NCBI RefSeq assembly: GCF_024138145.1 | Contig: NZ_CP099997.1 | Span: forward strand, 930,001 to 994,000 | Direction of reading: 5' to 3' | DNA: 64,000 nucleotides | Source of the DNA: Natronosalvus halobius | GTDB taxonomy: Archaea; Halobacteriota; Halobacteria; Halobacteriales; Natrialbaceae | In this document: positions 1-64,000 of the stretch, piece by piece | Layout: each line of letters starts with the position of its first letter | Position numbering within the stretch: the stretch's first letter is position 1 | Translations under genes and position numbers: made by a program | Notes under the pieces: model-generated | Databases searched by the model: none | What the model was told of the DNA's origin: nothing | The model's input: only the letters and a program-made list of their open reading frames with translations

Positions 1-2
1 CC

Positions 3-530
3 GACGACGTGGACCGACTCGAGGCCTGCCTGATCGGCGTCGAGGCCGCCAGGGACGCGGGCGTCACCGTCACCGGTGCGCTCGACGACGCGAGCGCGAG
101 CATGCTCGGGGGCGTCACGATCACCGACAACACGGAGGACCGGTTGCTCGAACACGACCGAGCGGGACTCGGGGACCACGCCGCCATATACACCCCGCCG
201 GAACAGTCGTTCAGCGCCGACGCCGACGTCGACGCCTGCAAACGGATCGACTCGATGGCTACCCTCGTTGCCGAACTCGCCCTCGACGGACGCTACGCCG
301 AAGCGATGACCGTCAACGGCTTTGCGTTCTGTGGCGCTCTCGAGTGTTCGACCCAACCGGTGCTCGAGGCGCTTCCGGACGCTGCAGGCGTCTCACTCTC
401 CGGGACGGGACCGAGTTACGTAGCCGTTGGTGAGCGGAACGCACTCGAGAGAGTGTGTGAGCGGTGGCGAGACAGACCTGGGACAGCGCGGCTGGTTCGA
501 ACGCGAACCGACGGAGCCACAACGTTATGA
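3..530 (+). CDS. Archaeal shikimate kinase, GHMP type (C-terminal part)
   Basis: Archaeal-type shikimate kinase phosphorylates shikimate with ATP in aromatic amino acid synthesis. The open frame is already running at the window edge, so the N-terminus and the ATP-binding P-loop-like motif lie outside. About 176 residues are visible, against roughly 290 in the whole family. The C-terminal GHMP-kinase glycine motif is seen as SLSGTGPSYVAVG near the end. A GTG at position 9 is probably not the true start, because the frame stays open and protein-like before it. The stop codon overlaps the start of the chorismate mutase gene (ATGA), so the two are probably co-translated in one aromatic-pathway operon. 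The family call rests on the tail and the neighbour, not on the missing half. Confidence 0.82.
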   Translation, partial: DDVDRLEACLIGVEAARDAGVTVTGALDDASASMLGGVTITDNTEDRLLEHDRAGLGDHAAIYTPPEQSFSADADVDACKRIDSMATLVAELALDGRYAEAMTVNGFAFCGALECSTQPVLEALPDAAGVSLSGTGPSYVAVGERNALERVCERWRDRPGTARLVRTRTDGATTL

Positions 531-856
531 CGAACGATTCAGAGACCACGACTGACGAACCGAACGACGAAGGACGGGCACCCGAGGAGATGGACCTCCA
601 GGAGCTACGCGAGGAGATCCAGGACATCGACCAGGATCTCGTCGAGTTGATCGCTCGACGGACGTACGTCGCGGACACGATCGCGAAGGTGAAAGCCGCC
701 GAGGGGTTACCGACGACGGACGAAACGCAGGAGGCTCGAGTGATGGAGCGAGCGGGTGAGAACGCAAATCGGTTCGACGTCGACGACAACCTGGTCAAGG
801 CGATCTTCAGGTTACTGATCGAGTTGAACAAAGTAGAACAGCGCGAGTCTCGGTAA
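527..856 (+). CDS. Chorismate mutase, AroQ type
   Basis: A 109-residue protein of the AroH/AroQ all-helical chorismate mutase family, which converts chorismate to prephenate on the way to phenylalanine and tyrosine. The core pattern is visible: LQELREEIQDIDQDLVELIARR, then VADTIAKVKAAEGLP, then a C-terminal helix ending in FRLLIELNKVEQ. The first 20 residues are an acidic leader typical of haloarchaeal proteins. The ATG at 527 was chosen because it overlaps the upstream stop as ATGA. The in-frame codons before it at 464-526 belong to the shikimate kinase region. The pairing with shikimate kinase supports the assignment. Confidence 0.9.
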   Translation: MTNDSETTTDEPNDEGRAPEEMDLQELREEIQDIDQDLVELIARRTYVADTIAKVKAAEGLPTTDETQEARVMERAGENANRFDVDDNLVKAIFRLLIELNKVEQRESR

Positions 857-906
857 CCTGTCACGAATCGTCCAGGTTTAAGGTGTTAATCCTCGAGCAC
901 TAGTGC

Positions 907-1539
907 ATGTTAGAACCAGGTGTCGTCCTTGCGTTCATTCCCGTCGCAATCGCCCTCATCGTCTCACCTGGGCCGGACAGTATCTACACGCTAACTCGGA
1001 GTATCAGCGACGGACGTACCGTCGGTGTCACTGCCGCATTTGGATCTTCGACGGGGAGTGTCGTACACACGACAGCGGCCATGCTTGGACTCTCGGCAAT
1101 TCTCCAAACGTCCGCGCTGGCATTCACCGTCGTCAAATTCGTCGGTGCGGCGTATCTCGTGTATCTCGGCGTGCAGACGTTGAGAAATTCGGAGGAATTC
1201 GAGATCTCGCCGGAGAGCACTACCTACACGCCGAGTGAGTCGTTTCGAAGTGCCCTGCTAATTAACGTCCTGAATCCGAAGGTGGCGGTGTTCTTCCTCG
1301 CTTTCCTGCCGCAGTTCGTCCGGCCAGGAAGTTCTACCGCCCTCCAGATTTTCACGCTCGGCGTGTTGTTTGCGAGTCTCGGATTCCTTTATCAGGCAAT
1401 GCTCGCGGTATTCTCCGCCCGAGCAAGGCGAGTGATTACTGAACGCGAACTCGTGAAAGATGCCCTTCGTGTGGCCAGCGGAAGCGTCCTCATCGGATTC
1501 GGGGTTAAACTGGCGCTCGAACGAAGAACTTCGGCTTAG
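907..1539 (+). CDS. LysE/RhtB-family amino acid exporter
   Basis: A 210-residue integral membrane protein of the LysE/RhtB family, whose members export amino acids or related metabolites across the plasma membrane. The family signature SPGPDS is near residue 21, and the second conserved stretch NPKVAVFFLAFLPQFV is near residue 121. About six hydrophobic segments fit the family's usual length of about 210. The ATG at 907 follows an AT-rich leader. Codon third positions are less GC-rich than in the flanking core genes, so recent acquisition is possible. The substrate cannot be read from sequence. Confidence 0.9.
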   Translation: MLEPGVVLAFIPVAIALIVSPGPDSIYTLTRSISDGRTVGVTAAFGSSTGSVVHTTAAMLGLSAILQTSALAFTVVKFVGAAYLVYLGVQTLRNSEEFEISPESTTYTPSESFRSALLINVLNPKVAVFFLAFLPQFVRPGSSTALQIFTLGVLFASLGFLYQAMLAVFSARARRVITERELVKDALRVASGSVLIGFGVKLALERRTSA

Positions 1540-1712
1540 GTTTACGAGAGAATACTTACGTTGCCAACTGCCATTCCGGACGCTATGAAGAATGCGGCAA
1601 AGTAGATGGAATCTGTAACGTCAGTCCGAGACCTGACCAAGGTTTCCCAAAGGGCAGCACGCGAAGACCGATAGCGCCAGTCGCAGGTGTAGTTGACCCG
1701 GAATTCGGTGAC

Positions 1713-2066
1713 TCAATCCAGCCCGAGACTCAGTTTCAGTGCTTCGTCCACCTCGGCCATGGTCGTCTCGCTCAGACTCCCGACAACCGAGTGAAGCCGC
1801 TTTTCAATAGAGACGACGCGAATCTGGTCGAGGCGAACTGAGGAGTTCTTCTCGAACGGTGACCCATCCTCTTCGACCAGCACCTCGAACGGGTAGCCTC
1901 GATACGTACCTGTCGCCGGAGCAACGATGGTCGTACTGGAGTTGCGATTTCCAATATCATTTTGCACAATCACCGCAGGTCGAGTCTTTTTCATCTCATG
2001 GCCTTCGGCAGGGTCGAGACGAACGACTACGACATCGCCACGCCGAACCTCGGTATCATCGCTCAT
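1713..2066 (-). CDS. MazF/PemK-family toxin
   Basis: A 117-residue PemK/MazF-type endoribonuclease toxin, expected to cut single-stranded RNA and stop growth when not bound by its antitoxin. The family pattern is clear: RRGDVVVVRLDPAEG at the N-terminus, KTRPAVIVQNDIGN around residue 28, and SSVRLDQIRVV around residue 75. The length is normal. The start codon overlaps the stop of the upstream 79-residue gene by four bases (ATGA), the usual arrangement for a toxin-antitoxin pair. It lies in an AT-richer accessory patch with LysE and a damaged acetyltransferase gene. Confidence 0.9.
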   Translation of the reverse strand: MSDDTEVRRGDVVVVRLDPAEGHEMKKTRPAVIVQNDIGNRNSSTTIVAPATGTYRGYPFEVLVEEDGSPFEKNSSVRLDQIRVVSIEKRLHSVVGSLSETTMAEVDEALKLSLGLD

Positions 2067-2302
2067 TCATCGAGTCCGTTCCACGCCTCGTCAGATGCCC
2101 CCTTCCACTCCTCAGCGAGATGATCAGCGCTCTCGGAAGCCTCGCGGTAAGCCGCGGCTAATTCGTCCTCGTCGGGTCGGTCAGACTCGACTTCGACAAC
2201 GGCGACGGTCACGCGCTTGTTTGCGTACTCCGTCCCGAGGTAGATTCGACCTCGGTCGTCGGTCTCGTTGGTTCGCAGGTCGTGAGCATCCACTTTCGTC
2301 AT
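2063..2302 (-). CDS. Putative antitoxin partner of MazF-type toxin
   Basis: A 79-residue acidic protein directly upstream of, and overlapping, the MazF-type toxin gene. The N-terminal half (DDRGRIYLGTEYANKRVTVAVVEVE) has a short beta-hairpin pattern like AbrB-type antitoxin DNA-binding domains. The C-terminal half is acidic and helical, as expected for a toxin-wrapping tail. An in-frame GTG at 2311 is an alternative start. The ATG at 2302 is preferred because it begins the natural MTKVDA reading. The antitoxin call comes mainly from gene order and size, not from a recognised antitoxin family. Confidence 0.75.
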   Translation of the reverse strand: MTKVDAHDLRTNETDDRGRIYLGTEYANKRVTVAVVEVESDRPDEDELAAAYREASESADHLAEEWKGASDEAWNGLDE

Positions 2303-2334
2303 GTGACTCACTACGATTCACTTCTGGTTAAGTC

Positions 2335-2352
2335 TTACCCACTATTACCCAC
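2335..2352 (-). promoter_or_regulatory. Candidate toxin-antitoxin operator: two direct repeats
   Basis: The octamer TTACCCAC occurs at 2335-2342 and 2345-2352, exactly one helical turn apart. It lies about 33 bases upstream of the antitoxin ATG at 2302. This position fits an operator for autorepression by the toxin-antitoxin complex or by the antitoxin alone. The function is inferred from position only. Confidence 0.4.
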
Positions 2353-2491
2353 GAGAGTTATTCTTCCGTGAACGTACCATAGATTTCACCTAGCTGAACA
2401 AGGTTGAGCAGCGGGAGAACCGATAGCAAAGTAGCGGGTTTGGGCTACTAAGCGCTCTATTCATCACGATCGACTGTCAATAATGGCGCCA

Positions 2492-3044
2492 ATGACCAAC
2501 GCACCCTCTGTTCGGGAAGCACGAGCAGAGGATGCTCCCCATCCAGGACGTCGCGCGGGCATCGTGGCAGACAGCATCTGATCCGATCATTGGTCGAGAG
2601 ACTGTCACAGCGTTCATAAATTCGTGGTTCGATCCAGTAAAGCTCGTTTCTGACGATATACAACCAGGTGACCGCCCCTTTTTCGTTGCAGAACTCGAGG
2701 AAGAAGTTGTTGGGTTCGCAGAGGTTCTGCCTGGAGATGACCAGAAAACGTTCCACCTGTATCGAATCTACGTTCTTCCCGAACAGTGCGGCGAGCAAAT
2801 TGGTAGTACCCTTCTCAAACGCGTAGAGTGCGAAACACGGGTTCGGGGCGGCACACCCCTTCGCCTGTCTGTGTTCGCGGCGAACGATATTACAGTCCGC
2901 TTTTACGAATCACGAGGGTTCCAGCGAATAGAAACAGTCACTGACAAAACGTTTGACGAACAGCGTTATCGCTACAGAATGCACGTGGAAAACGGCTCCT
3001 GTGATCATCGCCCTCTGTTCCGGTCGAACTACTGCCTCGAGTTG
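2492..3044 (+). pseudogene. GNAT-family N-acetyltransferase, frameshifted
   Basis: A GNAT acetyltransferase gene interrupted near its 5' end. From the ATG at 2492 (another at 2483) the frame reads MTNAPSVREARAEDAP, a typical GNAT start, and then hits a stop. The continuation IQDVARASWQTASDP lies one base over. Removing one C from the CCCC run at 2537-2540 restores a single frame. The rest shows GNAT features: FFVAELEEEVVGFAEV, LYRIYVLPEQCGEQIGSTLL (acetyl-CoA loop) and NDITVRFYESRGF. After the GNAT domain ends near 2996 there is no stop: the frame runs straight into a small membrane protein at 3045-3218. A shorter protein from the ATG at 2532 could still be made. A sequencing error in the C run is an alternative. 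Confidence 0.75.
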
Positions 3045-3218
3045 ATGGCTGTCTACGCGATCACCGTCATCATCGAAATCGTCACCCTGACCATGCTCCT
3101 GGTCGCGAGCTACAAACGTCACGAAGAAACGGTCGAGAAGTACACGCCGTACCTGCCGGCGTTCTCCGCGGCCGTCCTCGTCGCGATGGGACTCGGGTTC
3201 GTGGCAGGGGTGTTGTAA
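3045..3218 (+). CDS. Small two-helix membrane protein, unknown function
   Basis: A 57-residue protein starting MAVYAITVIIEIVTLTML. It has two hydrophobic helices (about residues 4-22 and 39-57) joined by a charged loop, YKRHEETVEKYTPYLP. I do not recognise a function. Codon use here is strongly GC-rich, unlike the acetyltransferase remnant just upstream in the same frame. I therefore treat it as a separate native gene whose upstream region was replaced, not as a true fusion domain. It converges with the cdc48 gene on the other strand. Confidence 0.55.
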   Translation: MAVYAITVIIEIVTLTMLLVASYKRHEETVEKYTPYLPAFSAAVLVAMGLGFVAGVL

Positions 3219-3304
3219 TTCCGCTCGATGGTTCGTCAATCGGTCGGTAAAAATTCGCCGCAAAATCGCGTTTCAGTCTCGCAGGGAGAGAGAAAGCACC
3301 CGGC

Positions 3305-5566
3305 TTACTGGAACGTTCGGCCGACCTGCTCTTCCTTCGTCTGTGGTTCGCTCGACTGGAACTGCGATTCGATCTCCTCGTAGCGCTCGCGCGTATCCTG
3401 GGTCACACTCGGCGGGACTTCCTGGAGCGCTTGCTCGAAGTGGGCCTCGCTGACCCGGACGTTCCCGACGGCCTCACCGATGTCTTCGGGATCGACCGAT
3501 TCGATGAACTCCCGGGTCGCGGCCATAGACGCCTCGCGGCAGACGGCCTCGATGTCCGCGCCGACGTAGCCCTCCGTCTGGCTCGCGAGCCAGTCGAGGT
3601 CGATTCCCTCAGCCAGCGGTTTGCCGCGGGTGTGGACTTCGAAGATCTTCTTGCGGGCCTCCTCGTCCGGCACGGGCACGTGGATGTGGCGGTCGAGCCG
3701 TCCAGGACGGAGCAGGGCCGTGTCGATCAGATCCGGCCGATTCGTCGTCGCGATGACGACCACGTCCTCGAGTTCCTCGAGGCCGTCGAGTTCGGTCAGT
3801 AGCTGGGAGACGACCCGCTCGCCGACGCCCGAATCCATCTGGCCGCTGCCGCGTTCGGTCGCGATGGAGTCGATCTCGTCGAAGAAGATCACGGTCGGTG
3901 CGTTCGACCGGGCCTTCTCGAACACCTCGCGGACGCCCTTCTCGGACTCGCCGACGTACTTGTTCAGCAACTCGGGACCCTTGATCGAGATGAAGTTCGA
4001 CTGGGCCTCGTTGGCGACGGCCTTCGCGAGCAGGGTCTTTCCGGTCCCTGGCGGCCCGTACATGAGGACGCCCTTCGCAGCCTCCATGTCCATCGCCTGG
4101 AAGACCTCGGGGTAGTCCAGCGGCCACTGGATGGTCTCCTGGAGCCGGTCTTTCGTCTGCGTGAGGCCGCCGACGTCGTTCCAGGTGACGTCCGGCACCT
4201 CGACGAACACTTCCCGGAGCGCCGACGGCGTGATGCCCTTGAGCGCCTCTTTGAAGTCCTTCTCGGTGACGCTCAGACGCTCGAGTACCTCGGCGTCGAT
4301 CTCCTCCTGTTCGAGGTCGAGTTCGGGGCGGATGCGCCGGAGGGCGTTCATCGCCGCCTCCTTCGTCAGGCTCTCGAGGTCGGCACCGACGAAGCCGTGG
4401 GTGTTCTCGGCGTACTGGTCGAGGTCGACGCTGTCAGAGAGCGGCATCCCGCGGGTGTGAACCTGCAGGATCTCCGTCCGACCGTCCTTGTCCGGGACGC
4501 CGATCTCGATCTCACGATCGAATCGGCCACCACGGCGGAGCGCAGGATCGATCGCGTCGACGCGGTTGGTCGCCGCGATGACGGTGACGCGCCCGCGCTC
4601 TTCGAGCCCGTCCATCAGCGAGAGCAACTGGGCGACGACGCGGCGTTCGACGTCACCGCCAGCCTCCTCTCGCTTGGCTGCGATGGAGTCGATCTCGTCG
4701 ATGAAGACGATCGCCGGGGCGTTCTCCTCGGCTTCCTCGAACACCTCGCGGAGTTGCTCTTCGCTCTCGCCGTAGTACTTCGACATGATCTCCGGGCCGG
4801 AGATCGTCTTGAAGTGGGCGTCGATCTCGTTGGCGACGGCTTTCGCCATCAGGGTCTTCCCGGTGCCGGGCGGGCCGTGGAGCAGGACGCCCTTTGGCGG
4901 CTCGATGCCGAGTTGCTGGAACAGTTCTGGATGACGCATCGGCAACTCGATCATCTCGCGAACCTGGTCGAGTTCGTTGTCGAGACCACCGATGTCCTCG
5001 TAGGTGATGTTCGGAATGCCCTCGCGACCGCCGGCACCAGCGCTGATCTGCTCGGCAGGAGTCTCGGAGATCTGGATCTCCGTCGAGTCCGTGATCACGA
5101 CCGTCCCTTTCGGGGACGTCGAGGCGATCTTCAGGGGGACCGACTGGCCGGAACTGGCCATCGGGCCGAACGAGAGCGAGAAGGGCACCGTCTGGCCCTC
5201 GGTGACGGCCTGGCCGCTCAGTTTGTCGCGAACGAGCGGGCCGATGTCACCACGGATCCGGAGGTTCTGAGGAAGTGCCACGGAGACGCTCGAAGCCTGT
5301 TTCACGTCGGCTTTCTCGACGGCGACGCGGTCGTCGATGCCGACACCGGCCTCCTGGCGGATGCGACCGTCGATGCGGATGACGCCTCGGCCCTCGTCCT
5401 CGGGATACCCTGGCCAGACGCGGGCGACGGCCCGGTCCTCGCTGTTGCCCTCGATCAGGATGTAATCGCCGTTCTCGAGGCCGAGTTCGCTCATCGACGA
5501 GCGGTCGATGGCGGCCAGTCCGCGACCTGCGTCTTTTTGCTTGAGGGGTCTGACGGTGAGTTTCAT
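3305..5566 (-). CDS. Cdc48/VCP-type AAA+ ATPase (first copy)
   Basis: A 753-residue tandem AAA+ unfoldase of the archaeal Cdc48/VAT family, which extracts and unfolds substrate proteins, often for the proteasome. The N-terminal double-psi barrel region covers about residues 1-180. D1 has Walker A GPPGTGKT at 231-238 followed by Walker [11 protein letters not shown]2 repeats Walker A near residue 505 and FFDEIDSIA after it. Length matches the family (about 740-760). The start overlaps the stop of the small DUF7127 gene by four bases, so both are one transcript. A second Cdc48 is encoded at 51621-53852 with a different tail. Confidence 0.96.
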
Positions 5567-5811
5567 TGGGATGCCTCTAGGTCGATAGTGAGGACCCCGT
5601 TTTTCATAAACGCTTGCGCGTCACTCGCCTGTACCGGCACCTCGAGTTCGTACTGTTCGTCGCCGGCGACGACGAGAACGGTCCCGTCGACGATCTCGGC
5701 GGATGCGTCGGCGGTGTCGCCACCGAAGTCGATGACGATCGTCGATCCATCGTCGTTCTCGAACCGACGGACCAGTCGTTCGTCATCGCGAGCAAGTTGT
5801 GCTATTTTCAT
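5563..5811 (-). CDS. DUF7127-family protein, Hsp20-like
   Basis: An 82-residue haloarchaeal protein cotranscribed with cdc48 and overlapping it by four bases. The sequence is beta-rich, and its end ([13 protein letters not shown]) resembles the last strand of Hsp20/alpha-crystallin domains. A role as a small chaperone-like partner of Cdc48 is possible but unproven. The ATG at 5811 was chosen because a TATA element lies about 30 bases upstream on this strand. Longer in-frame extensions to 6012 run through the promoter and have no protein character. Confidence 0.75.
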
Positions 5812-5840
5812 TGTAACTAACCCCAGGTAAGCTGTGCTAC

Positions 5841-5848
5841 TATAAATA
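5841..5848 (-). promoter_or_regulatory. TATA box for the DUF7127-cdc48 operon
   Basis: The minus strand reads TATTTATA about 30 bases before the ATG at 5811. This is the archaeal TATA-box position for a transcript with a very short leader. It supports the short start choice for the DUF7127 gene. Confidence 0.6.
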
Positions 5849-6004
5849 CGTTTCGTAGGTGAATCGCCATACGTGAATAGAAAACCCGATATCGGTAGTG
5901 TAGCGGTCCCACTCCGACTGGTCGACGAGAACTGACGACGGCAGTAACGAAACGGGCGATCCCCGTCATCCCCACTTATCAGGGCGCCCGTCGTGTATCT
6001 GCGT

Positions 6005-6781
6005 ATGCACACGGTGGAACACCACGGACGCGAAACGGCATACGTGCGTGCTGACCGCGACGGATCAGGGGAGCCGATCTGTTTCGTTCACGGCAGCGGC
6101 GGTTCGAGCGCCGTCTGGAAGTCCCAGCACCGCCTCGGCAGCCAGCGACCCATCGTCGCGCTCGATCTGAGCGGTCATGGAGAGTCTGAGGACGTCGACG
6201 CAAATTCGGGTTACACGACACTCTCGGCGTACGCCGACGACGTCATCGCGATCCTCGAGGAGACGGGCGCACGCGTGCTCGTTGGCAACTCTCTGGGCGG
6301 GGCCATCACCATGCACGTCCTCCTGGAGCGAGCGGACGAGGTCGATCTCGACGGAGCGATTTTGACCGGGACGGGGGCTCGACTTGGGGTGCTCGAGGAC
6401 CTCCGGTGGTGGCTCGAGAACGACTTCGAGCGGGCGATCGAGTTCCTGCACGAACCGGATCGGCTCTTTCACGACCCGGATCAGCGCCTGCGGACGATCT
6501 CGATGGAGACCATGCGCGAGTGCGGGCAGACGGTCACGCGTCGGGACTTCCTCACGTGCCACGAGTTCGACGTCAGGGATCGACTTCACGAGATCGAGAT
6601 CCCCGTCCGGGCGATCTACGGCGAACACGACCAGCTGACGCCGCCGTGGTTCCACGAGTACCTCGTCGAGGAGATTTCGGACGCCGACGGGGTCGAGATC
6701 CCCGACGCTGCCCACCTCTCGATGCTCGAGCGACCGACCGCGTTCAACGAGGCGCTGGTCGGATTCCTCGAGAGAATATAG
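6005..6781 (+). CDS. Alpha/beta-fold hydrolase
   Basis: A 258-residue alpha/beta hydrolase, substrate unknown. The parts of the catalytic machinery are visible: oxyanion-loop region FVHGSGGSSAVW near residue 27, nucleophile elbow GNSLGGA near residue 96, acid motif IYGEHDQLTPPW near residue 205, and a C-terminal DAAHLSMLERP carrying the histidine. There is no signal peptide, so it is cytoplasmic. The ATG at 6005 is preferred over the GTG at 5993. No neighbouring gene hints at a pathway. Confidence 0.88.
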   Translation: MHTVEHHGRETAYVRADRDGSGEPICFVHGSGGSSAVWKSQHRLGSQRPIVALDLSGHGESEDVDANSGYTTLSAYADDVIAILEETGARVLVGNSLGGAITMHVLLERADEVDLDGAILTGTGARLGVLEDLRWWLENDFERAIEFLHEPDRLFHDPDQRLRTISMETMRECGQTVTRRDFLTCHEFDVRDRLHEIEIPVRAIYGEHDQLTPPWFHEYLVEEISDADGVEIPDAAHLSMLERPTAFNEALVGFLERI

Positions 6782-6792
6782 ATTAGATTATT

Positions 6793-6808
6793 CTATATAG
6801 TACTATGT
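6793..6808. promoter_or_regulatory. Motif shared with the pstS2 upstream region (copy 1)
   Basis: CTATATAGTACTATGT at this site matches the sequence at 13122-13137 with one change out of 16. The centre ATAGTACTAT is a perfect palindrome. It lies between the hydrolase gene and the AbrB-PhoU regulator gene, 210 bases before the latter. A phosphate-regulator binding site is a reasonable guess, given the second copy in front of a phosphate-binding protein gene. Confidence 0.4.
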
Positions 6809-6971
6809 ATGTGACGTATTCTCGAGCGTCTACTCTCGATCAAAATAGTTCGGTATGGATTTCAGGGTCAGCAAACGACAGTGGTCTACAATTTCCTCTC
6901 GTACGCCCCTCTGCCGGAAACCCACACCTGAGTTAGGAATCTACCGGGTGTGTTACTGAGCCGAGGGAGAT

Positions 6972-6991
6972 CTATAGATTTGTATAGATTT
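6972..6991 (+). promoter_or_regulatory. Tandem 10-base repeat in the AbrB-PhoU gene promoter
   Basis: The decamers CTATAGATTT (6972-6981) and GTATAGATTT (6982-6991) lie head to tail, followed by TATATG, about 28-47 bases before the ATG at 7019. The repeat overlaps the likely TATA box. A tandem site on the same face of the helix would suit binding by the encoded AbrB-domain protein itself, but this is inference. Confidence 0.45.
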
Positions 6992-7018
6992 ATATGTTCG
7001 TGATTGCGTGGTTTCGAT

Positions 7019-8014
7019 ATGGAAACGCGAAAAGTCCAGGTGACCGGTGGGTCGACGTACACCGTCTCGCTCCCGAAGTCCTGGGCAACCGCGAACGACG
7101 TCAGCGCCGGATCGGTCGTCGAGTGCTACCCAGAGGACGACGCCCTCCTGTTGACGCCCCAGCGCGAGAGCGACCGCCAGAAGGGAACCCTCGACATCTC
7201 GAACCTCGAGGGCGAGCGCCTCACGCGGGCGGTCATGACGATGTACGTCAGCGGCTTCGACATCATCGCGCTCGAGGCAAGCCGCATCACGACCGACCAG
7301 CGCCGGGCAATCAGGAGCGCGACTCAGGGCCTGGTCGGCGTCGAAGTCCTCGAGGAGACGACCAACAGCGTCGTCATCCAGGACCTGCTCGACTCCTCGG
7401 AGCTGTCCATCGTCAACGCCGTCAATCGGATGCGCCTGATCGCCGCGTCCATGCTCGAGGACGCCGTCACGGCGCTCATCGAGAACGACGACGACATCGC
7501 TCGCGACGTGATCGAGCGCGACGACGACGTCGATCGGCTCTGGCTCGTCGTCTCCCGCATCTTTCGTGCGACGCTCCGCTCGCCCCGGGCCTCCGAAGAA
7601 CTCGGCGTCTCCCGTGAGGACTGCTTCGATTATCACTCCAGCGCCCGCCAGCTCGAGCGGGTCGCCGATCACGCGGTCAAGATCAGCAAACTCGCGATGA
7701 AGCTCGAGGACGTATCCGAGGAGGTCGCCGACGCGCTGGTCGAGCTGTACGACGAGACGTTCGACGTCTTCGAGAAGTCCCTCGACGCGCTCTTCGCCGA
7801 CGACACCGACGAGGCGACGGAGCTGGGCCACGACGCGCTCGAGGCCGTCCTCGAGATCGACGAACACACGCGATCGATCGACCACCTGCTTCGGGACCTC
7901 GACTCGGTCCAGGCACAGTCGCTCGGACTGATCGTCGACTCCCTCTCCCGAAGCGCCGACTACGGCGGAAACATCGCGGAGACGGCACTCCAGAAGGCGG
8001 CGCCCCGTCCCTGA
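7019..8014 (+). CDS. AbrB-PhoU fusion regulator of phosphate uptake
   Basis: A 331-residue protein. Residues 1-45 (METRKVQVTGGSTYTVSLPKSW) form a SpoVT/AbrB-type DNA-binding hairpin domain. The rest holds two PhoU-like helical repeats, including ALIENDDDIARDVIERDDDVDRLW and, later, ALFADDTDEATELGHDALEAV, with the acidic metal-binding character of PhoU. Bacterial PhoU proteins restrain Pst uptake and Pho signalling. In archaea the AbrB fusion suggests direct DNA binding. It lies upstream of two pst operons on the same strand. The ATG at 7019 is used because an upstream GTG at 7004 overlaps the promoter. Confidence 0.88.
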   Translation: METRKVQVTGGSTYTVSLPKSWATANDVSAGSVVECYPEDDALLLTPQRESDRQKGTLDISNLEGERLTRAVMTMYVSGFDIIALEASRITTDQRRAIRSATQGLVGVEVLEETTNSVVIQDLLDSSELSIVNAVNRMRLIAASMLEDAVTALIENDDDIARDVIERDDDVDRLWLVVSRIFRATLRSPRASEELGVSREDCFDYHSSARQLERVADHAVKISKLAMKLEDVSEEVADALVELYDETFDVFEKSLDALFADDTDEATELGHDALEAVLEIDEHTRSIDHLLRDLDSVQAQSLGLIVDSLSRSADYGGNIAETALQKAAPRP

Positions 8015-8159
8015 CGCTGCTACTAACGACGCCGCTTCTCGGCAGTCGTCCGTGGCGGTACGGAGCTGACCAGAGGAATCGGGAGAACAATTAGCATCGG
8101 TTTTCACTCGTTCGTGTGAGCGGGCGGGTACAGGGCCCTCCAGGGGCGCTGGTACGCCA

Positions 8160-8384
8160 ATGTCACCTGTGCAAAACGGTCCCGATACGCGAACAGCCGA
8201 CGAGCTCGACGACGAACCGGCTCCGCCGATGTACACTGCCGTCGTCGTACGCTACGACGACCGTCCCGATCGCTGTACGATCGCACCGAGGGCGGCGTCT
8301 GCAACCGAGAACGGGTTCGATACGGTAACGACGTGGCTCACCGCGAACGTAGACGTGTTCGTCGACCTCGAAGAGATGCGGTGA
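8160..8384 (+). CDS. DUF7511-family haloarchaeal protein
   Basis: A 74-residue acidic protein. The conserved core is YTAVVVRYDDRPDRCTIAP followed by VTTWLTANVDVFVDLEEMR, a pattern I recognise from small haloarchaeal proteins of the DUF7511 type. No catalytic motif, membrane segment or metal site is visible. It lies between the AbrB-PhoU gene and the convergent S8e gene. Function is unknown. Confidence 0.7.
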   Translation: MSPVQNGPDTRTADELDDEPAPPMYTAVVVRYDDRPDRCTIAPRAASATENGFDTVTTWLTANVDVFVDLEEMR

Positions 8385-8406
8385 CGGTGAGTCGCCGAAC
8401 GATCGC

Positions 8407-8778
8407 TTACTCGAGAAGGACGGCGTTGACCTGACCGACCTGTCCAGGACGCGAGGTGACGCGGGCCTGGCCTTCGCTCGTGTCGATGACGGCGCCCTTC
8501 GTGATGATATTTCGGCGCACGTAGTTGGGGTTGGCGTCGTTCTCGACGACGTCCGTGATCTCGGCGGTCACCGTCTCCTCCCCGGTGCTGACGCTGACGA
8601 CGTCCGTCGCGAGCGCACGAGTCTTCTCGCTGTTGCCACGGGCGTCGATGGTGCGGAAGCGAGGCTCGCCGACCTGGGTCTCGGTCGGGTGGCGACCGAG
8701 CTGGTGTTTGCGTCGGTTGTTGAAGGGCTTCAGTCGTCCGCCGGTGCGCTTGCGCGTAGAGCGTCCCTGATCTTTCAT
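8407..8778 (-). CDS. 30S ribosomal protein S8e
   Basis: A 123-residue ribosomal protein of the S8e family, part of the small subunit in archaea and eukaryotes. The family start MKDQGRSTRKRTGGRLKPFNNRRKHQLGRHP and the C-terminal beta domain with NYVRRNIITKGAVIDT are both present. The ATG at 8778 gives the normal length. An in-frame extension to 8871 is not part of the family. It is monocistronic and converges with the DUF7511 gene. Confidence 0.95.
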   Translation of the reverse strand: MKDQGRSTRKRTGGRLKPFNNRRKHQLGRHPTETQVGEPRFRTIDARGNSEKTRALATDVVSVSTGEETVTAEITDVVENDANPNYVRRNIITKGAVIDTSEGQARVTSRPGQVGQVNAVLLE

Positions 8779-9023
8779 ACGCTCACGAAGTCGCGGCGCA
8801 TACTTGAATGCACCTCTTCGGATCGACGCCTCGAGACCCCGTTCTGCTGCCATCGCTCGCGCGATTGGCACCGATAGCGACTAACTGAGTCGACGCTGTC
8901 GAGGCCGTGGGTCTCGTTAGATACGTTCGATCACGGTCTCAGTGATACCGGTATTGACGACTCTGTAGCCGTATATGCCGGTCATAGCATCGTACTTACG
9001 GAGATAGGCAAATCCCTCACTCG

Positions 9024-10082
9024 ATGGTCGACAACCAGCTTCGAACGGTGAGCGGTCTGGCAACGCGGCGGAAGTTCATCGCGGCGACTGGCGCGGTGGG
9101 GACGGGCCTAATCGCCGGGTGTGCAGAGAACGAAGCGAGCGCCGACGGGAACGGTGGCAACGGCGGAAATGGTAACAACGAAAACGCCATCGAGGGAACC
9201 GTTCGAATCTCCGGAAGCAGTACCGTCTTCCCCGTCTCGGAGGCCGCCGGCGAAGAGTTCTCCACTACGCACGACGGGTTCGAGTACGAACTCTCGAGCG
9301 ACGGGAGCACCGGCGGGATGGAGAACTTCTTCATTCCCGGTGAGAGCGCCATTACCGGGGCGAGCCGGCCGATTCTCGAAGCGGAGATCCAGAACTGTCA
9401 GGACAACGGCTTCCAGCCGATCGAGTTCCAGTGTGCGGGCGACGCCCTGACGGTGATCGTCAACCCCGAAAACGACTGGCTCGACTGCGCCGACTACGAA
9501 CTGATGCAGGCAATCTGGCTGCCCGACAGCGCCCCCGAGACGTGGGCCGACATCGACTCTGACTGGCCCGACGAGGAGATCGAGCTCTTCGGCCCCGCCA
9601 CGACATCGGGGACCTACGACTACTGGACGGGCGAGGTGCTCGACGACTTCCGGAGCATCCGCGAGGACTTCCAGGGAACCGAAGAAGACGACCTCATCGC
9701 CGAGGGCGTGTCCGGAAATCCCTACGCACACGGCTACCTCCCCTACGCGTACTACGACAACAACCCCGAGGGCATCAAAGCTCTCGAGATCGACGGCGGC
9801 GACGGGTGTACGGCGCCGGGTCTCGAGGCCGCCTCCGATGGATCCTACCCGCTCGCTCGGCCGATCTTCTGGTACGTCAACCAGGAGAGGCTCCAGGAGG
9901 ACGAGGCTGTGCAGGCGTTCGTGGAGTTCGCCATCGAACTCTCGGGCGACTTCGAGGTCGTCTCCGAGGAGATCGGCTACGTCGCGATGAGCGACGATGC
10001 GGTGCAGAACAATCTCGACCGCCTGCAGACTGCCATCGATGGCGACATCAGCGAGGAAGAGGCGATTCCGTCGGCCAACTAA
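9024..10082 (+). CDS. pstS: Phosphate ABC transporter substrate-binding protein PstS (copy 1)
   Basis: A 352-residue extracellular phosphate-binding lipoprotein. It opens with a Tat-type signal, TRRKFIAATGAVGTGLIAGC, whose cysteine (about residue 33) would carry the lipid anchor. The PstS phosphate-loop signature [13 protein letters not shown] comes after a Gly/Asn-rich linker, with DGSTGGMENF later. It captures phosphate outside the cell and delivers it to the PstC-PstA channel encoded next. A TATA-like CTTACGG lies about 25 bases before the ATG. The following pstC gene starts 62 bases downstream. Confidence 0.94.
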   Translation: MVDNQLRTVSGLATRRKFIAATGAVGTGLIAGCAENEASADGNGGNGGNGNNENAIEGTVRISGSSTVFPVSEAAGEEFSTTHDGFEYELSSDGSTGGMENFFIPGESAITGASRPILEAEIQNCQDNGFQPIEFQCAGDALTVIVNPENDWLDCADYELMQAIWLPDSAPETWADIDSDWPDEEIELFGPATTSGTYDYWTGEVLDDFRSIREDFQGTEEDDLIAEGVSGNPYAHGYLPYAYYDNNPEGIKALEIDGGDGCTAPGLEAASDGSYPLARPIFWYVNQERLQEDEAVQAFVEFAIELSGDFEVVSEEIGYVAMSDDAVQNNLDRLQTAIDGDISEEEAIPSAN

Positions 10083-10144
10083 TCAGATTGACACGTCCAG
10101 AACGTTCCAATGTTTTCGACACCAAATCAGCGGAGGGGACGCCG

Positions 10145-11113
10145 ATGAGCGGCGACGTTTCGAAGCGCGAGTGGCAACGCCCGGCGGCTGATCGTCGGCG
10201 CGAACAGCTCTACGAGTACGGGCTCTTCGGGTGTGCAACCCTGACCGTCGCGATCACCGTCGGCATCCTCTACACCCTCTTTTCGGACGCGCTGTACTTC
10301 TTCCAGGCGTACGCCGGACTGCTCGACGGCTCGATCACGGGCGCCCTTTCCGAATTCGTCACAGGCCGGAACTGGCGACCGACGATTCGGCCGTACTCCT
10401 ACGGCCTGTTGCCACTGTTGAGCGGAACGATCGTCGTCACCGTCGCTGCCGCCGCCATCGCGCTTCCGTGCGGACTCGGCGCGGCAATCTACCTGAGCGA
10501 GTACGCCTGCCCGACGACGAGAGCCTATCTGAAGCCGGCCCTCGAGGTGCTGGCGGGTGTCCCGACGATCGTCTACGGCTACTTCGCGCTCGCGTACGTT
10601 ACGCCGTTTCTCGACCGATTCCTGCCCCTGTCGACGTTCAACGCCCTGTCAGCGTCCATCATGATGGGGATCATGATCGTCCCGATGGTATCCTCGATCA
10701 GCGAGGACGCCCTGAGCGCCGTTCCGGACTCGCTTCGCCACGCCGGCTACGGCCTGGGGGCGACGAAGTTCGACGTCTCGGTTCGCGTCGTCGTCCCCGC
10801 GGCGTTCTCGGGGATCATTTCGTCGTTCATCCTCGCCATCTCGCGAGCGATCGGCGAGACCATGATCGTGACCGTCGCGGCCGGACAGAACCCGAAGATG
10901 TTGATCCTGGACCCGGGCAGACTCGACGAGAATCTGTACGACTCGATCCAGACGATTACGTCCGCGATGGTGCAGGCTGCGGGCTCGGACACGGCCGGTG
11001 GCACCCCGGTGTTCTGGTCGATGTTCGCCCTCGGAATGGCCCTGTTCGTCGTCACGTTCGCGATGAATCTGATCGCTGACGCCGTCCAGCGTCGCTACAG
11101 GGAGGTGTACTAG
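10145..11113 (+). CDS. pstC: Phosphate ABC transporter permease PstC (copy 1)
   Basis: A 322-residue membrane permease of the PstC family, with about six transmembrane segments. The cytoplasmic EAA loop that contacts the ATPase is seen at [26 protein letters not shown]. The ATG at 10145 fits the family length. Frames extending upstream lie in pstS. The gene ends one codon before pstA starts. It shares strong similarity with the PstC at 14156-15085, so the two operons look like duplicates or paralogues. Confidence 0.93.
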   Translation: MSGDVSKREWQRPAADRRREQLYEYGLFGCATLTVAITVGILYTLFSDALYFFQAYAGLLDGSITGALSEFVTGRNWRPTIRPYSYGLLPLLSGTIVVTVAAAAIALPCGLGAAIYLSEYACPTTRAYLKPALEVLAGVPTIVYGYFALAYVTPFLDRFLPLSTFNALSASIMMGIMIVPMVSSISEDALSAVPDSLRHAGYGLGATKFDVSVRVVVPAAFSGIISSFILAISRAIGETMIVTVAAGQNPKMLILDPGRLDENLYDSIQTITSAMVQAAGSDTAGGTPVFWSMFALGMALFVVTFAMNLIADAVQRRYREVY

Positions 11114-12709
11114 ATGGGAACCCGCATCGACGAACGCGAGTGGGTCGGCCGCTCGAGCGTCCTGGCGAGCGTCCGCGGCGCCGCGTTCGAGTACACCTGC
11201 CTCGGCGCCGCGCTGTTCGGCATCGTCACGCTCCTCGTGTTACTCGCGTACGTGACCGTCGACGCAATCGAGTTGCGCGAGGCCGACCCCGCCTGGTTCG
11301 CCATCGTCGGACTGACGTTCGTTCTCCCCGTCACACTGTTCGTTCGGCGAATCTGGGGAACCCCAGCGGCCGACGTCGCGAAGACGAGCGTCGGCGGGGT
11401 GTTGCTCGCGGCGGGCCTCGGCGGATTCCTGATCGTCGCGTTTACGATCGTTACCCCCTCCGTGTGGGCAGCGTACGTTTTGCTGGCGGTCGCGCCCGTC
11501 ATCGTGGCAGCGCGGTACGGCGATCGCTTCGAGCGACTCGACGGCACCGGCCCGCTCGTGATGGCGACAGTCGTGCTGGGCGTGATCGCCGCAACCGCCC
11601 TGCTGGGCCCGATCACCACCGTCCTCGGGATGGCGAAGTCGTGGGTGCTGTACCTGCTCACGGCGACCGTCCCCGTCGCCGGCGCGCTCTTGTGGTGGGC
11701 GAGGGCTCGAGACGACCGGGCGGCCACCGTCGCTGCCTGGTTGGTCGTCGGGGCGACCGTTGGACTCGGCCTCCTCGTGGAGGTCGGGGTGCTCGAGACC
11801 GCCGGCGCACCGATCGTCTTCTCGCTCGGGTTCGTCGTGCCGGCAACCGTCGTCCTCGGAGACGGCTACCGTCGTGGCCCCGCCGCCAGGATCGGTCTCT
11901 TCGCGATCCCAATTCTCCTGGGCGGCGCGGTTGCGGCCGTCGCCGTCTCCTGGTCGCTTGGCGTTCCGATGCCTGGTTCCTGGATTCGACCGGAGTTCTT
12001 CCAGCAAGGGCCCTCCCGAACTCCGGAAAACGCCGGCCTCTACCCCCCGATCGTCGGTTCGATATTCATGCTGATCGTGATGATCGTCGCCGTGTTCCAC
12101 CTCGGCGTCGGTGCGGCGGTCTACTTAGAGGAGTACGCACCGGACACCTGGCTCATCCGCCTCGTTCGAATCAATCTGGCCAACCTGGCGGGCGTACCCT
12201 CGGTCGTCTACGGACTGCTCGGCCTGGCGATCATCGCCCGCCGATTCGGGTTCGGCCGAGGAACGGTCATCACGGCGGGCCTGACGGTCGGGTTGCTCGT
12301 CTTGCCGATCGTCATCATCTCGGCCCAGGAGGCCATCCGCTCGGTACCGCACTCGGTTCGGCAGGCATCCTACGGGATGGGCGCGAGCCGCTGGCAGACG
12401 ACACGGGAGGTCGTCCTCCCGGAGGCGTTCCCTGGCATCCTGACTGGAACCATCCTCGCGCTGGGACGGGCCATCGGTGAGACGGCGCCGCTCATCATGA
12501 TCGGGGCCGCGACGTCGGTCTCGAGCGCGCCTGACTCGCTGTTCGGGACCGTCACCGCGATGCCGCTTCAGCTCTTCTCCTGGAGGAGTTACTTCGACCC
12601 GGACTTCCGCTACGGCGTCGTGGCGGCGGGCGTCATCACGCTCCTCGTCATCCTGTTGGGGATGAACGCGGCCGCGATCATCCTGAGAAATCGCCTCGAG
12701 AAACGGTGA
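11114..12709 (+). CDS. pstA: Phosphate ABC transporter permease PstA with long membrane insertion (copy 1)
   Basis: A 531-residue PstA, against 298 for the second copy in this window. Residues 1-55 contain a first helix matching the start of the second copy ([11 protein letters not shown]). Then come about 230 extra residues with roughly seven more hydrophobic segments. The standard PstA core resumes near residue 310 (FHLGVGAAVYLEEYAPDTW) and includes the EAA loop [21 protein letters not shown]. The extra helices have no obvious transport motif. Longer PstA proteins occur in haloarchaea, so this may be a lineage feature. No ATPase gene follows it directly. Confidence 0.9.
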   Translation: MGTRIDEREWVGRSSVLASVRGAAFEYTCLGAALFGIVTLLVLLAYVTVDAIELREADPAWFAIVGLTFVLPVTLFVRRIWGTPAADVAKTSVGGVLLAAGLGGFLIVAFTIVTPSVWAAYVLLAVAPVIVAARYGDRFERLDGTGPLVMATVVLGVIAATALLGPITTVLGMAKSWVLYLLTATVPVAGALLWWARARDDRAATVAAWLVVGATVGLGLLVEVGVLETAGAPIVFSLGFVVPATVVLGDGYRRGPAARIGLFAIPILLGGAVAAVAVSWSLGVPMPGSWIRPEFFQQGPSRTPENAGLYPPIVGSIFMLIVMIVAVFHLGVGAAVYLEEYAPDTWLIRLVRINLANLAGVPSVVYGLLGLAIIARRFGFGRGTVITAGLTVGLLVLPIVIISAQEAIRSVPHSVRQASYGMGASRWQTTREVVLPEAFPGILTGTILALGRAIGETAPLIMIGAATSVSSAPDSLFGTVTAMPLQLFSWRSYFDPDFRYGVVAAGVITLLVILLGMNAAAIILRNRLEKR

Positions 12710-12762
12710 TCGTAGTGAGGGGAGAGTGGTCCCGTACCTCGTTGGGGACTTACTCGTTGCGT

Positions 12763-12852
12763 TCAACGGAACTGCGTTCGATGGAACTACGGACGTTTGA
12801 GCTACGATCGATGGAACCGTGCTCGGCGGAACCGGAATCGATGGAACCGCGA
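12763..12852 (+). repeat. 15-base minisatellite, six copies
   Basis: Six head-to-tail units of 15 bases with the loose consensus TCGATGGAACYRCGN begin at 12763, 12778, 12793, 12808, 12823 and 12838. The third copy is the most diverged. The unit length is a multiple of three, so it would encode a pentapeptide repeat (SMELR-like on the plus strand, GSIDR-like on the minus), but neither frame looks coding beyond the repeat. Confidence 0.75.
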
Positions 12853-13121
12853 CGACCGTTAGACGTCCGGGGAGGTGATTCGCCGAGTACGAAGTCTTCG
12901 GCGATGTCCGCTCCCATCGGGCCTCCATCCGTCGACGAGGGCCCGCCAGGTCGAACTCGGGACGGACGGACCCGGACATATATAGCGCGGCGGCGTATTC
13001 CAGAGTTCAGAGATCCATCGCGTTTCGAGTTACAAGTCGGCACTTCCGCAGAAGACTCACACCGCCACTACAACCCTCGAACGGGCGCGATAGGTGGCGA
13101 ACCGTCTTACGTCACGTATGA

Positions 13122-13137
13122 CTATATAGCACTATGT
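13122..13137 (+). promoter_or_regulatory. Motif shared with the AbrB-PhoU upstream region (copy 2)
   Basis: CTATATAGCACTATGT lies about 50-60 bases before the pstS2 start and just upstream of a TATA-like ACTATTTAC at 13152-13160. This is where an activator site for a phosphate-starvation promoter would sit. It matches the copy at 6793-6808 in 15 of 16 bases. Confidence 0.5.
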
Positions 13138-13184
13138 TCTCATCATAGTAGACTATTTACCTCGTCTGGAGTATCCATCCAGTG

Positions 13185-14159
13185 ATGTCGAGAGACGCCT
13201 CTGGCACCCCGTCGACCGGTCTCGGGAGACGGGAACTGCTCGCCGCGACGGGGGTCGCGGCGACCGCCGGGTTGGCTGGCTGTACCGACGTACTGGCCGA
13301 AGAGGGGAGACAGGTACCGATCGCCGGAAGCAGCACGGTCTTTCCCGTGACCGAAGCCGTCGCCGCGGCGTACTTCGAGGAACGACCGAACGTCAACGTC
13401 TCCATCAGTCAGACGGGGACCGGCGGCGGCTTCTCGAACTTCTTCTGTCCGGGAATGACCGCGATCAACAACGCGAGTCGCGAGGTCGCGGACATCGAAC
13501 GCGAACAGTGTAGCGAGAACGGAATTGAGCCGATCGAGTTTACCATCGCGACGGACGCGCTGACGGTCGTCGTCAACCCTGGCGCCGACTGGGTCGACTG
13601 TCTCACCGTCGAGGAACTCCGGGAGATCTGGCGCACTGACGGCGCTCAGCGCTGGAGCGACGTGCGTGACGACTGGCCCGACGAGGAGTTCGAACTGTAC
13701 GGGGCTGATACCACCTCCGGAACGTTCGATTACTTCGTCGAGACGATCATCGGCGAGGACGCCAATCACCGGAGCGACTATCACGGAACCGAGAAGGACC
13801 GGACGATCGTCCAGGGCGTTCGTGGCTCCGAACACGCCATCGGCTACTTCGGATTTGCCTTCTACGCCGAGAACCCAAACCAGATCAAAGCGGTCGGTAT
13901 CGACAGCGGCGATGGCTGTATCGAGCCGTCGATCGAGACGGCCATGAACGGCGAGTATACCCCGTTGTCGCGCCCGCTGTTCATCTACGCGTCCGACCAG
14001 GCGCTCGCCGATCCCGAAGTGCAAGACTTCCTGCGCTTTTACATCGAGCAGTCGGCGACCGACCTCATCGCGGAGGTCGGCTACGTTCCCGTCACCGAGG
14101 ACGTCCGCGACGAGAACCTCGAGAAACTCGAGGCGGCCATCGACGAGGTGACCGCATGA
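13185..14159 (+). CDS. pstS: Phosphate ABC transporter substrate-binding protein PstS (copy 2)
   Basis: A 324-residue phosphate-binding lipoprotein. The Tat-type signal [20 protein letters not shown] carries a lipobox cysteine at about residue 31. The phosphate-binding SGSS-type loop is [14 protein letters not shown]. The ATG at 13185 is used. A GTG one codon earlier is possible. It is shorter than copy 1 because the Gly/Asn-rich linker is missing. The stop overlaps the pstC2 start (ATGA), so translation is probably coupled. A candidate regulatory motif and a TATA box lie just upstream. Confidence 0.94.
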
Positions 14160-15085
14160 GCACGATGGACCTCTCTCACGACGGCAATCGGACGGCTCGC
14201 GGGGTTTTCTTCAAATACCTCTTCACGCTGTGTGCGCTACTATCTATCCTGACGACGGTCGCTATCGTCCTGACGCTGTTGGTCGACTCGCTGGACTTCT
14301 TCGCCGCCGTCTCACCGATCGACTTCCTCTTTGGCACCCGCTGGAGTCCGACGAACGATCCCGTTGCCTTCGGCGTGTTGCCGTTAATTTCGGGGACCCT
14401 GATCATCACGTTCGGGGCCGCCGCCATCGCGCTGCCGATCGGCCTGCTGACGGCGATCTACCTGAGCGAGTACGCCTCGAGTCGCCGCCGAGCCTACCTG
14501 AAGCCGGCTCTCGAGGTCCTGGCGGGCGTCCCGACGGTCGTCTACGGCTACTTCGCGCTCGTGTACGTGACGCCGGCGCTGGACGCGATTCCGTTCGTTG
14601 AGCTATCGACGTTCAACGCCCTATCGGCCTCGATCATGGTCGGCATCATGATCATCCCGATGGTGTCCTCGATCAGCGAGGATGCGATGAGCGCGGTGCC
14701 GGACTCGCTCCGACAGGCCAGTTACGGGCTGGGGGCGACGAAGTTCACTGTTTCAACGTCCGTCGTCGTCCCCGCGGCGCTGTCGGGCATCTTCTCGTCG
14801 TTCATCCTCGCACTCTCGCGAGCCATCGGCGAGACTATGGTCGTCGCCATCGCAGCGGGACAGACGCCCAAGCTAATCGACCTGACCGATCCAGCCGGAC
14901 TGTTTCTCGAATCAGTCCAGACGATGACCGCGGCGATGGTCCAGATCGGGACGAACGACGTCGTCGGCCAGTCGGTGGCCTATAAGAGCCTGTTCGCGGT
15001 CGGCCTGACGTTGTTCGTAATCACCTTTGCAATGAACCTCGTGAGCGAATTTATCGCCTCGCGCTACCGGGAGGTGTATCAGTGA
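14156..15085 (+). CDS. pstC: Phosphate ABC transporter permease PstC (copy 2)
   Basis: A 309-residue PstC permease with about six transmembrane helices. It shows the same EAA-loop pattern as copy 1 ([24 protein letters not shown]). It overlaps pstS2 upstream and pstA2 downstream (TGATG), giving a tightly packed operon. With PstA it forms the phosphate channel in the plasma membrane. It is closely related to the PstC at 10145-11113. Confidence 0.94.
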
Positions 15086-15978
15086 TGGCGGCCGAAACCG
15101 GCGACCAGTCGGTCGAGGACTCCGGGTTCGGACGCGTGAGTCGGACGAAGGACGTCGCCTTCCGCTGGCTAACCCTCGCGGCAGCGCTCGTCGGTATCCT
15201 CTCGCTCGCGGTCTTGCTGGCGTACGTTACGGTCGACGCCGTTGGCTGGCTCGACTGGCAATTCCTCACCAGCGGCCCGCACCCGAATCCGTTCGAGGCG
15301 GGCATCCTCCCGGCGCTGATCGGCTCGATCGCGCTTATGCTCCTGATCGCGCTCGTGACCTTCCCGCTGGGCGTCGGCGCGGCGATCTACCTAGAAGAGT
15401 ACGCGAGCGACGGGCCGCTCACGACGTTCATCCAGATCAACATCGCCAATCTGGCGGGCGTTCCGTCTGTCGTCTACGGCCTGCTGGGCCTGGGCCTGTT
15501 CGTGAGCCTCATCGGCCTCGGCTTCGGGACCCTGATCGTAGCCGCGTTCACCGTCGCCCTTCTCATCCTGCCTATCGTCATCATCTCCGCCCAGGAGGCG
15601 ATCCGGGCCGTTCCAGACTCCCAGCGTCAGGCCTCCTACGGAATGGGCGCGACGAAGTGGCAGACGATCCGGAACGTCGTCCTCCCACGGGCGATGCCGG
15701 GTATCCTGACTGGAACCATCCTCGCGCTGGGACGGGCCATCGGCGAGACCGCGCCGCTCATCATGATCGGTGCGCCGACGACGGTCTTCGGCGTCCCGAA
15801 CAGCCTCCTCAGCAAGGTCAGCGCCATGCCCATGCAGATCTACACCTGGGCGCAGTACCCCGAAGCCGAGTTCCAGTACGGAGTCGTCGCCGCCGGCGTC
15901 GTCACCCTGCTCGTCGTCTTGCTGTCGATCAACTCCGTTGCGATCCTCATCCGGAACCACTACCAGCACGACCAATGA
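15085..15978 (+). CDS. pstA: Phosphate ABC transporter permease PstA (copy 2)
   Basis: A PstA permease of ordinary length, 297 residues from the ATG at 15085. A GTG one codon earlier is an alternative. Its helices and EAA loop ([23 protein letters not shown]) match the C-terminal half of the 531-residue PstA of the first operon. It lacks that protein's membrane insertion. The stop overlaps the pstB start by four bases. Confidence 0.94.
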
Positions 15979-16850
15979 CCCGAGAACCCATGACCACCTC
16001 GAAGACCGAACCGAGCGACGATCACACCTCCCCGACGCCGGGAACCGGTGGACTTGACGACCGGGCTACCGACGCCAATTCGTCGACCACCACCGACGGC
16101 CGGACCATCCTGGAGAGCCGCGGCCTCGACGTCTACTACGACGACGATCAGGCGCTCCAGGACGTCTCCGTCGAACTCCCCGAAAAACAGGTGACCGCGG
16201 TCATCGGCCCTTCCGGCTGTGGGAAGTCGACGTTCCTCCGGTGTATCAACCGCATGAACGACCTCGTGGACGCCGCCAGCGTGGAAGGCGAACTGCTGTT
16301 CGACGGGAAGAACGTCTACGACGACGATGTCGACCCCGTCGCCCTGCGCCGCAAGATCGGGATGGTCTTCCAGCAGCCCAATCCGTTCCCCAAATCGATC
16401 CGGGACAACGTCGCTTACGGCCTGAAGGTCCAGGGGATCGACGACGACATTGACGAACGCGTCGAACGCGCTCTCGAACGAGCGGCCCTGCACGAGGAAG
16501 TCGAAGACCAACTGGACTCGAGCGGCCTGGATCTCTCGGGTGGCCAGCAACAGCGCCTCTGTATCGCTCGTGCCATCGCGACCGACCCCGAGGTCATCCT
16601 GATGGACGAACCGGCGAGCGCGCTCGACCCCGTCGCGACCTCGAAGATCGAGGACCTGATCGAGGAGCTGGCGACCGACTACACCGTCGTGATCGTCACC
16701 CACAACATGCAACAGGCGGCCCGGATTTCGGACAAGACCGCCGTGTTCCTCACCGGCGGGGAACTCGTGGAGTTCGACGACACGACGAAGATTTTCGAGA
16801 ATCCGGAGAGCCAGCGCGTCGAAGATTACATCACCGGCAAGTTCGGATAG
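15975..16850 (+). CDS. pstB: Phosphate ABC transporter ATP-binding protein PstB
   Basis: A 291-residue ABC ATPase that powers phosphate import. It has a 40-residue Ser/Thr-rich acidic leader, then Walker [10 protein letters not shown], the Q-loop [11 protein letters not shown] typical of PstB, the signature [16 protein letters not shown] and Walker [14 protein letters not shown]. The ATG at 15975 overlaps the pstA2 stop. It is the only PstB gene in the window, although two sets of PstS-PstC-PstA are present, so it probably serves both. No separate PhoU gene follows it. Confidence 0.95.
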
Positions 16851-17099
16851 CCCCGAGAGCGAACACCTCGGCACCGTTCGATGGAAGGCGGATTCGACGT
16901 TGCGGGGATTCGGACGTACCTTTTCCAGATCGATTTCGTCGGACTCAGCGTACTCGACGTACTCGTCGGACTCGAGCGGTAGCCCTTCGTTCTATTGCCT
17001 CGGGATGGTGATGGGCGACTCGCGACGTCGTCGGCAACCGGTTTCCATCGCGACAGCGAACGATTTAGCGATCGCAGGCTGTCGTGCCCAGAGCCAGCG

Positions 17100-18029
17100 T
17101 TAGCCTCTGGTCGTCGCACGCAGATTCACGAACTCGTCGCGAATGGCCCGACGCTTGACCAGGACGAACCCAATCGCGATCAGGACGAAGCCGAACACCG
17201 TCGTTCCAGTGATCACCTCGTCGAGGAGCAGCCAGCCGAAAATCGCGGCGAAGATCGGCGCGACGTAGGACACCATGTTGATCTCGATCGGGCCGAGACG
17301 TTCGAGCAGGGTGAAGTACACGAGGAAGCCGAGGGCGCTCGAGGCAAGTGCGAGGTACGCGAGCGACCAGAACGCGTTCGGGTGGAGCCACGTCGCCGGT
17401 TCGATCGGTTCGCCTAACCCGAAGCTCAGCAGGTGCATGAGGATTGCGCCGCCGATCATCGACCAGGCCTCCATCGTCTCGATTGCCATCTCGGCGTCGA
17501 GTCGACGGGTGAGCACGCTTCCGAGGGCGAACGACGCCGCGGCGAGGAAGACGAGACCGGTCGCGATTGCGTTCGCCGAGAGCAGATCGTTTGGATTCGG
17601 CTGGGCGATGACGATGACTCCGATGAGGCCGATTCCGACGCCAACCAGTCCGACCGCAGAGAGGGCGTCCGACGGAACGAGCGCGCGGGCGAACCCGGTC
17701 GTGAGGACTGGCGAGAGCGACACCACGATTGCGGCGGCCGCGGCCGTCGTGTTCTGCTGGCCGACGAAGAGGAACGCGTGGTAGGCCGCGATGAGAAAGA
17801 CCGATCCGATCGTGACCAGGAGCCACTGGTCGCGGTCCTCCGGGAGCAACGCCTCGCCGTCGACCACGTACGCGGCGTAGGCGAGCATGATGAGGCCGGC
17901 GATATCGTACCGGAGTGCCGCGAAGAGCACGGGTGGGAAGTACTCGAGGCCGGCCCCAATCGCAACGAACGCAGTACCCCAGACGGCCGCCAGCGCGAGA
18001 AAGAGGGCGAAGTTTCGGTATCTGCTCAC
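17100..18029 (-). CDS. DMT-superfamily (EamA) transporter
   Basis: A 309-residue membrane protein with about ten helices arranged as two EamA repeats, the drug/metabolite transporter superfamily. It begins MSRYRNFALFLALAAVWGTAFVAIGAGLEYFPP, a typical EamA first helix. The second repeat contains EINMVSYVAPIFAAIFGWLLLDE. The transported substrate cannot be told from sequence. It is monocistronic and faces away from the pst operon. Confidence 0.9.
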   Translation of the reverse strand: MSRYRNFALFLALAAVWGTAFVAIGAGLEYFPPVLFAALRYDIAGLIMLAYAAYVVDGEALLPEDRDQWLLVTIGSVFLIAAYHAFLFVGQQNTTAAAAAIVVSLSPVLTTGFARALVPSDALSAVGLVGVGIGLIGVIVIAQPNPNDLLSANAIATGLVFLAAASFALGSVLTRRLDAEMAIETMEAWSMIGGAILMHLLSFGLGEPIEPATWLHPNAFWSLAYLALASSALGFLVYFTLLERLGPIEINMVSYVAPIFAAIFGWLLLDEVITGTTVFGFVLIAIGFVLVKRRAIRDEFVNLRATTRG

Positions 18030-18076
18030 GAGTGTGGATTCGCCACGGGCGACCTATGCGTTTCGATCCGAAATTA

Positions 18077-18565
18077 CTACGACGGACCATTCGTCTGCGT
18101 TGTGTCCCCGGTCGTTTCGACGTGCGTCTGATCGGCCCGTCGGACGACGAGAACGTCGTAAGTGTCGTCGGCGGCGACACTCGAGCCGACGCTACTCACC
18201 GAGGTGACGAGTCGCCCCGCGTTCTCGCTGCCGATACAGACCATCGACGCACTTTCCTCACGGGCGATGCGTCGGATCCGTTTGGCTATCGTCCCCGACG
18301 GGGCGTACCGGTCCACTCGCTCGATCCGGAAAGAAGCGTCCGAGCACAGCGTTTCCACCTGCTCGCGAAGCCCCTGTACGATCGCGTCGCCGTCGAAAGC
18401 TGCCTCGTCGTCGATCCAGCCACGTTCGGCGGCGTAGGCACGGTTTCCCACCGGGATAACGGTTATGGCAAGGATTGGTTCATCGAATACGGCGGCGAAC
18501 CGAGTTGCCTTGCACAATGCGGCCTCGGCGAGTTTCGATCCGTCGAACGGAACGATGAGTGACAT
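18077..18565 (-). CDS. Universal stress protein family (UspA)
   Basis: A 162-residue UspA-domain protein. It starts MSLIVPFDGSKLAEAAL, the family's first strand and helix, and has the later SMVCIGSEN strand. The usual C-terminal ATP-binding glycine pattern (GxxGxxxxxxxxxGS) is only partly kept as NAGRLVTSVSSVGSSVA, so nucleotide binding is uncertain. The ATG at 18565 is used. Upstream in-frame codons to 18613 overlap the intergenic promoter zone. Confidence 0.85.
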   Translation of the reverse strand: MSLIVPFDGSKLAEAALCKATRFAAVFDEPILAITVIPVGNRAYAAERGWIDDEAAFDGDAIVQGLREQVETLCSDASFRIERVDRYAPSGTIAKRIRRIAREESASMVCIGSENAGRLVTSVSSVGSSVAADDTYDVLVVRRADQTHVETTGDTTQTNGPS

Positions 18566-18625
18566 ACCGAACACACGCTCGGTCACCGAATATACGTCAC
18601 TTCTCGTTCTCACCCGCGAGGAACG

Positions 18626-19447
18626 TCACTCGAGGCTGAGTCCAGCGTGCCAGCGGTCGACCCCGGCCTCGCGCTTGGCCGCGTCCATCTTCGCCAGCAG
18701 GTGCGTCGCCAGCGAGGCGGTTTCGGCGGCTCGAGATTCACCTTCGGTGCGGAACTCGCCGGTCACGCGGTTGGCGTAGACCGAGCAGACCGCCCCAGCG
18801 CGGAGGCCGTAGACGTTCGCGATGGTGAGGATGGCGCTGGCTTCCATCTCGATGTTGGCGACGTTGGCCTCGGTGAGTTCGTCGATCAGGTCGTCGGTGC
18901 CAGCGGCCTCGAACCCGTCGAACCCGGGTCGACCCTGCCCGGCGTAGAAGGAGTCGGCGCTCATCGTGATCCCCGTGTGGTAGTTGTACCCCAGCCGTTC
19001 AGCGGCGGCGACCAGCGCGCTGACGACCTCGTAGTCGGCCGTGGCGGGGTAGTCCTCGCGGACGTACTCGTCGCTCGTGCCCTCCTGGCGGACGCCGCCA
19101 GTCGTGATCACGAGGTCGCCCACGCTCATCTCGGGCTGGAGCGCCCCACAGGAACCCACCCGGATGAACGTCTCGCAGCCGACGCGGGCGAGTTCCTCGA
19201 CGGCGATGGCCGCCGAGGGGCTGCCGATCCCCGTCGAGGTGACCGAGATCGGCGTCCCGTCGTAGGTACCCGTCGCCGTCCGGTACTCGCGGTGGTGAGC
19301 GCGCTCCTCGTGACCGTCCCAGTGGGCAACGATCTTCTCGACGCGTTCGGGATTCCCAGGGAGGAGTACGGTGTCGGCCACGTCCTCGGCCGCGACCTCG
19401 AGGTGGTACTGTACGTCGGCGTTCGGGTCTTCGCTGTCGCCGGCCAT
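18626..19447 (-). CDS. udp: Uridine phosphorylase / nucleoside phosphorylase
   Basis: A 273-residue enzyme of the PNP/UDP phosphorylase family, which splits nucleosides with phosphate to give a free base and ribose 1-phosphate. Diagnostic stretches are VLLPGNPERVEKI, FIRVGSCGALQ (phosphate and ribose site) and ANIEMEASAI (ribose-binding glutamate). The UPase-like order of motifs favours uridine as substrate, but purine or methylthioadenosine activity is possible. The ATG at 19447 is chosen. It is divergent from the DUF488 gene with a short shared promoter region. Confidence 0.88.
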   Translation of the reverse strand: MAGDSEDPNADVQYHLEVAAEDVADTVLLPGNPERVEKIVAHWDGHEERAHHREYRTATGTYDGTPISVTSTGIGSPSAAIAVEELARVGCETFIRVGSCGALQPEMSVGDLVITTGGVRQEGTSDEYVREDYPATADYEVVSALVAAAERLGYNYHTGITMSADSFYAGQGRPGFDGFEAAGTDDLIDELTEANVANIEMEASAILTIANVYGLRAGAVCSVYANRVTGEFRTEGESRAAETASLATHLLAKMDAAKREAGVDRWHAGLSLE

Positions 19448-19474
19448 AGAGACTCGATACTTGTCGCGCCATCG

Positions 19475-19483
19475 TATATAAAT
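19475..19483 (+). promoter_or_regulatory. TATA box for the DUF488 gene
   Basis: TATATAAAT is centred about 26 bases before the ATG at 19506, so the transcript would be leaderless or nearly so. It rules out the in-frame ATG at 19482, which overlaps the box. Confidence 0.6.
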
Positions 19484-19505
19484 GCTGGACGACCGTACGG
19501 AGGGT

Positions 19506-20045
19506 ATGGGCACCGATCCGAACGCCGGGCCGGGGGCGGAACCCGAGACGGACGGGGACGCCCCCGGAGGGACGGACGCAGGAGAACAAACGCTCACCGA
19601 GACAGCGGACGCCACGGGCGGCACACTCACCGACACTTACGTCGCCGCCCTCCAGCACGACCTGGTCGACATCGAGCCCGGAACGACGCTCGTCGGCGTC
19701 GTCCGCCAGCCGACCTCGTGGTTTCACGCCGCTGTCGACGAGAATCGGTCGGCACTCGGGCCGCCGTCGACGTTGCTCGAGGACGCCAAGGCGGCCGCAG
19801 AGGACCTGAAGATGGCCGGTATGTGCGACGAGGGCGCCCACAACGCGTCCTGGGAGCAGGTGGATTTCGAAGACGGGTACCGAGAGCACCTCGAGACCGA
19901 TAGCGAGGCCGAAGAGGCGCTCGCGGATCTCGAGGGACGGCTCCAGGACGGCGAATCGATCGCACTCGTCTGTTTCGAGAACACGGGCAAGAAGCGCTGT
20001 CACCGGACCGTGTTGCGAGCGGTCCTCGAGGCCAGACGGGCCTGA
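19506..20045 (+). CDS. DUF488-family protein
   Basis: A 179-residue protein with an acidic, Gly/Thr-rich leader of about 40 residues followed by a DUF488-like domain. The recognisable parts are TTLVGVVRQPTSWF, the middle section around MCDEGAHNASWEQVDFEDGYREHL and the C-terminal SIALVCFENTGKKRCHRTVL, which matches the family's conserved cysteine-histidine end. The biochemical role is not known. The start was placed at 19506 because the TATA box ends at 19483. Confidence 0.78.
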   Translation: MGTDPNAGPGAEPETDGDAPGGTDAGEQTLTETADATGGTLTDTYVAALQHDLVDIEPGTTLVGVVRQPTSWFHAAVDENRSALGPPSTLLEDAKAAAEDLKMAGMCDEGAHNASWEQVDFEDGYREHLETDSEAEEALADLEGRLQDGESIALVCFENTGKKRCHRTVLRAVLEARRA

Positions 20046-20101
20046 CTCCCTTCCTCGTCACACGAGCCTGACTGTCGACTCGTCTCGAGACCGAACCTGC
20101 G

Positions 20102-20389
20102 TCAGTCGACGTTATCCGGCGACGCACACGACGCCGAGACGACTCGCCCGGCGAGGCGACCGTCCACGACGCGGCCGAGTATCTCGACTTCGATTTCGAG
20201 CGGTCCCTCGGGGGGCCGCCCCGTCGGCGAATCGAGGGTCTCGAGCCCCTCACAGACGACGACGTCCATCGGGCTCCGGTCGGAGGGATGTGCGGCGATC
20301 AGCGTTCCGTCGTCGGTTCTCGTGACCTCGAGGCAGTAGCGTTCCCCGATGCCGAGTGAACCGCTGACCAGGTCGCGAATCGACGTCAT
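20102..20389 (-). CDS. Conserved small haloarchaeal protein, unknown function
   Basis: A 95-residue acidic protein starting MTSIRDLVSGSLGIGERYCLEVT. The central part alternates hydrophobic and charged residues (PLEIEVEILGRVVDGRLAGRVV) and suggests a small beta barrel. I do not recognise a family. It starts four bases after the stop of a 58-residue zinc-finger gene on the same strand, so the two are probably an operon. Confidence 0.65.
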   Translation of the reverse strand: MTSIRDLVSGSLGIGERYCLEVTRTDDGTLIAAHPSDRSPMDVVVCEGLETLDSPTGRPPEGPLEIEVEILGRVVDGRLAGRVVSASCASPDNVD

Positions 20390-20393
20390 CGGT

Positions 20394-20570
20394 TCAGAGC
20401 CGATTGATGTCCACGTCGTCGGGGTCGTTCGGATTCACCGTGTTGGCGCAGTTCGCACAGAGGCCGACACCCCCCTCGTAGTGGACTCGACAGACGAGGG
20501 CGCCGCAGTTGTCACACCGCTCCTCGGCCGACCGCGTTTCACAGATCTGACAGAGGCCGCTGACGCTCAT
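20394..20570 (-). CDS. Small zinc-finger protein (58 residues)
   Basis: Translation of the minus strand from the ATG at 20570 gives MSVSGLCQICETRSAEERCD and continues to 58 residues. Cysteines occur in CxxC pairs (CQIC, CDNC, CANC) plus CRVH, in the spacing of a double treble-clef or B-box-like zinc site. The end is acidic (PNDPDDVDINRL). Haloarchaea encode many such zinc-binding micro-proteins. A regulatory or protein-contact role is likely but not shown. Codon use is strongly GC-rich, which supports a real gene. Confidence 0.72.
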   Translation of the reverse strand: MSVSGLCQICETRSAEERCDNCGALVCRVHYEGGVGLCANCANTVNPNDPDDVDINRL

Positions 20571-20817
20571 AGGCGAGGTACGGACTCGAGTGGCTTCAAA
20601 CCGGTGCCGGCACTGGGGACATAGTTCGCTCGAGCAAGAGAAACAGTCAGCGATACACGTTCCATAGTAACTTCAGAAAGTGTACCACTGTCCGCGAGGA
20701 GATGAGATGTCGGGTCGATGCGCTGGAGGTGAGCCAGAAGAGAGGTGAGGCCCGGCGGAAACTGAGGCCCAGGGACGCTAAGAGCCGAAGTTGGTCCCGT
20801 CGAGAGGCCGTTTGTCG

Positions 20818-21867
20818 CTACTCGTCTTCGCTGTCCCCGTCGTCGTCTATTTCGGATTCGTTGGCTTCCTCTCCGGTATCTTCGTCGGCGTCTTCCGATT
20901 CGTTGGCTTCTTCCTCGTCCGCTTGGTCGTCCGTTTCTTCGCCACCGTCAGTTTCGTCGTCGCGTTCTACTTCCTCGACCTCGACGTCCTTGCCGGCCAC
21001 CCCGCTTTCGGAGATTACGGGTTTCAGGTTGTAATCGGATCCCTGTCCACGTTTGACCACGTTGATGTCGAAGACGAAATCGACGGGGTCGTCGGCACCA
21101 ATCTCGAAGGGGTGCGTGATCTGTAATTTTTCGCTCGGGAGCTTGACGTTCGCCTGCTCGCCGTCGACGATACCCTCGACCGCCGAGACGTGCAGTTCGA
21201 TCTTTTCGTAGGTTCCCGGGGAGAGTTCGCCTTCGAACACGGAGACCGCTCGCTCGCCAACGAGGTTCGTGAGGTCGACCGTCCTTCCCTCGAGGTCGAC
21301 GATGTAGAACCCGCGCTTTCGTTCGACGCCGTCGGCTGTGTCGTTCTCGTCTTCGCCGTCTTCATCGCCTTCGTCACCTTCGTCGCCTTCGTCGGATTCC
21401 CCGTCTGCGTCTACATCGTCCTCGCCAGCGTCACTCGAGTCCTGCTGATCGTCGGCTTCCTCTTCGGTTTCGTTCGATCCCTCGCCTCCGTCCTCGCCAT
21501 CGGTTTCGCTCGAGTCCTCGTCGTCACCCTCGTCCTCACCACCGTCGAAGATCCGGGCGTAATCGAGCGTGACGTCCAACCGCTCGAAGTCGCCGATGTC
21601 GGCCGGCATGTCGCTGATGAGCAGTCTAAAATTCCCTTCCTGGGTGCTCTCCTCGGAGCCACCAGTTTGTGACCCATCGTCCGACTGCGTGTCCTGGTCG
21701 GACGTCGCGTCGCCGCTCGACGGCTCGGGATCGTCACCGGACGTACACCCGGCGAGCGCCGTCGCACCGACGCTACCGCCGGCGGCGATGAACGCTCGGC
21801 GCCCCACGCCGGATTTTGACTGGTGATTCGCCCGCCTCGGCTCGTCGCTCGCTCGATCGTTTGGCAT
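20818..21867 (-). CDS. DUF4382-domain lipoprotein with acidic insert
   Basis: A 349-residue exported protein. The Tat-type signal GRRAFIAAGGSVGATALAGC ends in a lipobox cysteine. The DUF4382 domain is split. It begins FRLLISDMPADIGDFERLDVTLDYARIF and resumes at GFYIVDLEGRTVDLTNL through VDFVFDINVVKRG. About 80 residues between these parts are almost purely Asp, Glu, Ser and Gly, and a second acidic tail of about 60 residues closes the protein. The domain probably acts at the cell surface, perhaps in ligand or carbohydrate binding, but its role is unknown. The ATG at 21867 gives the normal signal peptide. Confidence 0.85.
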   Translation of the reverse strand: MPNDRASDEPRRANHQSKSGVGRRAFIAAGGSVGATALAGCTSGDDPEPSSGDATSDQDTQSDDGSQTGGSEESTQEGNFRLLISDMPADIGDFERLDVTLDYARIFDGGEDEGDDEDSSETDGEDGGEGSNETEEEADDQQDSSDAGEDDVDADGESDEGDEGDEGDEDGEDENDTADGVERKRGFYIVDLEGRTVDLTNLVGERAVSVFEGELSPGTYEKIELHVSAVEGIVDGEQANVKLPSEKLQITHPFEIGADDPVDFVFDINVVKRGQGSDYNLKPVISESGVAGKDVEVEEVERDDETDGGEETDDQADEEEANESEDADEDTGEEANESEIDDDGDSEDE

Positions 21868-22225
21868 TAGTTCCTCGCAGACAGTAACCGGGTAAAGCAG
21901 TGCCGTTCGTTCTGGAGATTCAGAATAGTTCTTGAACGGTTTTGCTCCCGTACTCAAAGGGCTGAAATGCCCGCCAGACAGCCTAGTGATAGGTTTGAGC
22001 GGAAGATCGAACTGAAGGACGTGCGTTTTTGGCTCGAGGCTGCGTCCCGGCTACACGTCGTCACCCCTCGACCCGCCACCGTTCGGCTCGCCAACCCTGG
22101 GCCGCATCATTCGGTGAACACAAACGTTCGCGTATTCGACACGGGGGTCGGACGACACTTCGAGGCGAGACCGACGTGTGTTCGGTCGCCGCATCCTTTA
22201 GGCCACTCGAGTCCCTACCTCGAGT
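21868..22225. other. Divergent intergenic region
   Basis: These 358 bases separate the divergently transcribed DUF4382 and J-domain genes. CCTTTAGG near 22195-22202 is placed as a TATA box about 27 bases before the GTG at 22226. I see no gene or strong repeat in the rest. Confidence 0.5.
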
Positions 22226-22819
22226 GTGCAACGGTCACCGATCGTGTTGCTCGTCGCCGCGCTGTTCGCGGGCATGACGGCCCTGCTCGTGATCGGCTCG
22301 TTCGTCTCGCGCTCGCCGATTCCGTTCGTCGTCGCGGTTCCGCTCGGAGCGACAGCTTACTTCATGTACTACCACGGCAGCGGAAAGCTCCTGGAGCGCC
22401 TTCGTCGTCGCGAGGTTCGGGGTCGGCAACGTCAGCGTGAGCGGACGCGACGTGCCCGGGGCGACCGCGACCATGGCAGTTTTGGGGCCGGTCCACGTGC
22501 TCGAGGCGGCCCACGAACGCGTGCAGAACGCGAGGCCCGGTTCGGTGCCGGTATCGGTGGTGCTCGCACCGAACCCGGACCAGGGACGGGAGCCAGCTCT
22601 ACGGCCTGGCGAGACGGTGGCCCACGGGAACGGGTCTCGGCCTCGAACGGACCCACGACCGCCGAAGCCCGGAGCGTGCTCGGCGTCGACCCGACGGCCG
22701 ACCAGGCGACGATCAAACGGGCCTATCGAGAGCGCGTCAAGGACGTCCACCCCGACCGCGGTGGCGACGAGGCGGAGTTCAAGCGGGTGACGGCGGCCTA
22801 CGATCGCCTCCGCGAGTGA
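22226..22819 (+). CDS. Membrane-anchored J-domain protein
   Basis: A 197-residue protein. Two N-terminal hydrophobic segments (residues about 5-22 and 28-47) anchor it in the membrane. A long Arg/Gly-rich linker (about 50-130) follows, then a C-terminal J domain with ARSVLGVDPTADQATIKRAYRERVKDVHPDRGGDEAEF, including the HPD motif that stimulates Hsp70 (DnaK). It may recruit DnaK to the membrane. The GTG start is supported by a TATA box about 27 bases upstream. The basic linker is unusual for a haloarchaeal protein. Confidence 0.85.
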   Translation: MQRSPIVLLVAALFAGMTALLVIGSFVSRSPIPFVVAVPLGATAYFMYYHGSGKLLERLRRREVRGRQRQRERTRRARGDRDHGSFGAGPRARGGPRTRAEREARFGAGIGGARTEPGPGTGASSTAWRDGGPRERVSASNGPTTAEARSVLGVDPTADQATIKRAYRERVKDVHPDRGGDEAEFKRVTAAYDRLRE

Positions 22820-22910
22820 GGCAACGACCCCCGTGGCAAAATCGCTCTCGAGAGACACACGTTGACATTCGGCAGGAAGGCTTTTGCCGTGTGACTCGCT
22901 ATCACCGAAT

Positions 22911-24512
22911 ATGAGCCGTGACCGGGCCCTCCTGGAGCGGGCCCTGGAACGTGGCGAACAGGACGGTGGGAACGTCGAGTTCAAGGAACGATTGCTCGAG
23001 TCGATCCACCTCGAAGGGGGGCGACGGGAAAGTCTCGCCGCACAGCTCCGACACCGCGTCCTCTCGGGCGACGGCGAGGCGACGTACGTCGTCGGCGTCA
23101 CCGACGATGGCGGCCTCGCCGGCATCGACGTCGACACCTTTTCGGAGTCGATGGACGTGCTCTCGTTGCTCGCCGAGGAAGCCGAGTGTCACATCGAGGA
23201 CGTCCAGACCTGGGGCATCGAAGGCGGCGTCGTCGGTATCGCCCTGGTCCGGGAGGGCGCCGTCCTCGAGACGGACGACCAGCACGTCGTCGTCGGGACG
23301 GCCGGCCACGTCGACCACGGCAAGAGTACCCTGGTCGGCTCGCTCGTCACCGGCCGCCCGGACGACGGTGATGGCGCGACGCGAGCCTTCCTGGACGTCC
23401 AGCCTCACGAAGTCGAGCGGGGGCTGTCCGCCGACCTCTCCTATGCCGTCTACGGCTTCGACGACGAGGGGCCGGTCCACGTCGTGAACCCGAACCGGAA
23501 ACAGGACCGGGCGGCCGTCGTCGAGGAAGCCGACCGCCTCGTCTCGTTCGTCGATACCGTCGGTCACGAGCCCTGGCTCCGGACCACGATCCGCGGGCTG
23601 GTCGGCCAGAAACTCGACTACGGGATGCTCGTCGTCGCCGCCGACGACGGGCCGACGCGGACGACCCGCGAACACCTCGGGGTGTTGCTCGCCACGGAAC
23701 TCCCCACGGTGGTCGCCCTCACCAAGACCGACCTCGTCGACGACGACCGCATCGAGGAGGTCGTCCTGGAGGTCGAGCGCCTCCTCCGAGACGTCGGCAA
23801 GTCCCCGCTCCGGGTCGATCGCCACGGCGTCGACGCCGCCGTCGAGGAGATCGGCGACACCGTCGTCCCCATCGTCGAAACCAGCGCGATCACGATGGAC
23901 GGCCTCGACGTTCTGGACGAACTGTTCGACCGGCTGCCGAAGACCGCCAGCGACGACGGCGAGTTCCGGATGTACATCGACCGGAGCTACGCCGTGACCG
24001 GCGTCGGCGCCGTCGCCTCGGGCACGGTCATGCGCGGCGAGGTCGAGGCCGGGGACGAACTCCTGCTCGGACCGATGGGCGACGGCTCGTTCCGCGAGGT
24101 CGAAGTCCGATCCATCGAGATGCACTACCACCGCGTGGATCAGGCTCAGTCCGGACGAATCGTTGGCATCGCGCTCAAGGGAGTCGAGGAGGCGGAAATC
24201 GAGCGCGGGATGGTCCTCCTTCCAGGCGACGCCGATCCCACGCCCGTTCGAGAGTTCGAGGCCGAGGTGATGGTACTCAACCACCCCACGCGAATCGGCG
24301 ACGGCTACGAACCCGTCGTCCACCTCGAGACCATCGGCGAGGCCGCGGCCTTCTATCCCGAAGACGGCCGCCTCCTGCCGGGCGACAAGGGTAAAACCCG
24401 GGTGCGGTTCAAGTTCCGCTCGTACCTGGTCGAGGAGGGCCAGAAGTTCGTCTTCCGGGAGGGTCGAAGCAAGGGCGTCGGGACGGTGACGGACGTCTCA
24501 CTGACGACGTAG
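22911..24512 (+). CDS. GTPBP1-like translational GTPase
   Basis: A 533-residue GTPase of the archaeal/eukaryotic GTPBP1 group, related to EF-1A. A roughly 120-residue N-terminal domain of its own precedes the G domain. G1 is GTAGHVDHGKST (near residue 129), G3 is DTVGHEPW and G4 is TKTD, followed by EF-Tu-like beta-barrel domains (AVTGVGAVASGTVMRGEVEAGDELLLG). Eukaryotic relatives help in mRNA turnover and ribosome rescue. The archaeal role is open. The ATG at 22911 begins the family start MSRDRALLERALERGE. Confidence 0.9.
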   Translation: MSRDRALLERALERGEQDGGNVEFKERLLESIHLEGGRRESLAAQLRHRVLSGDGEATYVVGVTDDGGLAGIDVDTFSESMDVLSLLAEEAECHIEDVQTWGIEGGVVGIALVREGAVLETDDQHVVVGTAGHVDHGKSTLVGSLVTGRPDDGDGATRAFLDVQPHEVERGLSADLSYAVYGFDDEGPVHVVNPNRKQDRAAVVEEADRLVSFVDTVGHEPWLRTTIRGLVGQKLDYGMLVVAADDGPTRTTREHLGVLLATELPTVVALTKTDLVDDDRIEEVVLEVERLLRDVGKSPLRVDRHGVDAAVEEIGDTVVPIVETSAITMDGLDVLDELFDRLPKTASDDGEFRMYIDRSYAVTGVGAVASGTVMRGEVEAGDELLLGPMGDGSFREVEVRSIEMHYHRVDQAQSGRIVGIALKGVEEAEIERGMVLLPGDADPTPVREFEAEVMVLNHPTRIGDGYEPVVHLETIGEAAAFYPEDGRLLPGDKGKTRVRFKFRSYLVEEGQKFVFREGRSKGVGTVTDVSLTT

Positions 24513-24524
24513 TCGAGGGTCGAC

Positions 24525-25058
24525 CTAGTCGGTCCCGGAGTCCGGCTCGAGCGTCCCACGCTCGAGAACATCGGACGTCTCGGCGTACCGGCCCGCGAGT
24601 TCCACGTAGTGATCCGCAGCGGTTGTCCACGGCGAATCCTGGACCTCCTTTTTGACTTCGGCAGGGGCACCGACGACCAGGACCGACTCTGGAACGGTCG
24701 CGTCCTCCGTGACGACGCTGTTCGCAGCGACCAGGCTCTCCGCGCCGACCGTCGCCCGGTCCAGGACGATCGCGCCCATCCCGACCATCGCCCGCTCGCC
24801 GACCGTCGCGGCGTGAACGATCGCGTTGTGGCCAACGGTCGCGTAGGGGCCGATCGTCGACCCCTCGTGGACCGTCGCGTTGTCCTGGACGTTCGCGCCT
24901 TCCTCGAGGACGATTTCGCCGTGATCGCCTCGGAGAACGGCCCCCGGCCAGACGCTGGCGTCGGCTTCGATCGTCACGTTGCCGATGACCACCGCGCGCT
25001 CGTCGACGTACGCCGAATCCGCGATCGTCGGTTTCCGGCCGTCGAAGGATCGGATCAT
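24525..25058 (-). CDS. Gamma carbonic anhydrase family protein
   Basis: A 177-residue left-handed beta-helix protein of the gamma carbonic anhydrase group. Hexapeptide repeats run through most of its length (VIGNVTIEADASVWPGAVLRGDHG and onward). The three metal-binding histidines are likely those in TVHEG and VGHNAIVH. True carbonic anhydrase activity is common but not universal in the family. It is convergent with the GTPase gene, with only 12 bases between their stop codons. Confidence 0.88.
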   Translation of the reverse strand: MIRSFDGRKPTIADSAYVDERAVVIGNVTIEADASVWPGAVLRGDHGEIVLEEGANVQDNATVHEGSTIGPYATVGHNAIVHAATVGERAMVGMGAIVLDRATVGAESLVAANSVVTEDATVPESVLVVGAPAEVKKEVQDSPWTTAADHYVELAGRYAETSDVLERGTLEPDSGTD

Positions 25059-25168
25059 GTACCGTATTGGTGGGGACTCGAGTAAGGGTTGGCGATACGG
25101 CGACGGGAGACCACGCTGGAGGCGTCGTATGGGGACTCGATCCGGTCAAAGGACAGCGTTCGATCCGG

Positions 25169-26080
25169 TCAAAAAGTCGCGATCACCTCCTGGATGCACC
25201 CATCAGGCTTGTAGTGGGTGAAGTGATCCGGAACGTAGTCGACGTTGTGATCGGTGTAGTTCCACGGCGGTGTGCCATCGATCGTCGTCGCACCGATCGC
25301 GGTCCCCATCTCGGCAGTGCCGTAGGCCCAGTCGAGTACGGCGTCGTCGTTCATCCAGAAGTTGTCGAGGCGGCCAGTCGCGTTCGCGATCGCGGAGCCA
25401 TAACTCCCCTCGAGCGACGGCGCGTCGTCGTCGGCAGCGCCGCCCAGGAGGGTGACGCTCTCGAGAAGGTCGTGGTACCCCCACGACGAGAGCGTCGAGA
25501 CCGCGCTGAGGACGACTCGAGCGCCGAGGGAGTGCGAACAGAGCCGCAGCGTCACGGTGGGATTTTGGGCGCGATAGTTGACCAGGAAACTCGCGAGTTT
25601 AGCACCGTTACGTTCGGCGATTTCGGTCGCGTTGTACCAGCCGTAGTCGGCGTCCCAGGTGTAGCCGACGACCGGGTGGTCGTAGCCCTCGAGGTCGAAC
25701 GTGTTCGCGGCGGTGCTATTCGAGCAGACGCCGCCCTCCAGGTCGTTGTTCCACCCGTGGGCGTGGATCAGGAGTTCTTCGGCCGCCGGTTGGCCGAGTC
25801 CAGGAATTGGATCGCCCGCGAGGTCGTAGTTCGTCGCGGTGTTTCCGTCGGTGACATAGACGCTCCCGTACCAGGTCGTGTCGAAGTGGCCTCGCGTGCT
25901 CACGCGCGGGAAGTCCATCGGCGGGTCGTCGCAGGAATCACCTTTCCCCGCCTGGACGGACGTCGTCGCCGCGCCGAGCGTGCCGATACCGACGGCGGAG
26001 ACGCCGAAACCGCGGAGGAGGGTTCGCCGGGAGACGGTTCGACCAGTCGTGCCAACGTCACTCGTGCGTCGTGGTGGCAT
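25169..26080 (-). CDS. Tat-exported alpha/beta hydrolase
   Basis: A 303-residue secreted protein. The twin-arginine signal SRRTLLRGFGVSAVGIGTLGAA lacks a lipobox cysteine, so the mature protein should be released or held by other means. The enzyme domain has LLIHAHGWNND (oxyanion region) and the nucleophile elbow CSHSLGARV. The fold resembles lipase- or esterase-like hydrolases, with unknown substrate. The ATG at 26080 puts the signal about 20 residues in. A TATA-like stretch lies about 30 bases upstream on this strand. Confidence 0.83.
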   Translation of the reverse strand: MPPRRTSDVGTTGRTVSRRTLLRGFGVSAVGIGTLGAATTSVQAGKGDSCDDPPMDFPRVSTRGHFDTTWYGSVYVTDGNTATNYDLAGDPIPGLGQPAAEELLIHAHGWNNDLEGGVCSNSTAANTFDLEGYDHPVVGYTWDADYGWYNATEIAERNGAKLASFLVNYRAQNPTVTLRLCSHSLGARVVLSAVSTLSSWGYHDLLESVTLLGGAADDDAPSLEGSYGSAIANATGRLDNFWMNDDAVLDWAYGTAEMGTAIGATTIDGTPPWNYTDHNVDYVPDHFTHYKPDGCIQEVIATF

Positions 26081-26509
26081 AGATCGTGCTTCAATGCACC
26101 CTGATATTAATGTTATTGAGAGTGTTCGCGTAGAATAACATTCGGGACAACGCGTAAACCGTTTATTTTTCGTGCAGCCGAATGGGAGGGATCCGAGTAC
26201 GGTCGAAGATACCCTTTCCTTCACTCGAGCGACAGCGGTCGTGTTCGTCGACGATTAGTGGCGTGCCCGCATCGATCGGTCGTCGAACCCACGGACTTTA
26301 TACTACCTGGGTGTGTAGACGGGGATAGCGAAACCCGCGGGCAAGTGCGTTCGCGCGACGTGGCCACGGCCTCGCCGTGTTCTACGTCCGGAATCGATCC
26401 CGAACGCATAGCGGGACCCCGACCGACGCGACACCGTGGCGGTCTTTCGTACCCGGGAGTCCGCGGACCGTTTCGATGAGCGCACACACCGCGCTCAGTA
26501 TATACAACC
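26081..26509. other. Intergenic region upstream of RNase J
   Basis: These 429 bases separate the divergent hydrolase and RNase J genes. There is an AT-rich promoter zone for the hydrolase (26095-26170), a TATA-like TTTATAC near 26297 on the plus strand and a second TATA-like AGTATATAC at 26498-26506, too close to the ATG to drive it. If the first box is used, RNase J mRNA has a GC-rich leader of about 190 bases. No gene was found. Confidence 0.45.
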
Positions 26510-27859
26510 ATGGAAATCGAAATTGCAACCATCGGCGGCTACGAAGAAGTTGGACGGCAGATGACTGCCGTTCGCGCAGGAAACGACGTCGTCATCTTCG
26601 ACATGGGTCTGAACCTCTCACAGGTTCTCATCCACGACAACGTCGAGACCGAACGCATGCACAGCCTCGATCTGATCGACATGGGCGCCATCCCCGACGA
26701 TCGGATCATGAGCGACCTCGAGGGCGACGTCCAGGCAATCGTCCCGACCCACGGTCACCTCGACCACATCGGCGCGATCTCGAAACTCGCCCACCGCTAC
26801 GACGCCCCCGTCGTCGCGACGCCGTTCACGATCGAACTGGTCAAACAGCAGGTCGAGAGCGAACAGAAGTTCGGCGTCGAGAACGACCTGGTCAAGATGG
26901 ACCCGGGCGAGTCGATGACCATCGGCGACCACGGGTGTGAACTCGAGTTCGTCAACGTCACCCACTCGATCATCGACGCGATCAACCCCGTGCTCCACAC
27001 GCCCGAGGGCGCCATCGTCTACGGCCTGGACAAGCGCATGGACCACACGCCGGTCATCGGCGACCCCATCGACATGAAGCGCTTCCGCGAGATCGGTCGG
27101 GAGGGCGAGGGCGTGCTCTGTTACATCGAGGACTGCACCAACGCCAACAAGAAGGGCCGAACGCCCTCCGAGAACGTCGCCCGCGAGCACCTCCGCGACG
27201 TCCTCTACAGCATCGAAGACTACGACGGCGGCATCGTCGCCACCACCTTCTCTTCACACATCGCTCGCGTGAAGAGCCTCGTCGAGTTCGCCGACGACAT
27301 CGGCCGCCAGCCCGTCCTGCTCGGACGCTCGATGGAGAAGTACTCCGGCACCGCCGAGCGACTCGACTTCATCGACTTCCCGTCGGACCTCGGAATGTTC
27401 GGCCACCGAAAGTCCGTCGACCGGACGTTCAAGCGGATCATGAACGAGGGCAAGGAGAACTTCCTGCCCGTCGTCACCGGCCACCAGGGCGAACCCCGTG
27501 CGATGCTCACCCGAATGGCCCGCGGCGAGACCCCCTACGAACTGGACAACGGCGACAAAGTCGTCTTCTCCGCGCGCGTCATCCCCGAACCGACCAACGA
27601 GGGCCAGCGCTACCAGGCCGAGAAACTGCTCGGCATGCAGGGCGCGCGAATCTACGACGACATCCACGTTTCCGGCCACCTCAACCAGGAGGGCCACTAC
27701 GCGATGCTCGACGCGCTTCAGCCCCAGCACATCGTTCCCGCCCACCAGGATCTCAAAGGGCTTTCCGGCTACGTCAAACTCTGTGAAGGCGAGGGGTACC
27801 ACATGGGCCGTGACGTCCACGTCTCGCGAAACGGCAACCTGATCCAGCTTGTCGACTGA
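26510..27859 (+). CDS. Ribonuclease J (beta-CASP exonuclease)
   Basis: A 449-residue archaeal RNase J, a metallo-beta-lactamase/beta-CASP enzyme degrading RNA 5' to 3'. The metal motif [11 protein letters not shown] begins at about residue 79. The beta-CASP region includes [10 protein letters not shown], and the C-terminal part has [11 protein letters not shown] and [31 protein letters not shown], with the last metal-binding histidine. Length is as expected for the archaeal type. The stop is one base before the idsA start, so the genes are cotranscribed. Confidence 0.93.
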
Positions 27860-27860
27860 T

Positions 27861-28916
27861 ATGACATCACCCGAGGCACGCGAAAAAGCGGTGCTCGAGG
27901 CCGTCGGCGAGCGACGCGAACTCGTCAACGAAGCCATCCCGGAGGAGCTACCGATCACGCGGCCGGAACGTCTGTACGAGGCGTCCCGATATCTGCTCGA
28001 CGCCGGCGGCAAGCGACTTCGGCCAACGGTCCTGCTGGCCACCGGAGAAGCGCTCACCGACGTCGAGCCGCTGTCGACGCCCTACCGGGAGTTCCCGACG
28101 GTCGAGGGACCGTCGACGACCGTCGACCTCATGGCTGCCGCGGTCAGCGTCGAGGTCATCCAGTCGTTCACGCTCATCCACGACGACATCATGGACGACG
28201 ACGACCTCAGACGCGGCGTCCCCGCCGTCCACAAGGCCTACGACCTGGAGACGGCGATTCTCGCGGGCGACACGCTGTACTCGAAGGCCTTCGAGATCAT
28301 GCTCGAGACGGGCGCCGAATCCGACCGGACGGTGCAGGCGCTCCACATCCTCGCGAACACCTGCACGCAGATCTGTGAGGGACAGTCGCTCGACGTGAGC
28401 TTCGAATCGCGCGAGGACGTCACGCCCGAGGAGTACCTCGAGATGGTCGAGCAGAAGACCGCCGTCCTCTACGCAGCCTCGGCGGCCCTCCCGGCAATCT
28501 TGCTGGGGGCCGACCAGGACACCGTCGACGCGCTCTACGGCTACGGACTCGATGTCGGACGCGCCTTCCAGATCCAGGACGACGTGCTCGACTTGACCGT
28601 CCCCAGCGAAAAGCTCGGCAAGCAGCGTGGAAGCGACCTCGTCGAGAACAAGCAGACGCTCATCACGGTCCACGCCCGCGAGCAGGGCGTCGACGTCGAG
28701 TCGCTGGTCGACACCACCGACGTCAACGCCGTCACCGAGGCCGAGATCGACGACGCCGTCGCCACGCTCGAGGACACCGGCTCCATCTCCTACGCGAACG
28801 ACAAGGCGCGCGACCTCGTCGACCGCGGGAAGAACCGCCTCGAGGTGCTTCCCGACAACGAGGCTCGCGAATTGCTCCTCCAGGTTGCCGATTATTTGAT
28901 CGAGCGCGGCTACTGA
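27861..28916 (+). CDS. idsA: Polyprenyl (geranylgeranyl) diphosphate synthase
   Basis: A 351-residue trans-isoprenyl diphosphate synthase that makes the C20 chain of archaeal membrane lipids, acting in the cytoplasm. The first aspartate-rich motif is in HDDIMDDDDLRRG, preceded by the GGKRLRP substrate loop. The second is QIQDDVLDLT. The ATG at 27861 follows the RNase J stop by one base. A perfect 17-base tandem duplication covers the end of the gene and its stop. Product chain length (C15, C20 or C25) cannot be fixed from sequence. Confidence 0.92.
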   Translation: MTSPEAREKAVLEAVGERRELVNEAIPEELPITRPERLYEASRYLLDAGGKRLRPTVLLATGEALTDVEPLSTPYREFPTVEGPSTTVDLMAAAVSVEVIQSFTLIHDDIMDDDDLRRGVPAVHKAYDLETAILAGDTLYSKAFEIMLETGAESDRTVQALHILANTCTQICEGQSLDVSFESREDVTPEEYLEMVEQKTAVLYAASAALPAILLGADQDTVDALYGYGLDVGRAFQIQDDVLDLTVPSEKLGKQRGSDLVENKQTLITVHAREQGVDVESLVDTTDVNAVTEAEIDDAVATLEDTGSISYANDKARDLVDRGKNRLEVLPDNEARELLLQVADYLIERGY

Positions 28917-28930
28917 TCGAGCGCGGCTAC
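28897..28930 (+). repeat. 17-base perfect tandem duplication at the idsA stop
   Basis: A 17-base unit ending GCGCGGCTAC occurs at 28897-28913 and again at 28914-28930 with no change. The second copy starts with the stop codon TGA itself. The first copy encodes the C-terminal residues IERGY. A recent slippage event is the simplest reading. Confidence 0.85.
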
Positions 28931-29042
28931 CGAGACGGCCAGTTGGGCAGTCCCTCGACGACGACTCATCGTTCGAGTTGGCCGACGACTCACCGCTCGA
29001 AATGGAACGGAGGTTTTTGGACGTGGTATTGCTACGAAGGGT

Positions 29043-29693
29043 ATGGACAACTCGAACGGTTCGCTCTCTCGCCGCCGCCTGCTGGGCGGTATCGGGGCGG
29101 CGGGGCTGACCGGCCTCGCCGGCTGTCTCGGCTCGTTTCTCGGCAGTTCCGGTCGGAACATTCGACCGACCGAACCATCTGACCCACCACAGGGCACACC
29201 AGAGGAATTCTACTACGTTCTCGAGAACGGCATCCAGGACTACGACATCACCGTCGAAGCGCTCTACGAGAACGACGGCGACCTCATCCTGGAGTATCAG
29301 TCGACTGTCGGCGACGACCTCGAGCACGGTTCGGACTCGTCAGCGGACTTGCCGTCTGACGAGTCGGACGGTGACTCCACCGACGAATCAGACGACGCAC
29401 CAGCGACCGGCGTCGACCACGACCTCTACCAGGCCACCCTCGACGAGATGGGTGTCATCGTCCAGGCATACAACCAGACCGTCGTCGTGAACGGCGACAG
29501 CGACTACGGTATGCTCGTCGGCGACCTCGTCAACCCGCTCACGGGGCAGGCCTACGGCTGGGGCGTCAAAAACGAGTGGCTCGAGGCCCACAACGAGGGC
29601 GAGATGCAGCAGATGACGCTGTGGATGAACATCCAGCAGATGATCGTCTACGAAGAGGACGTCGCCGAGGCGTCGAACGCCTCCGAGGACTAG
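29043..29693 (+). CDS. Tat lipoprotein of unknown function
   Basis: A 216-residue exported protein. The twin-arginine signal SRRRLLGGIGAAGLTGLAGC carries a lipobox cysteine at about residue 28. The mature part starts with FYYVLENGIQDYDITVEALYENDGDLILEYQST, then has an Asp/Ser-rich loop of about 35 residues, then ATLDEMGVIVQAYNQTVV and an aromatic end with TLWMNIQQMIVY. I know no function. It lies between idsA and gltX on the same strand. Confidence 0.78.
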   Translation: MDNSNGSLSRRRLLGGIGAAGLTGLAGCLGSFLGSSGRNIRPTEPSDPPQGTPEEFYYVLENGIQDYDITVEALYENDGDLILEYQSTVGDDLEHGSDSSADLPSDESDGDSTDESDDAPATGVDHDLYQATLDEMGVIVQAYNQTVVVNGDSDYGMLVGDLVNPLTGQAYGWGVKNEWLEAHNEGEMQQMTLWMNIQQMIVYEEDVAEASNASED

Positions 29694-29824
29694 TCGGCGC
29701 GTTCGAGAACCGGTTGGCGCCTCCGAGAACAAATAAGAGTTCGAGCATTGGTCGGCACGCTCGAGCGCGGACTCGGGCACACACCGCGGCTGTTTTGAAC
29801 GCGCAGGCGAAACTGTTCGCCAAC

Positions 29825-31549
29825 ATGGACGAGGAGTTACGAGGCCGCGTCGAGCGCGAGGCCGAGAAGCACGCACTGCTGAACGCGGTCAAACACGGGA
29901 GCGACGCCAACGTCGGCGCCGTCATGGGGCCGCTGATGGGCGACAATCCCGACTTCCGAGAGCACGCCGATGCAGTTCCTGGCGTCGTCGGTGGCGTCGT
30001 GTCTCGAGTCAACGGTCTCGACTCCGACGAGCGCCGCGCCAGACTCGAGGAACTGGCACCCGAGGAACTGGCCGAACTCGAGGCCGAGGACGAAGAAGAC
30101 GACACGGTCCTGCCCGATCTCCCGAACGCCGACGAGTACGACGAGATCCGGATGCGCTGTGCGCCGAATCCCAACGGCCCCTGGCACATCGGCCACGCGC
30201 GGATGCCCGCCGTCATCGGGACCTACAAGGAGCGCTACGACGGCTGGTTCTGCGTTCGCTTCGACGACACCGACCCCGAGACGAAGCGGCCGAACCTCGA
30301 GGCCTACGACTGGATCCTCGAGGACATCGATTACCTGGGGTTCGACCCAGACGCGGTCTACCGCGCGAGCGACCGGGTCGAGAGCTACTACGACCACGCT
30401 CGAGAGCTCATCGAAATGGGCGGGGCCTACACCTGCTCGTGTCCAGGCGACGAGTTTAGCGACCTGAAAAACGCCGGCGAGCCGTGTCCCCACCGCGACA
30501 AGGACTCGGAGACGGTGCTCGAGGAGTTCGAGGACATGGTCGCGGGCAAGTACGCAAGCGGCGAGATGGTCCTCCGGGTCAAGACTGACATCCAACACAA
30601 GAACCCCGCGCTTCGAGACTGGGTCGCCTTCCGAATGGTCGACACACCCCACCCGCGCGAGCGGGCCGCCGACTATCGCTGCTGGCCGATGCTCGATTTC
30701 CAGTCCGGCGTCGACGACCACCGCATCGGCATCACCCACATCATCCGGGGAATCGACCTCCAGGACTCCGCGAAACGCCAGCGGTTCCTCTACGACTACT
30801 TCGACTGGGAGTACCCCGAGGTCGTCCACTGGGGCCACGTCCAGGTCGACGCCTACGACGTGAAGATGAGTACCTCTCGCATCGGAGAGTTGATCGAGGC
30901 CGGCCACCTCGACGGCTGGGACGACCCGCGAGCACCGACCATCCGGAGCTTGCGGCGCCGTGGGATTCGCGGGGAGGCGATCACCGACGCTATGATCCAG
31001 CTCGGCACCTCGACGAGCGACGTCGACCTCGCGATGAGTTCCATCTACGCCGAGAACCGAAACCTGATCGACGAGGAGACCGACCGGCGGTTCTTCGTTC
31101 GCGAGGGTGCCGAAGTCGGGCTGGCCGGGAGTCCGCCAGATGAGGCGACGCCGCCGTTGCACCCGAACCACGAGGATCGCGGCGTTCGCCACATCCCCGC
31201 CGGCGACGCCGTCGTCCTCGAGCAGGACGACTTCCCCCAGCGAGAGGAACGCATCTGGCTGAAGGGACTCGGCTGTTTCCAGTACACTCGAGACGTCCTG
31301 CAGTACACGGGCGACTCCATCGATGTGGTCCGCGAGGGTGACGTCGACGTGATCCACTGGGCGCCGGCGGCCGAGAGCGTCTCGCTCACGCTGCGAACGA
31401 TGGACGGCGACGTCGAGGGTCGAGCCGAACCCGAGGTCGGGGACCTCGACCCCGACGACCTCGTCCAGTTCGAGCGCGTGGGCTTCGCCCGGATCGACGA
31501 GGTCGACGAAGGCAGCGAGGAGGTCGTCGCGTACTACGCGCATCCGTAA
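29825..31549 (+). CDS. gltX: Glutamyl-tRNA synthetase
   Basis: A 574-residue class I aminoacyl-tRNA synthetase of the archaeal GlxRS type, which charges tRNA-Glu and probably also tRNA-Gln for transamidation. Residues 1-100 are the archaeal N-terminal extension. The HIGH motif is in PNPNGPWHIGHARMP and the KMSKS-like loop is VKMSTSRIG. The C-terminal beta-barrel anticodon-binding domain is present (HPNHEDRGVRHIPAGDAVVLEQDD). The ATG at 29825 begins MDEELRGRVEREAEKHALLNA, the normal start. Confidence 0.95.
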   Translation: MDEELRGRVEREAEKHALLNAVKHGSDANVGAVMGPLMGDNPDFREHADAVPGVVGGVVSRVNGLDSDERRARLEELAPEELAELEAEDEEDDTVLPDLPNADEYDEIRMRCAPNPNGPWHIGHARMPAVIGTYKERYDGWFCVRFDDTDPETKRPNLEAYDWILEDIDYLGFDPDAVYRASDRVESYYDHARELIEMGGAYTCSCPGDEFSDLKNAGEPCPHRDKDSETVLEEFEDMVAGKYASGEMVLRVKTDIQHKNPALRDWVAFRMVDTPHPRERAADYRCWPMLDFQSGVDDHRIGITHIIRGIDLQDSAKRQRFLYDYFDWEYPEVVHWGHVQVDAYDVKMSTSRIGELIEAGHLDGWDDPRAPTIRSLRRRGIRGEAITDAMIQLGTSTSDVDLAMSSIYAENRNLIDEETDRRFFVREGAEVGLAGSPPDEATPPLHPNHEDRGVRHIPAGDAVVLEQDDFPQREERIWLKGLGCFQYTRDVLQYTGDSIDVVREGDVDVIHWAPAAESVSLTLRTMDGDVEGRAEPEVGDLDPDDLVQFERVGFARIDEVDEGSEEVVAYYAHP

Positions 31550-31588
31550 TCGACATCGACATCCTCGAGTTCGAGGAACTATACGCGA

Positions 31589-31756
31589 TCACTCCTCGAG
31601 CAGATCCGGCCCGCTGTCCGGGAACGGGTCGGCGACGACGCCGTCCTGGCGACCCAGCACGCGGGCGTGGGGTGCGCACACGACGCGGTTTTCGGCCCAC
31701 GGGACGTGTAACTCCACGGCGGCGTCACGGTCACAGCCCTCCTCGCTACAGCGCAT
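31589..31756 (-). CDS. 55-residue cysteine/histidine micro-protein
   Basis: The minus strand from the ATG at 31756 translates to 55 residues starting MRCSEEGCDRDAAVELHVPW and containing VVCAPHARVLGRQDGVVADP. A CxxxxC pair and a later CxxH give a plausible single zinc site. The acidic end and strong GC bias at third positions support a real gene. It converges with gltX, with 39 bases between the stops. Function is unknown. Confidence 0.65.
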   Translation of the reverse strand: MRCSEEGCDRDAAVELHVPWAENRVVCAPHARVLGRQDGVVADPFPDSGPDLLEE

Positions 31757-31827
31757 TGTGCCGACACTGGGCGATCCAGTGACACAATCGTTTCGGTGGT
31801 CAGCGATCCTGCACGCAGTCGGGGCGA

Positions 31828-32313
31828 TCAGAAGACGAACACGGCGAGGAGGAATCCGACGAGTATCGCACTCGTCAACAGGAACTGGACCGCCGTCGAC
31901 GCGAGCGTTCCAGCAGTTGCGTAGCCGGCCGCCCGGAGGCTATTCTCCAGGTCACGGTTCCCGACGAACTCGAGGGCGAAGACGGTGCCGAAGAGGCCGA
32001 CCAGGAAGCCGAGCGGTCCGGTCACGATCATCAGTGCGATGCCGACGGCGGCAGCGAGCGCGGTCGTTTGCCAGGAGGCCCCGCCAGCACGGGCGGCGAG
32101 CGACCCGGCGAAGAACTCCGCGAACAGGGTGGCCAGGCCGAGCGCGGTCAACGCGACGAACGGGACGACGCCGGGTTCGGTGTACCCGGTGTGCCACCAG
32201 TAGAGGAAGAGACCGGCCAACGAGAGCCCGCCGCCGGGGACGAGCGGGACGACGGTGCCGGCGATGCCGCCGATCAGGAGGACGACCGCGAGCACGGTGA
32301 GGGCGTCGACCAT
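31828..32313 (-). CDS. DUF456-family membrane protein
   Basis: A 161-residue protein with four or five hydrophobic helices. The family hallmark is the early VPLVPGGGLSLAGLFLYWWHTGY. A glycine-rich segment, GFLVGLFGTVFALEFVGNRD, follows, and the protein ends with two further helices. DUF456 proteins are small integral membrane proteins of unknown function. The ATG at 32313 gives the family start. Confidence 0.85.
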   Translation of the reverse strand: MVDALTVLAVVLLIGGIAGTVVPLVPGGGLSLAGLFLYWWHTGYTEPGVVPFVALTALGLATLFAEFFAGSLAARAGGASWQTTALAAAVGIALMIVTGPLGFLVGLFGTVFALEFVGNRDLENSLRAAGYATAGTLASTAVQFLLTSAILVGFLLAVFVF

Positions 32314-32444
32314 GGCTCGATAGTCGAGCAGTAGGGGGAAAGGCGTATTGCCTGCCGTGTACCGTTTTTCTCGATTTCGCGGCTCGAGCGATCGGTCTGA
32401 CCGACGTGGCCACCGTTTAGTACGGCACGGCCGTCTCTTCCGAC

Positions 32445-32687
32445 ATGGCACGACTCGTCCGACACGACGCGACCGGCCCGCGAAAGCTCGAGGAAGACGA
32501 CATCGATCCCGAGAAAGGGAACGTCGCGATCTGTCAGTGCGGACTCGCGGAGACGTACCCGTTCTGTGATGGCACACATCGGGCGACGCGAGACGAACGA
32601 GCGGACGAACTCTACGTGTACGAGACGGACGAAGACGGCAGTCGTTCGCGGCGCGTCGTCGAGGACGTCGTTTGTAGTGATGAGTGA
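32445..32687 (+). CDS. CDGSH-type iron-sulfur protein
   Basis: An 80-residue protein with one CDGSH motif, CQCGLAETYPFCDGTH. The three cysteines and histidine bind a redox-active [2Fe-2S] cluster in this family. The N-terminal half is acidic. A TATA-like TTTAGTAC lies about 27 bases before the ATG, fitting a leaderless transcript. Its role is probably electron transfer or cluster sensing in the cytoplasm, but no partner is visible nearby. Confidence 0.9.
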   Translation: MARLVRHDATGPRKLEEDDIDPEKGNVAICQCGLAETYPFCDGTHRATRDERADELYVYETDEDGSRSRRVVEDVVCSDE

Positions 32688-32899
32688 TGGTGGCCGAGTA
32701 TCGTCGAAGGATGGTTCGACTATGTTTCGTCGAAAAATGGGATCGACCAGGTGTCGACAAAAGACGGGGGTCCAGGACCGGCCGATGGTGGACTCGCCGA
32801 TTAGCGAGAGCGCCAACTGATCGTTCGCCCCAGGTGGTCCGAGTATTATAAGATGGGCATGACGAACGAAAGGATTTACACACGCACGCAAATATATCA

Positions 32900-35263
32900 A
32901 TGGCAATGGATTCGAGTCCGGGTGCGGATAGCGAACTCCGCACGAGGGTCCAACAGCAGGAGGTCGTCGCCGAATTCGGCCAGCAGGCGCTCGAAACCGA
33001 CGACCTCGATGGGTTACTACACGACGCCTCGGTCGCCGTCGCAGATACGCTCGACGTCGAGTACTGCAAGGTGCTCGAACTGCTCCCTGGCGGCGACGAG
33101 GTCCTCCTCCGGCAGGGGGTCGGTTGGCAAGACGGACTCGTCGGAACCGCGACGGCGTCGACCGATCTGGACTCGCAGGCGGGTTATACACTCCTCTCCG
33201 AGGAACCTGTCGTGGTCGACGATCTGCGGACCGAAGACCGCTTCTCCGGGCCTGACTTGCTGGTCGACCACAACGTCGTCAGCGGAATCAGCGTCATCAT
33301 CGGCTCGCTGGAGGACCCTTGGGGCGTACTGGGTACGCACACGACGGAACGCCGGGCGTTCACCGAGTACGACGTAAATTTCGTCCAGAGCATCGCGAAC
33401 GTGCTCGCCTCCGCCATCGAAACCAGCCGGGCGAAGCGATCTGTCGAGGCGGAAAAGGAGGTCAAAGAACTGATCGTCGAGACCAGTCCCGTCGGGATCG
33501 TTGTATTCGACGCGAACGGCGACCTGCAGTTCGCGAACGAGCACGCCGAGAGCGTTCTCGGCCGCGACCGCGAAGAGATCGAATCGGTCGCGTACGACGA
33601 CCCGCGCTGGATGCTGACCGACGCCGACGGAACTCCCCTCTCCGGGGAAGAAACGCCGTTCATGCGGGTGATCTCGACCGGTGAGCCGATCTTCGACATG
33701 GAGGTCGGCCTGCGCCGTCCCGACGGCGAGCGCATCTGGGTGACGGTGAACGGCGCCCCACTGGACGCCGATGAGGGCGACACCGACGAGGGCGCCGGCG
33801 CCGTTCTCGCGCTTACCGACGTCACCGACCAGAAGCGTCTCGAGAACGAATTCAAGGAGATGCTCGGGCGGGTTACCGACGCGTTCTACGCCGTCGACGA
33901 GGAGTTTCGATTCACACACGTCAACGATCGCGCCGCCGAACTGCTCCAGCGACCGAGAGCGGAGTTGCTCGGGGAGAAACTCTGGGAGATGTTCCCCGAA
34001 GCGGCGGAAGTGGACGAAGTCTGGGACGCATTTCACACGGCGCTGAACGACCAGGTGGCGACCAGCTACGACCTGTACTTCGACCCGCTCGACTTCTGGG
34101 TGGAAGCGAACCTCTACCCCTCCGAAACGGGCGTCTCCGTCTACTTCCGCGACATCACCGAGAGCAAACAGTACGAACTGGAACTCGAGCGGTACCGGGC
34201 GCTGACGGAAGCGGCCAACGACGTCATCGTGACGATCGACGCCGAGAGTACGATCCGTTCGGTAAACCCCGCCGTCGAGGACGTCTTCGGCTACGAACCC
34301 GACGAATTGGTCGGCGAGTCGCTAACGAGACTCATGCGCGACGACCTCGCGACTCGTCATCGGGCGGGACTTCAGCAATATCTCGAGACCGACGAGCGGA
34401 CCCTCGACTGGGACTACGTCGAACTCCAGGGTCAGCGCGCCGACGGTTCGGCGGTGTCGCTGTCGATTACGTTCAGCGAAATCGTCTACGAGAACGACCG
34501 CTACTTCACCGGCGTCATCCGAGACATTTCCGATCGGAAAAAACGGGAAAAACAACTCGAACGAGCAAACGAGCGGCTAAAACGATCGAACAGGCGCCTC
34601 GAACAGTTCGCCTACGCCGCTTCCCACGACCTCCAGGAGCCCCTGCGGATGGTTTCGAGTTACCTCCAGTTGATCGAACGACGCTACGAAGACGACCTGG
34701 ACGCCGACGGGACGGACTACCTCGAGTTCGCCATCGACGGGGCCGACCGAATGCGGGCGATGATCGAGGGATTGCTCGAGTACTCCCGTATCGAGACGGA
34801 AGGGAAGCCGCTCGAGCCGACCGATCTCGACACCGTCTTCGAGGACGTGCTCGACGACCTCGAGGTGCAGATCGAACGGAGCAACGCCACCATCACGTCC
34901 GATTCGCTTCCCCAGGTCCGAGGAGACCGTACGCAACTCCGCCAACTGTTCCAGAACCTCCTGGACAACGCGATGACCTACAGCGGCGACGAACCGCCAC
35001 AGATACACGTCTCGGCCGAACGGGACGGGACGGAGTGGGTCGTGTCCGTGTGCGACGAGGGGATCGGACTGGACCCGGCACACGACAGTCGAGTTTTCGA
35101 GGTCTTCCAGCGACTTCACAGTCGCGAGGAGTACCCGGGATCCGGTATCGGCCTGGCGCTCTGTAAGCGCATCGTCGAGCGTCACGGCGGCGATATCTGG
35201 GTCGATGCCGAACCCGAGGAAGGGGCAACATTCTCGGTTACGCTCCCGGTTCCAGATATGTGA
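32900..35263 (+). CDS. GAF/PAS sensor histidine kinase
   Basis: A 787-residue cytoplasmic sensor kinase without membrane segments. In order: a GAF domain (about 20-175), three PAS domains (about 190-315, 325-430 and 435-560, the last starting YRALTEAANDVIVTIDAE), a HisKA dimer domain with the phosphoacceptor in SHDLQEPLRMV, and a HATPase domain with LLDNAM, CDEGIGLDP and GSGIGLALCKRIVERHGG. The input signal is unknown. No response regulator gene is adjacent, which is usual for haloarchaeal kinases of this build. An alternative ATG lies two codons downstream. Confidence 0.93.
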   Translation: MAMDSSPGADSELRTRVQQQEVVAEFGQQALETDDLDGLLHDASVAVADTLDVEYCKVLELLPGGDEVLLRQGVGWQDGLVGTATASTDLDSQAGYTLLSEEPVVVDDLRTEDRFSGPDLLVDHNVVSGISVIIGSLEDPWGVLGTHTTERRAFTEYDVNFVQSIANVLASAIETSRAKRSVEAEKEVKELIVETSPVGIVVFDANGDLQFANEHAESVLGRDREEIESVAYDDPRWMLTDADGTPLSGEETPFMRVISTGEPIFDMEVGLRRPDGERIWVTVNGAPLDADEGDTDEGAGAVLALTDVTDQKRLENEFKEMLGRVTDAFYAVDEEFRFTHVNDRAAELLQRPRAELLGEKLWEMFPEAAEVDEVWDAFHTALNDQVATSYDLYFDPLDFWVEANLYPSETGVSVYFRDITESKQYELELERYRALTEAANDVIVTIDAESTIRSVNPAVEDVFGYEPDELVGESLTRLMRDDLATRHRAGLQQYLETDERTLDWDYVELQGQRADGSAVSLSITFSEIVYENDRYFTGVIRDISDRKKREKQLERANERLKRSNRRLEQFAYAASHDLQEPLRMVSSYLQLIERRYEDDLDADGTDYLEFAIDGADRMRAMIEGLLEYSRIETEGKPLEPTDLDTVFEDVLDDLEVQIERSNATITSDSLPQVRGDRTQLRQLFQNLLDNAMTYSGDEPPQIHVSAERDGTEWVVSVCDEGIGLDPAHDSRVFEVFQRLHSREEYPGSGIGLALCKRIVERHGGDIWVDAEPEEGATFSVTLPVPDM

Positions 35264-35375
35264 GTGCCCCCTATCGTGCGCTATACCACATCGGTACGGG
35301 TCCGGTGGACCCACGATTCGGGCCAGTGACTTCTCGAGTCAACACGACTATACCGTCCACGCCGAATGCACGCCC

Positions 35376-36125
35376 ATGTCCACGACTCGAGGGGCGATCG
35401 TCGTCGGCGCCTCCTCCGGTATCGGAGAAGCGCTCGCCCGCGAACTCGCCGCGGAAGGGTACGAACTCGGCCTCGCGGCGAGGCGAACCGAACGGTTGAC
35501 GTCGATCGGTGAATCCATGCCGACGAACACCTACGTCGCGACGATGGACGTCACCGACGTCGAGGACGCCAGAGACGGCTTCGGCGATTTGATCGAGGCC
35601 ATGCCGCCGGTCGACCTCGTCGTCCTCTGCGCCGGCGTCGGTGGCCCCAACCACGGTCTCGAGTGGGACCACGAACGGGAGACCATCGACGTCAACGTCC
35701 GCGGCTTTACCGCGCTTGCGACGGCGGCGATGGAGCACTTCGAGAGCCGCCAGGCGTTCGAGAGCGAGCGCGACGGTCACCTCGTCGGCATTTCATCGGT
35801 AGCGTCCCGGTTCGGGAACCCCAGTTCGCCCGCCTACAACGCCTCGAAGGCCTTCGTCTCGACGTACCTCGAGGGGCTCAGACACCGCCAGGCGACCCGC
35901 TCGGCCGACGTGACGATCACGACAGTCGAACCCGGGTTCGTCGACACCGACCTCATGCTCGCAGACGACCCGTTCTGGGTCAGTTCGCCGGAGACGGCGG
36001 CCGCACAGATCGCTCGAGCGATTCGCCGAGAGCGTTCACACGTCTACGTCACCCGACGCTGGCGGCTGGTCGCGTGGCTGTTCGAGGCGTTACCCGAGCC
36101 GATGGTTCGACGAATAATGACCTGA
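35376..36125 (+). CDS. Short-chain dehydrogenase/reductase
   Basis: A 249-residue SDR oxidoreductase. The nucleotide-binding motif is GASSGIGEALARELA, the catalytic serine is in VGISSVAS and the YxxxK pair is in YNASKAFVSTYL. The basic residues in AARRTERL just after the first fold favour NADP(H), though this is a rule of thumb. The C-terminal RRWRLVAWLFEALPEPMVRRIM is hydrophobic and may touch the membrane. The ATG at 35376 starts the domain properly. Substrate is unknown. Confidence 0.88.
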   Translation: MSTTRGAIVVGASSGIGEALARELAAEGYELGLAARRTERLTSIGESMPTNTYVATMDVTDVEDARDGFGDLIEAMPPVDLVVLCAGVGGPNHGLEWDHERETIDVNVRGFTALATAAMEHFESRQAFESERDGHLVGISSVASRFGNPSSPAYNASKAFVSTYLEGLRHRQATRSADVTITTVEPGFVDTDLMLADDPFWVSSPETAAAQIARAIRRERSHVYVTRRWRLVAWLFEALPEPMVRRIMT

Positions 36126-36215
36126 GCCTGCGTCGAAGCGCGGACCTGCTTCCTCGAGAGCAGGGTCGGTAACAGGTCACTCGAGAGCGAAATCGAAATC
36201 AGAACCGATCGCAAC

Positions 36216-37340
36216 TCACTCGAGACCGAGCACCGCGGGCCGCTCGAGTTCGAGGTCGTACTCGCCGACCGCCTTGACCTCGATGGTCGGCCAGTCGTCG
36301 TCGGTACCGGTTCCAGTTCCGGCGTCCGTCAGCGTCTCGAAACCATCGTCCGAGACCAGGACGGTGTCCTCGCTCTTGGCACCCTGGACGGTCGGATTCC
36401 AGGCGTAAGCCATCGGCGCGATCGCGGGCGCTTCGTGATCTGGGGTCGCGATCCACTCGCGCCCGGCGAACCCGGCGGCGCCGCCCTGGTGGTGGCGTTC
36501 CCACTCCCTGGCGTGGCCGAGGGCGTCGTAGGCCGCCTGAATCTCGGCGAAGACGTCGCCGGCGGTACCGTTCGCCGCGGCAGCGTCCCGGGTCGCGGCC
36601 AGCGCGGTCGTCTCGACACGGGCGGCGTGACGGTGGCGCTCCGCAAGCCACTCCGGCGGATCGAAGGCGACGGCGCGGGTGCAACTGGCGTGCAGGCCGT
36701 GGCGCTGAGTGGTCACCGAGACGAGCGCGTAGTCGCCGAACTCGATGGGTTTGGGCGTATAGTGGCGGTACTTTTGGGCGCGTTCGGAGCCGCCCACGAG
36801 GACGACCGGGGCCTCGATGTCTCGGGCAGCGAGTGAAACCGTGAGCGCCGCGGTGACCTCGTCTTCCGTGTCGTCGTCCTGGAGCTCCCGGCAGACGGCC
36901 TCGACGGCCGCCGCCGTCTCCCGGCCGAGGTCGCGGTAGCGCTCGCGGTCGGTCGCCGTCAGCGGCTGACGAACCGTCGCGGGGTCGAGGCGCTCGAGGC
37001 CGTGGACGTCGACGTCTGCGGCTGCTGGATCCTCGACGCGATCGACGATTGCCTCGAGCAGCGAGCGCTCGTACCAGGGGAACGATTCACGGGTTACCGA
37101 CACGTCCGCAGCCTCGAAGTCTGGCAGTTCTTCCTCGTAGAGTCGGTCGATCTCGATGGTGTCGGCCAGCAGCGTCACCTCCTCGCCGTCGTATCCGAGG
37201 GCCCCGACGCCGACGTCGCCCTCGCGGTCGACGACCGAACTGCCGCCACTCAGCCACGCGAACGAGTTCGGGCGGGCGAACCAGACCGACTTCAGGTCGT
37301 TCGCCTCGAGGGTGGCATCCAGTCGTTCGAGTTTTTCCAT
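36216..37340 (-). CDS. M24-family (Xaa-Pro peptidase-like) protein with lost metal ligands
   Basis: A 374-residue protein with the creatinase/prolidase layout: an N-terminal domain (about 1-125) and a pita-bread domain after it. In active M24 peptidases two aspartates eleven residues apart bind metal. Here the matching positions appear to be S208 and S219 (ALVSVTTQRHGLHASCTR). The glutamate of the EPG motif appears as N315 (AYAWNPT). H283-H284 and the last glutamate (E324, KSEDTVLV) remain. This suggests a metal-independent hydrolase like creatinase, or a binding protein. The ATG at 37340 is used. Confidence 0.8.
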   Translation of the reverse strand: MEKLERLDATLEANDLKSVWFARPNSFAWLSGGSSVVDREGDVGVGALGYDGEEVTLLADTIEIDRLYEEELPDFEAADVSVTRESFPWYERSLLEAIVDRVEDPAAADVDVHGLERLDPATVRQPLTATDRERYRDLGRETAAAVEAVCRELQDDDTEDEVTAALTVSLAARDIEAPVVLVGGSERAQKYRHYTPKPIEFGDYALVSVTTQRHGLHASCTRAVAFDPPEWLAERHRHAARVETTALAATRDAAAANGTAGDVFAEIQAAYDALGHAREWERHHQGGAAGFAGREWIATPDHEAPAIAPMAYAWNPTVQGAKSEDTVLVSDDGFETLTDAGTGTGTDDDWPTIEVKAVGEYDLELERPAVLGLE

Positions 37341-37494
37341 GCCGGTGGGTCGGGTGGCGGGTTCTTGAATCCGACGAAGGGCGCGTCTCGGTGTCGCTGA
37401 TGCGTCGTATCGATGGTGTTCGGTCCGGTTCCCACCCAGTGGGACGAACGCGGACGATTCAAATACGGGCGCACCCAACCACCGCTGAGAGACC

Positions 37495-38379
37495 GTGTCG
37501 TACGAAACTCACACGTCTGATTCCTCACGATTACCGATCGACCTCGGTCGACGGAGGTTCTCCGCCCTGCTCACCGTGACGGTCGCGCTCGTGGCGGGAA
37601 CGATCGTCCTCGGCGTCGCCACGCGAACGACCGGCTCAGGGCTGGCCTGTGACGCCAATTGGCCGGTCTGTGACGGCGGGTTTCTGAACCTGCTCCCGCA
37701 GGGACGGCCGAGCTTCTGGGAGTGGATTCACCGCGTCGTCGCGATGGTCGCCGGGTTCGCTATCGTCGCCTCCGCCCTCGTCGGGTACTTCGACGAGGCC
37801 GTCGATCGACGGATCACGTCGCTCGTGGTGGCCGGAGCGCTGCTGACGCCGATCCAGGTGTTGCTCGGTCGAGAAACCGTCCTCACCTACGAGTACGAGA
37901 TTCTCAACCTTCACTTCTGGACGGCCATCGTGATCTTCGTCTGCTTCGTCCTCGCGCTCGTCATCGCCCTGCATCACCGCCTTTCGGGCCGGCACCTCGT
38001 CGCCGCGCTCGTCGTCGCGGCCCTCACGGTCCCGGTCCAGGTGATCCTGAGCCCGCTGTTCATTTCGCAGAACACGCCCACGACCCTGACGATCCAGATG
38101 GTATTGCTCCTGACGCTCGTCGGGGCCGTCGTGCTGGCGACGGTCGTCGGCCGCGCCGTTCTCGAGGGCCGGCTTCCTCGCGCAGCAATCGGTGCGGGCG
38201 TCGTGCTGACCGCGACGACGCTATTCCTCAGCCGCGAGTCGGTGATGACCGTCTCGTCGGCGCTCGACCTGCTCTACGTGCTCGCCGCGGGGGCACTGAT
38301 CGTGACGCTCCTCGTCGGTGCCTGGGCGAGTCGATCGGAACTTCAGAGCGGACGGTCCGGAGCGTCACGCTCGGATTGA
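37495..38379 (+). CDS. ctaA: Heme A synthase (COX15/CtaA family)
   Basis: A 294-residue membrane protein with about eight helices that oxidises the methyl group of heme O to give heme A for terminal oxidases. The early conserved part TRTTGSGLACDANWPVCDGG matches the family, as do helix histidines in FWEWIHRVVAMVAG, NLHFWTAI and ALHHRLSG. A GTG start at 37495 gives the expected short leader. No oxidase subunit genes lie nearby, so it is a stand-alone cofactor gene here. Confidence 0.9.
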   Translation: MSYETHTSDSSRLPIDLGRRRFSALLTVTVALVAGTIVLGVATRTTGSGLACDANWPVCDGGFLNLLPQGRPSFWEWIHRVVAMVAGFAIVASALVGYFDEAVDRRITSLVVAGALLTPIQVLLGRETVLTYEYEILNLHFWTAIVIFVCFVLALVIALHHRLSGRHLVAALVVAALTVPVQVILSPLFISQNTPTTLTIQMVLLLTLVGAVVLATVVGRAVLEGRLPRAAIGAGVVLTATTLFLSRESVMTVSSALDLLYVLAAGALIVTLLVGAWASRSELQSGRSGASRSD

Positions 38380-38493
38380 GTAGCGTCGCGCTCGAATCGA
38401 GTATCACCGCCTGCATCCGAGCATCCAGGACTAACACGTTCCCGGATTTCCGCCTCGAGAACCCTTTTCCACCGCGCTCGCTAGCCTCGAGTC

Positions 38494-39516
38494 ATGGACC
38501 TCTCCATCGTCGACCTCTCGCCCGTTCGCGAGGGAGAGACGGCAACCGACGCCTACGGGAACACGATTTCGCTCGCGAAGCTGGCCGAACGAGTGGGCTA
38601 CGATCGGTTCTGGGTCGCAGAACACCACGGGATGGCTGACTCCATCGCGGGGACGACCCCGGAGGTGCTGATCGGACACCTCGCCGCCCGAACCGAGGAG
38701 ATCAGGCTCGGGTCCGGAACGGTCCTGCTCAACCACTACAGCCCGTTCAAGGTCGCCGAGGCGTTCGGCGTCCTCGATTCACTCGCCCCCGGGCGGATCG
38801 ACCTCGGCCTCGGCCGCGCGACCGGAATCCCGGCCGCAGACAGCGCGCTCCAGACCTCGCGGGTGAGCGAGAATCCCGACCGCGACCACGCCGAGAAGAT
38901 CGAGGCCGTCACGAACCACCTCTACGACGGGTTCGGGGACGACCACGCCTACGCCGACCTCACCCTGGCGCGATCCGGCGCCGGTCCGCCCGACCTCTGG
39001 GTGCTCGGCTCGAGCCCTTCGAGTGCGAAAATCGCGGGCGAACTCGGCCTCCGCTATTGCTTCGCGGCGTTCATCAGACCGAACCTCGCGGAGCGAGCGT
39101 TCGAGGTCTACCGGGACGCGTTCGAGCCCTCCTCGATCGGCGCCGGTCCCGACGACCCGTACGGAATGCTGGCGATCAACGCCGCGTGCGCCGAGACCGA
39201 CCGGGAGGCGGCTCGCCTCCGAGCGACCGCGGAGGCGTCTTACAAGCGGATGCAACGCGGCGTCGTCGGCTCCCTGCCATCGGTCGAGACGGCGATTTCG
39301 GAACTCGGCGAGGTGCCCGATCCGACGCCGGCCGACCTCCAGGATGGGCAGTGGCCGCGAGCGATTTCGGGCGACCCAGACACGTTGGCGGGGCTCCTCG
39401 AGCAACTGGTAGACCGCGTTGGCGTCTCCGAGGTGATGGTCCAGAACCTCGTCGCCGATCACGAGGACGTGTTGCGATCACACGAACTCCTGGCCGAGGG
39501 CGTTGGGCTCGAGTGA
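38494..39516 (+). CDS. Luciferase-like (LLM) flavin-dependent oxidoreductase
   Basis: A 340-residue TIM-barrel flavoprotein of the bacterial luciferase family. The start LSIVDLSPVREGETATDAYGNTISLAKLAERVGYDRFWVAEHHGM is the family hallmark, and [39 protein letters not shown] follows. Members use reduced flavin to oxidise small molecules, often without known substrate. It is not in an obvious operon. The length is typical for the group. Confidence 0.9.
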   Translation: MDLSIVDLSPVREGETATDAYGNTISLAKLAERVGYDRFWVAEHHGMADSIAGTTPEVLIGHLAARTEEIRLGSGTVLLNHYSPFKVAEAFGVLDSLAPGRIDLGLGRATGIPAADSALQTSRVSENPDRDHAEKIEAVTNHLYDGFGDDHAYADLTLARSGAGPPDLWVLGSSPSSAKIAGELGLRYCFAAFIRPNLAERAFEVYRDAFEPSSIGAGPDDPYGMLAINAACAETDREAARLRATAEASYKRMQRGVVGSLPSVETAISELGEVPDPTPADLQDGQWPRAISGDPDTLAGLLEQLVDRVGVSEVMVQNLVADHEDVLRSHELLAEGVGLE

Positions 39517-39608
39517 GTCGCTGCTGGCAGTTCCGTGGATCGTTGACGTACACTTGTCGAGACACGGGATGGGTGCCCGGAACGAGGACGTGAAACCAAT
39601 GCTCGAGA

Positions 39609-40895
39609 TTACCGCAGTCCGTCCACGGGGCGGCGTTCGTCTACAGCACGCATCACGGGACTGGCCGTGAACCCGTGAACGAACACCGAGACGAGGACGA
39701 CGAAGCCGACGAAGGCCCACAACCACTCCGCGGCGATGAGCAGCTCGAGCTCCTCGAACGACGCGTGGGCCAGCGCGAAGGACAGGTAGTAAAACGAGCC
39801 GATACCACGGATGCCGAAGAACGAGATGACGGCGCGGTCGGCCGTCGGCGCGTCGGAGCCGAGGAAGGCGATACCGCCAGCGAAGGGACGGATCACGAAC
39901 AGGAAAACCAGGCCGAGCACTGCGCCATCCCACGTCAGCGGTGCCAGTAGCCCGCCCGCGATTGCGCCGCCGAACAGCACCAGCACCGTCGCCATGAGGA
40001 GTCGTTCGACGATAGCAGCGAAGTCGTGCAGGTGTTGGTAGTAATCGTGTTCCCACTCGAACCGGCGGAGTTCGAGAGCGGCGACGAACACGGCGATGAA
40101 TCCGTATCCGCCGAGCAACTCGGCCAGTCCGTAGGCGAAGAGCGTCGCCGCGAGCGCCTCCGCCCCAGCCATCACTTCCTCTCGCCGCGACAGCGATGGC
40201 GCGTAGAACACCACTCGGGCCATGACGTGTCCAACGACGTATCCTACGACGACCCCGGCGCCGATCCTGTACAGCACGTCGACCAGGAACCAGTCGACCA
40301 GCCAGCCGTATCCAGCCATACTCGCCGACGCGGCCGCGATCGCGAGATACGTGAACGGAAAGGCCAGCCCGTCGTTGAGGCCCGCCTCCGACGTGAGCGA
40401 GAACCGAACGGATCCCCACTCGTGCTCGTCCGATCGTTCCTCCTCGAGTTCGGTGAGCGGGGCGCCGGCTTCGACGTCCGACGCCAGAACGGGATCGGTC
40501 GGTGCGAGAACCGCGCCGAGGAGAATCGCCGTTGGGACGAGCAGCCCGGCGACGTACCACCCGAGAACGGTCAGTAGTGCGATAGACACCGGCATGGTGA
40601 TCGCAAGGAGTCGCCAGGTCGATCCCCACCTCAGCACGTCGAACGGACGGTCGATTTTCAACCCGGCCCCCATCAGCGCGAGGATCACGACGAGTTCGGT
40701 GAGTCGCTCCGTCACGCCGGAGTTGGCGACCGGATCGAGCGTCGGTAATCCGGGGACGATCCAGAACAGGACCGCGCCGAACCCGACGTAGATCATCGGT
40801 AGCGAGAGCGGTTTGTCCGTCAAAAACCGTGGGAGCAGCACAGCGCCCACTATGGCGAAGGCGACGACGATCAACGCGATTTCGTAGGCGCTCAT
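39609..40895 (-). CDS. Cation:proton antiporter (CPA1/NhaP type)
   Basis: A 428-residue membrane protein with about twelve helices. The ion-binding segment LAPTDPVLASDV contains the conserved acidic residue of this superfamily, and SLTSEAGLNDGLAFPFTYLAI is the second core motif, as in NhaP/Nhx antiporters. It should exchange Na+ or K+ for protons across the plasma membrane, useful for a halophile's pH and ion balance. No cytoplasmic regulatory domain is attached. It is monocistronic. Confidence 0.9.
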   Translation of the reverse strand: MSAYEIALIVVAFAIVGAVLLPRFLTDKPLSLPMIYVGFGAVLFWIVPGLPTLDPVANSGVTERLTELVVILALMGAGLKIDRPFDVLRWGSTWRLLAITMPVSIALLTVLGWYVAGLLVPTAILLGAVLAPTDPVLASDVEAGAPLTELEEERSDEHEWGSVRFSLTSEAGLNDGLAFPFTYLAIAAASASMAGYGWLVDWFLVDVLYRIGAGVVVGYVVGHVMARVVFYAPSLSRREEVMAGAEALAATLFAYGLAELLGGYGFIAVFVAALELRRFEWEHDYYQHLHDFAAIVERLLMATVLVLFGGAIAGGLLAPLTWDGAVLGLVFLFVIRPFAGGIAFLGSDAPTADRAVISFFGIRGIGSFYYLSFALAHASFEELELLIAAEWLWAFVGFVVLVSVFVHGFTASPVMRAVDERRPVDGLR

Positions 40896-41019
40896 CCGAC
40901 GTGTATTCCGTCAACCGAGGTGAAAGGTATCGGGGGTCGACGAGGAGAGAACGTCACCGATCGTCGGCGAGTCCGAGCACGGGAGCAACCGGCTCGACGA
41001 GGCAGTCCCGTCAGGTCGG

Positions 41020-41511
41020 CTACCAGCCACCCGTCACGACGACGATCGACGCGACGCTCGCCGCGATCCCAAGTGCGAACAGGGCGTAGTTGGCGACCGG
41101 ATTCTTCGCGGTCGTGACCCGGAGCGAGACGTGGTACGAGGAGAGCGGCCAGAAGGGGGTGATTCCCATCGGCGTCAAGGCGTCGGCCAGCAGGTGCGAT
41201 CCGAGGGACAACGCGGTGACGCCGTAGACGAACCCCACGACGACCGGGTCCGGCGACCCCATCGTCACCTCGAGGGCCGCGTAGGCCACGCCGGCAACCA
41301 CGGCCGGAACCAGGAGGACGAATCCGATCGTGTGGGTGATCCCGCGGTGGGCGACGAACGGCAGGCTGTGGTCGCAGTCCGGGAGCGTCGAGAAGGAGAG
41401 ACAGATGACGGCGCCCAGGAGGGCGACGAACTCCTCACCAGCCAGGCCGAGCCAGACGGCAATGGGCGCGTAGAGGAGCAGGGCGACGCCGTAGTGGCCG
41501 AGTTGGTACAT
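41020..41511 (-). CDS. YdjM/DUF457-type membrane protein (metal-dependent hydrolase family)
   Basis: A 163-residue protein with four or five hydrophobic segments and a conserved set of polar residues: PDCDH, VAHRGITHT and GSHLLADALTPMGITPFWP. These match the membrane-bound metal-dependent hydrolase family that includes YdjM. Substrate and physiological role are unknown. It is transcribed toward the antiporter gene. Confidence 0.85.
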   Translation of the reverse strand: MYQLGHYGVALLLYAPIAVWLGLAGEEFVALLGAVICLSFSTLPDCDHSLPFVAHRGITHTIGFVLLVPAVVAGVAYAALEVTMGSPDPVVVGFVYGVTALSLGSHLLADALTPMGITPFWPLSSYHVSLRVTTAKNPVANYALFALGIAASVASIVVVTGGW

Positions 41512-41657
41512 GAACCTCTACTCGAGGGCACGAACAGCCGTGGCATAATCCTTCTGAACGAGGTGTTCCGGGGAGAGATGCGTCCCGGAGCGATCCGCGT
41601 CCCGAAGTGGTACGGGTATCGGCAACTCGGGTACCGGCGGAGGTGAGTATCCAGGAG

Positions 41658-41687
41658 ATTCGAGTGTCGACGAATTCGACTGTCGAC
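41658..41687 (+). repeat. 16-base-period direct repeat before the peroxidase-like gene
   Basis: ATTCGAGTGTCGAC (41658-41671) recurs as ATTCGACTGTCGAC (41674-41687), with one change. It lies about 85-110 bases upstream of the ATG at 41770. It may be an operator or just local low complexity in a TCGA-rich genome. Confidence 0.35.
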
Positions 41688-41769
41688 CGAGTCGAGTATG
41701 GGGGACTCGAGGTGCCGTCTGACCGCTCGGACCCGGAACGTTTTCCTCGAGGCGCCCGTCCTCGAGACC

Positions 41770-42342
41770 ATGACCGACGTCGATCCGATGACCCGGTTTC
41801 CAGTTCCGGACGTGGAAGACCTGCCCGAAGACCTCCGAGAGCGCATCGAGGAGGAGACCGAACGCGCTGGCTTCACGCCGAACGTGTTCCTCGCGTACGC
41901 CTACCGTCCCTCACACTTTCGGGCGTTCTTCCAGTACTACGACGCCCTGGTCGAAGACACCGAACTCACGCGCCTGGAGGTCGAAATGATCATCGTCGCC
42001 GTCAGCGGGGCCAATGACTGCTATTACTGCAACACGGCCCACGGGGCGCTCGTTCGCCTCTACGGAGACGATCCGCTGCTGGCCGATCAGCTCATTTCGA
42101 ATTACCGGAACGCCGACGTCAGCGACCGCCACCAAGCGATGCTCGACCTGGCGGTCGCGCTCACGACCGACCAGGCGACCGTCGAGGAGGCGGACCTGGA
42201 GGCACTCGAGGATCACGGGTTCAGCCGCGAGGCGATCTGGGACATCGGCTCGGTGGCGGCGTTTTTCAACCTCTCGAATCGAATGGCTCAACTGGCCGAC
42301 ATGCGACCGAACGAGGAGTTTCACACGCTGGGTCGTGAGTAA
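41770..42342 (+). CDS. Peroxidase-related enzyme (AhpD-like carboxymuconolactone decarboxylase family)
   Basis: A 190-residue helical protein of the alkylhydroperoxidase-like group. The redox site CYYCNTAHG gives the CxxC and following histidine typical of AhpD-like peroxidases. It starts with PDVEDLPEDLRERIEEETERAGFTPNVFLAYAYRP, as in the peroxidase-related subfamily, and ends with SVAAFFNLSNRMAQLADMRPN. It may reduce peroxides with a thiol partner. The ATG at 41770 is preferred over in-frame codons from 41698, which lie in the promoter. Confidence 0.9.
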   Translation: MTDVDPMTRFPVPDVEDLPEDLRERIEEETERAGFTPNVFLAYAYRPSHFRAFFQYYDALVEDTELTRLEVEMIIVAVSGANDCYYCNTAHGALVRLYGDDPLLADQLISNYRNADVSDRHQAMLDLAVALTTDQATVEEADLEALEDHGFSREAIWDIGSVAAFFNLSNRMAQLADMRPNEEFHTLGRE

Positions 42343-42540
42343 CGCCACGCCGTGTTCAGTGTTTACCCACGTCTCTGTTGAATATCTTCAATCCCGACAG
42401 GAATCGCGTGATGGATACAGAGCACGAATGTCGCACGAGGAGTCGCTCGAGGTTCGTAGTGGTAAGCGGTTTATACAGAGAAAGTACAGATCAATGCCAA
42501 TTGGCCGCAGCCTTTTCACTGTTCGGTCAAATCATCTATA

Positions 42541-42999
42541 ATGGCTTCAGACAGTGAGCAGGAGGATCGGCTGGTAACCATATTACTGGTCGAACCAAAT
42601 CCCGGGGATACCCGTCTCTTTACGGAATCGTTCAAAGATGCGAAACTCAAGAATAGTCTCTACACGGTCGCTGATGCCGACGCAGCTCTCGATTTCGTCA
42701 ATCAGCGAGGAGAGTATGCAGACGAACCGCGTCCTGATCTCATCCTGCTCGAACCGAAGTTACCTGGAAGAAGTGGTACGGACGTCCTAGCTGAACTGAA
42801 GAACGGACCTTCACTCCGTGAGATCCCGGTTGTTGTCCTCACGAGTTCGGAGGTTGGAGCGGACATATTCAAATCGAAGGGAATCGACGTGGATCATTTC
42901 GTCCAAAAGCCAGTTGAACCAGAGGATTATATCGAATTCGTCCAGGAAATCGAGGGATTTTGGATGGCACTCATTCAAGAGGAACCCAAAGAAGCCTGA
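42541..42999 (+). CDS. Receiver-domain protein lacking the phosphoacceptor aspartate
   Basis: A 152-residue stand-alone CheY-like receiver with no output domain. The usual acidic pair after strand one is E18-P19 (LLVEPNPGD instead of LLVEDNPGD), and the phosphorylation site is E71 (LILLEPKLPG where LILLDLNLPG is usual). T101 (VVVLTSS) and K123 (VQKPVEP) are kept. Glutamate at this site often mimics the phosphorylated state, so the protein may be always active or signal by binding. It lies in a patch of lower GC content. A TATA-like TTTATAC is found near 42470. Confidence 0.88.
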   Translation: MASDSEQEDRLVTILLVEPNPGDTRLFTESFKDAKLKNSLYTVADADAALDFVNQRGEYADEPRPDLILLEPKLPGRSGTDVLAELKNGPSLREIPVVVLTSSEVGADIFKSKGIDVDHFVQKPVEPEDYIEFVQEIEGFWMALIQEEPKEA

Positions 43000-43092
43000 G
43001 TTCCTACTGACGATTCGATAGCTGAGTGCTTCACGTGTGGCCTAAAAGAACAATCCTTTGTCACGGTAAGTACGCACGTGTAGGGTGCAGCT

Positions 43093-43147
43093 ACCCGCAC
43101 CAGTAATAGTCTCTGAATAAACCCGCACCGGCAATAGTCTCTGAATA
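43093..43147 (+). repeat. 28-base-period tandem repeat, two copies
   Basis: A 27-base unit beginning ACCCGCACC and ending CTGAATA occurs at 43093-43119 and 43121-43147 with two differences. It lies between the receiver gene and the arsenate reductase-like gene. There is no spacer between copies, so it is not a CRISPR. Confidence 0.8.
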
Positions 43148-43197
43148 CAGCACAGCAGTGCAAACCTATCAGAGAGGGGTCAACAGAGCTTTCATAC

Positions 43198-43629
43198 CTA
43201 CTCTGTGACCGGCTCGAGATCCCGCCCCGACTCGAGTTCGTCGAACAGCGCGATCACCCGTCGTCGGACGTTCTCGCGGATCTCGTGCACTCGCTCGAGT
43301 GTTTTCCCGTGAGGATCCTCGAGGGCCCAGTCGCGAACGTCGACCTCGGTATCGAGGTCGAGCGTCGAACAGCCCATCGTCGCTACGACGTCGCAGGACT
43401 CGAGTTCGTCGGTGGTGATCGACGTCGGCGTCCGCCCGGCGAGGTCGAATCCCTCCTCGGCCATGGCTTCCTCCACTTCGTCGTGGACCGCGTCGGCCGG
43501 ATGAGTTCCGCCGGAGAGAATCTCGACCTCGTCCTCGAGGCCGCGGGTCGAACGTTCCCGTTCGGCGTAGGCGGTCGCCATCTGACTGCGGCCAGCGTTC
43601 TGGACGCACACCAGTGCGATTCGCGTCAT
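43198..43629 (-). CDS. Low-molecular-weight phosphatase / arsenate reductase-like protein
   Basis: A 143-residue protein of the LMW-PTP superfamily. The phosphate loop CVQNAGRS (CX5R) is at residues 8-15. A second cysteine in MGCSTLDL is near residue 85, matching the resolving cysteine of thioredoxin-linked arsenate reductases. DWALEDPHGK carries the catalytic aspartate region. Arsenate reductase is the best guess, with protein tyrosine phosphatase as the alternative. No arsenite pump or ArsR gene is nearby. A palindrome lies just upstream. Confidence 0.85.
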   Translation of the reverse strand: MTRIALVCVQNAGRSQMATAYAERERSTRGLEDEVEILSGGTHPADAVHDEVEEAMAEEGFDLAGRTPTSITTDELESCDVVATMGCSTLDLDTEVDVRDWALEDPHGKTLERVHEIRENVRRRVIALFDELESGRDLEPVTE

Positions 43630-43677
43630 GGTCGACGTCGTCGCTCGAGGAACCTAACGGTTCATATGAGTCGTGCC

Positions 43678-43694
43678 GTGTGATACGATCACAC
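43678..43694. promoter_or_regulatory. Perfect palindrome upstream of the arsenate reductase-like gene
   Basis: GTGTGAT-ACG-ATCACAC is a perfect 7-base inverted repeat with a 3-base centre, about 50 bases before the start at 43629. A TATA-like CATATGAA lies between them on the minus strand. The layout fits an operator for a dimeric repressor. Confidence 0.5.
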
Positions 43695-43798
43695 ACGGAG
43701 TCGATAGTGTGGCGACGTTTCGAAAGGAACAGTCGGGGCGGTCCGGGGAATAGTACGGAGGCGAGCGCGACCCGTGTCCAGCGACTCATCGCGTTGAC

Positions 43799-44554
43799 TC
43801 ACTGCGAGAACAGGTTGCGCAGGCGAGCGAGCAGTCCGTTCGAGTCCGGCCGGTCGTCGGCTTCGCCGCTCGAGGGAGCAGGGTCGTCGGTCTGGTTGGA
43901 AGTAGAAGCGACGGTCGACCCGGACACCTCAGATTCGGACGGTGTCCTCGTCTCGAGGTCGTCGAGCGAGAGGTCGATTTCGTCGATGTCCGGGGTTCGC
44001 TCGCGGCTCTCGCCGGCTTCGGCAGCCCGGACGTCGGCACCCGTCACGGCTCCGCGCTCGACGCGACTCGAGAGGTCGTCCTGGGTCGGGGTGCTCACGG
44101 TCGATTCGTCGCGGTGCGCTTGCTCGGGTTCCGTTTTCCCATCGGCCCCTTCGGCGATTTGGGTCTGTTCGGATTCTCCATCGGTTCCGTCGGCGTTCTC
44201 AACCTTCACTTCTTCGGCGTTTCCCGTCCCCTCTTCTTCGGCGTTTTCGACCCTCGCTTCTTCAGATTCTTCGGCTTCCTCGAAGCTCACCTCACCCTCG
44301 AGTTGCCCCCTCGAGTCAGCAGGTGGGTTAGATTGAGCACGAGTGGCGTCGGCCGATCGGGGGTTCGAGTCGCCGGCGTTCGTCTCGTTCAGCGAGTTGA
44401 GAATGTCGTCGACGCTCGTGTTCGAGACGACCCGTTTCGGCCCGCCGCCGGGTCCCTCGTGTTCCCTTTCGCCCCTCTGGTCTCCCGGGCCGTCGTCTTC
44501 GCTTTCGGCCCCCTGCTTCCCCGGACCGTCGTCCGCGCCGTCGTGCTCGCTCAT
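43799..44554 (-). CDS. Acidic, mostly disordered haloarchaeal protein
   Basis: A 251-residue protein with very high Glu, Asp, Ser and Gly content and almost no hydrophobic core. Three short ordered-looking pieces stand out: VSNTSVDDILNSLNETN (about 43-59), PDIDEIDLSLDDLE (about 190-203) and a basic amphipathic end, GLLARLRNLFSQ. Such short helices in a disordered chain suggest contact motifs for other proteins or the membrane. I recognise no family function. Third-position GC bias supports coding. Confidence 0.65.
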   Translation of the reverse strand: MSEHDGADDGPGKQGAESEDDGPGDQRGEREHEGPGGGPKRVVSNTSVDDILNSLNETNAGDSNPRSADATRAQSNPPADSRGQLEGEVSFEEAEESEEARVENAEEEGTGNAEEVKVENADGTDGESEQTQIAEGADGKTEPEQAHRDESTVSTPTQDDLSSRVERGAVTGADVRAAEAGESRERTPDIDEIDLSLDDLETRTPSESEVSGSTVASTSNQTDDPAPSSGEADDRPDSNGLLARLRNLFSQ

Positions 44555-44663
44555 CGCTCACGTCTGGCGCTCGAGTCGGCATAAATTTTCCCCGTCCGAG
44601 GGGGACGAAACCCGCCCTTCGCTCGCCTGTTGAGCCTGCGGCCGCGGCTACGTCGGGACCCGG

Positions 44664-45467
44664 TTACACCGAGGCGAGTCGGGGTCGGGACAGCACCACG
44701 TTGATGACTGCCCCCAGGAGGATCAGGATGCCAGCGAAGTAGAGCCAGGTGACGAACAACAGGATAGCGCCGATCGCCCCGTAGGCCTCGTACTGCCCGG
44801 CGTTCGCGGCGTAGAGCTGAAAGCCGGCCTGGAGGAGCACCCAGCCGATCGCTGCGAAGAACGCGCCCGGAATCACCTCGCGAAGTTCGACGGGAATCGG
44901 GGGCAACACGTAGTAAAGCGGCAGGAACACCAGGACGAGCCCCAGGAGCAATCCGAGCCAGCTGAGAACCCCGACGTAGGGAACCCGCCCGGCGATGAGG
45001 CCGATCACCGCCCCGATGAGGATCATAAGCAAAAGCGCGAGGACGATCGTCAGGATGACTGTGATTCCGTCGCGAATCTGCTCGAGCAGGGAGTCCTCGG
45101 CGACGGTGTCGTAGACGCGGTCGAACGCGAGGCTCAGCCCGCGAAAGACCTTTAGCGCACCCCACGTCGAGACGGCGAGGGCGACGATGGTCGCCTCGGT
45201 TCGTCCCGACTCGGCGGTAAGCGCCTCGAGCACGAGATCTTCGCCGGCATTGGGGAGGAAGTCGCCGGCCAGCACGACCAGGTCCTCTGCGACCTGCTGG
45301 CCGCCGACGAGGGTACCGACGACGAGCGCCAGCACGATCATCGGGAAAAGCGAGACGAACGCGTAGTAGGCGAATCCGGCGGCGAGGAACGTGATCTCTC
45401 GCTCCTGTGCGGTTCCGACGATCCCTCGTACGATGGTACGAACGTCGCGGTCCGACTGGTGGCTCAT
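44664..45467 (-). CDS. YihY/BrkB-family membrane protein
   Basis: A 267-residue membrane protein with six to seven helices. The start with EREITFLAAGFAYYAFVSLFPMIVLAL is the YihY (UPF0761) hallmark, and VIPGAFFAAIGWVLLQAGFQLYAAN and YGAIGAILLFVTWLYFAGILILLGAVINVVL close the domain. The family's biochemical role is still uncertain. The ATG at 45467 (MSHQSDRD) is preferred over one five codons earlier because a TATA-like CTTAAGAG lies just upstream of the latter. Confidence 0.88.
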   Translation of the reverse strand: MSHQSDRDVRTIVRGIVGTAQEREITFLAAGFAYYAFVSLFPMIVLALVVGTLVGGQQVAEDLVVLAGDFLPNAGEDLVLEALTAESGRTEATIVALAVSTWGALKVFRGLSLAFDRVYDTVAEDSLLEQIRDGITVILTIVLALLLMILIGAVIGLIAGRVPYVGVLSWLGLLLGLVLVFLPLYYVLPPIPVELREVIPGAFFAAIGWVLLQAGFQLYAANAGQYEAYGAIGAILLFVTWLYFAGILILLGAVINVVLSRPRLASV

Positions 45468-45524
45468 GCCGTCGGCTTCCACGAGGAGAACTTAAGAGTA
45501 TGTGAAGTATCGACGCCGATGACG

Positions 45525-46283
45525 TCACCAGTCGAACGGTTTGCGCACCGTACAGAAGTTATGGGTCGCGAACACTCGCCCGTCGTCGTCGATGTAGACG
45601 CCGACGCCGCCCCGGTCCCAGCCGTCGATTGCGTCGTTTTCCTCGAGAATCGTCGCCCGGTGCTCGTCGGAGTGCATCCACTGCCCGACGAGGCCTTCGG
45701 CGAGTTCGTCCGCGGTCTGATACTCGACGTGTTCGCCGTCGTGGGAGCGTTCGACCGTCCTCCCGACGTGCGTGAGGGCGATGTTCTCCCCGTAAGCTCG
45801 GCAGTAGTCGGCGACGTCGCCAAACCGGTCGTACGGCGACTCGCCGTCGGCGTTGACGTGGGCAAATCGACTGTCTGCGTGCATGTCTCGGCTGTGGGCG
45901 CGGGACACCGAGGCGACCGTCCCGTCCCACGCGATCGGCTCGAGGCCGTGTTTGGTGCGTCGTTCGTTGACGAGTTCGTGGACGCGGTCCTCGACGGCGC
46001 TCGAGTCCACTCGTTCAGTCTCCGTTTCGTAGCTCGAGGGTCCTGGGTCGTCCGGGTCGGTGACCGGCGGGTTTCGGTCACCCGGTTCCGGCGGCTCGAC
46101 GGAGGGGCCGAGTTCGTCCTGGACGAACGCGATTGCCTGCGGGGCGAGCAGTACGCCCGCGAGGACGATTGCGCCGACCAGGACGGCGGTCATCACGAGT
46201 GACGTGATGTTGAGACTGGCTCTGTTCGTCTGGCGCTCGCTGGACGACTTCTCCCGTCCCAATTGGCGACCGCGTCTGCTCAT
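45525..46283 (-). CDS. Membrane-anchored CAP/SCP-domain protein
   Basis: A 252-residue protein. A basic leader and one helix (about residues 27-50, LVMTAVLVGAIVLAGVLLA) anchor it. A Pro/Asp-rich linker follows, and a CAP domain faces outside. CAP motifs are VHELVNERRTKHGLEPIAWD, ASVSRAHSRDMHADSRFAHVNADGESPYDR, YCRAYGENIA and QWMHSDEHRATIL. The histidines and glutamates of the CAP cavity are kept. Function in archaea is unknown. Confidence 0.9.
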   Translation of the reverse strand: MSRRGRQLGREKSSSERQTNRASLNITSLVMTAVLVGAIVLAGVLLAPQAIAFVQDELGPSVEPPEPGDRNPPVTDPDDPGPSSYETETERVDSSAVEDRVHELVNERRTKHGLEPIAWDGTVASVSRAHSRDMHADSRFAHVNADGESPYDRFGDVADYCRAYGENIALTHVGRTVERSHDGEHVEYQTADELAEGLVGQWMHSDEHRATILEENDAIDGWDRGGVGVYIDDDGRVFATHNFCTVRKPFDW

Positions 46284-46379
46284 GGGTGGACGTCCACGAA
46301 CGACAGTAACTAACTACCGATTGAGAGTGTCGTCGCTCGAGACAGGTCCCGGCGAGGGTCGTTCGCGACGACGTACGGA

Positions 46380-46727
46380 CTACCTCTCGGCTGGCGATGG
46401 GTCTCCCTCTTCCAGGGAAGTGGCCACACTCGAGTCAAATATCGTCTCGTGGAAGGCGATGACCAGCCCGGGAACGACGGCCATGAACAGGTGTTCCTCG
46501 ATCGGAATACCGCCGATGTCGTAACCCGTTCGCAGTTGAATGTCGAAGACGCCGACCTCGAGCGTGTACCAGTCCCAGAAATAGGCGATTGGATACAGCG
46601 CGATGATCGTGACGGCCGCCCGTTTGAGCGCGCCGGCCCGTCGCAGCAGTACGAACGCGATGGCACCCCAGAAGATCTCCGTCGCGAGGTAGGTGTACCG
46701 GCCGAAGACGGAAATGTCTCGAGCCAT
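46380..46727 (-). CDS. Single-domain lycopene cyclase-like membrane protein
   Basis: A 115-residue protein with three hydrophobic helices and the lycopene cyclase domain motif GGIPIEEHLFMAV, preceded by YFWDWYTLEVGVFDI. True archaeal lycopene cyclases have two such domains in about 230 residues. This one has a single domain, so it is either half of a heterodimer or a related protein with another role. No carotenoid genes adjoin it. The ATG at 46727 is chosen over one 24 bases upstream because MARDISVFGRYTYLATEIFWG is the usual domain start. Confidence 0.8.
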   Translation of the reverse strand: MARDISVFGRYTYLATEIFWGAIAFVLLRRAGALKRAAVTIIALYPIAYFWDWYTLEVGVFDIQLRTGYDIGGIPIEEHLFMAVVPGLVIAFHETIFDSSVATSLEEGDPSPAER

Positions 46728-46829
46728 GTCACGACCAGGACGGCGGTACATAAAAACACCCGGTAGTCACGGGTTACAGGCGCGGGCGGTACGTTAAATA
46801 GTCCAGCGAGAGAAGGGGAAGGTGTAACG

Positions 46830-47987
46830 ATGAATATCGCCGATATCGCCACCACGGAGTACATCGAGGTCGACGTCGGGACGCGAATGGGGAAAGTCCG
46901 TTCGACCTTCGAGGACGGCAACCCCAAGGGGCTGATCGTGACCAACGACGGAGAGTACGCTGGCGTCATCAGCGAGCGCGAGGTACTCCAGTCACACGTC
47001 GAAGACGACGCCAAGGTGGCGGCGTTGATCAAGCCGAGTCGCAACGACCCGGCGCCGAAAGTCGACCGGCACGAGGACGTCAGGGAGGTCGCCCGCATGC
47101 TCGTCGAGGGCAACACCAAGGTCGCACCGGTGTTCGAGGGCGAGAACCTCTGGGGCGTCATCACCGAGGACGACCTGCTCACTGCCGTCCTCGAGAACCT
47201 CGACGCGATCACCGTCGGCGACATCTACACGACCGACCCGATCACGCTCGCGGAGGACGACGGCGTCGGCAAGGCAATCAATCACCTGCGCGAACACGGT
47301 ATCTCCCGGCTCCCCGTGGTCAACGAGAACGGTTACCTGACCGGCGTCGTGACGACCCACGACATCGCCGACTTCGTCATCCGAGAAAACGAGCGCATGA
47401 CGACCGGCGACCGCGTCGGCGACAACGAGCGGATGCTCGACGTGCCGCTCTACGACATCATGAACAGCCCCGTAGTTACCACGACGGCCGACAAGACCGC
47501 TCGAGAGGCCGTCGAAACCATGCTCGAGGACGATTACGCCGGCCTGGTCGTCACGCCCGCAGACGACGACCGACTCATCGAGGGCGTCGTCACCAAGACC
47601 GACGTGCTCCGGGCGCTCACGTTCACCGAGGAAGAGCACATGGACGTCCAGATCACGAACATCTCGCTCATGGACACCATCTCCCGGGAGTCCATCGTCC
47701 AGAGCATCGAACAGGTCTCGGACAAGTACGCGGACATGCGGGTCCACCACGCCCACGTCCGCTTCCACGAGCACAAGGAGAAGCTCCGCGGCACGCCGCT
47801 AATCCAGTGTCAGATCCGCCTCCGAACGAACAAGTCCCAGGTCGCCGGCTCCGGCGAGGGCTACGGCGCGGAGAACTCGTTCAGGGTCGCCCTGGACAAA
47901 CTCGAGCGGAACGTCCTGGAGCTCAAGGGCGTCCGTAGCGACGAGGAGTACCGTGGGCAGTTACTCCGGAAGTTGAACGAACTCTAA
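46830..47987 (+). CDS. CBS-domain protein with S30AE/hibernation-factor-like C-terminus
   Basis: A 385-residue protein. Residues 1-265 hold four CBS repeats (ending pieces such as GVISEREVL, GVITEDDLL, GVVTTHDIA and GVVTKTDVL), which usually bind adenine nucleotides. Residues about 270-365 look like the ribosome-hibernation (S30AE/RaiA) fold. There is a first strand DVQITNISL, a helix SIVQSIEQVSDKY, strands VHHAHVRFHEH and IQCQIRLRTN, then GYGAENSFRVALDKLERNVLELK, matching the AID-KLERQL helix of that family. This suggests an energy-sensing ribosome-binding factor, but that is inference. A TATA-like TTAAATAG lies about 30 bases upstream. Confidence 0.85.
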   Translation: MNIADIATTEYIEVDVGTRMGKVRSTFEDGNPKGLIVTNDGEYAGVISEREVLQSHVEDDAKVAALIKPSRNDPAPKVDRHEDVREVARMLVEGNTKVAPVFEGENLWGVITEDDLLTAVLENLDAITVGDIYTTDPITLAEDDGVGKAINHLREHGISRLPVVNENGYLTGVVTTHDIADFVIRENERMTTGDRVGDNERMLDVPLYDIMNSPVVTTTADKTAREAVETMLEDDYAGLVVTPADDDRLIEGVVTKTDVLRALTFTEEEHMDVQITNISLMDTISRESIVQSIEQVSDKYADMRVHHAHVRFHEHKEKLRGTPLIQCQIRLRTNKSQVAGSGEGYGAENSFRVALDKLERNVLELKGVRSDEEYRGQLLRKLNEL

Positions 47988-48079
47988 GGTCAGGGCTCGA
48001 CTCGAGCGAAAACTGGCACTCATTACAAATTTTGTTACTTTAGCATTCGTCGTCTCGCGGCGATTGGGAACGTAAGCCG

Positions 48080-48778
48080 CTACGGCCGAGCGTCGTCGGC
48101 ACCTTCGAGCCCCGACCCCGTGATCCGGAACGTCGCCGACTCGCCCGCCGGTTTCGAGCGGTGTTTCGTGAGCGTCGCCCGACGATTGCCGGCGCGGAAA
48201 CGCTCGAGGCGGATCACCACGCCCGTCCAGTGCTCCAGGGTGTTCCCCCCGAGTGGGCGCGTCCGGTCGCTATCGGGATCAGCGAACACCTGGTTCGTGA
48301 CGACCACCGCGAGGTCGTGCTTGCGCGCGAGCGAGAGCAGGTGGGTAATCTGGCTGGCCACCTGACGGAGGGCGTCGCCCGCCTCGCCGTCTTCGGCGCG
48401 CTCGATTCGGTAGAAGCCGGTCGCGCTGTCCAGGACGACCAGGTCGGCCTGGGTTGCGAAGTCCGCAGTGTCGCGCACGGCCTCGGCCTGCTCGTCGAAG
48501 TCGTAGGCGTCCTCGATGATGATCCTGGAGGCGACCGACTCGACGTCGTCGGTGCGAGCGGAGAGGAGCTGTTCGAATCGATCGACCGAGACGCCTTCGG
48601 TATCGATGAAGACGGCCGTACCACCGGCGACGGCCGTCTCGACGGCGGCCGACAGCGCGAGGTTCGTCTTCCCCGACGCTGGCGGGCCGTACAGCTGCGT
48701 GACTGCTCCGCGTTCGAACCCGCCCTCGAGCAACGCGTCGACCGGGGGACAGCCGGTCGATATCGCCTCGTCGTTCAC
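48080..48778 (-). CDS. radB: DNA repair and recombination protein RadB
   Basis: A 232-residue RecA-family ATPase, the archaeal RadB paralogue of RadA. Walker A is GPPASGKTNLA near residue 33 and the Walker B region is ADLVVLDSA. VVTNQVFADPD and GGNTLEHWTGVVIRL are the typical RadB/RadA L2-side motifs. RadB assists RadA in recombination. A GTG start at 48778 gives VNDEAISTGCPPVDALLEGG. Longer frames run into the divergent promoter. It is divergent from an RNase H-like protein gene. Confidence 0.93.
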   Translation of the reverse strand: MNDEAISTGCPPVDALLEGGFERGAVTQLYGPPASGKTNLALSAAVETAVAGGTAVFIDTEGVSVDRFEQLLSARTDDVESVASRIIIEDAYDFDEQAEAVRDTADFATQADLVVLDSATGFYRIERAEDGEAGDALRQVASQITHLLSLARKHDLAVVVTNQVFADPDSDRTRPLGGNTLEHWTGVVIRLERFRAGNRRATLTKHRSKPAGESATFRITGSGLEGADDARP

Positions 48779-48872
48779 GCGCTCAGTTGGGAGGTCGCGG
48801 GCAAAAACCCCCCGGAACCGATCGCTCGTCCGGAGACGGAGCAATTTATTCGGTGGCGGTCGAAGCGGGACT

Positions 48873-49679
48873 ATGATCGTCGTCGCCACCGCGGACTTCG
48901 AAGTGTACCACGAGGTCGTCGCCGACCTTCGCGAGCGAGGTGCGACGTTCACGACGATCGAGCCCGACGATCCGCTCCCGTCGAAAACCGTCGTCGTCCT
49001 CACCGGCGCAGAACACGCCAAATCGTTCGGGGATGCCGACGCGCCGACCATCGTCGTGGACCCCGACGACAGCCGACAGGCGGTCGATCAGGCGCTGGCG
49101 ACCATTCGCGGTGAGCACGGTCGAACCGTCGTCGGCGTCGACCCCGGCCGCCAACCCGGCATTGCCGTGCTCGCCGGAGAAACCGTCGTCGCCGCGTTCC
49201 AGGTACCGCTGGGGGACGCCGTTGACGTCGTCCTGGAGGAGGTCCGCGGCGACGACGCCGTCGACCCGGTCGTCCGCATCGGCGACGGGTCGCGCCTGGA
49301 GGGAGCCAAACTGATCAACGAACTCGAGGACGTCCGCGTCGAGATGGTCGACGAGACGGGGACGACGCCGTACCTCGGCACCGGCGCTCGAGGAATGGGT
49401 GACGTCCTCGCGGCGGTGAACATCGCCCGTCTCGAGGGCGAGGCGATCGACACACGCGAGATCGAACCGACGCCGGGAGAGCTCCAGGTGATCAAGGACC
49501 GCTCGCGCGAGCGGAGTGAGACGAATCGGGCGATCGACGAGGCCCTGGCCAGGCGGGTCGCGTGTGGCGAGTTGACGGTCGAGGAGGCGCTCGCGGTGCA
49601 TCGAAACGATGGTAACGACGGCGGCGGGGGAGATGTCCCCGACAGAAGAGACGGCAACGATAACGGCGATGTGAACTGA
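48873..49679 (+). CDS. RNase H/RuvC-like fold protein of unknown function
   Basis: A 268-residue protein. Residues 1-75 look like a small alpha/beta domain (MIVVATADFEVYHEVV to TIVVDPDDSRQAVDQAL). From about residue 84 there is GRTVVGVDPGRQPGIAVLAGETVV, like the first two strands of RuvC/YqgF nucleases with the acidic residue after strand one. IGDGSRLEGAKLINEL and VEMVDETGTTPYLGTG resemble later YqgF-type elements. A nuclease or a structural protein in recombination is plausible because the gene is divergent from radB. The last 30 residues are Asn/Asp/Gly-rich and probably disordered. Confidence 0.7.
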   Translation: MIVVATADFEVYHEVVADLRERGATFTTIEPDDPLPSKTVVVLTGAEHAKSFGDADAPTIVVDPDDSRQAVDQALATIRGEHGRTVVGVDPGRQPGIAVLAGETVVAAFQVPLGDAVDVVLEEVRGDDAVDPVVRIGDGSRLEGAKLINELEDVRVEMVDETGTTPYLGTGARGMGDVLAAVNIARLEGEAIDTREIEPTPGELQVIKDRSRERSETNRAIDEALARRVACGELTVEEALAVHRNDGNDGGGGDVPDRRDGNDNGDVN

Positions 49680-49716
49680 TTTCGAGGTCGTGACTCGAGG
49701 TCGCGTGTAGTGGTGT

Positions 49717-49795
49717 GATGCCCAAAGCTATAGAAAATATATCTTATTACTACGCCATATGCATCAAATATTATAGAATATATAGTTTTAGCATC
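49717..49795. repeat. AT-rich inverted repeat between convergent genes
   Basis: An 80-base AT-rich stretch (many TATA and TTAT runs) is bounded by GATGCCCAAAGCTATA (49717-49732) and TATAGTTTTAGCATC (49781-49795). The two pair as an imperfect inverted repeat with a one-base offset. It fills the gap between the RNase H-like gene and larC, whose stop lies inside the right arm. It could end transcription from both sides or be the relic of a small transposable element. Confidence 0.55.
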
Positions 49796-51389
49796 AGGAC
49801 GAACGTTCCGCCCAGAACGCCCGCTCCGCTCGAGCCACGACGGACTGAATCGGCTCACCTGTCTCGGCGGCGACGGCCGCGGCGTCGTCGTACTCCGCGC
49901 TCGCATCGTAGACATCGCCGGCCTCGTCGCTCGCCACCTTGACCGTCACCTCGTAGGCGTCGCCGCCGACTTCGAGACTCACCGTCTCGAACCCGCGCCG
50001 GGCGATCCAGCGGTGGGTGACGCCGGCGTCGCGGATTCCGAGCGTTCCCGTCTCCTCGGCGAGCCTCCGGGCAACGCGTTCCCTGTCGGCGGGTCTGCAG
50101 ATCACCTTGACCAGGTGGCCCGGCCGGGACTTCTTCATGGTGACTGGGCCGATGGAAACGTCTCGAGCGCCCGCGTCCGAGAGCGTCTCCTGGAGGCCGC
50201 CGAGCACTTCGGGGGTCGCGTCGTCGAGATTCGTCTCCAGGACGGCGATGTCCTCGCGCTGGAGGGTCCCGCGAGTCGTCCCGACCAGCGCGCGGAGAAC
50301 GTTCGGGTGCGGATCGAGGTCGTAGCCACCGGCGCCGTAGCCTGCGTTTTCGACGTTCATCGTCGGCAGAGTCTCGATTCCCTCGGCGACGTGGGCAAGG
50401 ATAGCGGCCCCCGTCGGTGTCAGTAGTTCCGCCTCGACCGGGCCGCCGGAGAGTTCCCAGTCGGCCCGCTTTACTATGTCCAGGACGGCTGGGGCGGGGA
50501 TTGGGTACTCGCCGTGGCTCATCGAGACGGTGCCGCCGCCGGCCGAGATGGGTGTCGTGACGACGCGGTCGACCTCGAGGTCGTGTATCAGTAGTACGGT
50601 ACCGACGACGTCCGCGATGGCGTCGTCGGCGCCCACCTCGTGGAAGTGGATCGACTCGATGTCGGTTCCGTGGACGGCGGCCTCCGCTTCGCCGAGTCGT
50701 TCGAAGATGGCGAGGGCGTCGGCTTCGACCGGCTCCTCGAGGCCCATGTTTCGGACGATGTCGCAGACCTCGAGGTAGCTCCGGTGAGGGCCGTGGCCTT
50801 CGGCGTGGACGTGGCCGTCAGCTTCGTGATCGTGATGGTGGTCGTGGTCGTCTCCGTGGCTGTGGTCGTGATGGTGATAGTGGCCGTTTCCGTGGCCGTG
50901 GTCGTGGCTATTATCGGCGGTGTGGTCGTGATAGTGGTCGTGGCTGTTATCGGCGGTGTGGTCGTGGCCGTCTCCGTGGCTGTGGTCGTGATAGTGGTCG
51001 TGGCTATTATCGGCGGTGTGGTCGTGGTCGTGGTCGTTTCTATGGCCGTGGGCATGGCCGTGATCGTCTCCATGGTGATCGCCCGCAACCTCACTTTCGG
51101 AACCTTGCCCGTGCACACCGTCGTCCTTATATTCGTCCCCGCGCTCTACATCGTCGTGACGGGGTGCCTCGATGTGGGCGTCCTGGCTGCTGGAGGTGGG
51201 GATCACGACGTCGACCGTCGTCGCGTGAATTCCACACTTCGAGGTGCGCCCGATACGATACTCGACATCGAGCGCGCGCTCGACAGGTTCGAGGGCCGCC
51301 CGGTCAGCCCCGGCGGCGAGCAGGGCGGCGAGCAGCATGTCGCCGCTTGCGCCCATCCGGCCGTCGAAGGCGAGCAGTCTCCTGGTCAT
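49794..51389 (-). CDS. larC: LarC-family nickel insertion protein with long His-rich insert
   Basis: A 531-residue protein of the LarC (DUF111) family, which inserts nickel into the pincer cofactor of lactate racemase-type enzymes. The start LLAFDGRMGASGDMLLAALLAAGAD and the later HFHEVGADDAIADVVGTVLLIHDLEVDRV and IAVLETNLDDATPEVLGGLQETLSDAGARDVSIGPVTMKKSRPGH are family hallmarks. Residues about 105-202 form a His/Asp-rich insert, with DHTADNSH three times, likely a nickel store. Other lar genes are absent from the window. The ATG at 51389 is used. Confidence 0.92.
   Translation of the reverse strand: MTRRLLAFDGRMGASGDMLLAALLAAGADRAALEPVERALDVEYRIGRTSKCGIHATTVDVVIPTSSSQDAHIEAPRHDDVERGDEYKDDGVHGQGSESEVAGDHHGDDHGHAHGHRNDHDHDHTADNSHDHYHDHSHGDGHDHTADNSHDHYHDHTADNSHDHGHGNGHYHHHDHSHGDDHDHHHDHEADGHVHAEGHGPHRSYLEVCDIVRNMGLEEPVEADALAIFERLGEAEAAVHGTDIESIHFHEVGADDAIADVVGTVLLIHDLEVDRVVTTPISAGGGTVSMSHGEYPIPAPAVLDIVKRADWELSGGPVEAELLTPTGAAILAHVAEGIETLPTMNVENAGYGAGGYDLDPHPNVLRALVGTTRGTLQREDIAVLETNLDDATPEVLGGLQETLSDAGARDVSIGPVTMKKSRPGHLVKVICRPADRERVARRLAEETGTLGIRDAGVTHRWIARRGFETVSLEVGGDAYEVTVKVASDEAGDVYDASAEYDDAAAVAAETGEPIQSVVARAERAFWAERSS
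50904..51026 (-). repeat. 27-base repeat encoding the His-rich stretch of LarC
   Basis: A 27-base unit, identical except for one base, occurs at 50904-50930, 50940-50966 and 51000-51026 (plus-strand coordinates). It encodes HDHTADNSH on the minus strand. The gaps of 9 and 33 bases keep the frame. The repeat makes this part of the gene prone to length change. Confidence 0.85.
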
Positions 51390-51620
51390 AGCTAGGACGG
51401 CGGGCAGCGTGACCAAAAACCCACGCACTCCCGCACAGGGAAAGACCGTCGTTCCGTCTCGGAAAACGACCGAGGCCGGTACATCTATGTAGCTCCCTGA
51501 CTCAGTCACATATGACAGGCGCTAGCACAGGTGCGTTCGCGGTTCGTATGCGTCTGCTGTGAGCAAAACACCTATCCGACACCGAGTCGGAGTCAGGAAC
51601 ATCCCCGTCTACCCCAAACC

Positions 51621-53852
51621 ATGAACGAAGTGCAACTGGAGGTCGCGAAAGCGTACCCGAACGACTCGGGCCGCGGCATCGCCCGTCTCGACCCGGACAC
51701 CTTGCTTCACCTGAAGCTGAGTCCGGGCGACATCATCGAGATCGAAGGGTCGGAGACGACCGCTGCAAAGGTCTGGCGTGCGGACCGACAGGACTGGAAC
51801 ACGGACACCGTCCGCATCGACGGGTTCACCCGCCAGAACGCCGACGTCGGCATCGGCGAGCGCGTCACGATTCGGAAGGCCGAGGCGACGAAGGCGAACA
51901 CGCTGGTGCTCGCTCCCCCGGAGGAGGCCTCCGTCCAGTTCGGCTCCGACGCCGCCGGCATGGTGAAACGCCAGATCCTCAAGCGGCCAGTCGTCGGCCA
52001 CGACATCGTCCCCGTGATGAGTTCGACGAACCACCCGTTCATGCGCTCGCCGGGCCAGGCAATCCCGCTGATCGCCGTCGAAACCGATCCCGAGGGCGTC
52101 GTCCTCATCACCGAGGATACCGACGTCGAACTTCGCGAGGAGCCCATCTCGGGCTTCGAGAAGACCGGCGGCGGGATCACCTACGAGGACATCGGTGGCC
52201 TCCAGAACGAGATCCAGCGCGTCCGCGAGATGGTCGAACTGCCGATGAAACACCCCCAGATCTTCAAGAAGCTGGGAATCGAGCCCCCGCAAGGGGTGCT
52301 CCTGCACGGCCCGCCGGGGACGGGCAAGACGCTGCTCGCGAAGGCCGTCGCCAACGAGACCTCTGCCAGTTTCTTCTCCATCGCCGGCCCCGAGATCATC
52401 TCGAAGTACTACGGCGAGTCCGAACAACAGCTCCGCGAAATTTTCGAAGACGCCAGCGAGGAGTCTCCCGCGATCATCTTCATCGACGAACTCGACTCCA
52501 TCGCCCCCAAGCGCGAGGACGTCACCGGCGAGGTCGAACGCCGCGTCGTCGCCCAGTTGCTGACCATGATGGACGGCCTCGAGGCTCGCGGCCAGGTGAT
52601 CGTCATCGCCGCGACCAACCGCGTCGACAGCGTCGACCCCGCCCTCCGCCGGCCCGGCCGGTTCGACCGCGAGATCGAGATCGGCGTCCCGGACGAGGTC
52701 GGCCGTGAGGAGATTCTGCAGATCCACACCCGGGGTATGCCGCTCTCCGACGACGTCAACCTCTCGCACCTGGCCGACGAGACCCACGGCTTCGTCGGCG
52801 CGGACATCGAGAGTCTGACCAAAGAATCCGCGATGAAGGCCCTGCGGCGGTACCTCCCGGAGATCGACCTGGACGAGGAGGACATCCCGCCGAGCCTGAT
52901 CGACCGGATGATCGTCAAGCGCGAGGACTTCCGCGGCGCTCTCGCCGAGGTCGAACCGTCGGCGATGCGGGAAGTCCTCGTCGAGTTGCCGAAGGTTAGC
53001 TGGGACGACGTCGGCGGGCTCGACGAGGCGAAAGATCAGGTCAAGGAGTCCGTCGAGTGGCCCCTGCGCGAGCCCCAGAAGTTCGAGCGGATGGGCATCG
53101 ACCCACCCGCGGGCGTCTTGCTGTACGGCCCGCCGGGCACCGGAAAGACGCTCATGGCAAAGGCCGTCGCCAACGAGACCAACGCCAACTTCATCTCGGT
53201 TCGCGGCCCACAGTTGCTCAGCAAGTGGGTCGGCGAGTCCGAGAAAGCCATCCGTCAGACCTTCCGGAAGGCCCGGCAGGTCTCCCCAACGGTGATCTTC
53301 TTCGACGAACTCGACTCGCTCGCCCCCGGCCGCGGCGGCGAGGTCGGGTCGAACGTCTCCGAACGCGTCGTCAACCAGCTACTGACCGAACTCGACGGCC
53401 TCGAGGAGATGGAGGACGTGATGGTGATCGGTGCGACGAACCGCCCGGACATGATCGACCCGGCCCTCCTCCGGTCGGGCCGCTTCGACCGGCTGGTCAT
53501 GCTCGGCGAACCAAACACTGAGGGTCGCGAACGAATCCTCGAAATCCACACCGACGACACGCCCCTGGCCGCGGACGTCAGCTTGCGCGAGATCGCCGAG
53601 ATCACGGAGGGGTACGTGGGCAGCGACCTCGAGTCGATCGGCCGGGAGGCAGCGATCGAGGCGCTCCGCGAGGACGACGACGCCGATCTCGTCGAGATGC
53701 GCCACTTCCGGAAAGCGATGGAAAACGTGCGCCCGACGATCAACGAGGACATCCTCGAGTACTACGATCAGATCGAACAGCAGTTCAAGGGCGGTGGAAA
53801 CAGGGTCGAACCCGGCACGGGTCGCCGGGGAAGTCGTATCGGGTTCCAGTAA
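51621..53852 (+). CDS. Cdc48/VCP-type AAA+ ATPase (second copy)
   Basis: A 743-residue tandem AAA+ unfoldase of the Cdc48 family. The N domain covers about residues 1-185 ([20 protein letters not shown]). D1 Walker A GPPGTGKT is near residue 230 with [12 protein letters not shown] after it. D2 has [22 protein letters not shown] and [12 protein letters not shown]. The end [10 protein letters not shown] is short and basic, unlike the first copy's acidic tail. The ATG at 51621 is used. Frames upstream to 51531 are Cys-rich and not family-like. It is monocistronic. The pair of copies suggests different partners. Confidence 0.96.
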
Positions 53853-54037
53853 CGGACGATCGGTACGACCGGCGTAAACCGGATGCCCATCGGTCGTAAT
53901 CGGCTCTTTCTCTCGAACGTCGAATCGGCTCGACTCGGTAATCACGGCTTACACGAGTGAACTAAGCCGATTCCGACGAAACGCAGTATTCGGTATTTAT
54001 GCGTCCACGGTGAAGGTATTGGTGATCAGGTGACCCA

Positions 54038-54325
54038 ATGCCAGGGCCTCGAGCGACACAGGACAGTCGCCTCGCAACCGACCAGGACGCGCCCGGAGAA
54101 GCCGCTTCCACGACCGAACGAGAAGGCGAGCACGGACCCGCGACCGAGAGCTTCGTCGACCGCCTGCGCGTCGCGAGTTTCTGGACGGCGATTGTACTGC
54201 CGATCGCGTACTTGCCGATACTGGCCATTGGTTCGGACGGGACGCGAACGGGCCTGTTCGTCACCCTCCTTGCCGTCCACCTGGTGGCGCTTTACGTTGG
54301 CCACGCGCACAATGTTGAGCGGTAG
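54038..54325 (+). CDS. Small membrane protein, unknown function
   Basis: A 95-residue protein. An acidic, probably disordered N-terminus of about 45 residues is followed by two hydrophobic helices (FWTAIVLPIAYLPILAI and GLFVTLLAVHLVALYVGHAH). A TATA-like TATTTATG near 53995 lies about 40 bases upstream. I recognise no family. Confidence 0.65.
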   Translation: MPGPRATQDSRLATDQDAPGEAASTTEREGEHGPATESFVDRLRVASFWTAIVLPIAYLPILAIGSDGTRTGLFVTLLAVHLVALYVGHAHNVER

Positions 54326-54341
54326 TTCGCGCTGATAGTTT

Positions 54342-54386
54342 CAAACGGTGCACGCTTGTAGTTGCAAGCGGTGCACGCTGGTAGTC
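54342..54386 (+). repeat. 22-23-base tandem repeat, about two copies
   Basis: CAAACGGTGCACGCTTGTAGTT (54342-54363) recurs at 54365-54386 with three changes, and a partial third copy CAAACGG starts at 54387. It lies between the two small membrane protein genes. There are no CRISPR-like spacers. Confidence 0.65.
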
Positions 54387-54518
54387 CAAACGGAAGGTCG
54401 CCTCGCTAGTCCGCTATGCAGTCGTCAGCCACTCCCCTCTGCCGGCGTTGTCCATCCGGTTCCCGAGAATGTCCACTCACCACAAAAGTCATGGTGGCCG
54501 ACTCGAATTCTCTCTATC

Positions 54519-54824
54519 ATGGTCAATATCGATCCAACGGCCCTGGGACTCGAGTTCGGTGGCGGTGCAGCCATCGGCGCCCTCATGGGCTTCGCCGCGA
54601 AGAAAATCGCTAAACTCATCGCCGTCATCATCGGCGTCCAGCTCGTCATATTCCGGTACCTCGAATCACAGGGTATCCTCATCGTCGACTGGGGCGCGCT
54701 ATCGAACGGATTGATCAAAACGTCAGAACACGCAGACCCGACCTACCTCGAGTCGCTCATCTCGACGATGTCCGTCGGGGTCGGCTTCACGGCCGGCTTC
54801 CTGATCGGATTCCGTCGCGGATAA
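54519..54824 (+). CDS. FUN14-family membrane protein
   Basis: A 101-residue protein with three hydrophobic segments. The glycine-rich first helix LEFGGGAAIGALMGFAAKKIAKLIAVIIGVQLVIFRYLESQGILIVDW matches the FUN14 family (eukaryotic FUNDC1 relatives), and it ends with SVGVGFTAGFLIGFRRG. Function in archaea is unknown. The ATG at 54519 is used. In-frame codons upstream to 54348 lie across the repeat region. It converges with the SBDS gene. Confidence 0.88.
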   Translation: MVNIDPTALGLEFGGGAAIGALMGFAAKKIAKLIAVIIGVQLVIFRYLESQGILIVDWGALSNGLIKTSEHADPTYLESLISTMSVGVGFTAGFLIGFRRG

Positions 54825-54857
54825 CTGACTTTTCGAATTTCGTGCGTCGAACGATCG

Positions 54858-55583
54858 CTACCGCGTGCTCAACTCACCCTTATCGCTGACGATCTGTGTT
54901 TCCGCTTCGCCGCTCGTATTTTCGTTAACGACGTCGTAGAAGTCGTTTTGCAACCCGGCCGGGAACGTGATGACGCCGATCCAGGAGCCGTCCGGTTGCC
55001 ACTCCTCGCGCTCGAGGTCGCCGTACTGGCGAATCTTTGCCTGGGCACTTCCGGCGTACTCCGGGGGAATCTGGACGGCGATGGTGATCTCCTCGAATCG
55101 GATTGGGATCACGGGGCGAAGGGCGTCGAGGGCGTCGTCGACCTGTTCGCTCGCCGGTTCCATCGGATCGACCGTAAATCCGGCCTCTTCGAGGGCGTTT
55201 TCGATCCGCTCGGGAGGGTGGGGCGCGTCGTCCATCTGCGGGTTGATGGCGTTTCGCGCGATGGTCGTAATCAGTTCCTTTCGCTTCTGTTCTTGCATCT
55301 CCCGGCGCTGTTCGGCCGTGATCTGGATCTCTCCACGTTTGATTACCTCGGGTATGATCTCGAGGGGATCCGTGGTGTCGAACACGTCCTCGAGGTCGTT
55401 CTCGGCCGGCCGGTCACCCGTCGAGGCGTTGTCGAAGACGTCCTCCGCGGCGATGACGTCCTCTAAGTCGCCGTCGAACTCGCCGCGTTTGATCGTCAGT
55501 GCCGCGTCAGGGTCGACAAGCACTTCGAAGCGCGCACCGTGTGACTCGAGTCGCGCGGTGACTGCCTCGTCGAGCGATATCAT
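54858..55583 (-). CDS. Ribosome maturation protein SBDS (Sdo1)
   Basis: A 241-residue SBDS-family protein. In eukaryotes it helps remove eIF6 from the large ribosomal subunit. The archaeal form is thought to act similarly. The N-terminal SBDS domain (RFEVLVDPDAALTIKRGE to FDTTDPLEIIPEVIKRGEIQITAEQRREM) and the following helical domain (IENALEEAGFTVDPMEPASEQVDDALDALRPVIPIRFEEITIAVQIP) are complete. The ATG at 55583 gives MISLDEAVTARLE. It is last in the rnp3-methyltransferase-rnp2-psmA-SBDS run. Confidence 0.95.
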   Translation of the reverse strand: MISLDEAVTARLESHGARFEVLVDPDAALTIKRGEFDGDLEDVIAAEDVFDNASTGDRPAENDLEDVFDTTDPLEIIPEVIKRGEIQITAEQRREMQEQKRKELITTIARNAINPQMDDAPHPPERIENALEEAGFTVDPMEPASEQVDDALDALRPVIPIRFEEITIAVQIPPEYAGSAQAKIRQYGDLEREEWQPDGSWIGVITFPAGLQNDFYDVVNENTSGEAETQIVSDKGELSTR

Positions 55584-55699
55584 ATCCGAAGATATCCGCG
55601 GGCGGTTACAAGAGTGTTTCCCGTCGGGCGGTGATGGGATCGGGGTCGGGGTCGGGGCTAGGACACCGTTGCCGATGGTCGCGTTCGCGGTAGCGAAGA

Positions 55700-56467
55700 T
55701 TACTCCTCGCCGTCGGTCTCGTCTTCGTCGTCGCCCTCGTCGAGCAGTTCGTTCTCCACGAGGTACTCCTCGATGCGGTCGTCGTCGAACTGGACGAACG
55801 ACTCCGTCTCGGCGTCGATCGTCGCCAGGCCCACTTCGGTGGGGAGGAGGGAGTCGTCGTTGACCGACGCGAGCGCCTCGAGCGCGAGCGCGACGCCGCT
55901 GTCGAGGTCCGCCTCCTCGTCGTAGTTCTCCTCCAGGAAGCCCTGGAGTTCGCCGCGTTCGGCGCCGACGGCGAGGGCTTTCCACTCGTAAGGCGTTCCC
56001 GACGGATCGGTCTCGAAGAGACGGGGTTCGCCGTTCTCGATGCCGCCGACGATGAGTGCGACGCCGAACGGGCGGGCACCGCCGACCTGGGTATACTGCT
56101 GGATGTGGTCGGTGATCTCTTTGGTCAGGCTCTCAACGCCGATGGGTTCGCCGTAGCGGAGGTGATTGACCTGCGCCCGCCGGCGGGCGAAGTCGATAAG
56201 CTGGCGAGCGTCGGCGACGTGACCGGCGCTCGCGATGCCGATGTGGTCGTCGGCCTTGTGGATCTTCTCGACGCTCGAATCCTCGAGGAGCGGCGATGGG
56301 ATCCGCTTGTCGACGGCCAGGACGACGCCGCCAGCCGTTCGGATGCCGATGCTCGCGGTGCCACGTTTGACCGCCTCGCGGGCATACTCTACCTGGTAGA
56401 GTCGGCCGTCTGGCGAGAAGATCGTGATGCCGCGGTCGTACGCCTGCTGTTGGGCTTGTCCCTGCAT
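55700..56467 (-). CDS. psmA: Proteasome alpha subunit
   Basis: A 255-residue proteasome alpha subunit, forming the outer rings and the gate of the 20S core. The start MQGQAQQQAYDRGITIFSPDGRLYQVEYAREAVKRG is the alpha-type signature, with the gate-lining YDRGITIFSPDGRLYQVEYA. It ends with an acidic tail of about 20 residues (EGDDEDETDGEE type), common in haloarchaea. Archaeal genomes often place it beside SBDS and RNase P protein genes, as here. The unfoldases Cdc48 in this window could feed it. Confidence 0.96.
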   Translation of the reverse strand: MQGQAQQQAYDRGITIFSPDGRLYQVEYAREAVKRGTASIGIRTAGGVVLAVDKRIPSPLLEDSSVEKIHKADDHIGIASAGHVADARQLIDFARRRAQVNHLRYGEPIGVESLTKEITDHIQQYTQVGGARPFGVALIVGGIENGEPRLFETDPSGTPYEWKALAVGAERGELQGFLEENYDEEADLDSGVALALEALASVNDDSLLPTEVGLATIDAETESFVQFDDDRIEEYLVENELLDEGDDEDETDGEE

Positions 56468-56907
56468 AGTATCACGTTAACGTTAGATCGGAATCGAGGG
56501 GTGTCGTGGTGACGGTCGCGTCATCGAGTCGCGGTGAAACGGCGCCGGCACCGATTCCATCGGGCCGGGTGACTGCCCCCGGATGACCGCCATCGGCACC
56601 AGTCATCGCCACAGGATGGAAACGACGCTCGTTCGCCCGACGACTCGGTCAGCGATGTCGAACACGACGAATCTCTCTACCCGACCTTACCGGCGGCGTC
56701 CTAAATAGTTTTCTTCCTCCGGTCTCGCTTACCGCGGTCCGGGGGCGTATTTGTCTCGGGCGTTCGTCGCGAGCGTTCGTTTCCGGTGTTCATCTCGCGA
56801 GTGTTCTCCTCGGGCGTTTGTCGCGAGTGTTCGCTCGAACGTTCGTTTCCGGTGTTCGCTCGAGCGTCAAGCTCGAGAAACAGGGGCATCGTCGATCGAA
56901 CGGCCCA
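56468..56907 (-). other. Long gap between rnp2 and psmA with degenerate repeats
   Basis: These 440 bases hold no gene I can support. They contain a degenerate duplication at 56755-56868 (units of about 54-60 bases starting CTCGGGCG, rich in GTTCG and CGAGTGTTC). The remainder is presumably the psmA promoter. The gap is unusual because these genes are normally closely packed. Confidence 0.5.
56755..56868. repeat. Degenerate 54-60-base duplication
   Basis: The unit beginning CTCGGGCGTT at 56755 is repeated from 56809 as CTCGGGCGTT with further internal copies of CGAG(C/T)GTTCG and the shared block CGTTCGTTTCCGGTGTTC. The second copy carries an extra TCGCTCGAA. It forms several small inverted repeats around TCGCGA and CTCGAG. 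Confidence 0.6.
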
Positions 56908-57255
56908 TCACAGGTGTGACTCGGCCCCCCGAATCGTTCCGCTCACGCCTCGAACGACCAGACCCAGCGACGCGCCGTCGACGCTCTGGACGCAGGCGAC
57001 CGCGGCTCGAGCACGGTCGACCTCGCCGTGGCGGACGCGGATTATCGCCTCCCCGTTTCCTGCGTCGGCGTCGAACCGGAATCGGACGACCGTCAGGTCG
57101 GCGTCCGCACTCCCCGGATCGCCGAGGAGGTTCTGACCGGCGTACCAGACTTCCCGCTGGAAGGCTCGCCGACCGATGACCGCGTCGGGACGGCTCTCGA
57201 GAGCGACGGTGAGGTATCGCCACCGCGGCCGGAGGTGTTTCGGGAGGTGTTTCAT
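56908..57255 (-). CDS. rnp2: RNase P protein component Pop5 (Rnp2)
   Basis: A 115-residue Pop5/Rpp14-family protein, a subunit of archaeal RNase P, which trims tRNA 5' ends. MKHLPKHLRPRWRYLTVALE is the family start. The core includes DLTVVRFRFDADAGNGEAIIRVRHGEVDRARAAVACV and VVRGVSGTIRGAE. The ATG at 57255 follows the methyltransferase stop by 16 bases, so they are one transcript with rnp3. Confidence 0.92.
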   Translation of the reverse strand: MKHLPKHLRPRWRYLTVALESRPDAVIGRRAFQREVWYAGQNLLGDPGSADADLTVVRFRFDADAGNGEAIIRVRHGEVDRARAAVACVQSVDGASLGLVVRGVSGTIRGAESHL

Positions 57256-57271
57256 GTGCAGGTGCAGCGAC

Positions 57272-57892
57272 TCACGGCTCCTGTTTCTCGGCACGCTCGG
57301 CGACCAGGACACCGACCTGGTCGTGAACCCGTTCGACGGCCGTCAGCGAGAAGCCGGCGTCGGTGAACGCGTCTGCCAGCGTTCCGACCGTCGCCGGGTC
57401 GTCGACCGAGGGGTCGTAGAACGGCTCGCTCGGGTCCGGTTCGCCGAAGAACATCACGTCCCCGAGGACGAATCGTCGGGGCTCGAGGGCGGCGATGACG
57501 TCAATGGCCTCGCGTTTCTCGTGGTCCGCGAGGTGGTGCATGGCGAAGTTCGAGGTGACGATATCGACGGAGACGCTGTCGACGTCGGGTTCGCGGAAGG
57601 TTCCGTAGTCGAAAGAGACGTTCTCGAGGCCGCGTTCCTCCGCTTTCGCGCGCGCTTCGTCCATCATGCCTTCGCTGATGTCCCGGCCGATCACAGCCTC
57701 GGCGTCGGACGCGAGCGAGAGGGCGATCGCCCCGGTTCCGGCGCCGAGGTCGAGGATCGTCTCGTCGGATTCGGGGGCCGCGTGTTCGATAACCAGATTC
57801 GCGCACGCGCGGTATTCGTCGCTCTTCGAGTCGTCGTACTCACTCGCCTTCTCGTCGAATCGAGCCGCGTGATCCGCGACGCTTCGTTTCAT
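57272..57892 (-). CDS. Class I SAM-dependent methyltransferase
   Basis: A 206-residue methyltransferase. Motif I is LDLGAGTGAIALSLA near residue 48, followed by IGRDISEGMMDEARAKAEERG (motif II region), VSFDYGTF and IVTSNFAMHHL. Its gene sits inside the RNase P operon, between rnp3 and rnp2, and overlaps the end of rnp3 by 53 bases. This position suggests a role in tRNA or rRNA processing, but the substrate is not known. Confidence 0.88.
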   Translation of the reverse strand: MKRSVADHAARFDEKASEYDDSKSDEYRACANLVIEHAAPESDETILDLGAGTGAIALSLASDAEAVIGRDISEGMMDEARAKAEERGLENVSFDYGTFREPDVDSVSVDIVTSNFAMHHLADHEKREAIDVIAALEPRRFVLGDVMFFGEPDPSEPFYDPSVDDPATVGTLADAFTDAGFSLTAVERVHDQVGVLVAERAEKQEP

Positions 57893-58598
57893 ATCGTCCA
57901 CGTTCGACCCCCGGTTCAATGAACGAATCGGACTGGATCCGTCGGTTGCGCGCCACCAGTCGTCCCCACTCCGCGAGACCGTCGACGATCCACTCGCGGT
58001 CGAAGCCGAGTTCGACGCCGAGCGCGCAGAGTTCCCTCGGCGCCCGTACCTCGAGTGGCCCCTCGGGATCGCCGCTGACGACGTACGGCGCGTCGTAGTA
58101 GTCGACGATCTCCCGGAGTTTGCGAAGCGACTGGACGGCCCGAACCCGCCGGCCACCCGTGGTCCGGAGGACGTCCGCGAAGGAGAACTCGAGGCGAACG
58201 CCGTTGGCCGCGGCCGCTTTCACCAGGACGTGGTTGACGTCGCCAGAGCCGTCCATCGGGTGCGCGAGCACGTCGACTTTGTCGGTTTCGACGGCGAACC
58301 GATTGAGCGCGTTCGTGCCGCCGTGGATCGCCAGGATCGTGTACTGCGGTCGGTAGTTCCCCACCGAACCGCTGGCCTGGTGGGGATCGTTGGCCCGGAT
58401 TTCGATGCCGTCGACGACGTCGATGCCGTGCTCGTCAGCCAGATCTTGGGCGTCGAACTCGAGTCTCGAGCCGTCGTGGTTTCGAACGACCACGCCCTCG
58501 AAGCCGTAGCTCGCGGCAGTTTCGGCGACGCGAGAGACGGTCTCGGCGTCCGTTTCGACTCCATCGGCGTCGGCGTCGACGCGAACGGCCTCGTACAT
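57840..58598 (-). CDS. rnp3: RNase P protein component Rpp30 (Rnp3)
   Basis: A 252-residue Rpp30-family protein with a TIM-like barrel, a subunit of archaeal RNase P. MYEAVRVDADADGVETDAETVSRVAETAASYGFEGVVVRNHD is the start, with VDVLAHPMDG and GVRLEFSF in the middle and RAPRELCALGVELGF near the end. The C-terminal tail is basic (RYETKRRGSRGS). It is the first gene of the RNase P-proteasome-SBDS run. Confidence 0.93.
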   Translation of the reverse strand: MYEAVRVDADADGVETDAETVSRVAETAASYGFEGVVVRNHDGSRLEFDAQDLADEHGIDVVDGIEIRANDPHQASGSVGNYRPQYTILAIHGGTNALNRFAVETDKVDVLAHPMDGSGDVNHVLVKAAAANGVRLEFSFADVLRTTGGRRVRAVQSLRKLREIVDYYDAPYVVSGDPEGPLEVRAPRELCALGVELGFDREWIVDGLAEWGRLVARNRRIQSDSFIEPGVERGRYETKRRGSRGSIRREGE

Positions 58599-58918
58599 AC
58601 GCAACTCGAGGGACGGCGGTGACTTGTGGTTTGCGACCGCATACGTGGAGAACTGCCACTGATGAGAACAGCTCTGGACGACCGACGTGGCCGGACGCGG
58701 GGCTCGAGCACTGCGAGAGTCCCGCGTTTCGGGAAGGGCAGGCACCGCACGAAATTGTACCGCGAGCGAAGAATGAGCGAGCGGGCCGACGACCGATGTG
58801 AGTAAACGGAGTGAGCGAACGAAGGGAGGAGTGCTTTTGGTCGAGCTTTTACCGAGGGACGCATCGCTGGCGGCGAAGCCGTCAGCGAAGCAAGACCGCA
58901 GCGTAAAAGGTCGGTTCT
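58599..58918. other. Gene-free region downstream of tbsP
   Basis: These 320 bases contain a foldable element at 58842-58913 (listed separately) and, at about 58765-58835, a run rich in GAGCGA and GTGAGT words. Similar GAGCGA-rich stretches are frequent between haloarchaeal genes. No gene is supported. Confidence 0.55.
58842..58913 (-). ncRNA. Structured element in the tbsP 3' region, possible RNA or terminator
   Basis: An outer stem pairs 58842-58852 with 58903-58913 (10 of 11 positions). An inner hairpin pairs 58864-58874 with 58878-58888 (11 pairs, one G-U) around a GAA loop. It starts six bases after the tbsP stop codon. It could stabilise or terminate the tbsP transcript, be a separate RNA, or be a copy of a dispersed haloarchaeal repeat. 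Confidence 0.4.
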
Positions 58919-59737
58919 CTAGTTCAGAATACTCTGAGCGACCGTCGCGAGCTGGCCGTTGTCGGCCTCGTCGAGGCGCTCGTCGCCGATTTTGAGGCGC
59001 AGGCGCGGACGACCGACGTCGATCGGGACCTTCTCGGTGTCGATCAGGCCCATGTCTTCGAGCTTGGTCTTCGTTCGGCTGAACGTCGCCTTGCTGGCGA
59101 TGCCGACGTCCTCGCCCCACTTGCTGATGTCGTAGAGCAGAGCCTCGTTCTTCGCGGCCACGAGCAGCGAGATGGTTACCTCGTCCAGGCCGTCGCCGTC
59201 GCCGCGAGCGGTCTCGAGCGAGTTGAGGATCGCCGTGAAGTCCTCCTCGGCCTCGGCGCTGATCTCGTCGGTGAGCGTCTCGCGGACGCGCGTGATCGGC
59301 GGCGTTCGGAGGTTGAAGGCGTTCGCCTCCTCCCAGCGGCCGGCGTAGGTGTCGAACGCGGCCTCGACGAACTCCTCGTCCTCGGTGACGAGGCCGCCGA
59401 CGCGGTCCCCCGCGTGGACGACAGCGACGACGCTGTCCTCGGTAATGAGCAGGGAGTTTTCGGGAGCCTGATCGAGGGTTCGCAGTTCGAGGGCGCCGTC
59501 GGCAATGAGGTCGGCGGCGTTGGAGGCGACGATGAAGTCGTCCATGACGTCCTTGAGCGTGCGGTCGTCCGCGAGCATGTGGACGGTCGGGAGGTCGCCG
59601 TCGAAGGTCGTCGCGACGGTGACGAACTCGTCGATGGCGTCCCAGGACGGGTTGATCATGTATACGTCACCGGTCGTCTCCTCGAGAACTGACTCGAGGA
59701 TATCGTCAATCTGGTGGTTGAGTAAATTCGAAGCCAT
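58919..59737 (-). CDS. tbsP: Transcriptional regulator TbsP
   Basis: A 272-residue haloarchaeal regulator of the TbsP family. In Haloferax this family helps control a glyceraldehyde-3-phosphate dehydrogenase gene. The N-terminal part (MASNLLNHQIDDILESVLEETTGDVYMINPSWDAIDEFVTVAT, then LPTVHMLADDRTLKDVMDDF) is an alpha/beta sensor-like domain. The C-terminal part has SLLVAAKNEALLYDISKWGEDVGIASKATFSRTKTKLEDMGLI, a winged-helix DNA-binding unit. A palindrome overlaps its promoter. The family name rests on my recollection of the conserved sequence. Confidence 0.8.
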   Translation of the reverse strand: MASNLLNHQIDDILESVLEETTGDVYMINPSWDAIDEFVTVATTFDGDLPTVHMLADDRTLKDVMDDFIVASNAADLIADGALELRTLDQAPENSLLITEDSVVAVVHAGDRVGGLVTEDEEFVEAAFDTYAGRWEEANAFNLRTPPITRVRETLTDEISAEAEEDFTAILNSLETARGDGDGLDEVTISLLVAAKNEALLYDISKWGEDVGIASKATFSRTKTKLEDMGLIDTEKVPIDVGRPRLRLKIGDERLDEADNGQLATVAQSILN

Positions 59738-60116
59738 GCGTATACACAAGTAATTGATCGCCAACTACTTAATATTGTTGGCCCAAATTCTGCCAAACCT
59801 TGTGGTTAACGTCCAGATGAGGTGATTTTTGTCGCTTTTCTCGGCATTTCTTTCGATCGACCGAGAGTTTAGCTAGCAAACCACATACAGAAAGCCGTCA
59901 GGCACCGTTCCGTGCTGAAGTTCCATCGTCAGTAACAGAGAGTCGTATGTCTGTGCTAGATAGTCACACAATAGCAACAGTTAACTCCCCTGAATGCCAT
60001 TCCTGTTGTCGTATGGGTGTCACGGATACGCGACCGTGGGGACGAGAGCGAGGAGCCCCCGAACAGCCAATCCAGGAGCACGAGACGACGACCGACGCGT
60101 CCAGTCGGATCAGCAC
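59738..60116. other. Region between the CHAT gene and tbsP
   Basis: These 379 bases hold the tbsP promoter (palindrome at 59760-59782 covering TTAATATT) and about 200 bases of AT-richer sequence at 59800-59990 with no clear feature. A 61-codon frame at 59947-60132 with several cysteines runs into the CHAT gene's end and is not convincing. Confidence 0.5.
59760..59782. promoter_or_regulatory. Palindromic operator candidate upstream of tbsP
   Basis: GCCAAC-N11-GTTGGC is a perfect 6-base inverted repeat. The 11-base spacer (TACTTAATATT) contains the likely TATA box, about 30-40 bases before the ATG at 59737. A dimer bound here would block the promoter, so autoregulation by TbsP is a simple guess. 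Confidence 0.5.
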
Positions 60117-62195
60117 TTACGGAGGCCCTTGACCGTCGAACTCGCCGGCGAGTTCGGTCGACCAGTAGACGTCACCGTCGTAGATAACCGCGACGTTCGA
60201 TTCCGCGAGAAATGCCGCTAGTTCTGCTTCATCGAGCGTGAACGTCGCCGGCGAACCACAGAGATAGCTGTACTCGTTGTCGGCTGCATGCGGAAAGTAG
60301 TAGAGGCCGTTGACCCGCGTGGAGTAACACTCGAGTTCAAGCAGGTACCGGCCGTCCTCGAGTCGGTCGATGGTCGCCGTCGTTGGCAACTCGAGGTTGC
60401 CGCCCGTCAGCGCGTGCGTGCCGTCGCCGACGACGGCGTAATCTTTTCCCATCATGATCCGTCGCCGGGCGAGTCGCATCGCGCGCTCGAAGCTAAAGCC
60501 GTGGACGAGGAGTTTCGCGAACGTCGCGCCGACCTTCAGCGCGTGGTCGTTGAGCACCTGCGTGAACGTCACCGCCCCCGCGACGCTCCCGCGCTCGATG
60601 AGTCCCATCCCTTCGTAGTACGAGCCACAGGCGTTGAGGAAGAACGTCTCGACGCGACACTGCTCGAGGCTCGAGACCGAGAGCGATCCGTCCGGGCACC
60701 GAAACCCGCCGGTTTCGCAGTGGCCGATGTAGTGGACGAACGCGTGGTCGTCCTCGAGCAGTCGCGCGAGCGCGTCGGTCGTGAGGTGTTCCTGGACGCG
60801 AACGTCGAGGGAGAGTTCCTCCGCTCGCTGTTGATAGATTTCGGCGACCCGTTCGCGTTCACCAGCCATTTCGGGATCGTTCAGGACGACGCGGATCGAC
60901 GTCGACTCTGTGTCGCGCTCGAGGAACTGGAGGCGGTTCCGGTAGGCGCCGACGGTCGATTTGAACACGTCGATGGGGACGCCGTCTGCGAGCCAACCGT
61001 GGACGCGTCCGCCCCGAAGTTCCGGTTTGACGATGTTGACGGAGGCGACCTTCCCGGCCCCGGACGGCCCGCTGCGGTAGAAGTCGGTGAGCGAGCGCTC
61101 GACCAGTTCTCGTCCCTCGAGCGTCGACGTCCTGGGCGTGAAGATCAGGCTGAGGCGATCGAGCAGATGGGGAATCGCCTCGACGCTCGCCGCGTTCGGT
61201 TCGACGTACGTCGAGAGGTGCCACTCCGGCAGCCGGTGTTTGACCGCTGCATACGGAACGTCGAGGTACGTCGACAGTCGCTCCTGGGGCGTCGCGTGGT
61301 ACAGTCGCTCCGCGTCGAGGTCGAGGACATCGAGCAGGCTCGATTCCGCGAGCGTGGTGCCGTAGGGACCGGCGTTGCGAACGAGACAGTCCAGGAAGAA
61401 CCACTGCCGCAGGCACTGTTCGACGTCCCGCTCGAGGTCGGGCATCGGCGCGAGTTCGTGTTCGCGGGCGACCGACGGGAGGCGAATGCGTGGTGTCGCG
61501 TCGGGTTCGGTCCTGACCGCCGCCTGCAGGTAGTACGCGAGTGGCGCCGTCACGAACAGCGTGTCGTAACACGGCGGGACGACGAGTTCGATGTCGGACT
61601 GGGACGCCTGCTCGAGGACGGCGTCGGGTGCCGAAAACGTGGGGCCGGTCTCGAGCAGCGGCGGATGACCGCGGAGCGTCGGGTACGTACGATCGGGTGA
61701 GTCGGTCTTGATCGACGACGAGAGCGCGGAGAGGCCGCGAGCGAATCCGGCGGGCGTGTCGGGAATCGTGATCGTCTCGGCCGGCAGCTCGTGACGGCTC
61801 CGGAAGCCCAGGATGGTTCGCGTGCGCTCGGGGAAGGAGACGACCAGCGAGGAATAGTCCGGCGCGCGCTGGACGACCGCCTCCCCCGAGAACCGAAGGT
61901 AGGTCTTGATGCCCGTGTCGATGTCGAGGACGTACTCACCGGGCGGAAGCGTCATCGAGTGTTGATCCGGTTCGAGGTGGAATCGTTCGTCTCGGCCGAG
62001 CGAGAACGCGTAGACGACGGCGTGCGGGAAGCGAAACGCGGTTGCCGTCACCGCGACGGTGTCGTCGACCGGCCGCGAGATGTCCGGACCTGGGCCTTCG
62101 ACGTCGAGGCCGATCCCCTGCACGTGGAGTTCGGCGTTGTCTGCGTCGACCACTCGCAGGTGGGTGTCGTCGTCGGCCACCTCCCACTCTATCAT
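60117..62195 (-). CDS. CHAT-domain (caspase-like) protein
   Basis: A 692-residue protein. The first 350 or so residues are beta-rich and then helical, with no domain I can name, starting MIEWEVADDDTHLRVVDADN. From about residue 400 a CHAT caspase-fold domain is visible. Its catalytic histidine is H492 in HAFVHYIGHC and its cysteine C523 in FFLNACGSYYEG. SVAGAVTFTQVLNDHALKVGATFAKLLVHGFSFERAMRLAR follows, as in other CHAT proteins. There is no signal or membrane segment. It is divergent from glyA. A protease role is likely, but target and trigger are unknown. Confidence 0.82.
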   Translation of the reverse strand: MIEWEVADDDTHLRVVDADNAELHVQGIGLDVEGPGPDISRPVDDTVAVTATAFRFPHAVVYAFSLGRDERFHLEPDQHSMTLPPGEYVLDIDTGIKTYLRFSGEAVVQRAPDYSSLVVSFPERTRTILGFRSRHELPAETITIPDTPAGFARGLSALSSSIKTDSPDRTYPTLRGHPPLLETGPTFSAPDAVLEQASQSDIELVVPPCYDTLFVTAPLAYYLQAAVRTEPDATPRIRLPSVAREHELAPMPDLERDVEQCLRQWFFLDCLVRNAGPYGTTLAESSLLDVLDLDAERLYHATPQERLSTYLDVPYAAVKHRLPEWHLSTYVEPNAASVEAIPHLLDRLSLIFTPRTSTLEGRELVERSLTDFYRSGPSGAGKVASVNIVKPELRGGRVHGWLADGVPIDVFKSTVGAYRNRLQFLERDTESTSIRVVLNDPEMAGERERVAEIYQQRAEELSLDVRVQEHLTTDALARLLEDDHAFVHYIGHCETGGFRCPDGSLSVSSLEQCRVETFFLNACGSYYEGMGLIERGSVAGAVTFTQVLNDHALKVGATFAKLLVHGFSFERAMRLARRRIMMGKDYAVVGDGTHALTGGNLELPTTATIDRLEDGRYLLELECYSTRVNGLYYFPHAADNEYSYLCGSPATFTLDEAELAAFLAESNVAVIYDGDVYWSTELAGEFDGQGPP

Positions 62196-62339
62196 TCGAG
62201 TTATTGAATCTCCGCCCGTGAAGTTAGTTGTATCGCCTTACCAGTTGTATATCTTTCATATCCTCCTCGTCTCCGCCGCACAGTTTCGAGCGTTCGACAT
62301 CGAGAACGGTTGCGGCCCACGTTGCCGGGGAAAGGTACA

Positions 62340-62346
62340 CTTATAC
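62340..62346 (+). promoter_or_regulatory. TATA box for glyA
   Basis: CTTATAC is centred about 27 bases before the ATG at 62370, the spacing of a leaderless haloarchaeal transcript. It supports the 62370 start over in-frame codons from 62310. Confidence 0.6.
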
Positions 62347-62369
62347 AGCGTCCGGGCGCCACTGGAAAT

Positions 62370-63617
62370 ATGGACCACGACCACGTCCGAGCCGTCGACC
62401 CCGCCGTCGCCGACGCGCTCGAAGGTGAGATCGAACGACAGCAGGACACGCTGTCGATGATCGCCAGCGAGAACCACGTCAGCCGCGCCGTTCTCGACGC
62501 CCAGGGGAGCGCGCTCACGAACAAGTACGCCGAGGGCTACCCCGGCGCGCGCTACTACGGCGGCTGTCGGTACGCCGACGAGGTCGAACAGCTCGCCATC
62601 GACCGCGCGACGGAACTCTTCGACGCCGAGCACGTCAACGTCCAGCCCCACTCGGGCACCCAGGCCAACCAGGCCGTCTACTTCGCGATGCTCGAGCCCG
62701 GCGACAAGATCCTCTCGCTCGACCTGACCCACGGCGGCCACCTAAGTCACGGCCACCCGGCGAACTTCACCGGCCAGCTCTACGAGGTCGAGCAGTACGA
62801 GGTCGACCCGGACACCGGCTACCTCGACTACGACGGGCTCGCCGACCACGCCGCCGAATTCGAACCGGACGTCATCGTCTCCGGATACTCCGCGTACCCA
62901 CGCGAGGTCGAGTGGGAGCGCATCCAGGACGTCGCCGAGGAGGTCGACGCGCTCCACCTCGCCGACATCGCCCACATCACGGGACTCGTGGCCGCGGGCG
63001 TCCACTCCTCGCCCGTCGGCATCGCGGACTTCGTGACCGGCTCGACCCACAAGACGATTCGTTCCGGACGGGGCGGCATCGTCATGACGAGCGAGGAGTA
63101 CGCCGATGACGTCGATTCCGCCGTGTTCCCCGGCGGCCAGGGCGGCCCGCTCATGCACAATATCGCCGGCAAGGCCGTCGGCTTCGGCGAGGCGCTCGAG
63201 CCCGAGTTCGAGACCTACGCCGAACGGACGGTCGCCAATGCGAAGGCCCTCGGCGAGACGCTTGCCGACCACGGGTTCTCGCTGGTTTCGGACGGCACCG
63301 ACAACCACCTCGTGCTCGTAGACCTCCGAGAGTCCCACCCCGATACGACCGGTGGCGACGCCGAAGAGGCGCTCGAGGATGCCGGCATCGTCCTCAACGC
63401 GAACACCGTCCCCGGCGAGACGCGCTCGGCGTTCAACCCAAGTGGCATCCGGGCGGGGACCCCGGCGCTGACGACCCGTGGCTTCGACGAGGACGACCTG
63501 CGGACCGTCGGCGACCTCATCGCGCGCGTGATCGATTCGCCTGACGACGAGGACGTGATCGCCGACGTGAGCGAGTCGGTCGACGAGCTCTGTGCGGCGA
63601 ACCCGCTCTACGAGTAG
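62370..63617 (+). CDS. glyA: Serine hydroxymethyltransferase
   Basis: A 415-residue PLP enzyme that interconverts serine and glycine with transfer of a one-carbon unit to a folate or pterin. The start MDHDHVRAVDPAVADALEGEIERQQDTLSMIASENHVSRAV and GGCRYADEVEQLAI match the family. The PLP lysine is in TGSTHKTIRSGRGG. The end GIRAGTPALTTRGF is also diagnostic. The length agrees with archaeal GlyA. It is divergent from the CHAT gene. Confidence 0.96.
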   Translation: MDHDHVRAVDPAVADALEGEIERQQDTLSMIASENHVSRAVLDAQGSALTNKYAEGYPGARYYGGCRYADEVEQLAIDRATELFDAEHVNVQPHSGTQANQAVYFAMLEPGDKILSLDLTHGGHLSHGHPANFTGQLYEVEQYEVDPDTGYLDYDGLADHAAEFEPDVIVSGYSAYPREVEWERIQDVAEEVDALHLADIAHITGLVAAGVHSSPVGIADFVTGSTHKTIRSGRGGIVMTSEEYADDVDSAVFPGGQGGPLMHNIAGKAVGFGEALEPEFETYAERTVANAKALGETLADHGFSLVSDGTDNHLVLVDLRESHPDTTGGDAEEALEDAGIVLNANTVPGETRSAFNPSGIRAGTPALTTRGFDEDDLRTVGDLIARVIDSPDDEDVIADVSESVDELCAANPLYE

Positions 63618-63724
63618 GTCGCCGGAGGAAAGGAGGGCGTCCGAGGAAGCCACGTTTTGTCAATTCGTACTGGGTCCTCGAGAGGGGGCGATCGGACGTA
63701 TTTTTGGCTCGTAACTCGAGAGAA

Positions 63725-63763
63725 CTCACGGATTGATCTCACGGATTGATCTCACGGACCGAT
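63725..63763 (+). repeat. 13-base tandem repeat, three copies
   Basis: CTCACGGATTGAT occurs at 63725-63737 and 63738-63750, then as CTCACGGACCGAT at 63751-63763. It lies in the gap between the glyA stop and the convergent permease gene. A T-run (63698-63704) just before it may be the glyA terminator. Confidence 0.8.
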
Positions 63764-63817
63764 CTGTGAAACGAGGAGAAAGCAGGTGAGATGATCGCAG
63801 TTCTGGCGACTCGACGA

Positions 63818-64000
63818 TTAGCTCAGGATCGCGTTTTTGAAGCGGAGATACCCAACGCTGACCGGAACGATGATCCAGAGGGCCACGATGATCCACGCGA
63901 ACCAATTTTCGAGGTAGAATGGGACGTCACCCGCGACACGACCAGCAGCGGTGAAATCGAGACCCTCCGCCCCTACAATCTCGATGAGGGTCAGCGCGAT
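63818..64000 (-). CDS. C-terminal end of a probable ABC-type membrane permease (partial)
   Basis: The minus strand is open from the window edge to a TAA at 63818-63820, giving 60 residues. The end reads WFAWIIVALWIIVPVSVGYLRFKNAILS, a last transmembrane helix plus a short basic tail. This resembles the C-terminus of ABC-2 type permeases. The upstream part (TLIEIVGAEGLDFTAAGRVAGDVPFYLEN) would be an outside loop. The rest lies outside the window, so the family is uncertain. Confidence 0.55.
   Translation of the reverse strand: MALTLIEIVGAEGLDFTAAGRVAGDVPFYLENWFAWIIVALWIIVPVSVGYLRFKNAILS

Follow-up and report, generated by a model that had tools for sequence, protein, structure and literature searches.

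A haloarchaeal protein with four CBS domains and an S30AE domain is very probably an orthologue of the archaeal ribosome hibernation factor HibA

The gene hibA1 of Natronosalvus halobius, which lies in the 64 000-nucleotide stretch of DNA analysed here (the window), very probably encodes the haloarchaeal orthologue of HibA and hence a ribosome hibernation factor (we put the probability at about 0.92). The assignment rests on colinearity with Pyrococcus abyssi HibA, which experiments have shown to bind 70S ribosomes and render them inactive: in a phmmer search of PDB sequences, chain H of entry 9SR9, the P. abyssi protein, gave a single alignment covering residues 3–382 of the window protein (HibA1; E = 6.4e-46). 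A preliminary description of this DNA had proposed a ribosome-hibernation factor from the fusion of CBS domains to an S30AE domain, and the whole-length homology to HibA supports that proposal. The locus has the following parts, given in window positions.

46794–46800, plus strand: TATA-like TTAAATA upstream of hibA1, a candidate read from the sequence by eye
46815–46824, plus strand: Shine–Dalgarno-like GGGGAAGGTG upstream of hibA1, likewise a candidate picked out by eye
46830–47987, plus strand: hibA1 (ATG start, 385 codons, stop included), very probably a 385-residue ribosome hibernation factor of the HibA family, from its colinearity with P. abyssi HibA in phmmer
46833–47000, plus strand: CBS domain 1, bounds approximate, from the Pfam CBS stretches and the AlphaFold2 secondary structure
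47046–47192 (contig 977046–977192), plus strand: CBS domain 2 (PF00571, 32.9 bits)
47214–47378, plus strand: CBS domain 3 (PF00571, 60.4 bits), nucleotide-site residues T175 and D178 present
47388–47441, plus strand: loop after CBS3, residues 187–204, counterpart of the P. abyssi HibA loop 190–207 that enters the peptidyl-transferase centre (PTC)
47454–47618, plus strand: CBS domain 4 (PF00571, 50.1 bits), nucleotide-site residues T255 and D258 present
47631–47927, plus strand: S30AE (HPF/RaiA-like) domain, residues 268–366, from a sub-threshold PF02482 match, profile search, hhalign and AlphaFold2
47928–47984, plus strand: C-terminal helix beyond S30AE, residues 367–385 (AlphaFold2 helix 370–384), in which SDEEYRGQLLRKLNEL is strongly conserved

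A sigma-70 promoter scan at hibA1 found nothing, and the sigma-70 model is not meaningful for an archaeon. The HibA family was published in April 2026 in Nature Communications, from work on heat-loving archaea, as an archaeal hibernation factor (PMC13324472). P. abyssi HibA (Pab0961; PDB 9SR9–9SRF and 9T7H) consists of four CBS domains and an HPF/RaiA-like domain and was seen by cryo-EM in three positions on the 70S ribosome; HibA inhibits translation in extracts and occupies most hibernating-like 70S particles at an abundance like that of ribosomal proteins, and a T. barophilus strain lacking hibA has about 60% less 70S in stationary phase and a lag of 4 h in place of 2 h (PMC13324472). HibA1 shares with P. 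abyssi HibA the domain order, the colinearity over residues 3–382, the length of the loop after CBS3 and the nucleotide-site residues of CBS3 and CBS4, whereas the two sequences are distant, the loop residues are mostly unlike and HibA1 is acidic (pI 4.7), a haloarchaeal composition. A probable haloarchaeal counterpart, from another genus, is HVO_2384 of H. volcanii, described in 2025 as tandem CBS domains with a hibernation-factor domain at the C-terminus, of mass 42 521 Da and pI 4.87 (PMC12607858). The Haloferax profundi orthologue of HibA1, about 67% identical to the window protein, has a mass of 42 355 Da and a pI of 4.89; since these values lie close to the reported ones, HVO_2384 is probably a direct HibA1 orthologue. 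Family, architecture and mechanism are thus already in print and the functional interpretation is not new; with these two papers (PMC13324472; PMC12607858), the earlier view of a little-studied system is outdated.

The S30AE domain falls under the Pfam gathering score for PF02482 (18.0 bits for the full protein and 20.9–21.0 bits for the domain alone, against a cut-off of 23.7), and a PF02482 scan of the genome overlooked it, which marks the limit of that scan. The same model matches 42 of 44 orthologues at E ≤ 0.1 (best 6e-6). When a profile built from 38 archaeal C-terminal domains was run against PDB sequences, the top two matches were HibA-type chains and the next six were all bacterial HPFs (E = 0.00095 to 0.059), three of them constructs of one protein; hhalign against one bacterial HPF sequence gave a probability of 79% and E = 1.6e-5. 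Judged by these sequence comparisons, the weak S30AE match is genuine and not a chance one. AlphaFold2, given a 44-sequence alignment (mean pLDDT 76, with blocks of 69–86 across most of the S30AE domain), predicts strand 272–276, helix 286–298, strands 305–319, 322–333 and 337–345, and helix 347–364, the same order as reported for HPF/RaiA domains. The S30AE C-terminus of the preliminary description, for which it had suggested profile search and structure prediction as checks, is therefore borne out by the retrieval of bacterial HPFs, by hhalign and by the predicted fold order. Its 'final helix' ALDKLERNVLELK does fall within helix 347–364, with which the S30AE fold ends, but is followed by the further predicted helix 370–384. 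Foldseek with a single-sequence model of residues 265–385 returned nothing significant (best E 0.58) and, at a pLDDT of 56, is uninformative; with the full-length model the top 50 hits were all CBS proteins, because the CBS part dominates the local alignment.

In the sub-threshold PF02482 match, 81 residues of the window protein align over 70 S30AE positions, consistent with insertions; the HPF domain of HibA is described as having two insertions specific to archaea (PMC13324472). For the dimerisation domain found at the C-terminus of long HPF there was no Pfam match, and in the AlphaFold2 model one short helix follows S30AE. HibA1 thus resembles bacterial HPF/RaiA (PF02482) in a homologous S30AE domain of matching strand and helix order and differs from it in scoring under the Pfam cut-off and in lacking the long-HPF dimerisation domain. 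To our knowledge, bacterial HPF/RaiA proteins have no CBS module. Dri (Pyrobaculum) and SriA–D (Methanosarcina) are, like HibA1, CBS-module proteins of archaeal ribosomes, and their structures match the N-terminal part of the HibA1 model in Foldseek; they lack the S30AE domain, and Dri has two CBS modules. The presence of S30AE in HibA1 rules out a stand-alone CBS-module factor of the Dri type. Contig positions 2124483–2125304 of the same genome carry a 288-residue open frame whose four CBS domains are not joined to an S30AE domain; its product may be a stand-alone CBS-module factor of CM type.

The four CBS domains of the preliminary description correspond to four Pfam CBS stretches in the N-terminal part, residues ∼ 1–269 (E = 4.4e-42); an NCBIfam search of the protein matched only common CBS domains, all far under their cut-offs. 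Across 61 aligned homologues, D178 and T/S175 of CBS3 are present in 61/61, D258 of CBS4 in 61/61 and T255 in 51/61, while the nucleotide-site residues of CBS1 (S48 and E51, both non-canonical) and CBS2 are degenerate. This pattern fits the single adenine-nucleotide site at the CBS3/CBS4 interface of Pyrococcus HibA, which binds AMP with a Kd of 12 μM, ADP with 65 μM and ATP with 113 μM (PMC13324472). It is accordingly probable that the CBS3/CBS4 interface of HibA1 takes up one adenine nucleotide, with a preference for AMP.

The loop after CBS3 has 22 residues in both HibA1 and P. abyssi HibA. Residues 187–204 align without gaps to 9SR9 chain H (9sr9_H) in the phmmer alignment, and the AlphaFold2 pLDDT is low at 187–197, as for a flexible loop. 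In P. abyssi HibA this loop (190–207) enters the PTC (PMC13324472); its residues are only partly conserved between HibA1 homologues and Pyrococcus.

What is new here is the division of haloarchaeal HibA into two clades, HibA1 near-universal and HibA2 patchy. Of the 195 genomes sampled from the order, 184 carry hibA1 at a threshold of E ≤ 1e-90, as do 154 of the 157 of good quality; within the family it occurs in every one of the 61 genomes sampled, and its own genome has a single copy. One or more paralogues of ∼ 40% identity occur in many relatives' genomes. A maximum-likelihood tree of 61 rows places the window protein in the HibA1 clade (24 rows, support 100/100) and the paralogues, together with the PDB chain 9l96_a (see below), in the HibA2 clade (16 rows, support 100/100), both apart from other archaeal HibA; because the tree is midpoint-rooted and has long outer branches, it does not settle the date of the duplication. 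The paralogues had provisionally been divided into HibA2 and HibA3, a split that was abandoned because the tree mixes both into one clade. HibA2 (∼ 40% identical) is patchy, has a long, glycine-rich loop after CBS3 and is present in multiple copies in some genomes; it is missing from the genome of the window and found in three others of its genus. The loop measures 36–47 residues in the complete HibA2-branch sequences inspected, and the count of 29 obtained for 9l96_a is too low, its sequence having been entered without 18 unaligned residues.

A HibA relative has also been modelled in haloarchaeal ribosomal particles. The 406-residue chain 9l96_a (entries 9l96, 9l98, 9l9c and 9l9v) matches the window protein with E = 1.3e-63 (phmmer), and the genome's own uL14 matches 9l94, 9l95, 9l96, 9l98, 9l9c, 9l9j, 9l9k and 9l9v with E = 8.5e-74 and 132/132 residues aligned, a little better than the classic 50S entries 1FFK and 1S72 of Haloarcula marismortui. 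This ranking identifies them as haloarchaeal ribosomal particles. Searches of the PDB with uS7 and uS12 found no haloarchaeal sequence, which suggests that only the large subunit was modelled; a literature search for a paper on 9l96, 9l98, 9l9c and 9l9v found none. The chain belongs to the same fused family as HibA1, with equal domain order, but to the second clade, and differs in its length of 406 residues and in the long stretch inserted into the loop that follows CBS3.

By homology, we infer that HibA1 acts on ribosomes as the Thermococcales HibA does and that nucleotide state tunes it. On the 30S subunit the S30AE domain would be seated in the channel for mRNA and tRNA; the CBS disk would swing across the 50S side and fill the tRNA sites, and the loop after CBS3 would occupy the PTC. 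Translation would be blocked with HibA1 on the ribosome, and idle 70S would be kept from falling apart and from degradation until growth restarts. A stricter version, in which AMP (or the loss of ATP) at CBS3/4 switches ribosome binding on and so parks ribosomes specifically when energy drops, is conceivable but doubtful: the nucleotide-site residues of CBS3/4 are present in nearly all homologues and Pyrococcus HibA binds AMP better than ADP or ATP, yet the states of reconstituted Pyrococcus complexes hardly differ between AMP and ATP (PMC13324472). The low-energy trigger of the preliminary description is therefore plausible, not established, as AMP and ATP had no clear effect on ribosome binding by Pyrococcus HibA (PMC13324472). 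It is improbable that free 50S subunits are the main target of the haloarchaeal protein, which would then prevent subunit association or serve in storage and not plug the 70S ribosome. That idea draws on the four entries that pair a HibA relative with haloarchaeal uL14, apparently without a small subunit; however, 9l96_a is from the other haloarchaeal clade and its loop is much longer, and HibA1 retains a conserved S30AE domain.

We think it highly unlikely that the protein is primarily a regulator of DNA replication or recombination, partnered with RadB and GINS and linked to the ribosome only secondarily. The suggestion arises from P. abyssi, where Pab0961 (HibA) co-purified with RadB, GINS23 and GAN (PMC3820547), and from gene order: radB (NF006861, 411 bits; window 48080–48775, minus strand, approximate start) lies downstream of and convergent with hibA1, an arrangement kept in 52 of the 74 HibA1 loci for which 3.5 kb of sequence or more was available. 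The radB neighbourhood is noteworthy only because of that co-purification, and ribosomes may come along in pull-downs. Upstream of hibA1 and divergent from it is a small lycopene-cyclase-domain gene (TIGR03462; window 46380–46751, minus strand), which is kept as often (91/126 loci), so that gene order alone says little; the loci counted are related, many coming from one family and some organisms being repeated, and both widely kept neighbours may reflect plain inherited gene order. HibA moreover occupies most hibernating-like 70S at ribosomal-protein-like abundance, and 70S pools fall when hibA is deleted (PMC13324472), which speaks against a mainly DNA-side role. The adjacency and the pull-downs could also both stem from a single partnership: a partner on the DNA side would hold HibA until stress frees it onto ribosomes; we consider this very unlikely, but if true, haloarchaeal HibA1 would tie ribosome hibernation to DNA recombination via RadB.

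Ribosome hibernation shapes how cells survive in dormancy and leave it, and haloarchaea endure long desiccation and starvation. With a near-universal HibA1 and a patchy HibA2 of longer loop, genetically tractable haloarchaea are suited to tests of the CBS signal and of whether the two proteins share the work. Natronorubrum bangense has hibA1 with its neighbours twice, in the chromosome record and in a plasmid record. Elsewhere in the window, 50600–51150 (minus strand) encodes a nickel-insertion (LarC-type) protein with a long His/Asp-rich repeat insert (HDHxHDH...).

Follow-up and report, generated by a model that had tools for sequence, protein, structure and literature searches.

An archaeal RNase H-fold protein with a RuvX-type set of acids, encoded back to back with radB

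Introduction

What does the gene do that shares its upstream region with radB in the haloarchaeon Natronosalvus halobius? RadB is described as a recombination mediator in Haloferax volcanii (PMC5480776, PMC7776575), and the gene on the other side of the spacer (here T, for target gene) had been given a plausible junction-processing or DNA-repair role in a preliminary description of the sequence. We followed up this suggestion in the surrounding 64,000 nucleotides (the window; contig NZ_CP099997.1, positions 930,001 to 994,000; G000:C1:930001-994000) and in homologous archaeal loci. No functional study of the T family was found in the literature searched, which is not proof that none exists.

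Gene structure and predicted fold

T covers positions 48873 to 49679 of the plus strand and encodes a protein of 268 amino acids with a RuvX-type RNase H domain, as delimited from the open reading frame listing and from homologues. The open frame itself runs from 48516 to 49679, and the protein is placed at 48873-49679 because the conserved start MIVVAT sits at the ATG at 48873; a 387-aa protein beginning at 48516 was ruled out by the same conserved start. Searching the genome returned T as its own sole match, i.e., the gene is present in a single copy.

An AlphaFold2 model based on 43 homologues (pLDDT 86.9, pTM 0.64) predicts an alpha/beta domain, an RNase H fold and a helical tail. The N-terminal alpha/beta domain (residues 1-80; 48873..49112, plus strand) is PurE- and receiver-like. 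When modelled alone (pLDDT 92.4), its best structural match is PurE 2ywx (Z 9.3, rmsd 2.0, 80 aligned), but it fits many alpha/beta folds (PurE, PTS IIB, receiver; Z 7-9), and therefore no function follows from it. The RNase H-fold domain (residues about 84-186; 49122..49430, plus strand) is modelled in the order beta1 84-90, beta2 96-101, beta3 104-110, a helix, beta4 130-137, a helix, beta5 156-159 and a helix at 175-186. In the tail, a C-terminal helical segment (residues 201-249; 49473..49619, plus strand) carries a SHOCT-like 'GELTxEEAL' and yields weak, sub-threshold SHOCT-like Pfam matches.

Foldseek gave no match to the model at E ≤ 0.001. Its candidates, realigned over residues about 79-196, produced a series of near ties at the top: the IS621 recombinase 8wt6 (Z 11.3, rmsd 3.5, 110 aligned), Deinococcus radiodurans YqgF 7w89 (Z 11.2, rmsd 2.8, 101 aligned, 25% identity), Tex 3bzk (Z 11.1, rmsd 4.1, 107 aligned, 24% identity), a phage terminase nuclease (Z 10.6, rmsd 3.0, 106 aligned) and RuvC 4ep5 (Z 10.0, rmsd 3.8, 106 aligned). 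The further YqgF/RuvX structures 1nu0 (Z 8.8, rmsd 2.5, 94 aligned) and 1vhx (Z 8.5, rmsd 3.0, 103 aligned) matched with lower scores. Neither this list nor that for the N-terminal domain is taken as excluding families not listed. Although the RuvC-like domain of the bridge-RNA recombinase IS621 shares the fold, IS621 is a mobile-element recombinase, whereas T is single-copy in this genome and no second catalytic domain was seen in it. The predicted model thus has the RNase H fold of RuvX/YqgF proteins, and the earlier assignment of T as RNase H-like was borne out by the model and its structural matches.

Active-site acids

The first motif, VGVDPGRQPGIAVL, spans residues 87-100. Its YqgF-like character, proposed beforehand, held up: the first putative catalytic acid, D90 at the end of beta1 (codon 49140..49142), is found in 164/164 distinct homologues from two archaeal groups (197 domain hits minus identical strings and pieces shorter than 150 aa, with close relatives and differing extents of one protein counted apart). 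The second, E161, lies just after beta5 at the RuvX position (49353..49355; 162/164), and the third, D177, in the C-terminal helix of the RNase H domain (49401..49403; 159/164); all three codons are on the plus strand. The complete set occurs in 158 homologues, and the remaining six are without at least one acid in the alignment. Four short Thermoplasmata members have Asn at 177 and Asp one residue earlier. Most of the helical tail is missing from the short Thermoplasmata forms at L228-L231 (214-220 aa), whose helix acid is displaced by one residue.

When T was aligned with a small profile of four RuvX sequences in hhalign, D90 paired with D9 of YqgF, E161 with the Glu in its 'DER' and D177 with the Asp of its helix; the match itself is not significant (probability 0.2%, E 0.27). 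RuvX/YqgF proteins (PF03652, COG0816) have their acids at beta1, at the end of beta5 and in the last helix, and need none at beta4; T shows this layout in register. RuvC resembles T in its fold and in an Asp-led first motif, but its catalytic residues are a Glu that closes beta4 and a pair in the last helix (as given in PMC9601230). This catalytic Glu is absent from T: position 138, where beta4 ends, is D in 96, H in 51, N in 14, S in 2 and R in 1 of the 164 homologues, with D in 94/136 Halobacteriota rows as against 2/28 Thermoplasmata rows. In both RuvX and Tex, the acid is described as having moved to beta5 from its beta4 position (PMC3985635, PMC9601230). In the predicted model, T is therefore an RNase H-fold protein with an active site of RuvX rather than RuvC type.

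In D. radiodurans YqgF (DrYqgF), the residues corresponding to these acids are reported to be required for nuclease activity, mutation of D22, E106 or D122 impairing or blocking cleavage (PMC9601230). Together with the three retained acids and their RuvX arrangement, these mutant effects make it likely that T is an active nuclease.

Distribution and family membership

Within the window's class, 236/292 genomes encode a homologue of T, as do 166/200 genomes of a Thermoplasmata class, that of the metagenome-assembled genome (MAG) G603. Given this spread within the class and the Asp present in every distinct homologue, the first motif is more than a chance resemblance. Across the phylum, 118/392 genomes match the T alignment at E ≤ 0.001, a count that includes short weak matches, many of them inside open frames of DUF460 size; the match is strong in 61 haloarchaeal genomes and in 28 others spanning seven families. 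Named relatives among 66 loci come from haloarchaea, from Methanoperedens and its kin and from one Thermoplasmata MAG. Owing to this range, we regard T as an old euryarchaeal family and not as a haloarchaeal oddity.

T had been described as apparently unassigned, and as to curated families this is correct. In Pfam, besides a DUF460 match below cut-off (see below), T gave one chance-level match, and in NCBIfam nothing exceeded the cut-off. When homologues were scanned one by one (24 against Pfam, 43 against NCBIfam), no named family emerged; Csa3_N appeared below threshold in 7 of the 24. A PDB sequence profile search was uninformative, with two matches at E 0.09 and E 0.15, of which one carries the label of a designed protein. 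RuvX models of Pfam and NCBIfam were listed neither for T nor for the members scanned. T also differs from YqgF/RuvX in its extra N-terminal alpha/beta domain and helical tail and in being archaeal. Since no RuvX sequence model recognises it, we do not count T as a RuvX member.

Conservation of the radB pairing

The neighbouring gene (48080..48778, minus strand, GTG start) scores 413 bits against the RadB model NF006861 of NCBIfam (cut-off 278) and 259.8 bits against a second RadB equivalog (cut-off 172.4). Its preliminary naming as radB was thus confirmed, as was its divergent arrangement with T across a gap of 94 bases. Both genes lie in a larger block: a CBS-domain protein gene (46830..47987, plus strand) on the radB side, and, beyond T, the convergent 3′ neighbour larC for nickel insertion (49794..51509, minus strand) and a gene for a Cdc48-family AAA ATPase (51531..53852, plus strand). 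The start of larC is probably 51389 instead of 51509, as the Pfam match begins at residue 46; its open frame contains a long His/Asp-rich stretch of HDH repeats, perhaps nickel-binding. For the Cdc48 gene, the ATG at 51621 (MNEVQLEV...) is the likely start, CDC48_N beginning at residue 35.

Of 57 T-bearing genomes examined in the phylum, 43 carry a divergent radB at most 4 kb from T, and in 40 the distance does not exceed 1 kb. The sample draws 29 haloarchaeal genomes from the 61 that match T in full, taking only 1 of 19 in the family of the window, and includes all 28 non-haloarchaeal genomes with a strong match. Within 4 kb, the pairing is present in 27/29 haloarchaeal genomes (8 families) and in 16/28 of the others, where it is complete in families f12 (7/7), f17 (1/1), f19 (4/4) and f25 (4/4) and missing from f22 (0/5), f34 (0/4) and f38 (0/3), i.e., 0/12 T-bearing genomes. 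To these counts, G310 contributed a T fragment and G333 a radB fragment that scored under cut-off; the two radB pieces of G014 were treated as a single span. T and radB are far apart in the T-bearing genomes G017 and G049. A gene adjoining T in Methanoperedens (L084) was considered as a radB candidate and discarded, as it encodes a DUF7504/KaiC-like protein.

Among 38 haloarchaeal loci with at least 4.9 kb of upstream sequence, 28 have a divergent radB no more than 200 bases from T; the number rises to 34 at 1 kb and to 36 at 4 kb, and 32 of the loci have the CBS gene within 4.5 kb. Downstream, larC (within 4 kb) and Cdc48 (within 4.5 kb) each occur in 13 of the 38 haloarchaeal loci with at least 4 kb available; larC and/or Cdc48 also accompany the T-radB pair in other families (L129, L133, L135, L139). 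Outside the phylum the picture differs: comparing the coordinates of both searches, we found radB next to T in 0/21 of the Thermoplasmata genomes examined (of 166 T-bearing), though 19/21 have a RadB above cut-off. The link between T and radB is hence real but lineage-bound. It lies within an older block of the order CBS-radB-T-larC-Cdc48, so part of its persistence may be inertia.

The acids and the pairing had been named beforehand as the points to check, and both are there: T keeps RuvX-arranged acids, and the pairing with radB is kept across many families. The gene, its fold model, the conserved acids and the conserved divergent pairing are established.

Haloarchaea without T offer a view from the other side. 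All 20 genomes examined, of 56 lacking T, retain radB, from which it follows that RadB does not need T. In three such loci (L172, L175, L181), radB lies beside Cdc48 with the CBS gene on its other side and no T in between; this closure of the block reads as a clean loss of T, and the three could serve as natural knock-outs when repair capacity is compared.

The shared spacer

The spacer common to T and radB (48779..48872) separates both starts and was compared across 66 distinct haloarchaeal spacers. On the T side, a box rich in A+T (TTTAT-like) is conserved at -29 to -25 relative to the start codon; in the window it is represented by the TATA-like TTTATT at -28 to -23 (48845..48850, plus strand), at a conserved position that suggests a promoter of leaderless type. 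On the radB side, GTTcCGGGGgcTTTTTGC is conserved at about -40 to -23, a numbering that is approximate in 18 spacers, as the extrapolated radB start is GTG in 48/66. The corresponding promoter-like element in the window, TTCCGGGGGGTTTTTG (48802..48817, minus strand), is conserved in haloarchaeal spacers and is its own only exact match in the genome. BRE elements have an A-rich consensus, which GTTcCGGGGgcTTTTTGC does not resemble. Judged by sequence, the spacer would most simply be read as two facing leaderless-type promoters. A regulon sharing the radB element was rejected at the stringency applied, with one exact and two one-mismatch genome matches as compared to 1 for a backwards control.

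DNA or RNA as substrate

We tentatively favour T being a RuvX/YqgF-type metal-dependent nuclease that most likely acts on recombination-repair or replication intermediates beside RadB and RadA. D90, E161 and D177 would hold a divalent metal in the RNase H fold, and T would cut nucleic acid as a stand-alone enzyme. Oligomerisation, or the selection of partner and substrate, would probably fall to the helical tail and the alpha/beta domain at the N-terminus. T would most likely trim or cut branched or hybrid intermediates that arise in recombination-dependent repair and replication. Cutting, DNA as the substrate and action with RadB are what we infer here, from the acids, from the structural matches to YqgF and Tex and from the divergent radB in 43/57 genomes.

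Further contexts of T also speak for repair. A FEN1 gene lies upstream of T on the same strand, about 300 bases off, in both f22 loci fetched (L134, L137). A gene for a RecJ-like DHH/DHHA1 protein directly precedes T in 4 of 19 Thermoplasmata loci, two of 21 (L216, L232) being left out as no T was called there; two of these RecJ-like genes were scanned and exceed the Pfam cut-offs for DHH and DHHA1, while staying under that of the NCBIfam RecJ model (295 and 293 vs 360). In H. volcanii, HVO_2383 is RadB (PMC7776575), and, according to a personal communication quoted in PMC3820547, the CBS protein HVO_2384 binds RadA and RadB. As HVO_2382 is numbered between RadB and HVO_2381, which is listed as LarC family, it is probably the T orthologue. 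In 2023, HVO_2382 was mentioned among uncharacterized proteins of interest, its neighbourhood being analysed with Cdc48a (HVO_2380), in a work on the RecJ3/4-aRNase J complex in damage survival (PMC10470531).

Against a role in repair stand the missing radB linkage in f22, f34 and f38 and in all 21 Thermoplasmata genomes examined, the possible inertia of the block, the retention of radB in haloarchaea without T and the cutting of RNA by DrYqgF (PMC9601230); against the nuclease proposal, that six homologues are short of an acid, and that neither the RuvX profile match nor the Foldseek search reached significance. Of the preliminary interpretation, the fold, the first motif and the lack of a curated family stand. 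Its junction-processing role does not fare as well, considering the unlinked radB, its retention in the T-lacking haloarchaea and the reported inability of DrYqgF to cut Holliday junctions (PMC9601230).

The strongest competing explanation, which we consider possible, has T as an RNA nuclease and archaeal YqgF counterpart that would act on rRNA, in mRNA decay or on R-loops, with its radB pairing being old gene order. DrYqgF is reported as an RNA 5′-3′ exo/endonuclease which cuts no Holliday junctions and none of the structured DNA tested (PMC9601230), HVO_2384, the CBS protein, has a ribosome-hibernation-like domain (PMC12607858), and Cdc48a associates with the RecJ3/4-aRNase J complex, which degrades RNA and ssDNA (PMC10470531). 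The RecJ-like gene before T in the four Thermoplasmata loci comes after that of ribosomal protein S15. This RecJ-S15 order, already known (PMC3307487), mixes replication with translation and thus allows no choice between DNA and RNA. In L096, the gene after T encodes a glutamyl/glutaminyl-tRNA synthetase, and in L222 a homologue of that gene takes this place. FEN1 and radB, on the contrary, point to DNA, and the YqgF proteins of Helicobacter and Mycobacterium tuberculosis are stated to have been reported as junction resolvases (PMC9601230), so that the type of active site does not decide the substrate of T. The repair reading is accordingly reasonable but unproven, and a role on RNA nearly as likely.

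Other neighbours of T include, in the 19 Thermoplasmata loci, Cdc48 directly downstream (2) and DnaJ directly upstream (3). In the Methanoperedens loci, T and a DUF373 gene are convergent, and three f34 loci have a phosphorylase gene between the two.

Binding without cutting, and DUF460

Could T use its RNase H fold to bind without cutting, as is held for the domains of Tex and SPT6, and serve as a partner in regulation or as a scaffold? Both proteins do appear among the close structural matches, and PMC3985635 notes that nuclease activity had not been demonstrated for Tex or YqgF. However, Tex is described there as being without the third carboxylate, while T keeps all three acids in nearly every homologue, and DrYqgF has since been shown to cut (PMC9601230). 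Tex is also a chain of more than 700 residues, and the large multidomain architecture that surrounds the YqgF domain in Tex/SPT6 is absent from the 268 residues of T. We therefore consider a purely binding T unlikely.

DUF460 (PF04312, COG2433) resembles T in being archaeal and RNase H-like with a similar first motif; weak DUF460 matches appear in 22 of the 24 homologues scanned (best E 0.0057), and hhalign against 19 DUF460 sequences gives a probability of 94% (E 9e-8). Nevertheless, that T is a short form of DUF460 is very improbable and was rejected, since the window protein reaches 14.2 bits against a curated cut-off of 28, the beta4 Asp of DUF460 is not conserved in T, where hhalign aligns it to the invariant Gly137 (50/50 rows, L096 counted twice), and the same genome encodes a separate true DUF460 protein (L127, G000:C1:2492936-2493331, 171.6 bits). 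The open frames differ in size as well, with 290-714 residues for DUF460 in 18 genomes, most of them above 600, and about 250 for T. The L127 protein is itself another uncharacterised archaeal RNase H-like protein.

Implications

The T family is common in haloarchaea and Thermoplasmata and has no Pfam or NCBIfam model that recognises it at cut-off, yet it carries the full set of RuvX-type acids. If T is a nuclease of the RadB pathway, an unlisted enzyme would be added to archaeal recombination beside Hjc and Hef, which the H. volcanii table of a review gives as resolvases (PMC7776575). A bolder version, which we offer as speculation, would make T the RuvX that archaea had seemed to lack: a structure-selective nuclease of ancient euryarchaeal origin in the RadA/RadB pathway, expressed from a promoter back to back with that of radB and providing a second route beside Hjc and Hef for recombination intermediates or R-loops. 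Should T cut RNA instead, archaea would have their equivalent of an RNase that is widespread in bacteria. In both cases, T may be an overlooked part of nucleic-acid repair or processing in archaea.
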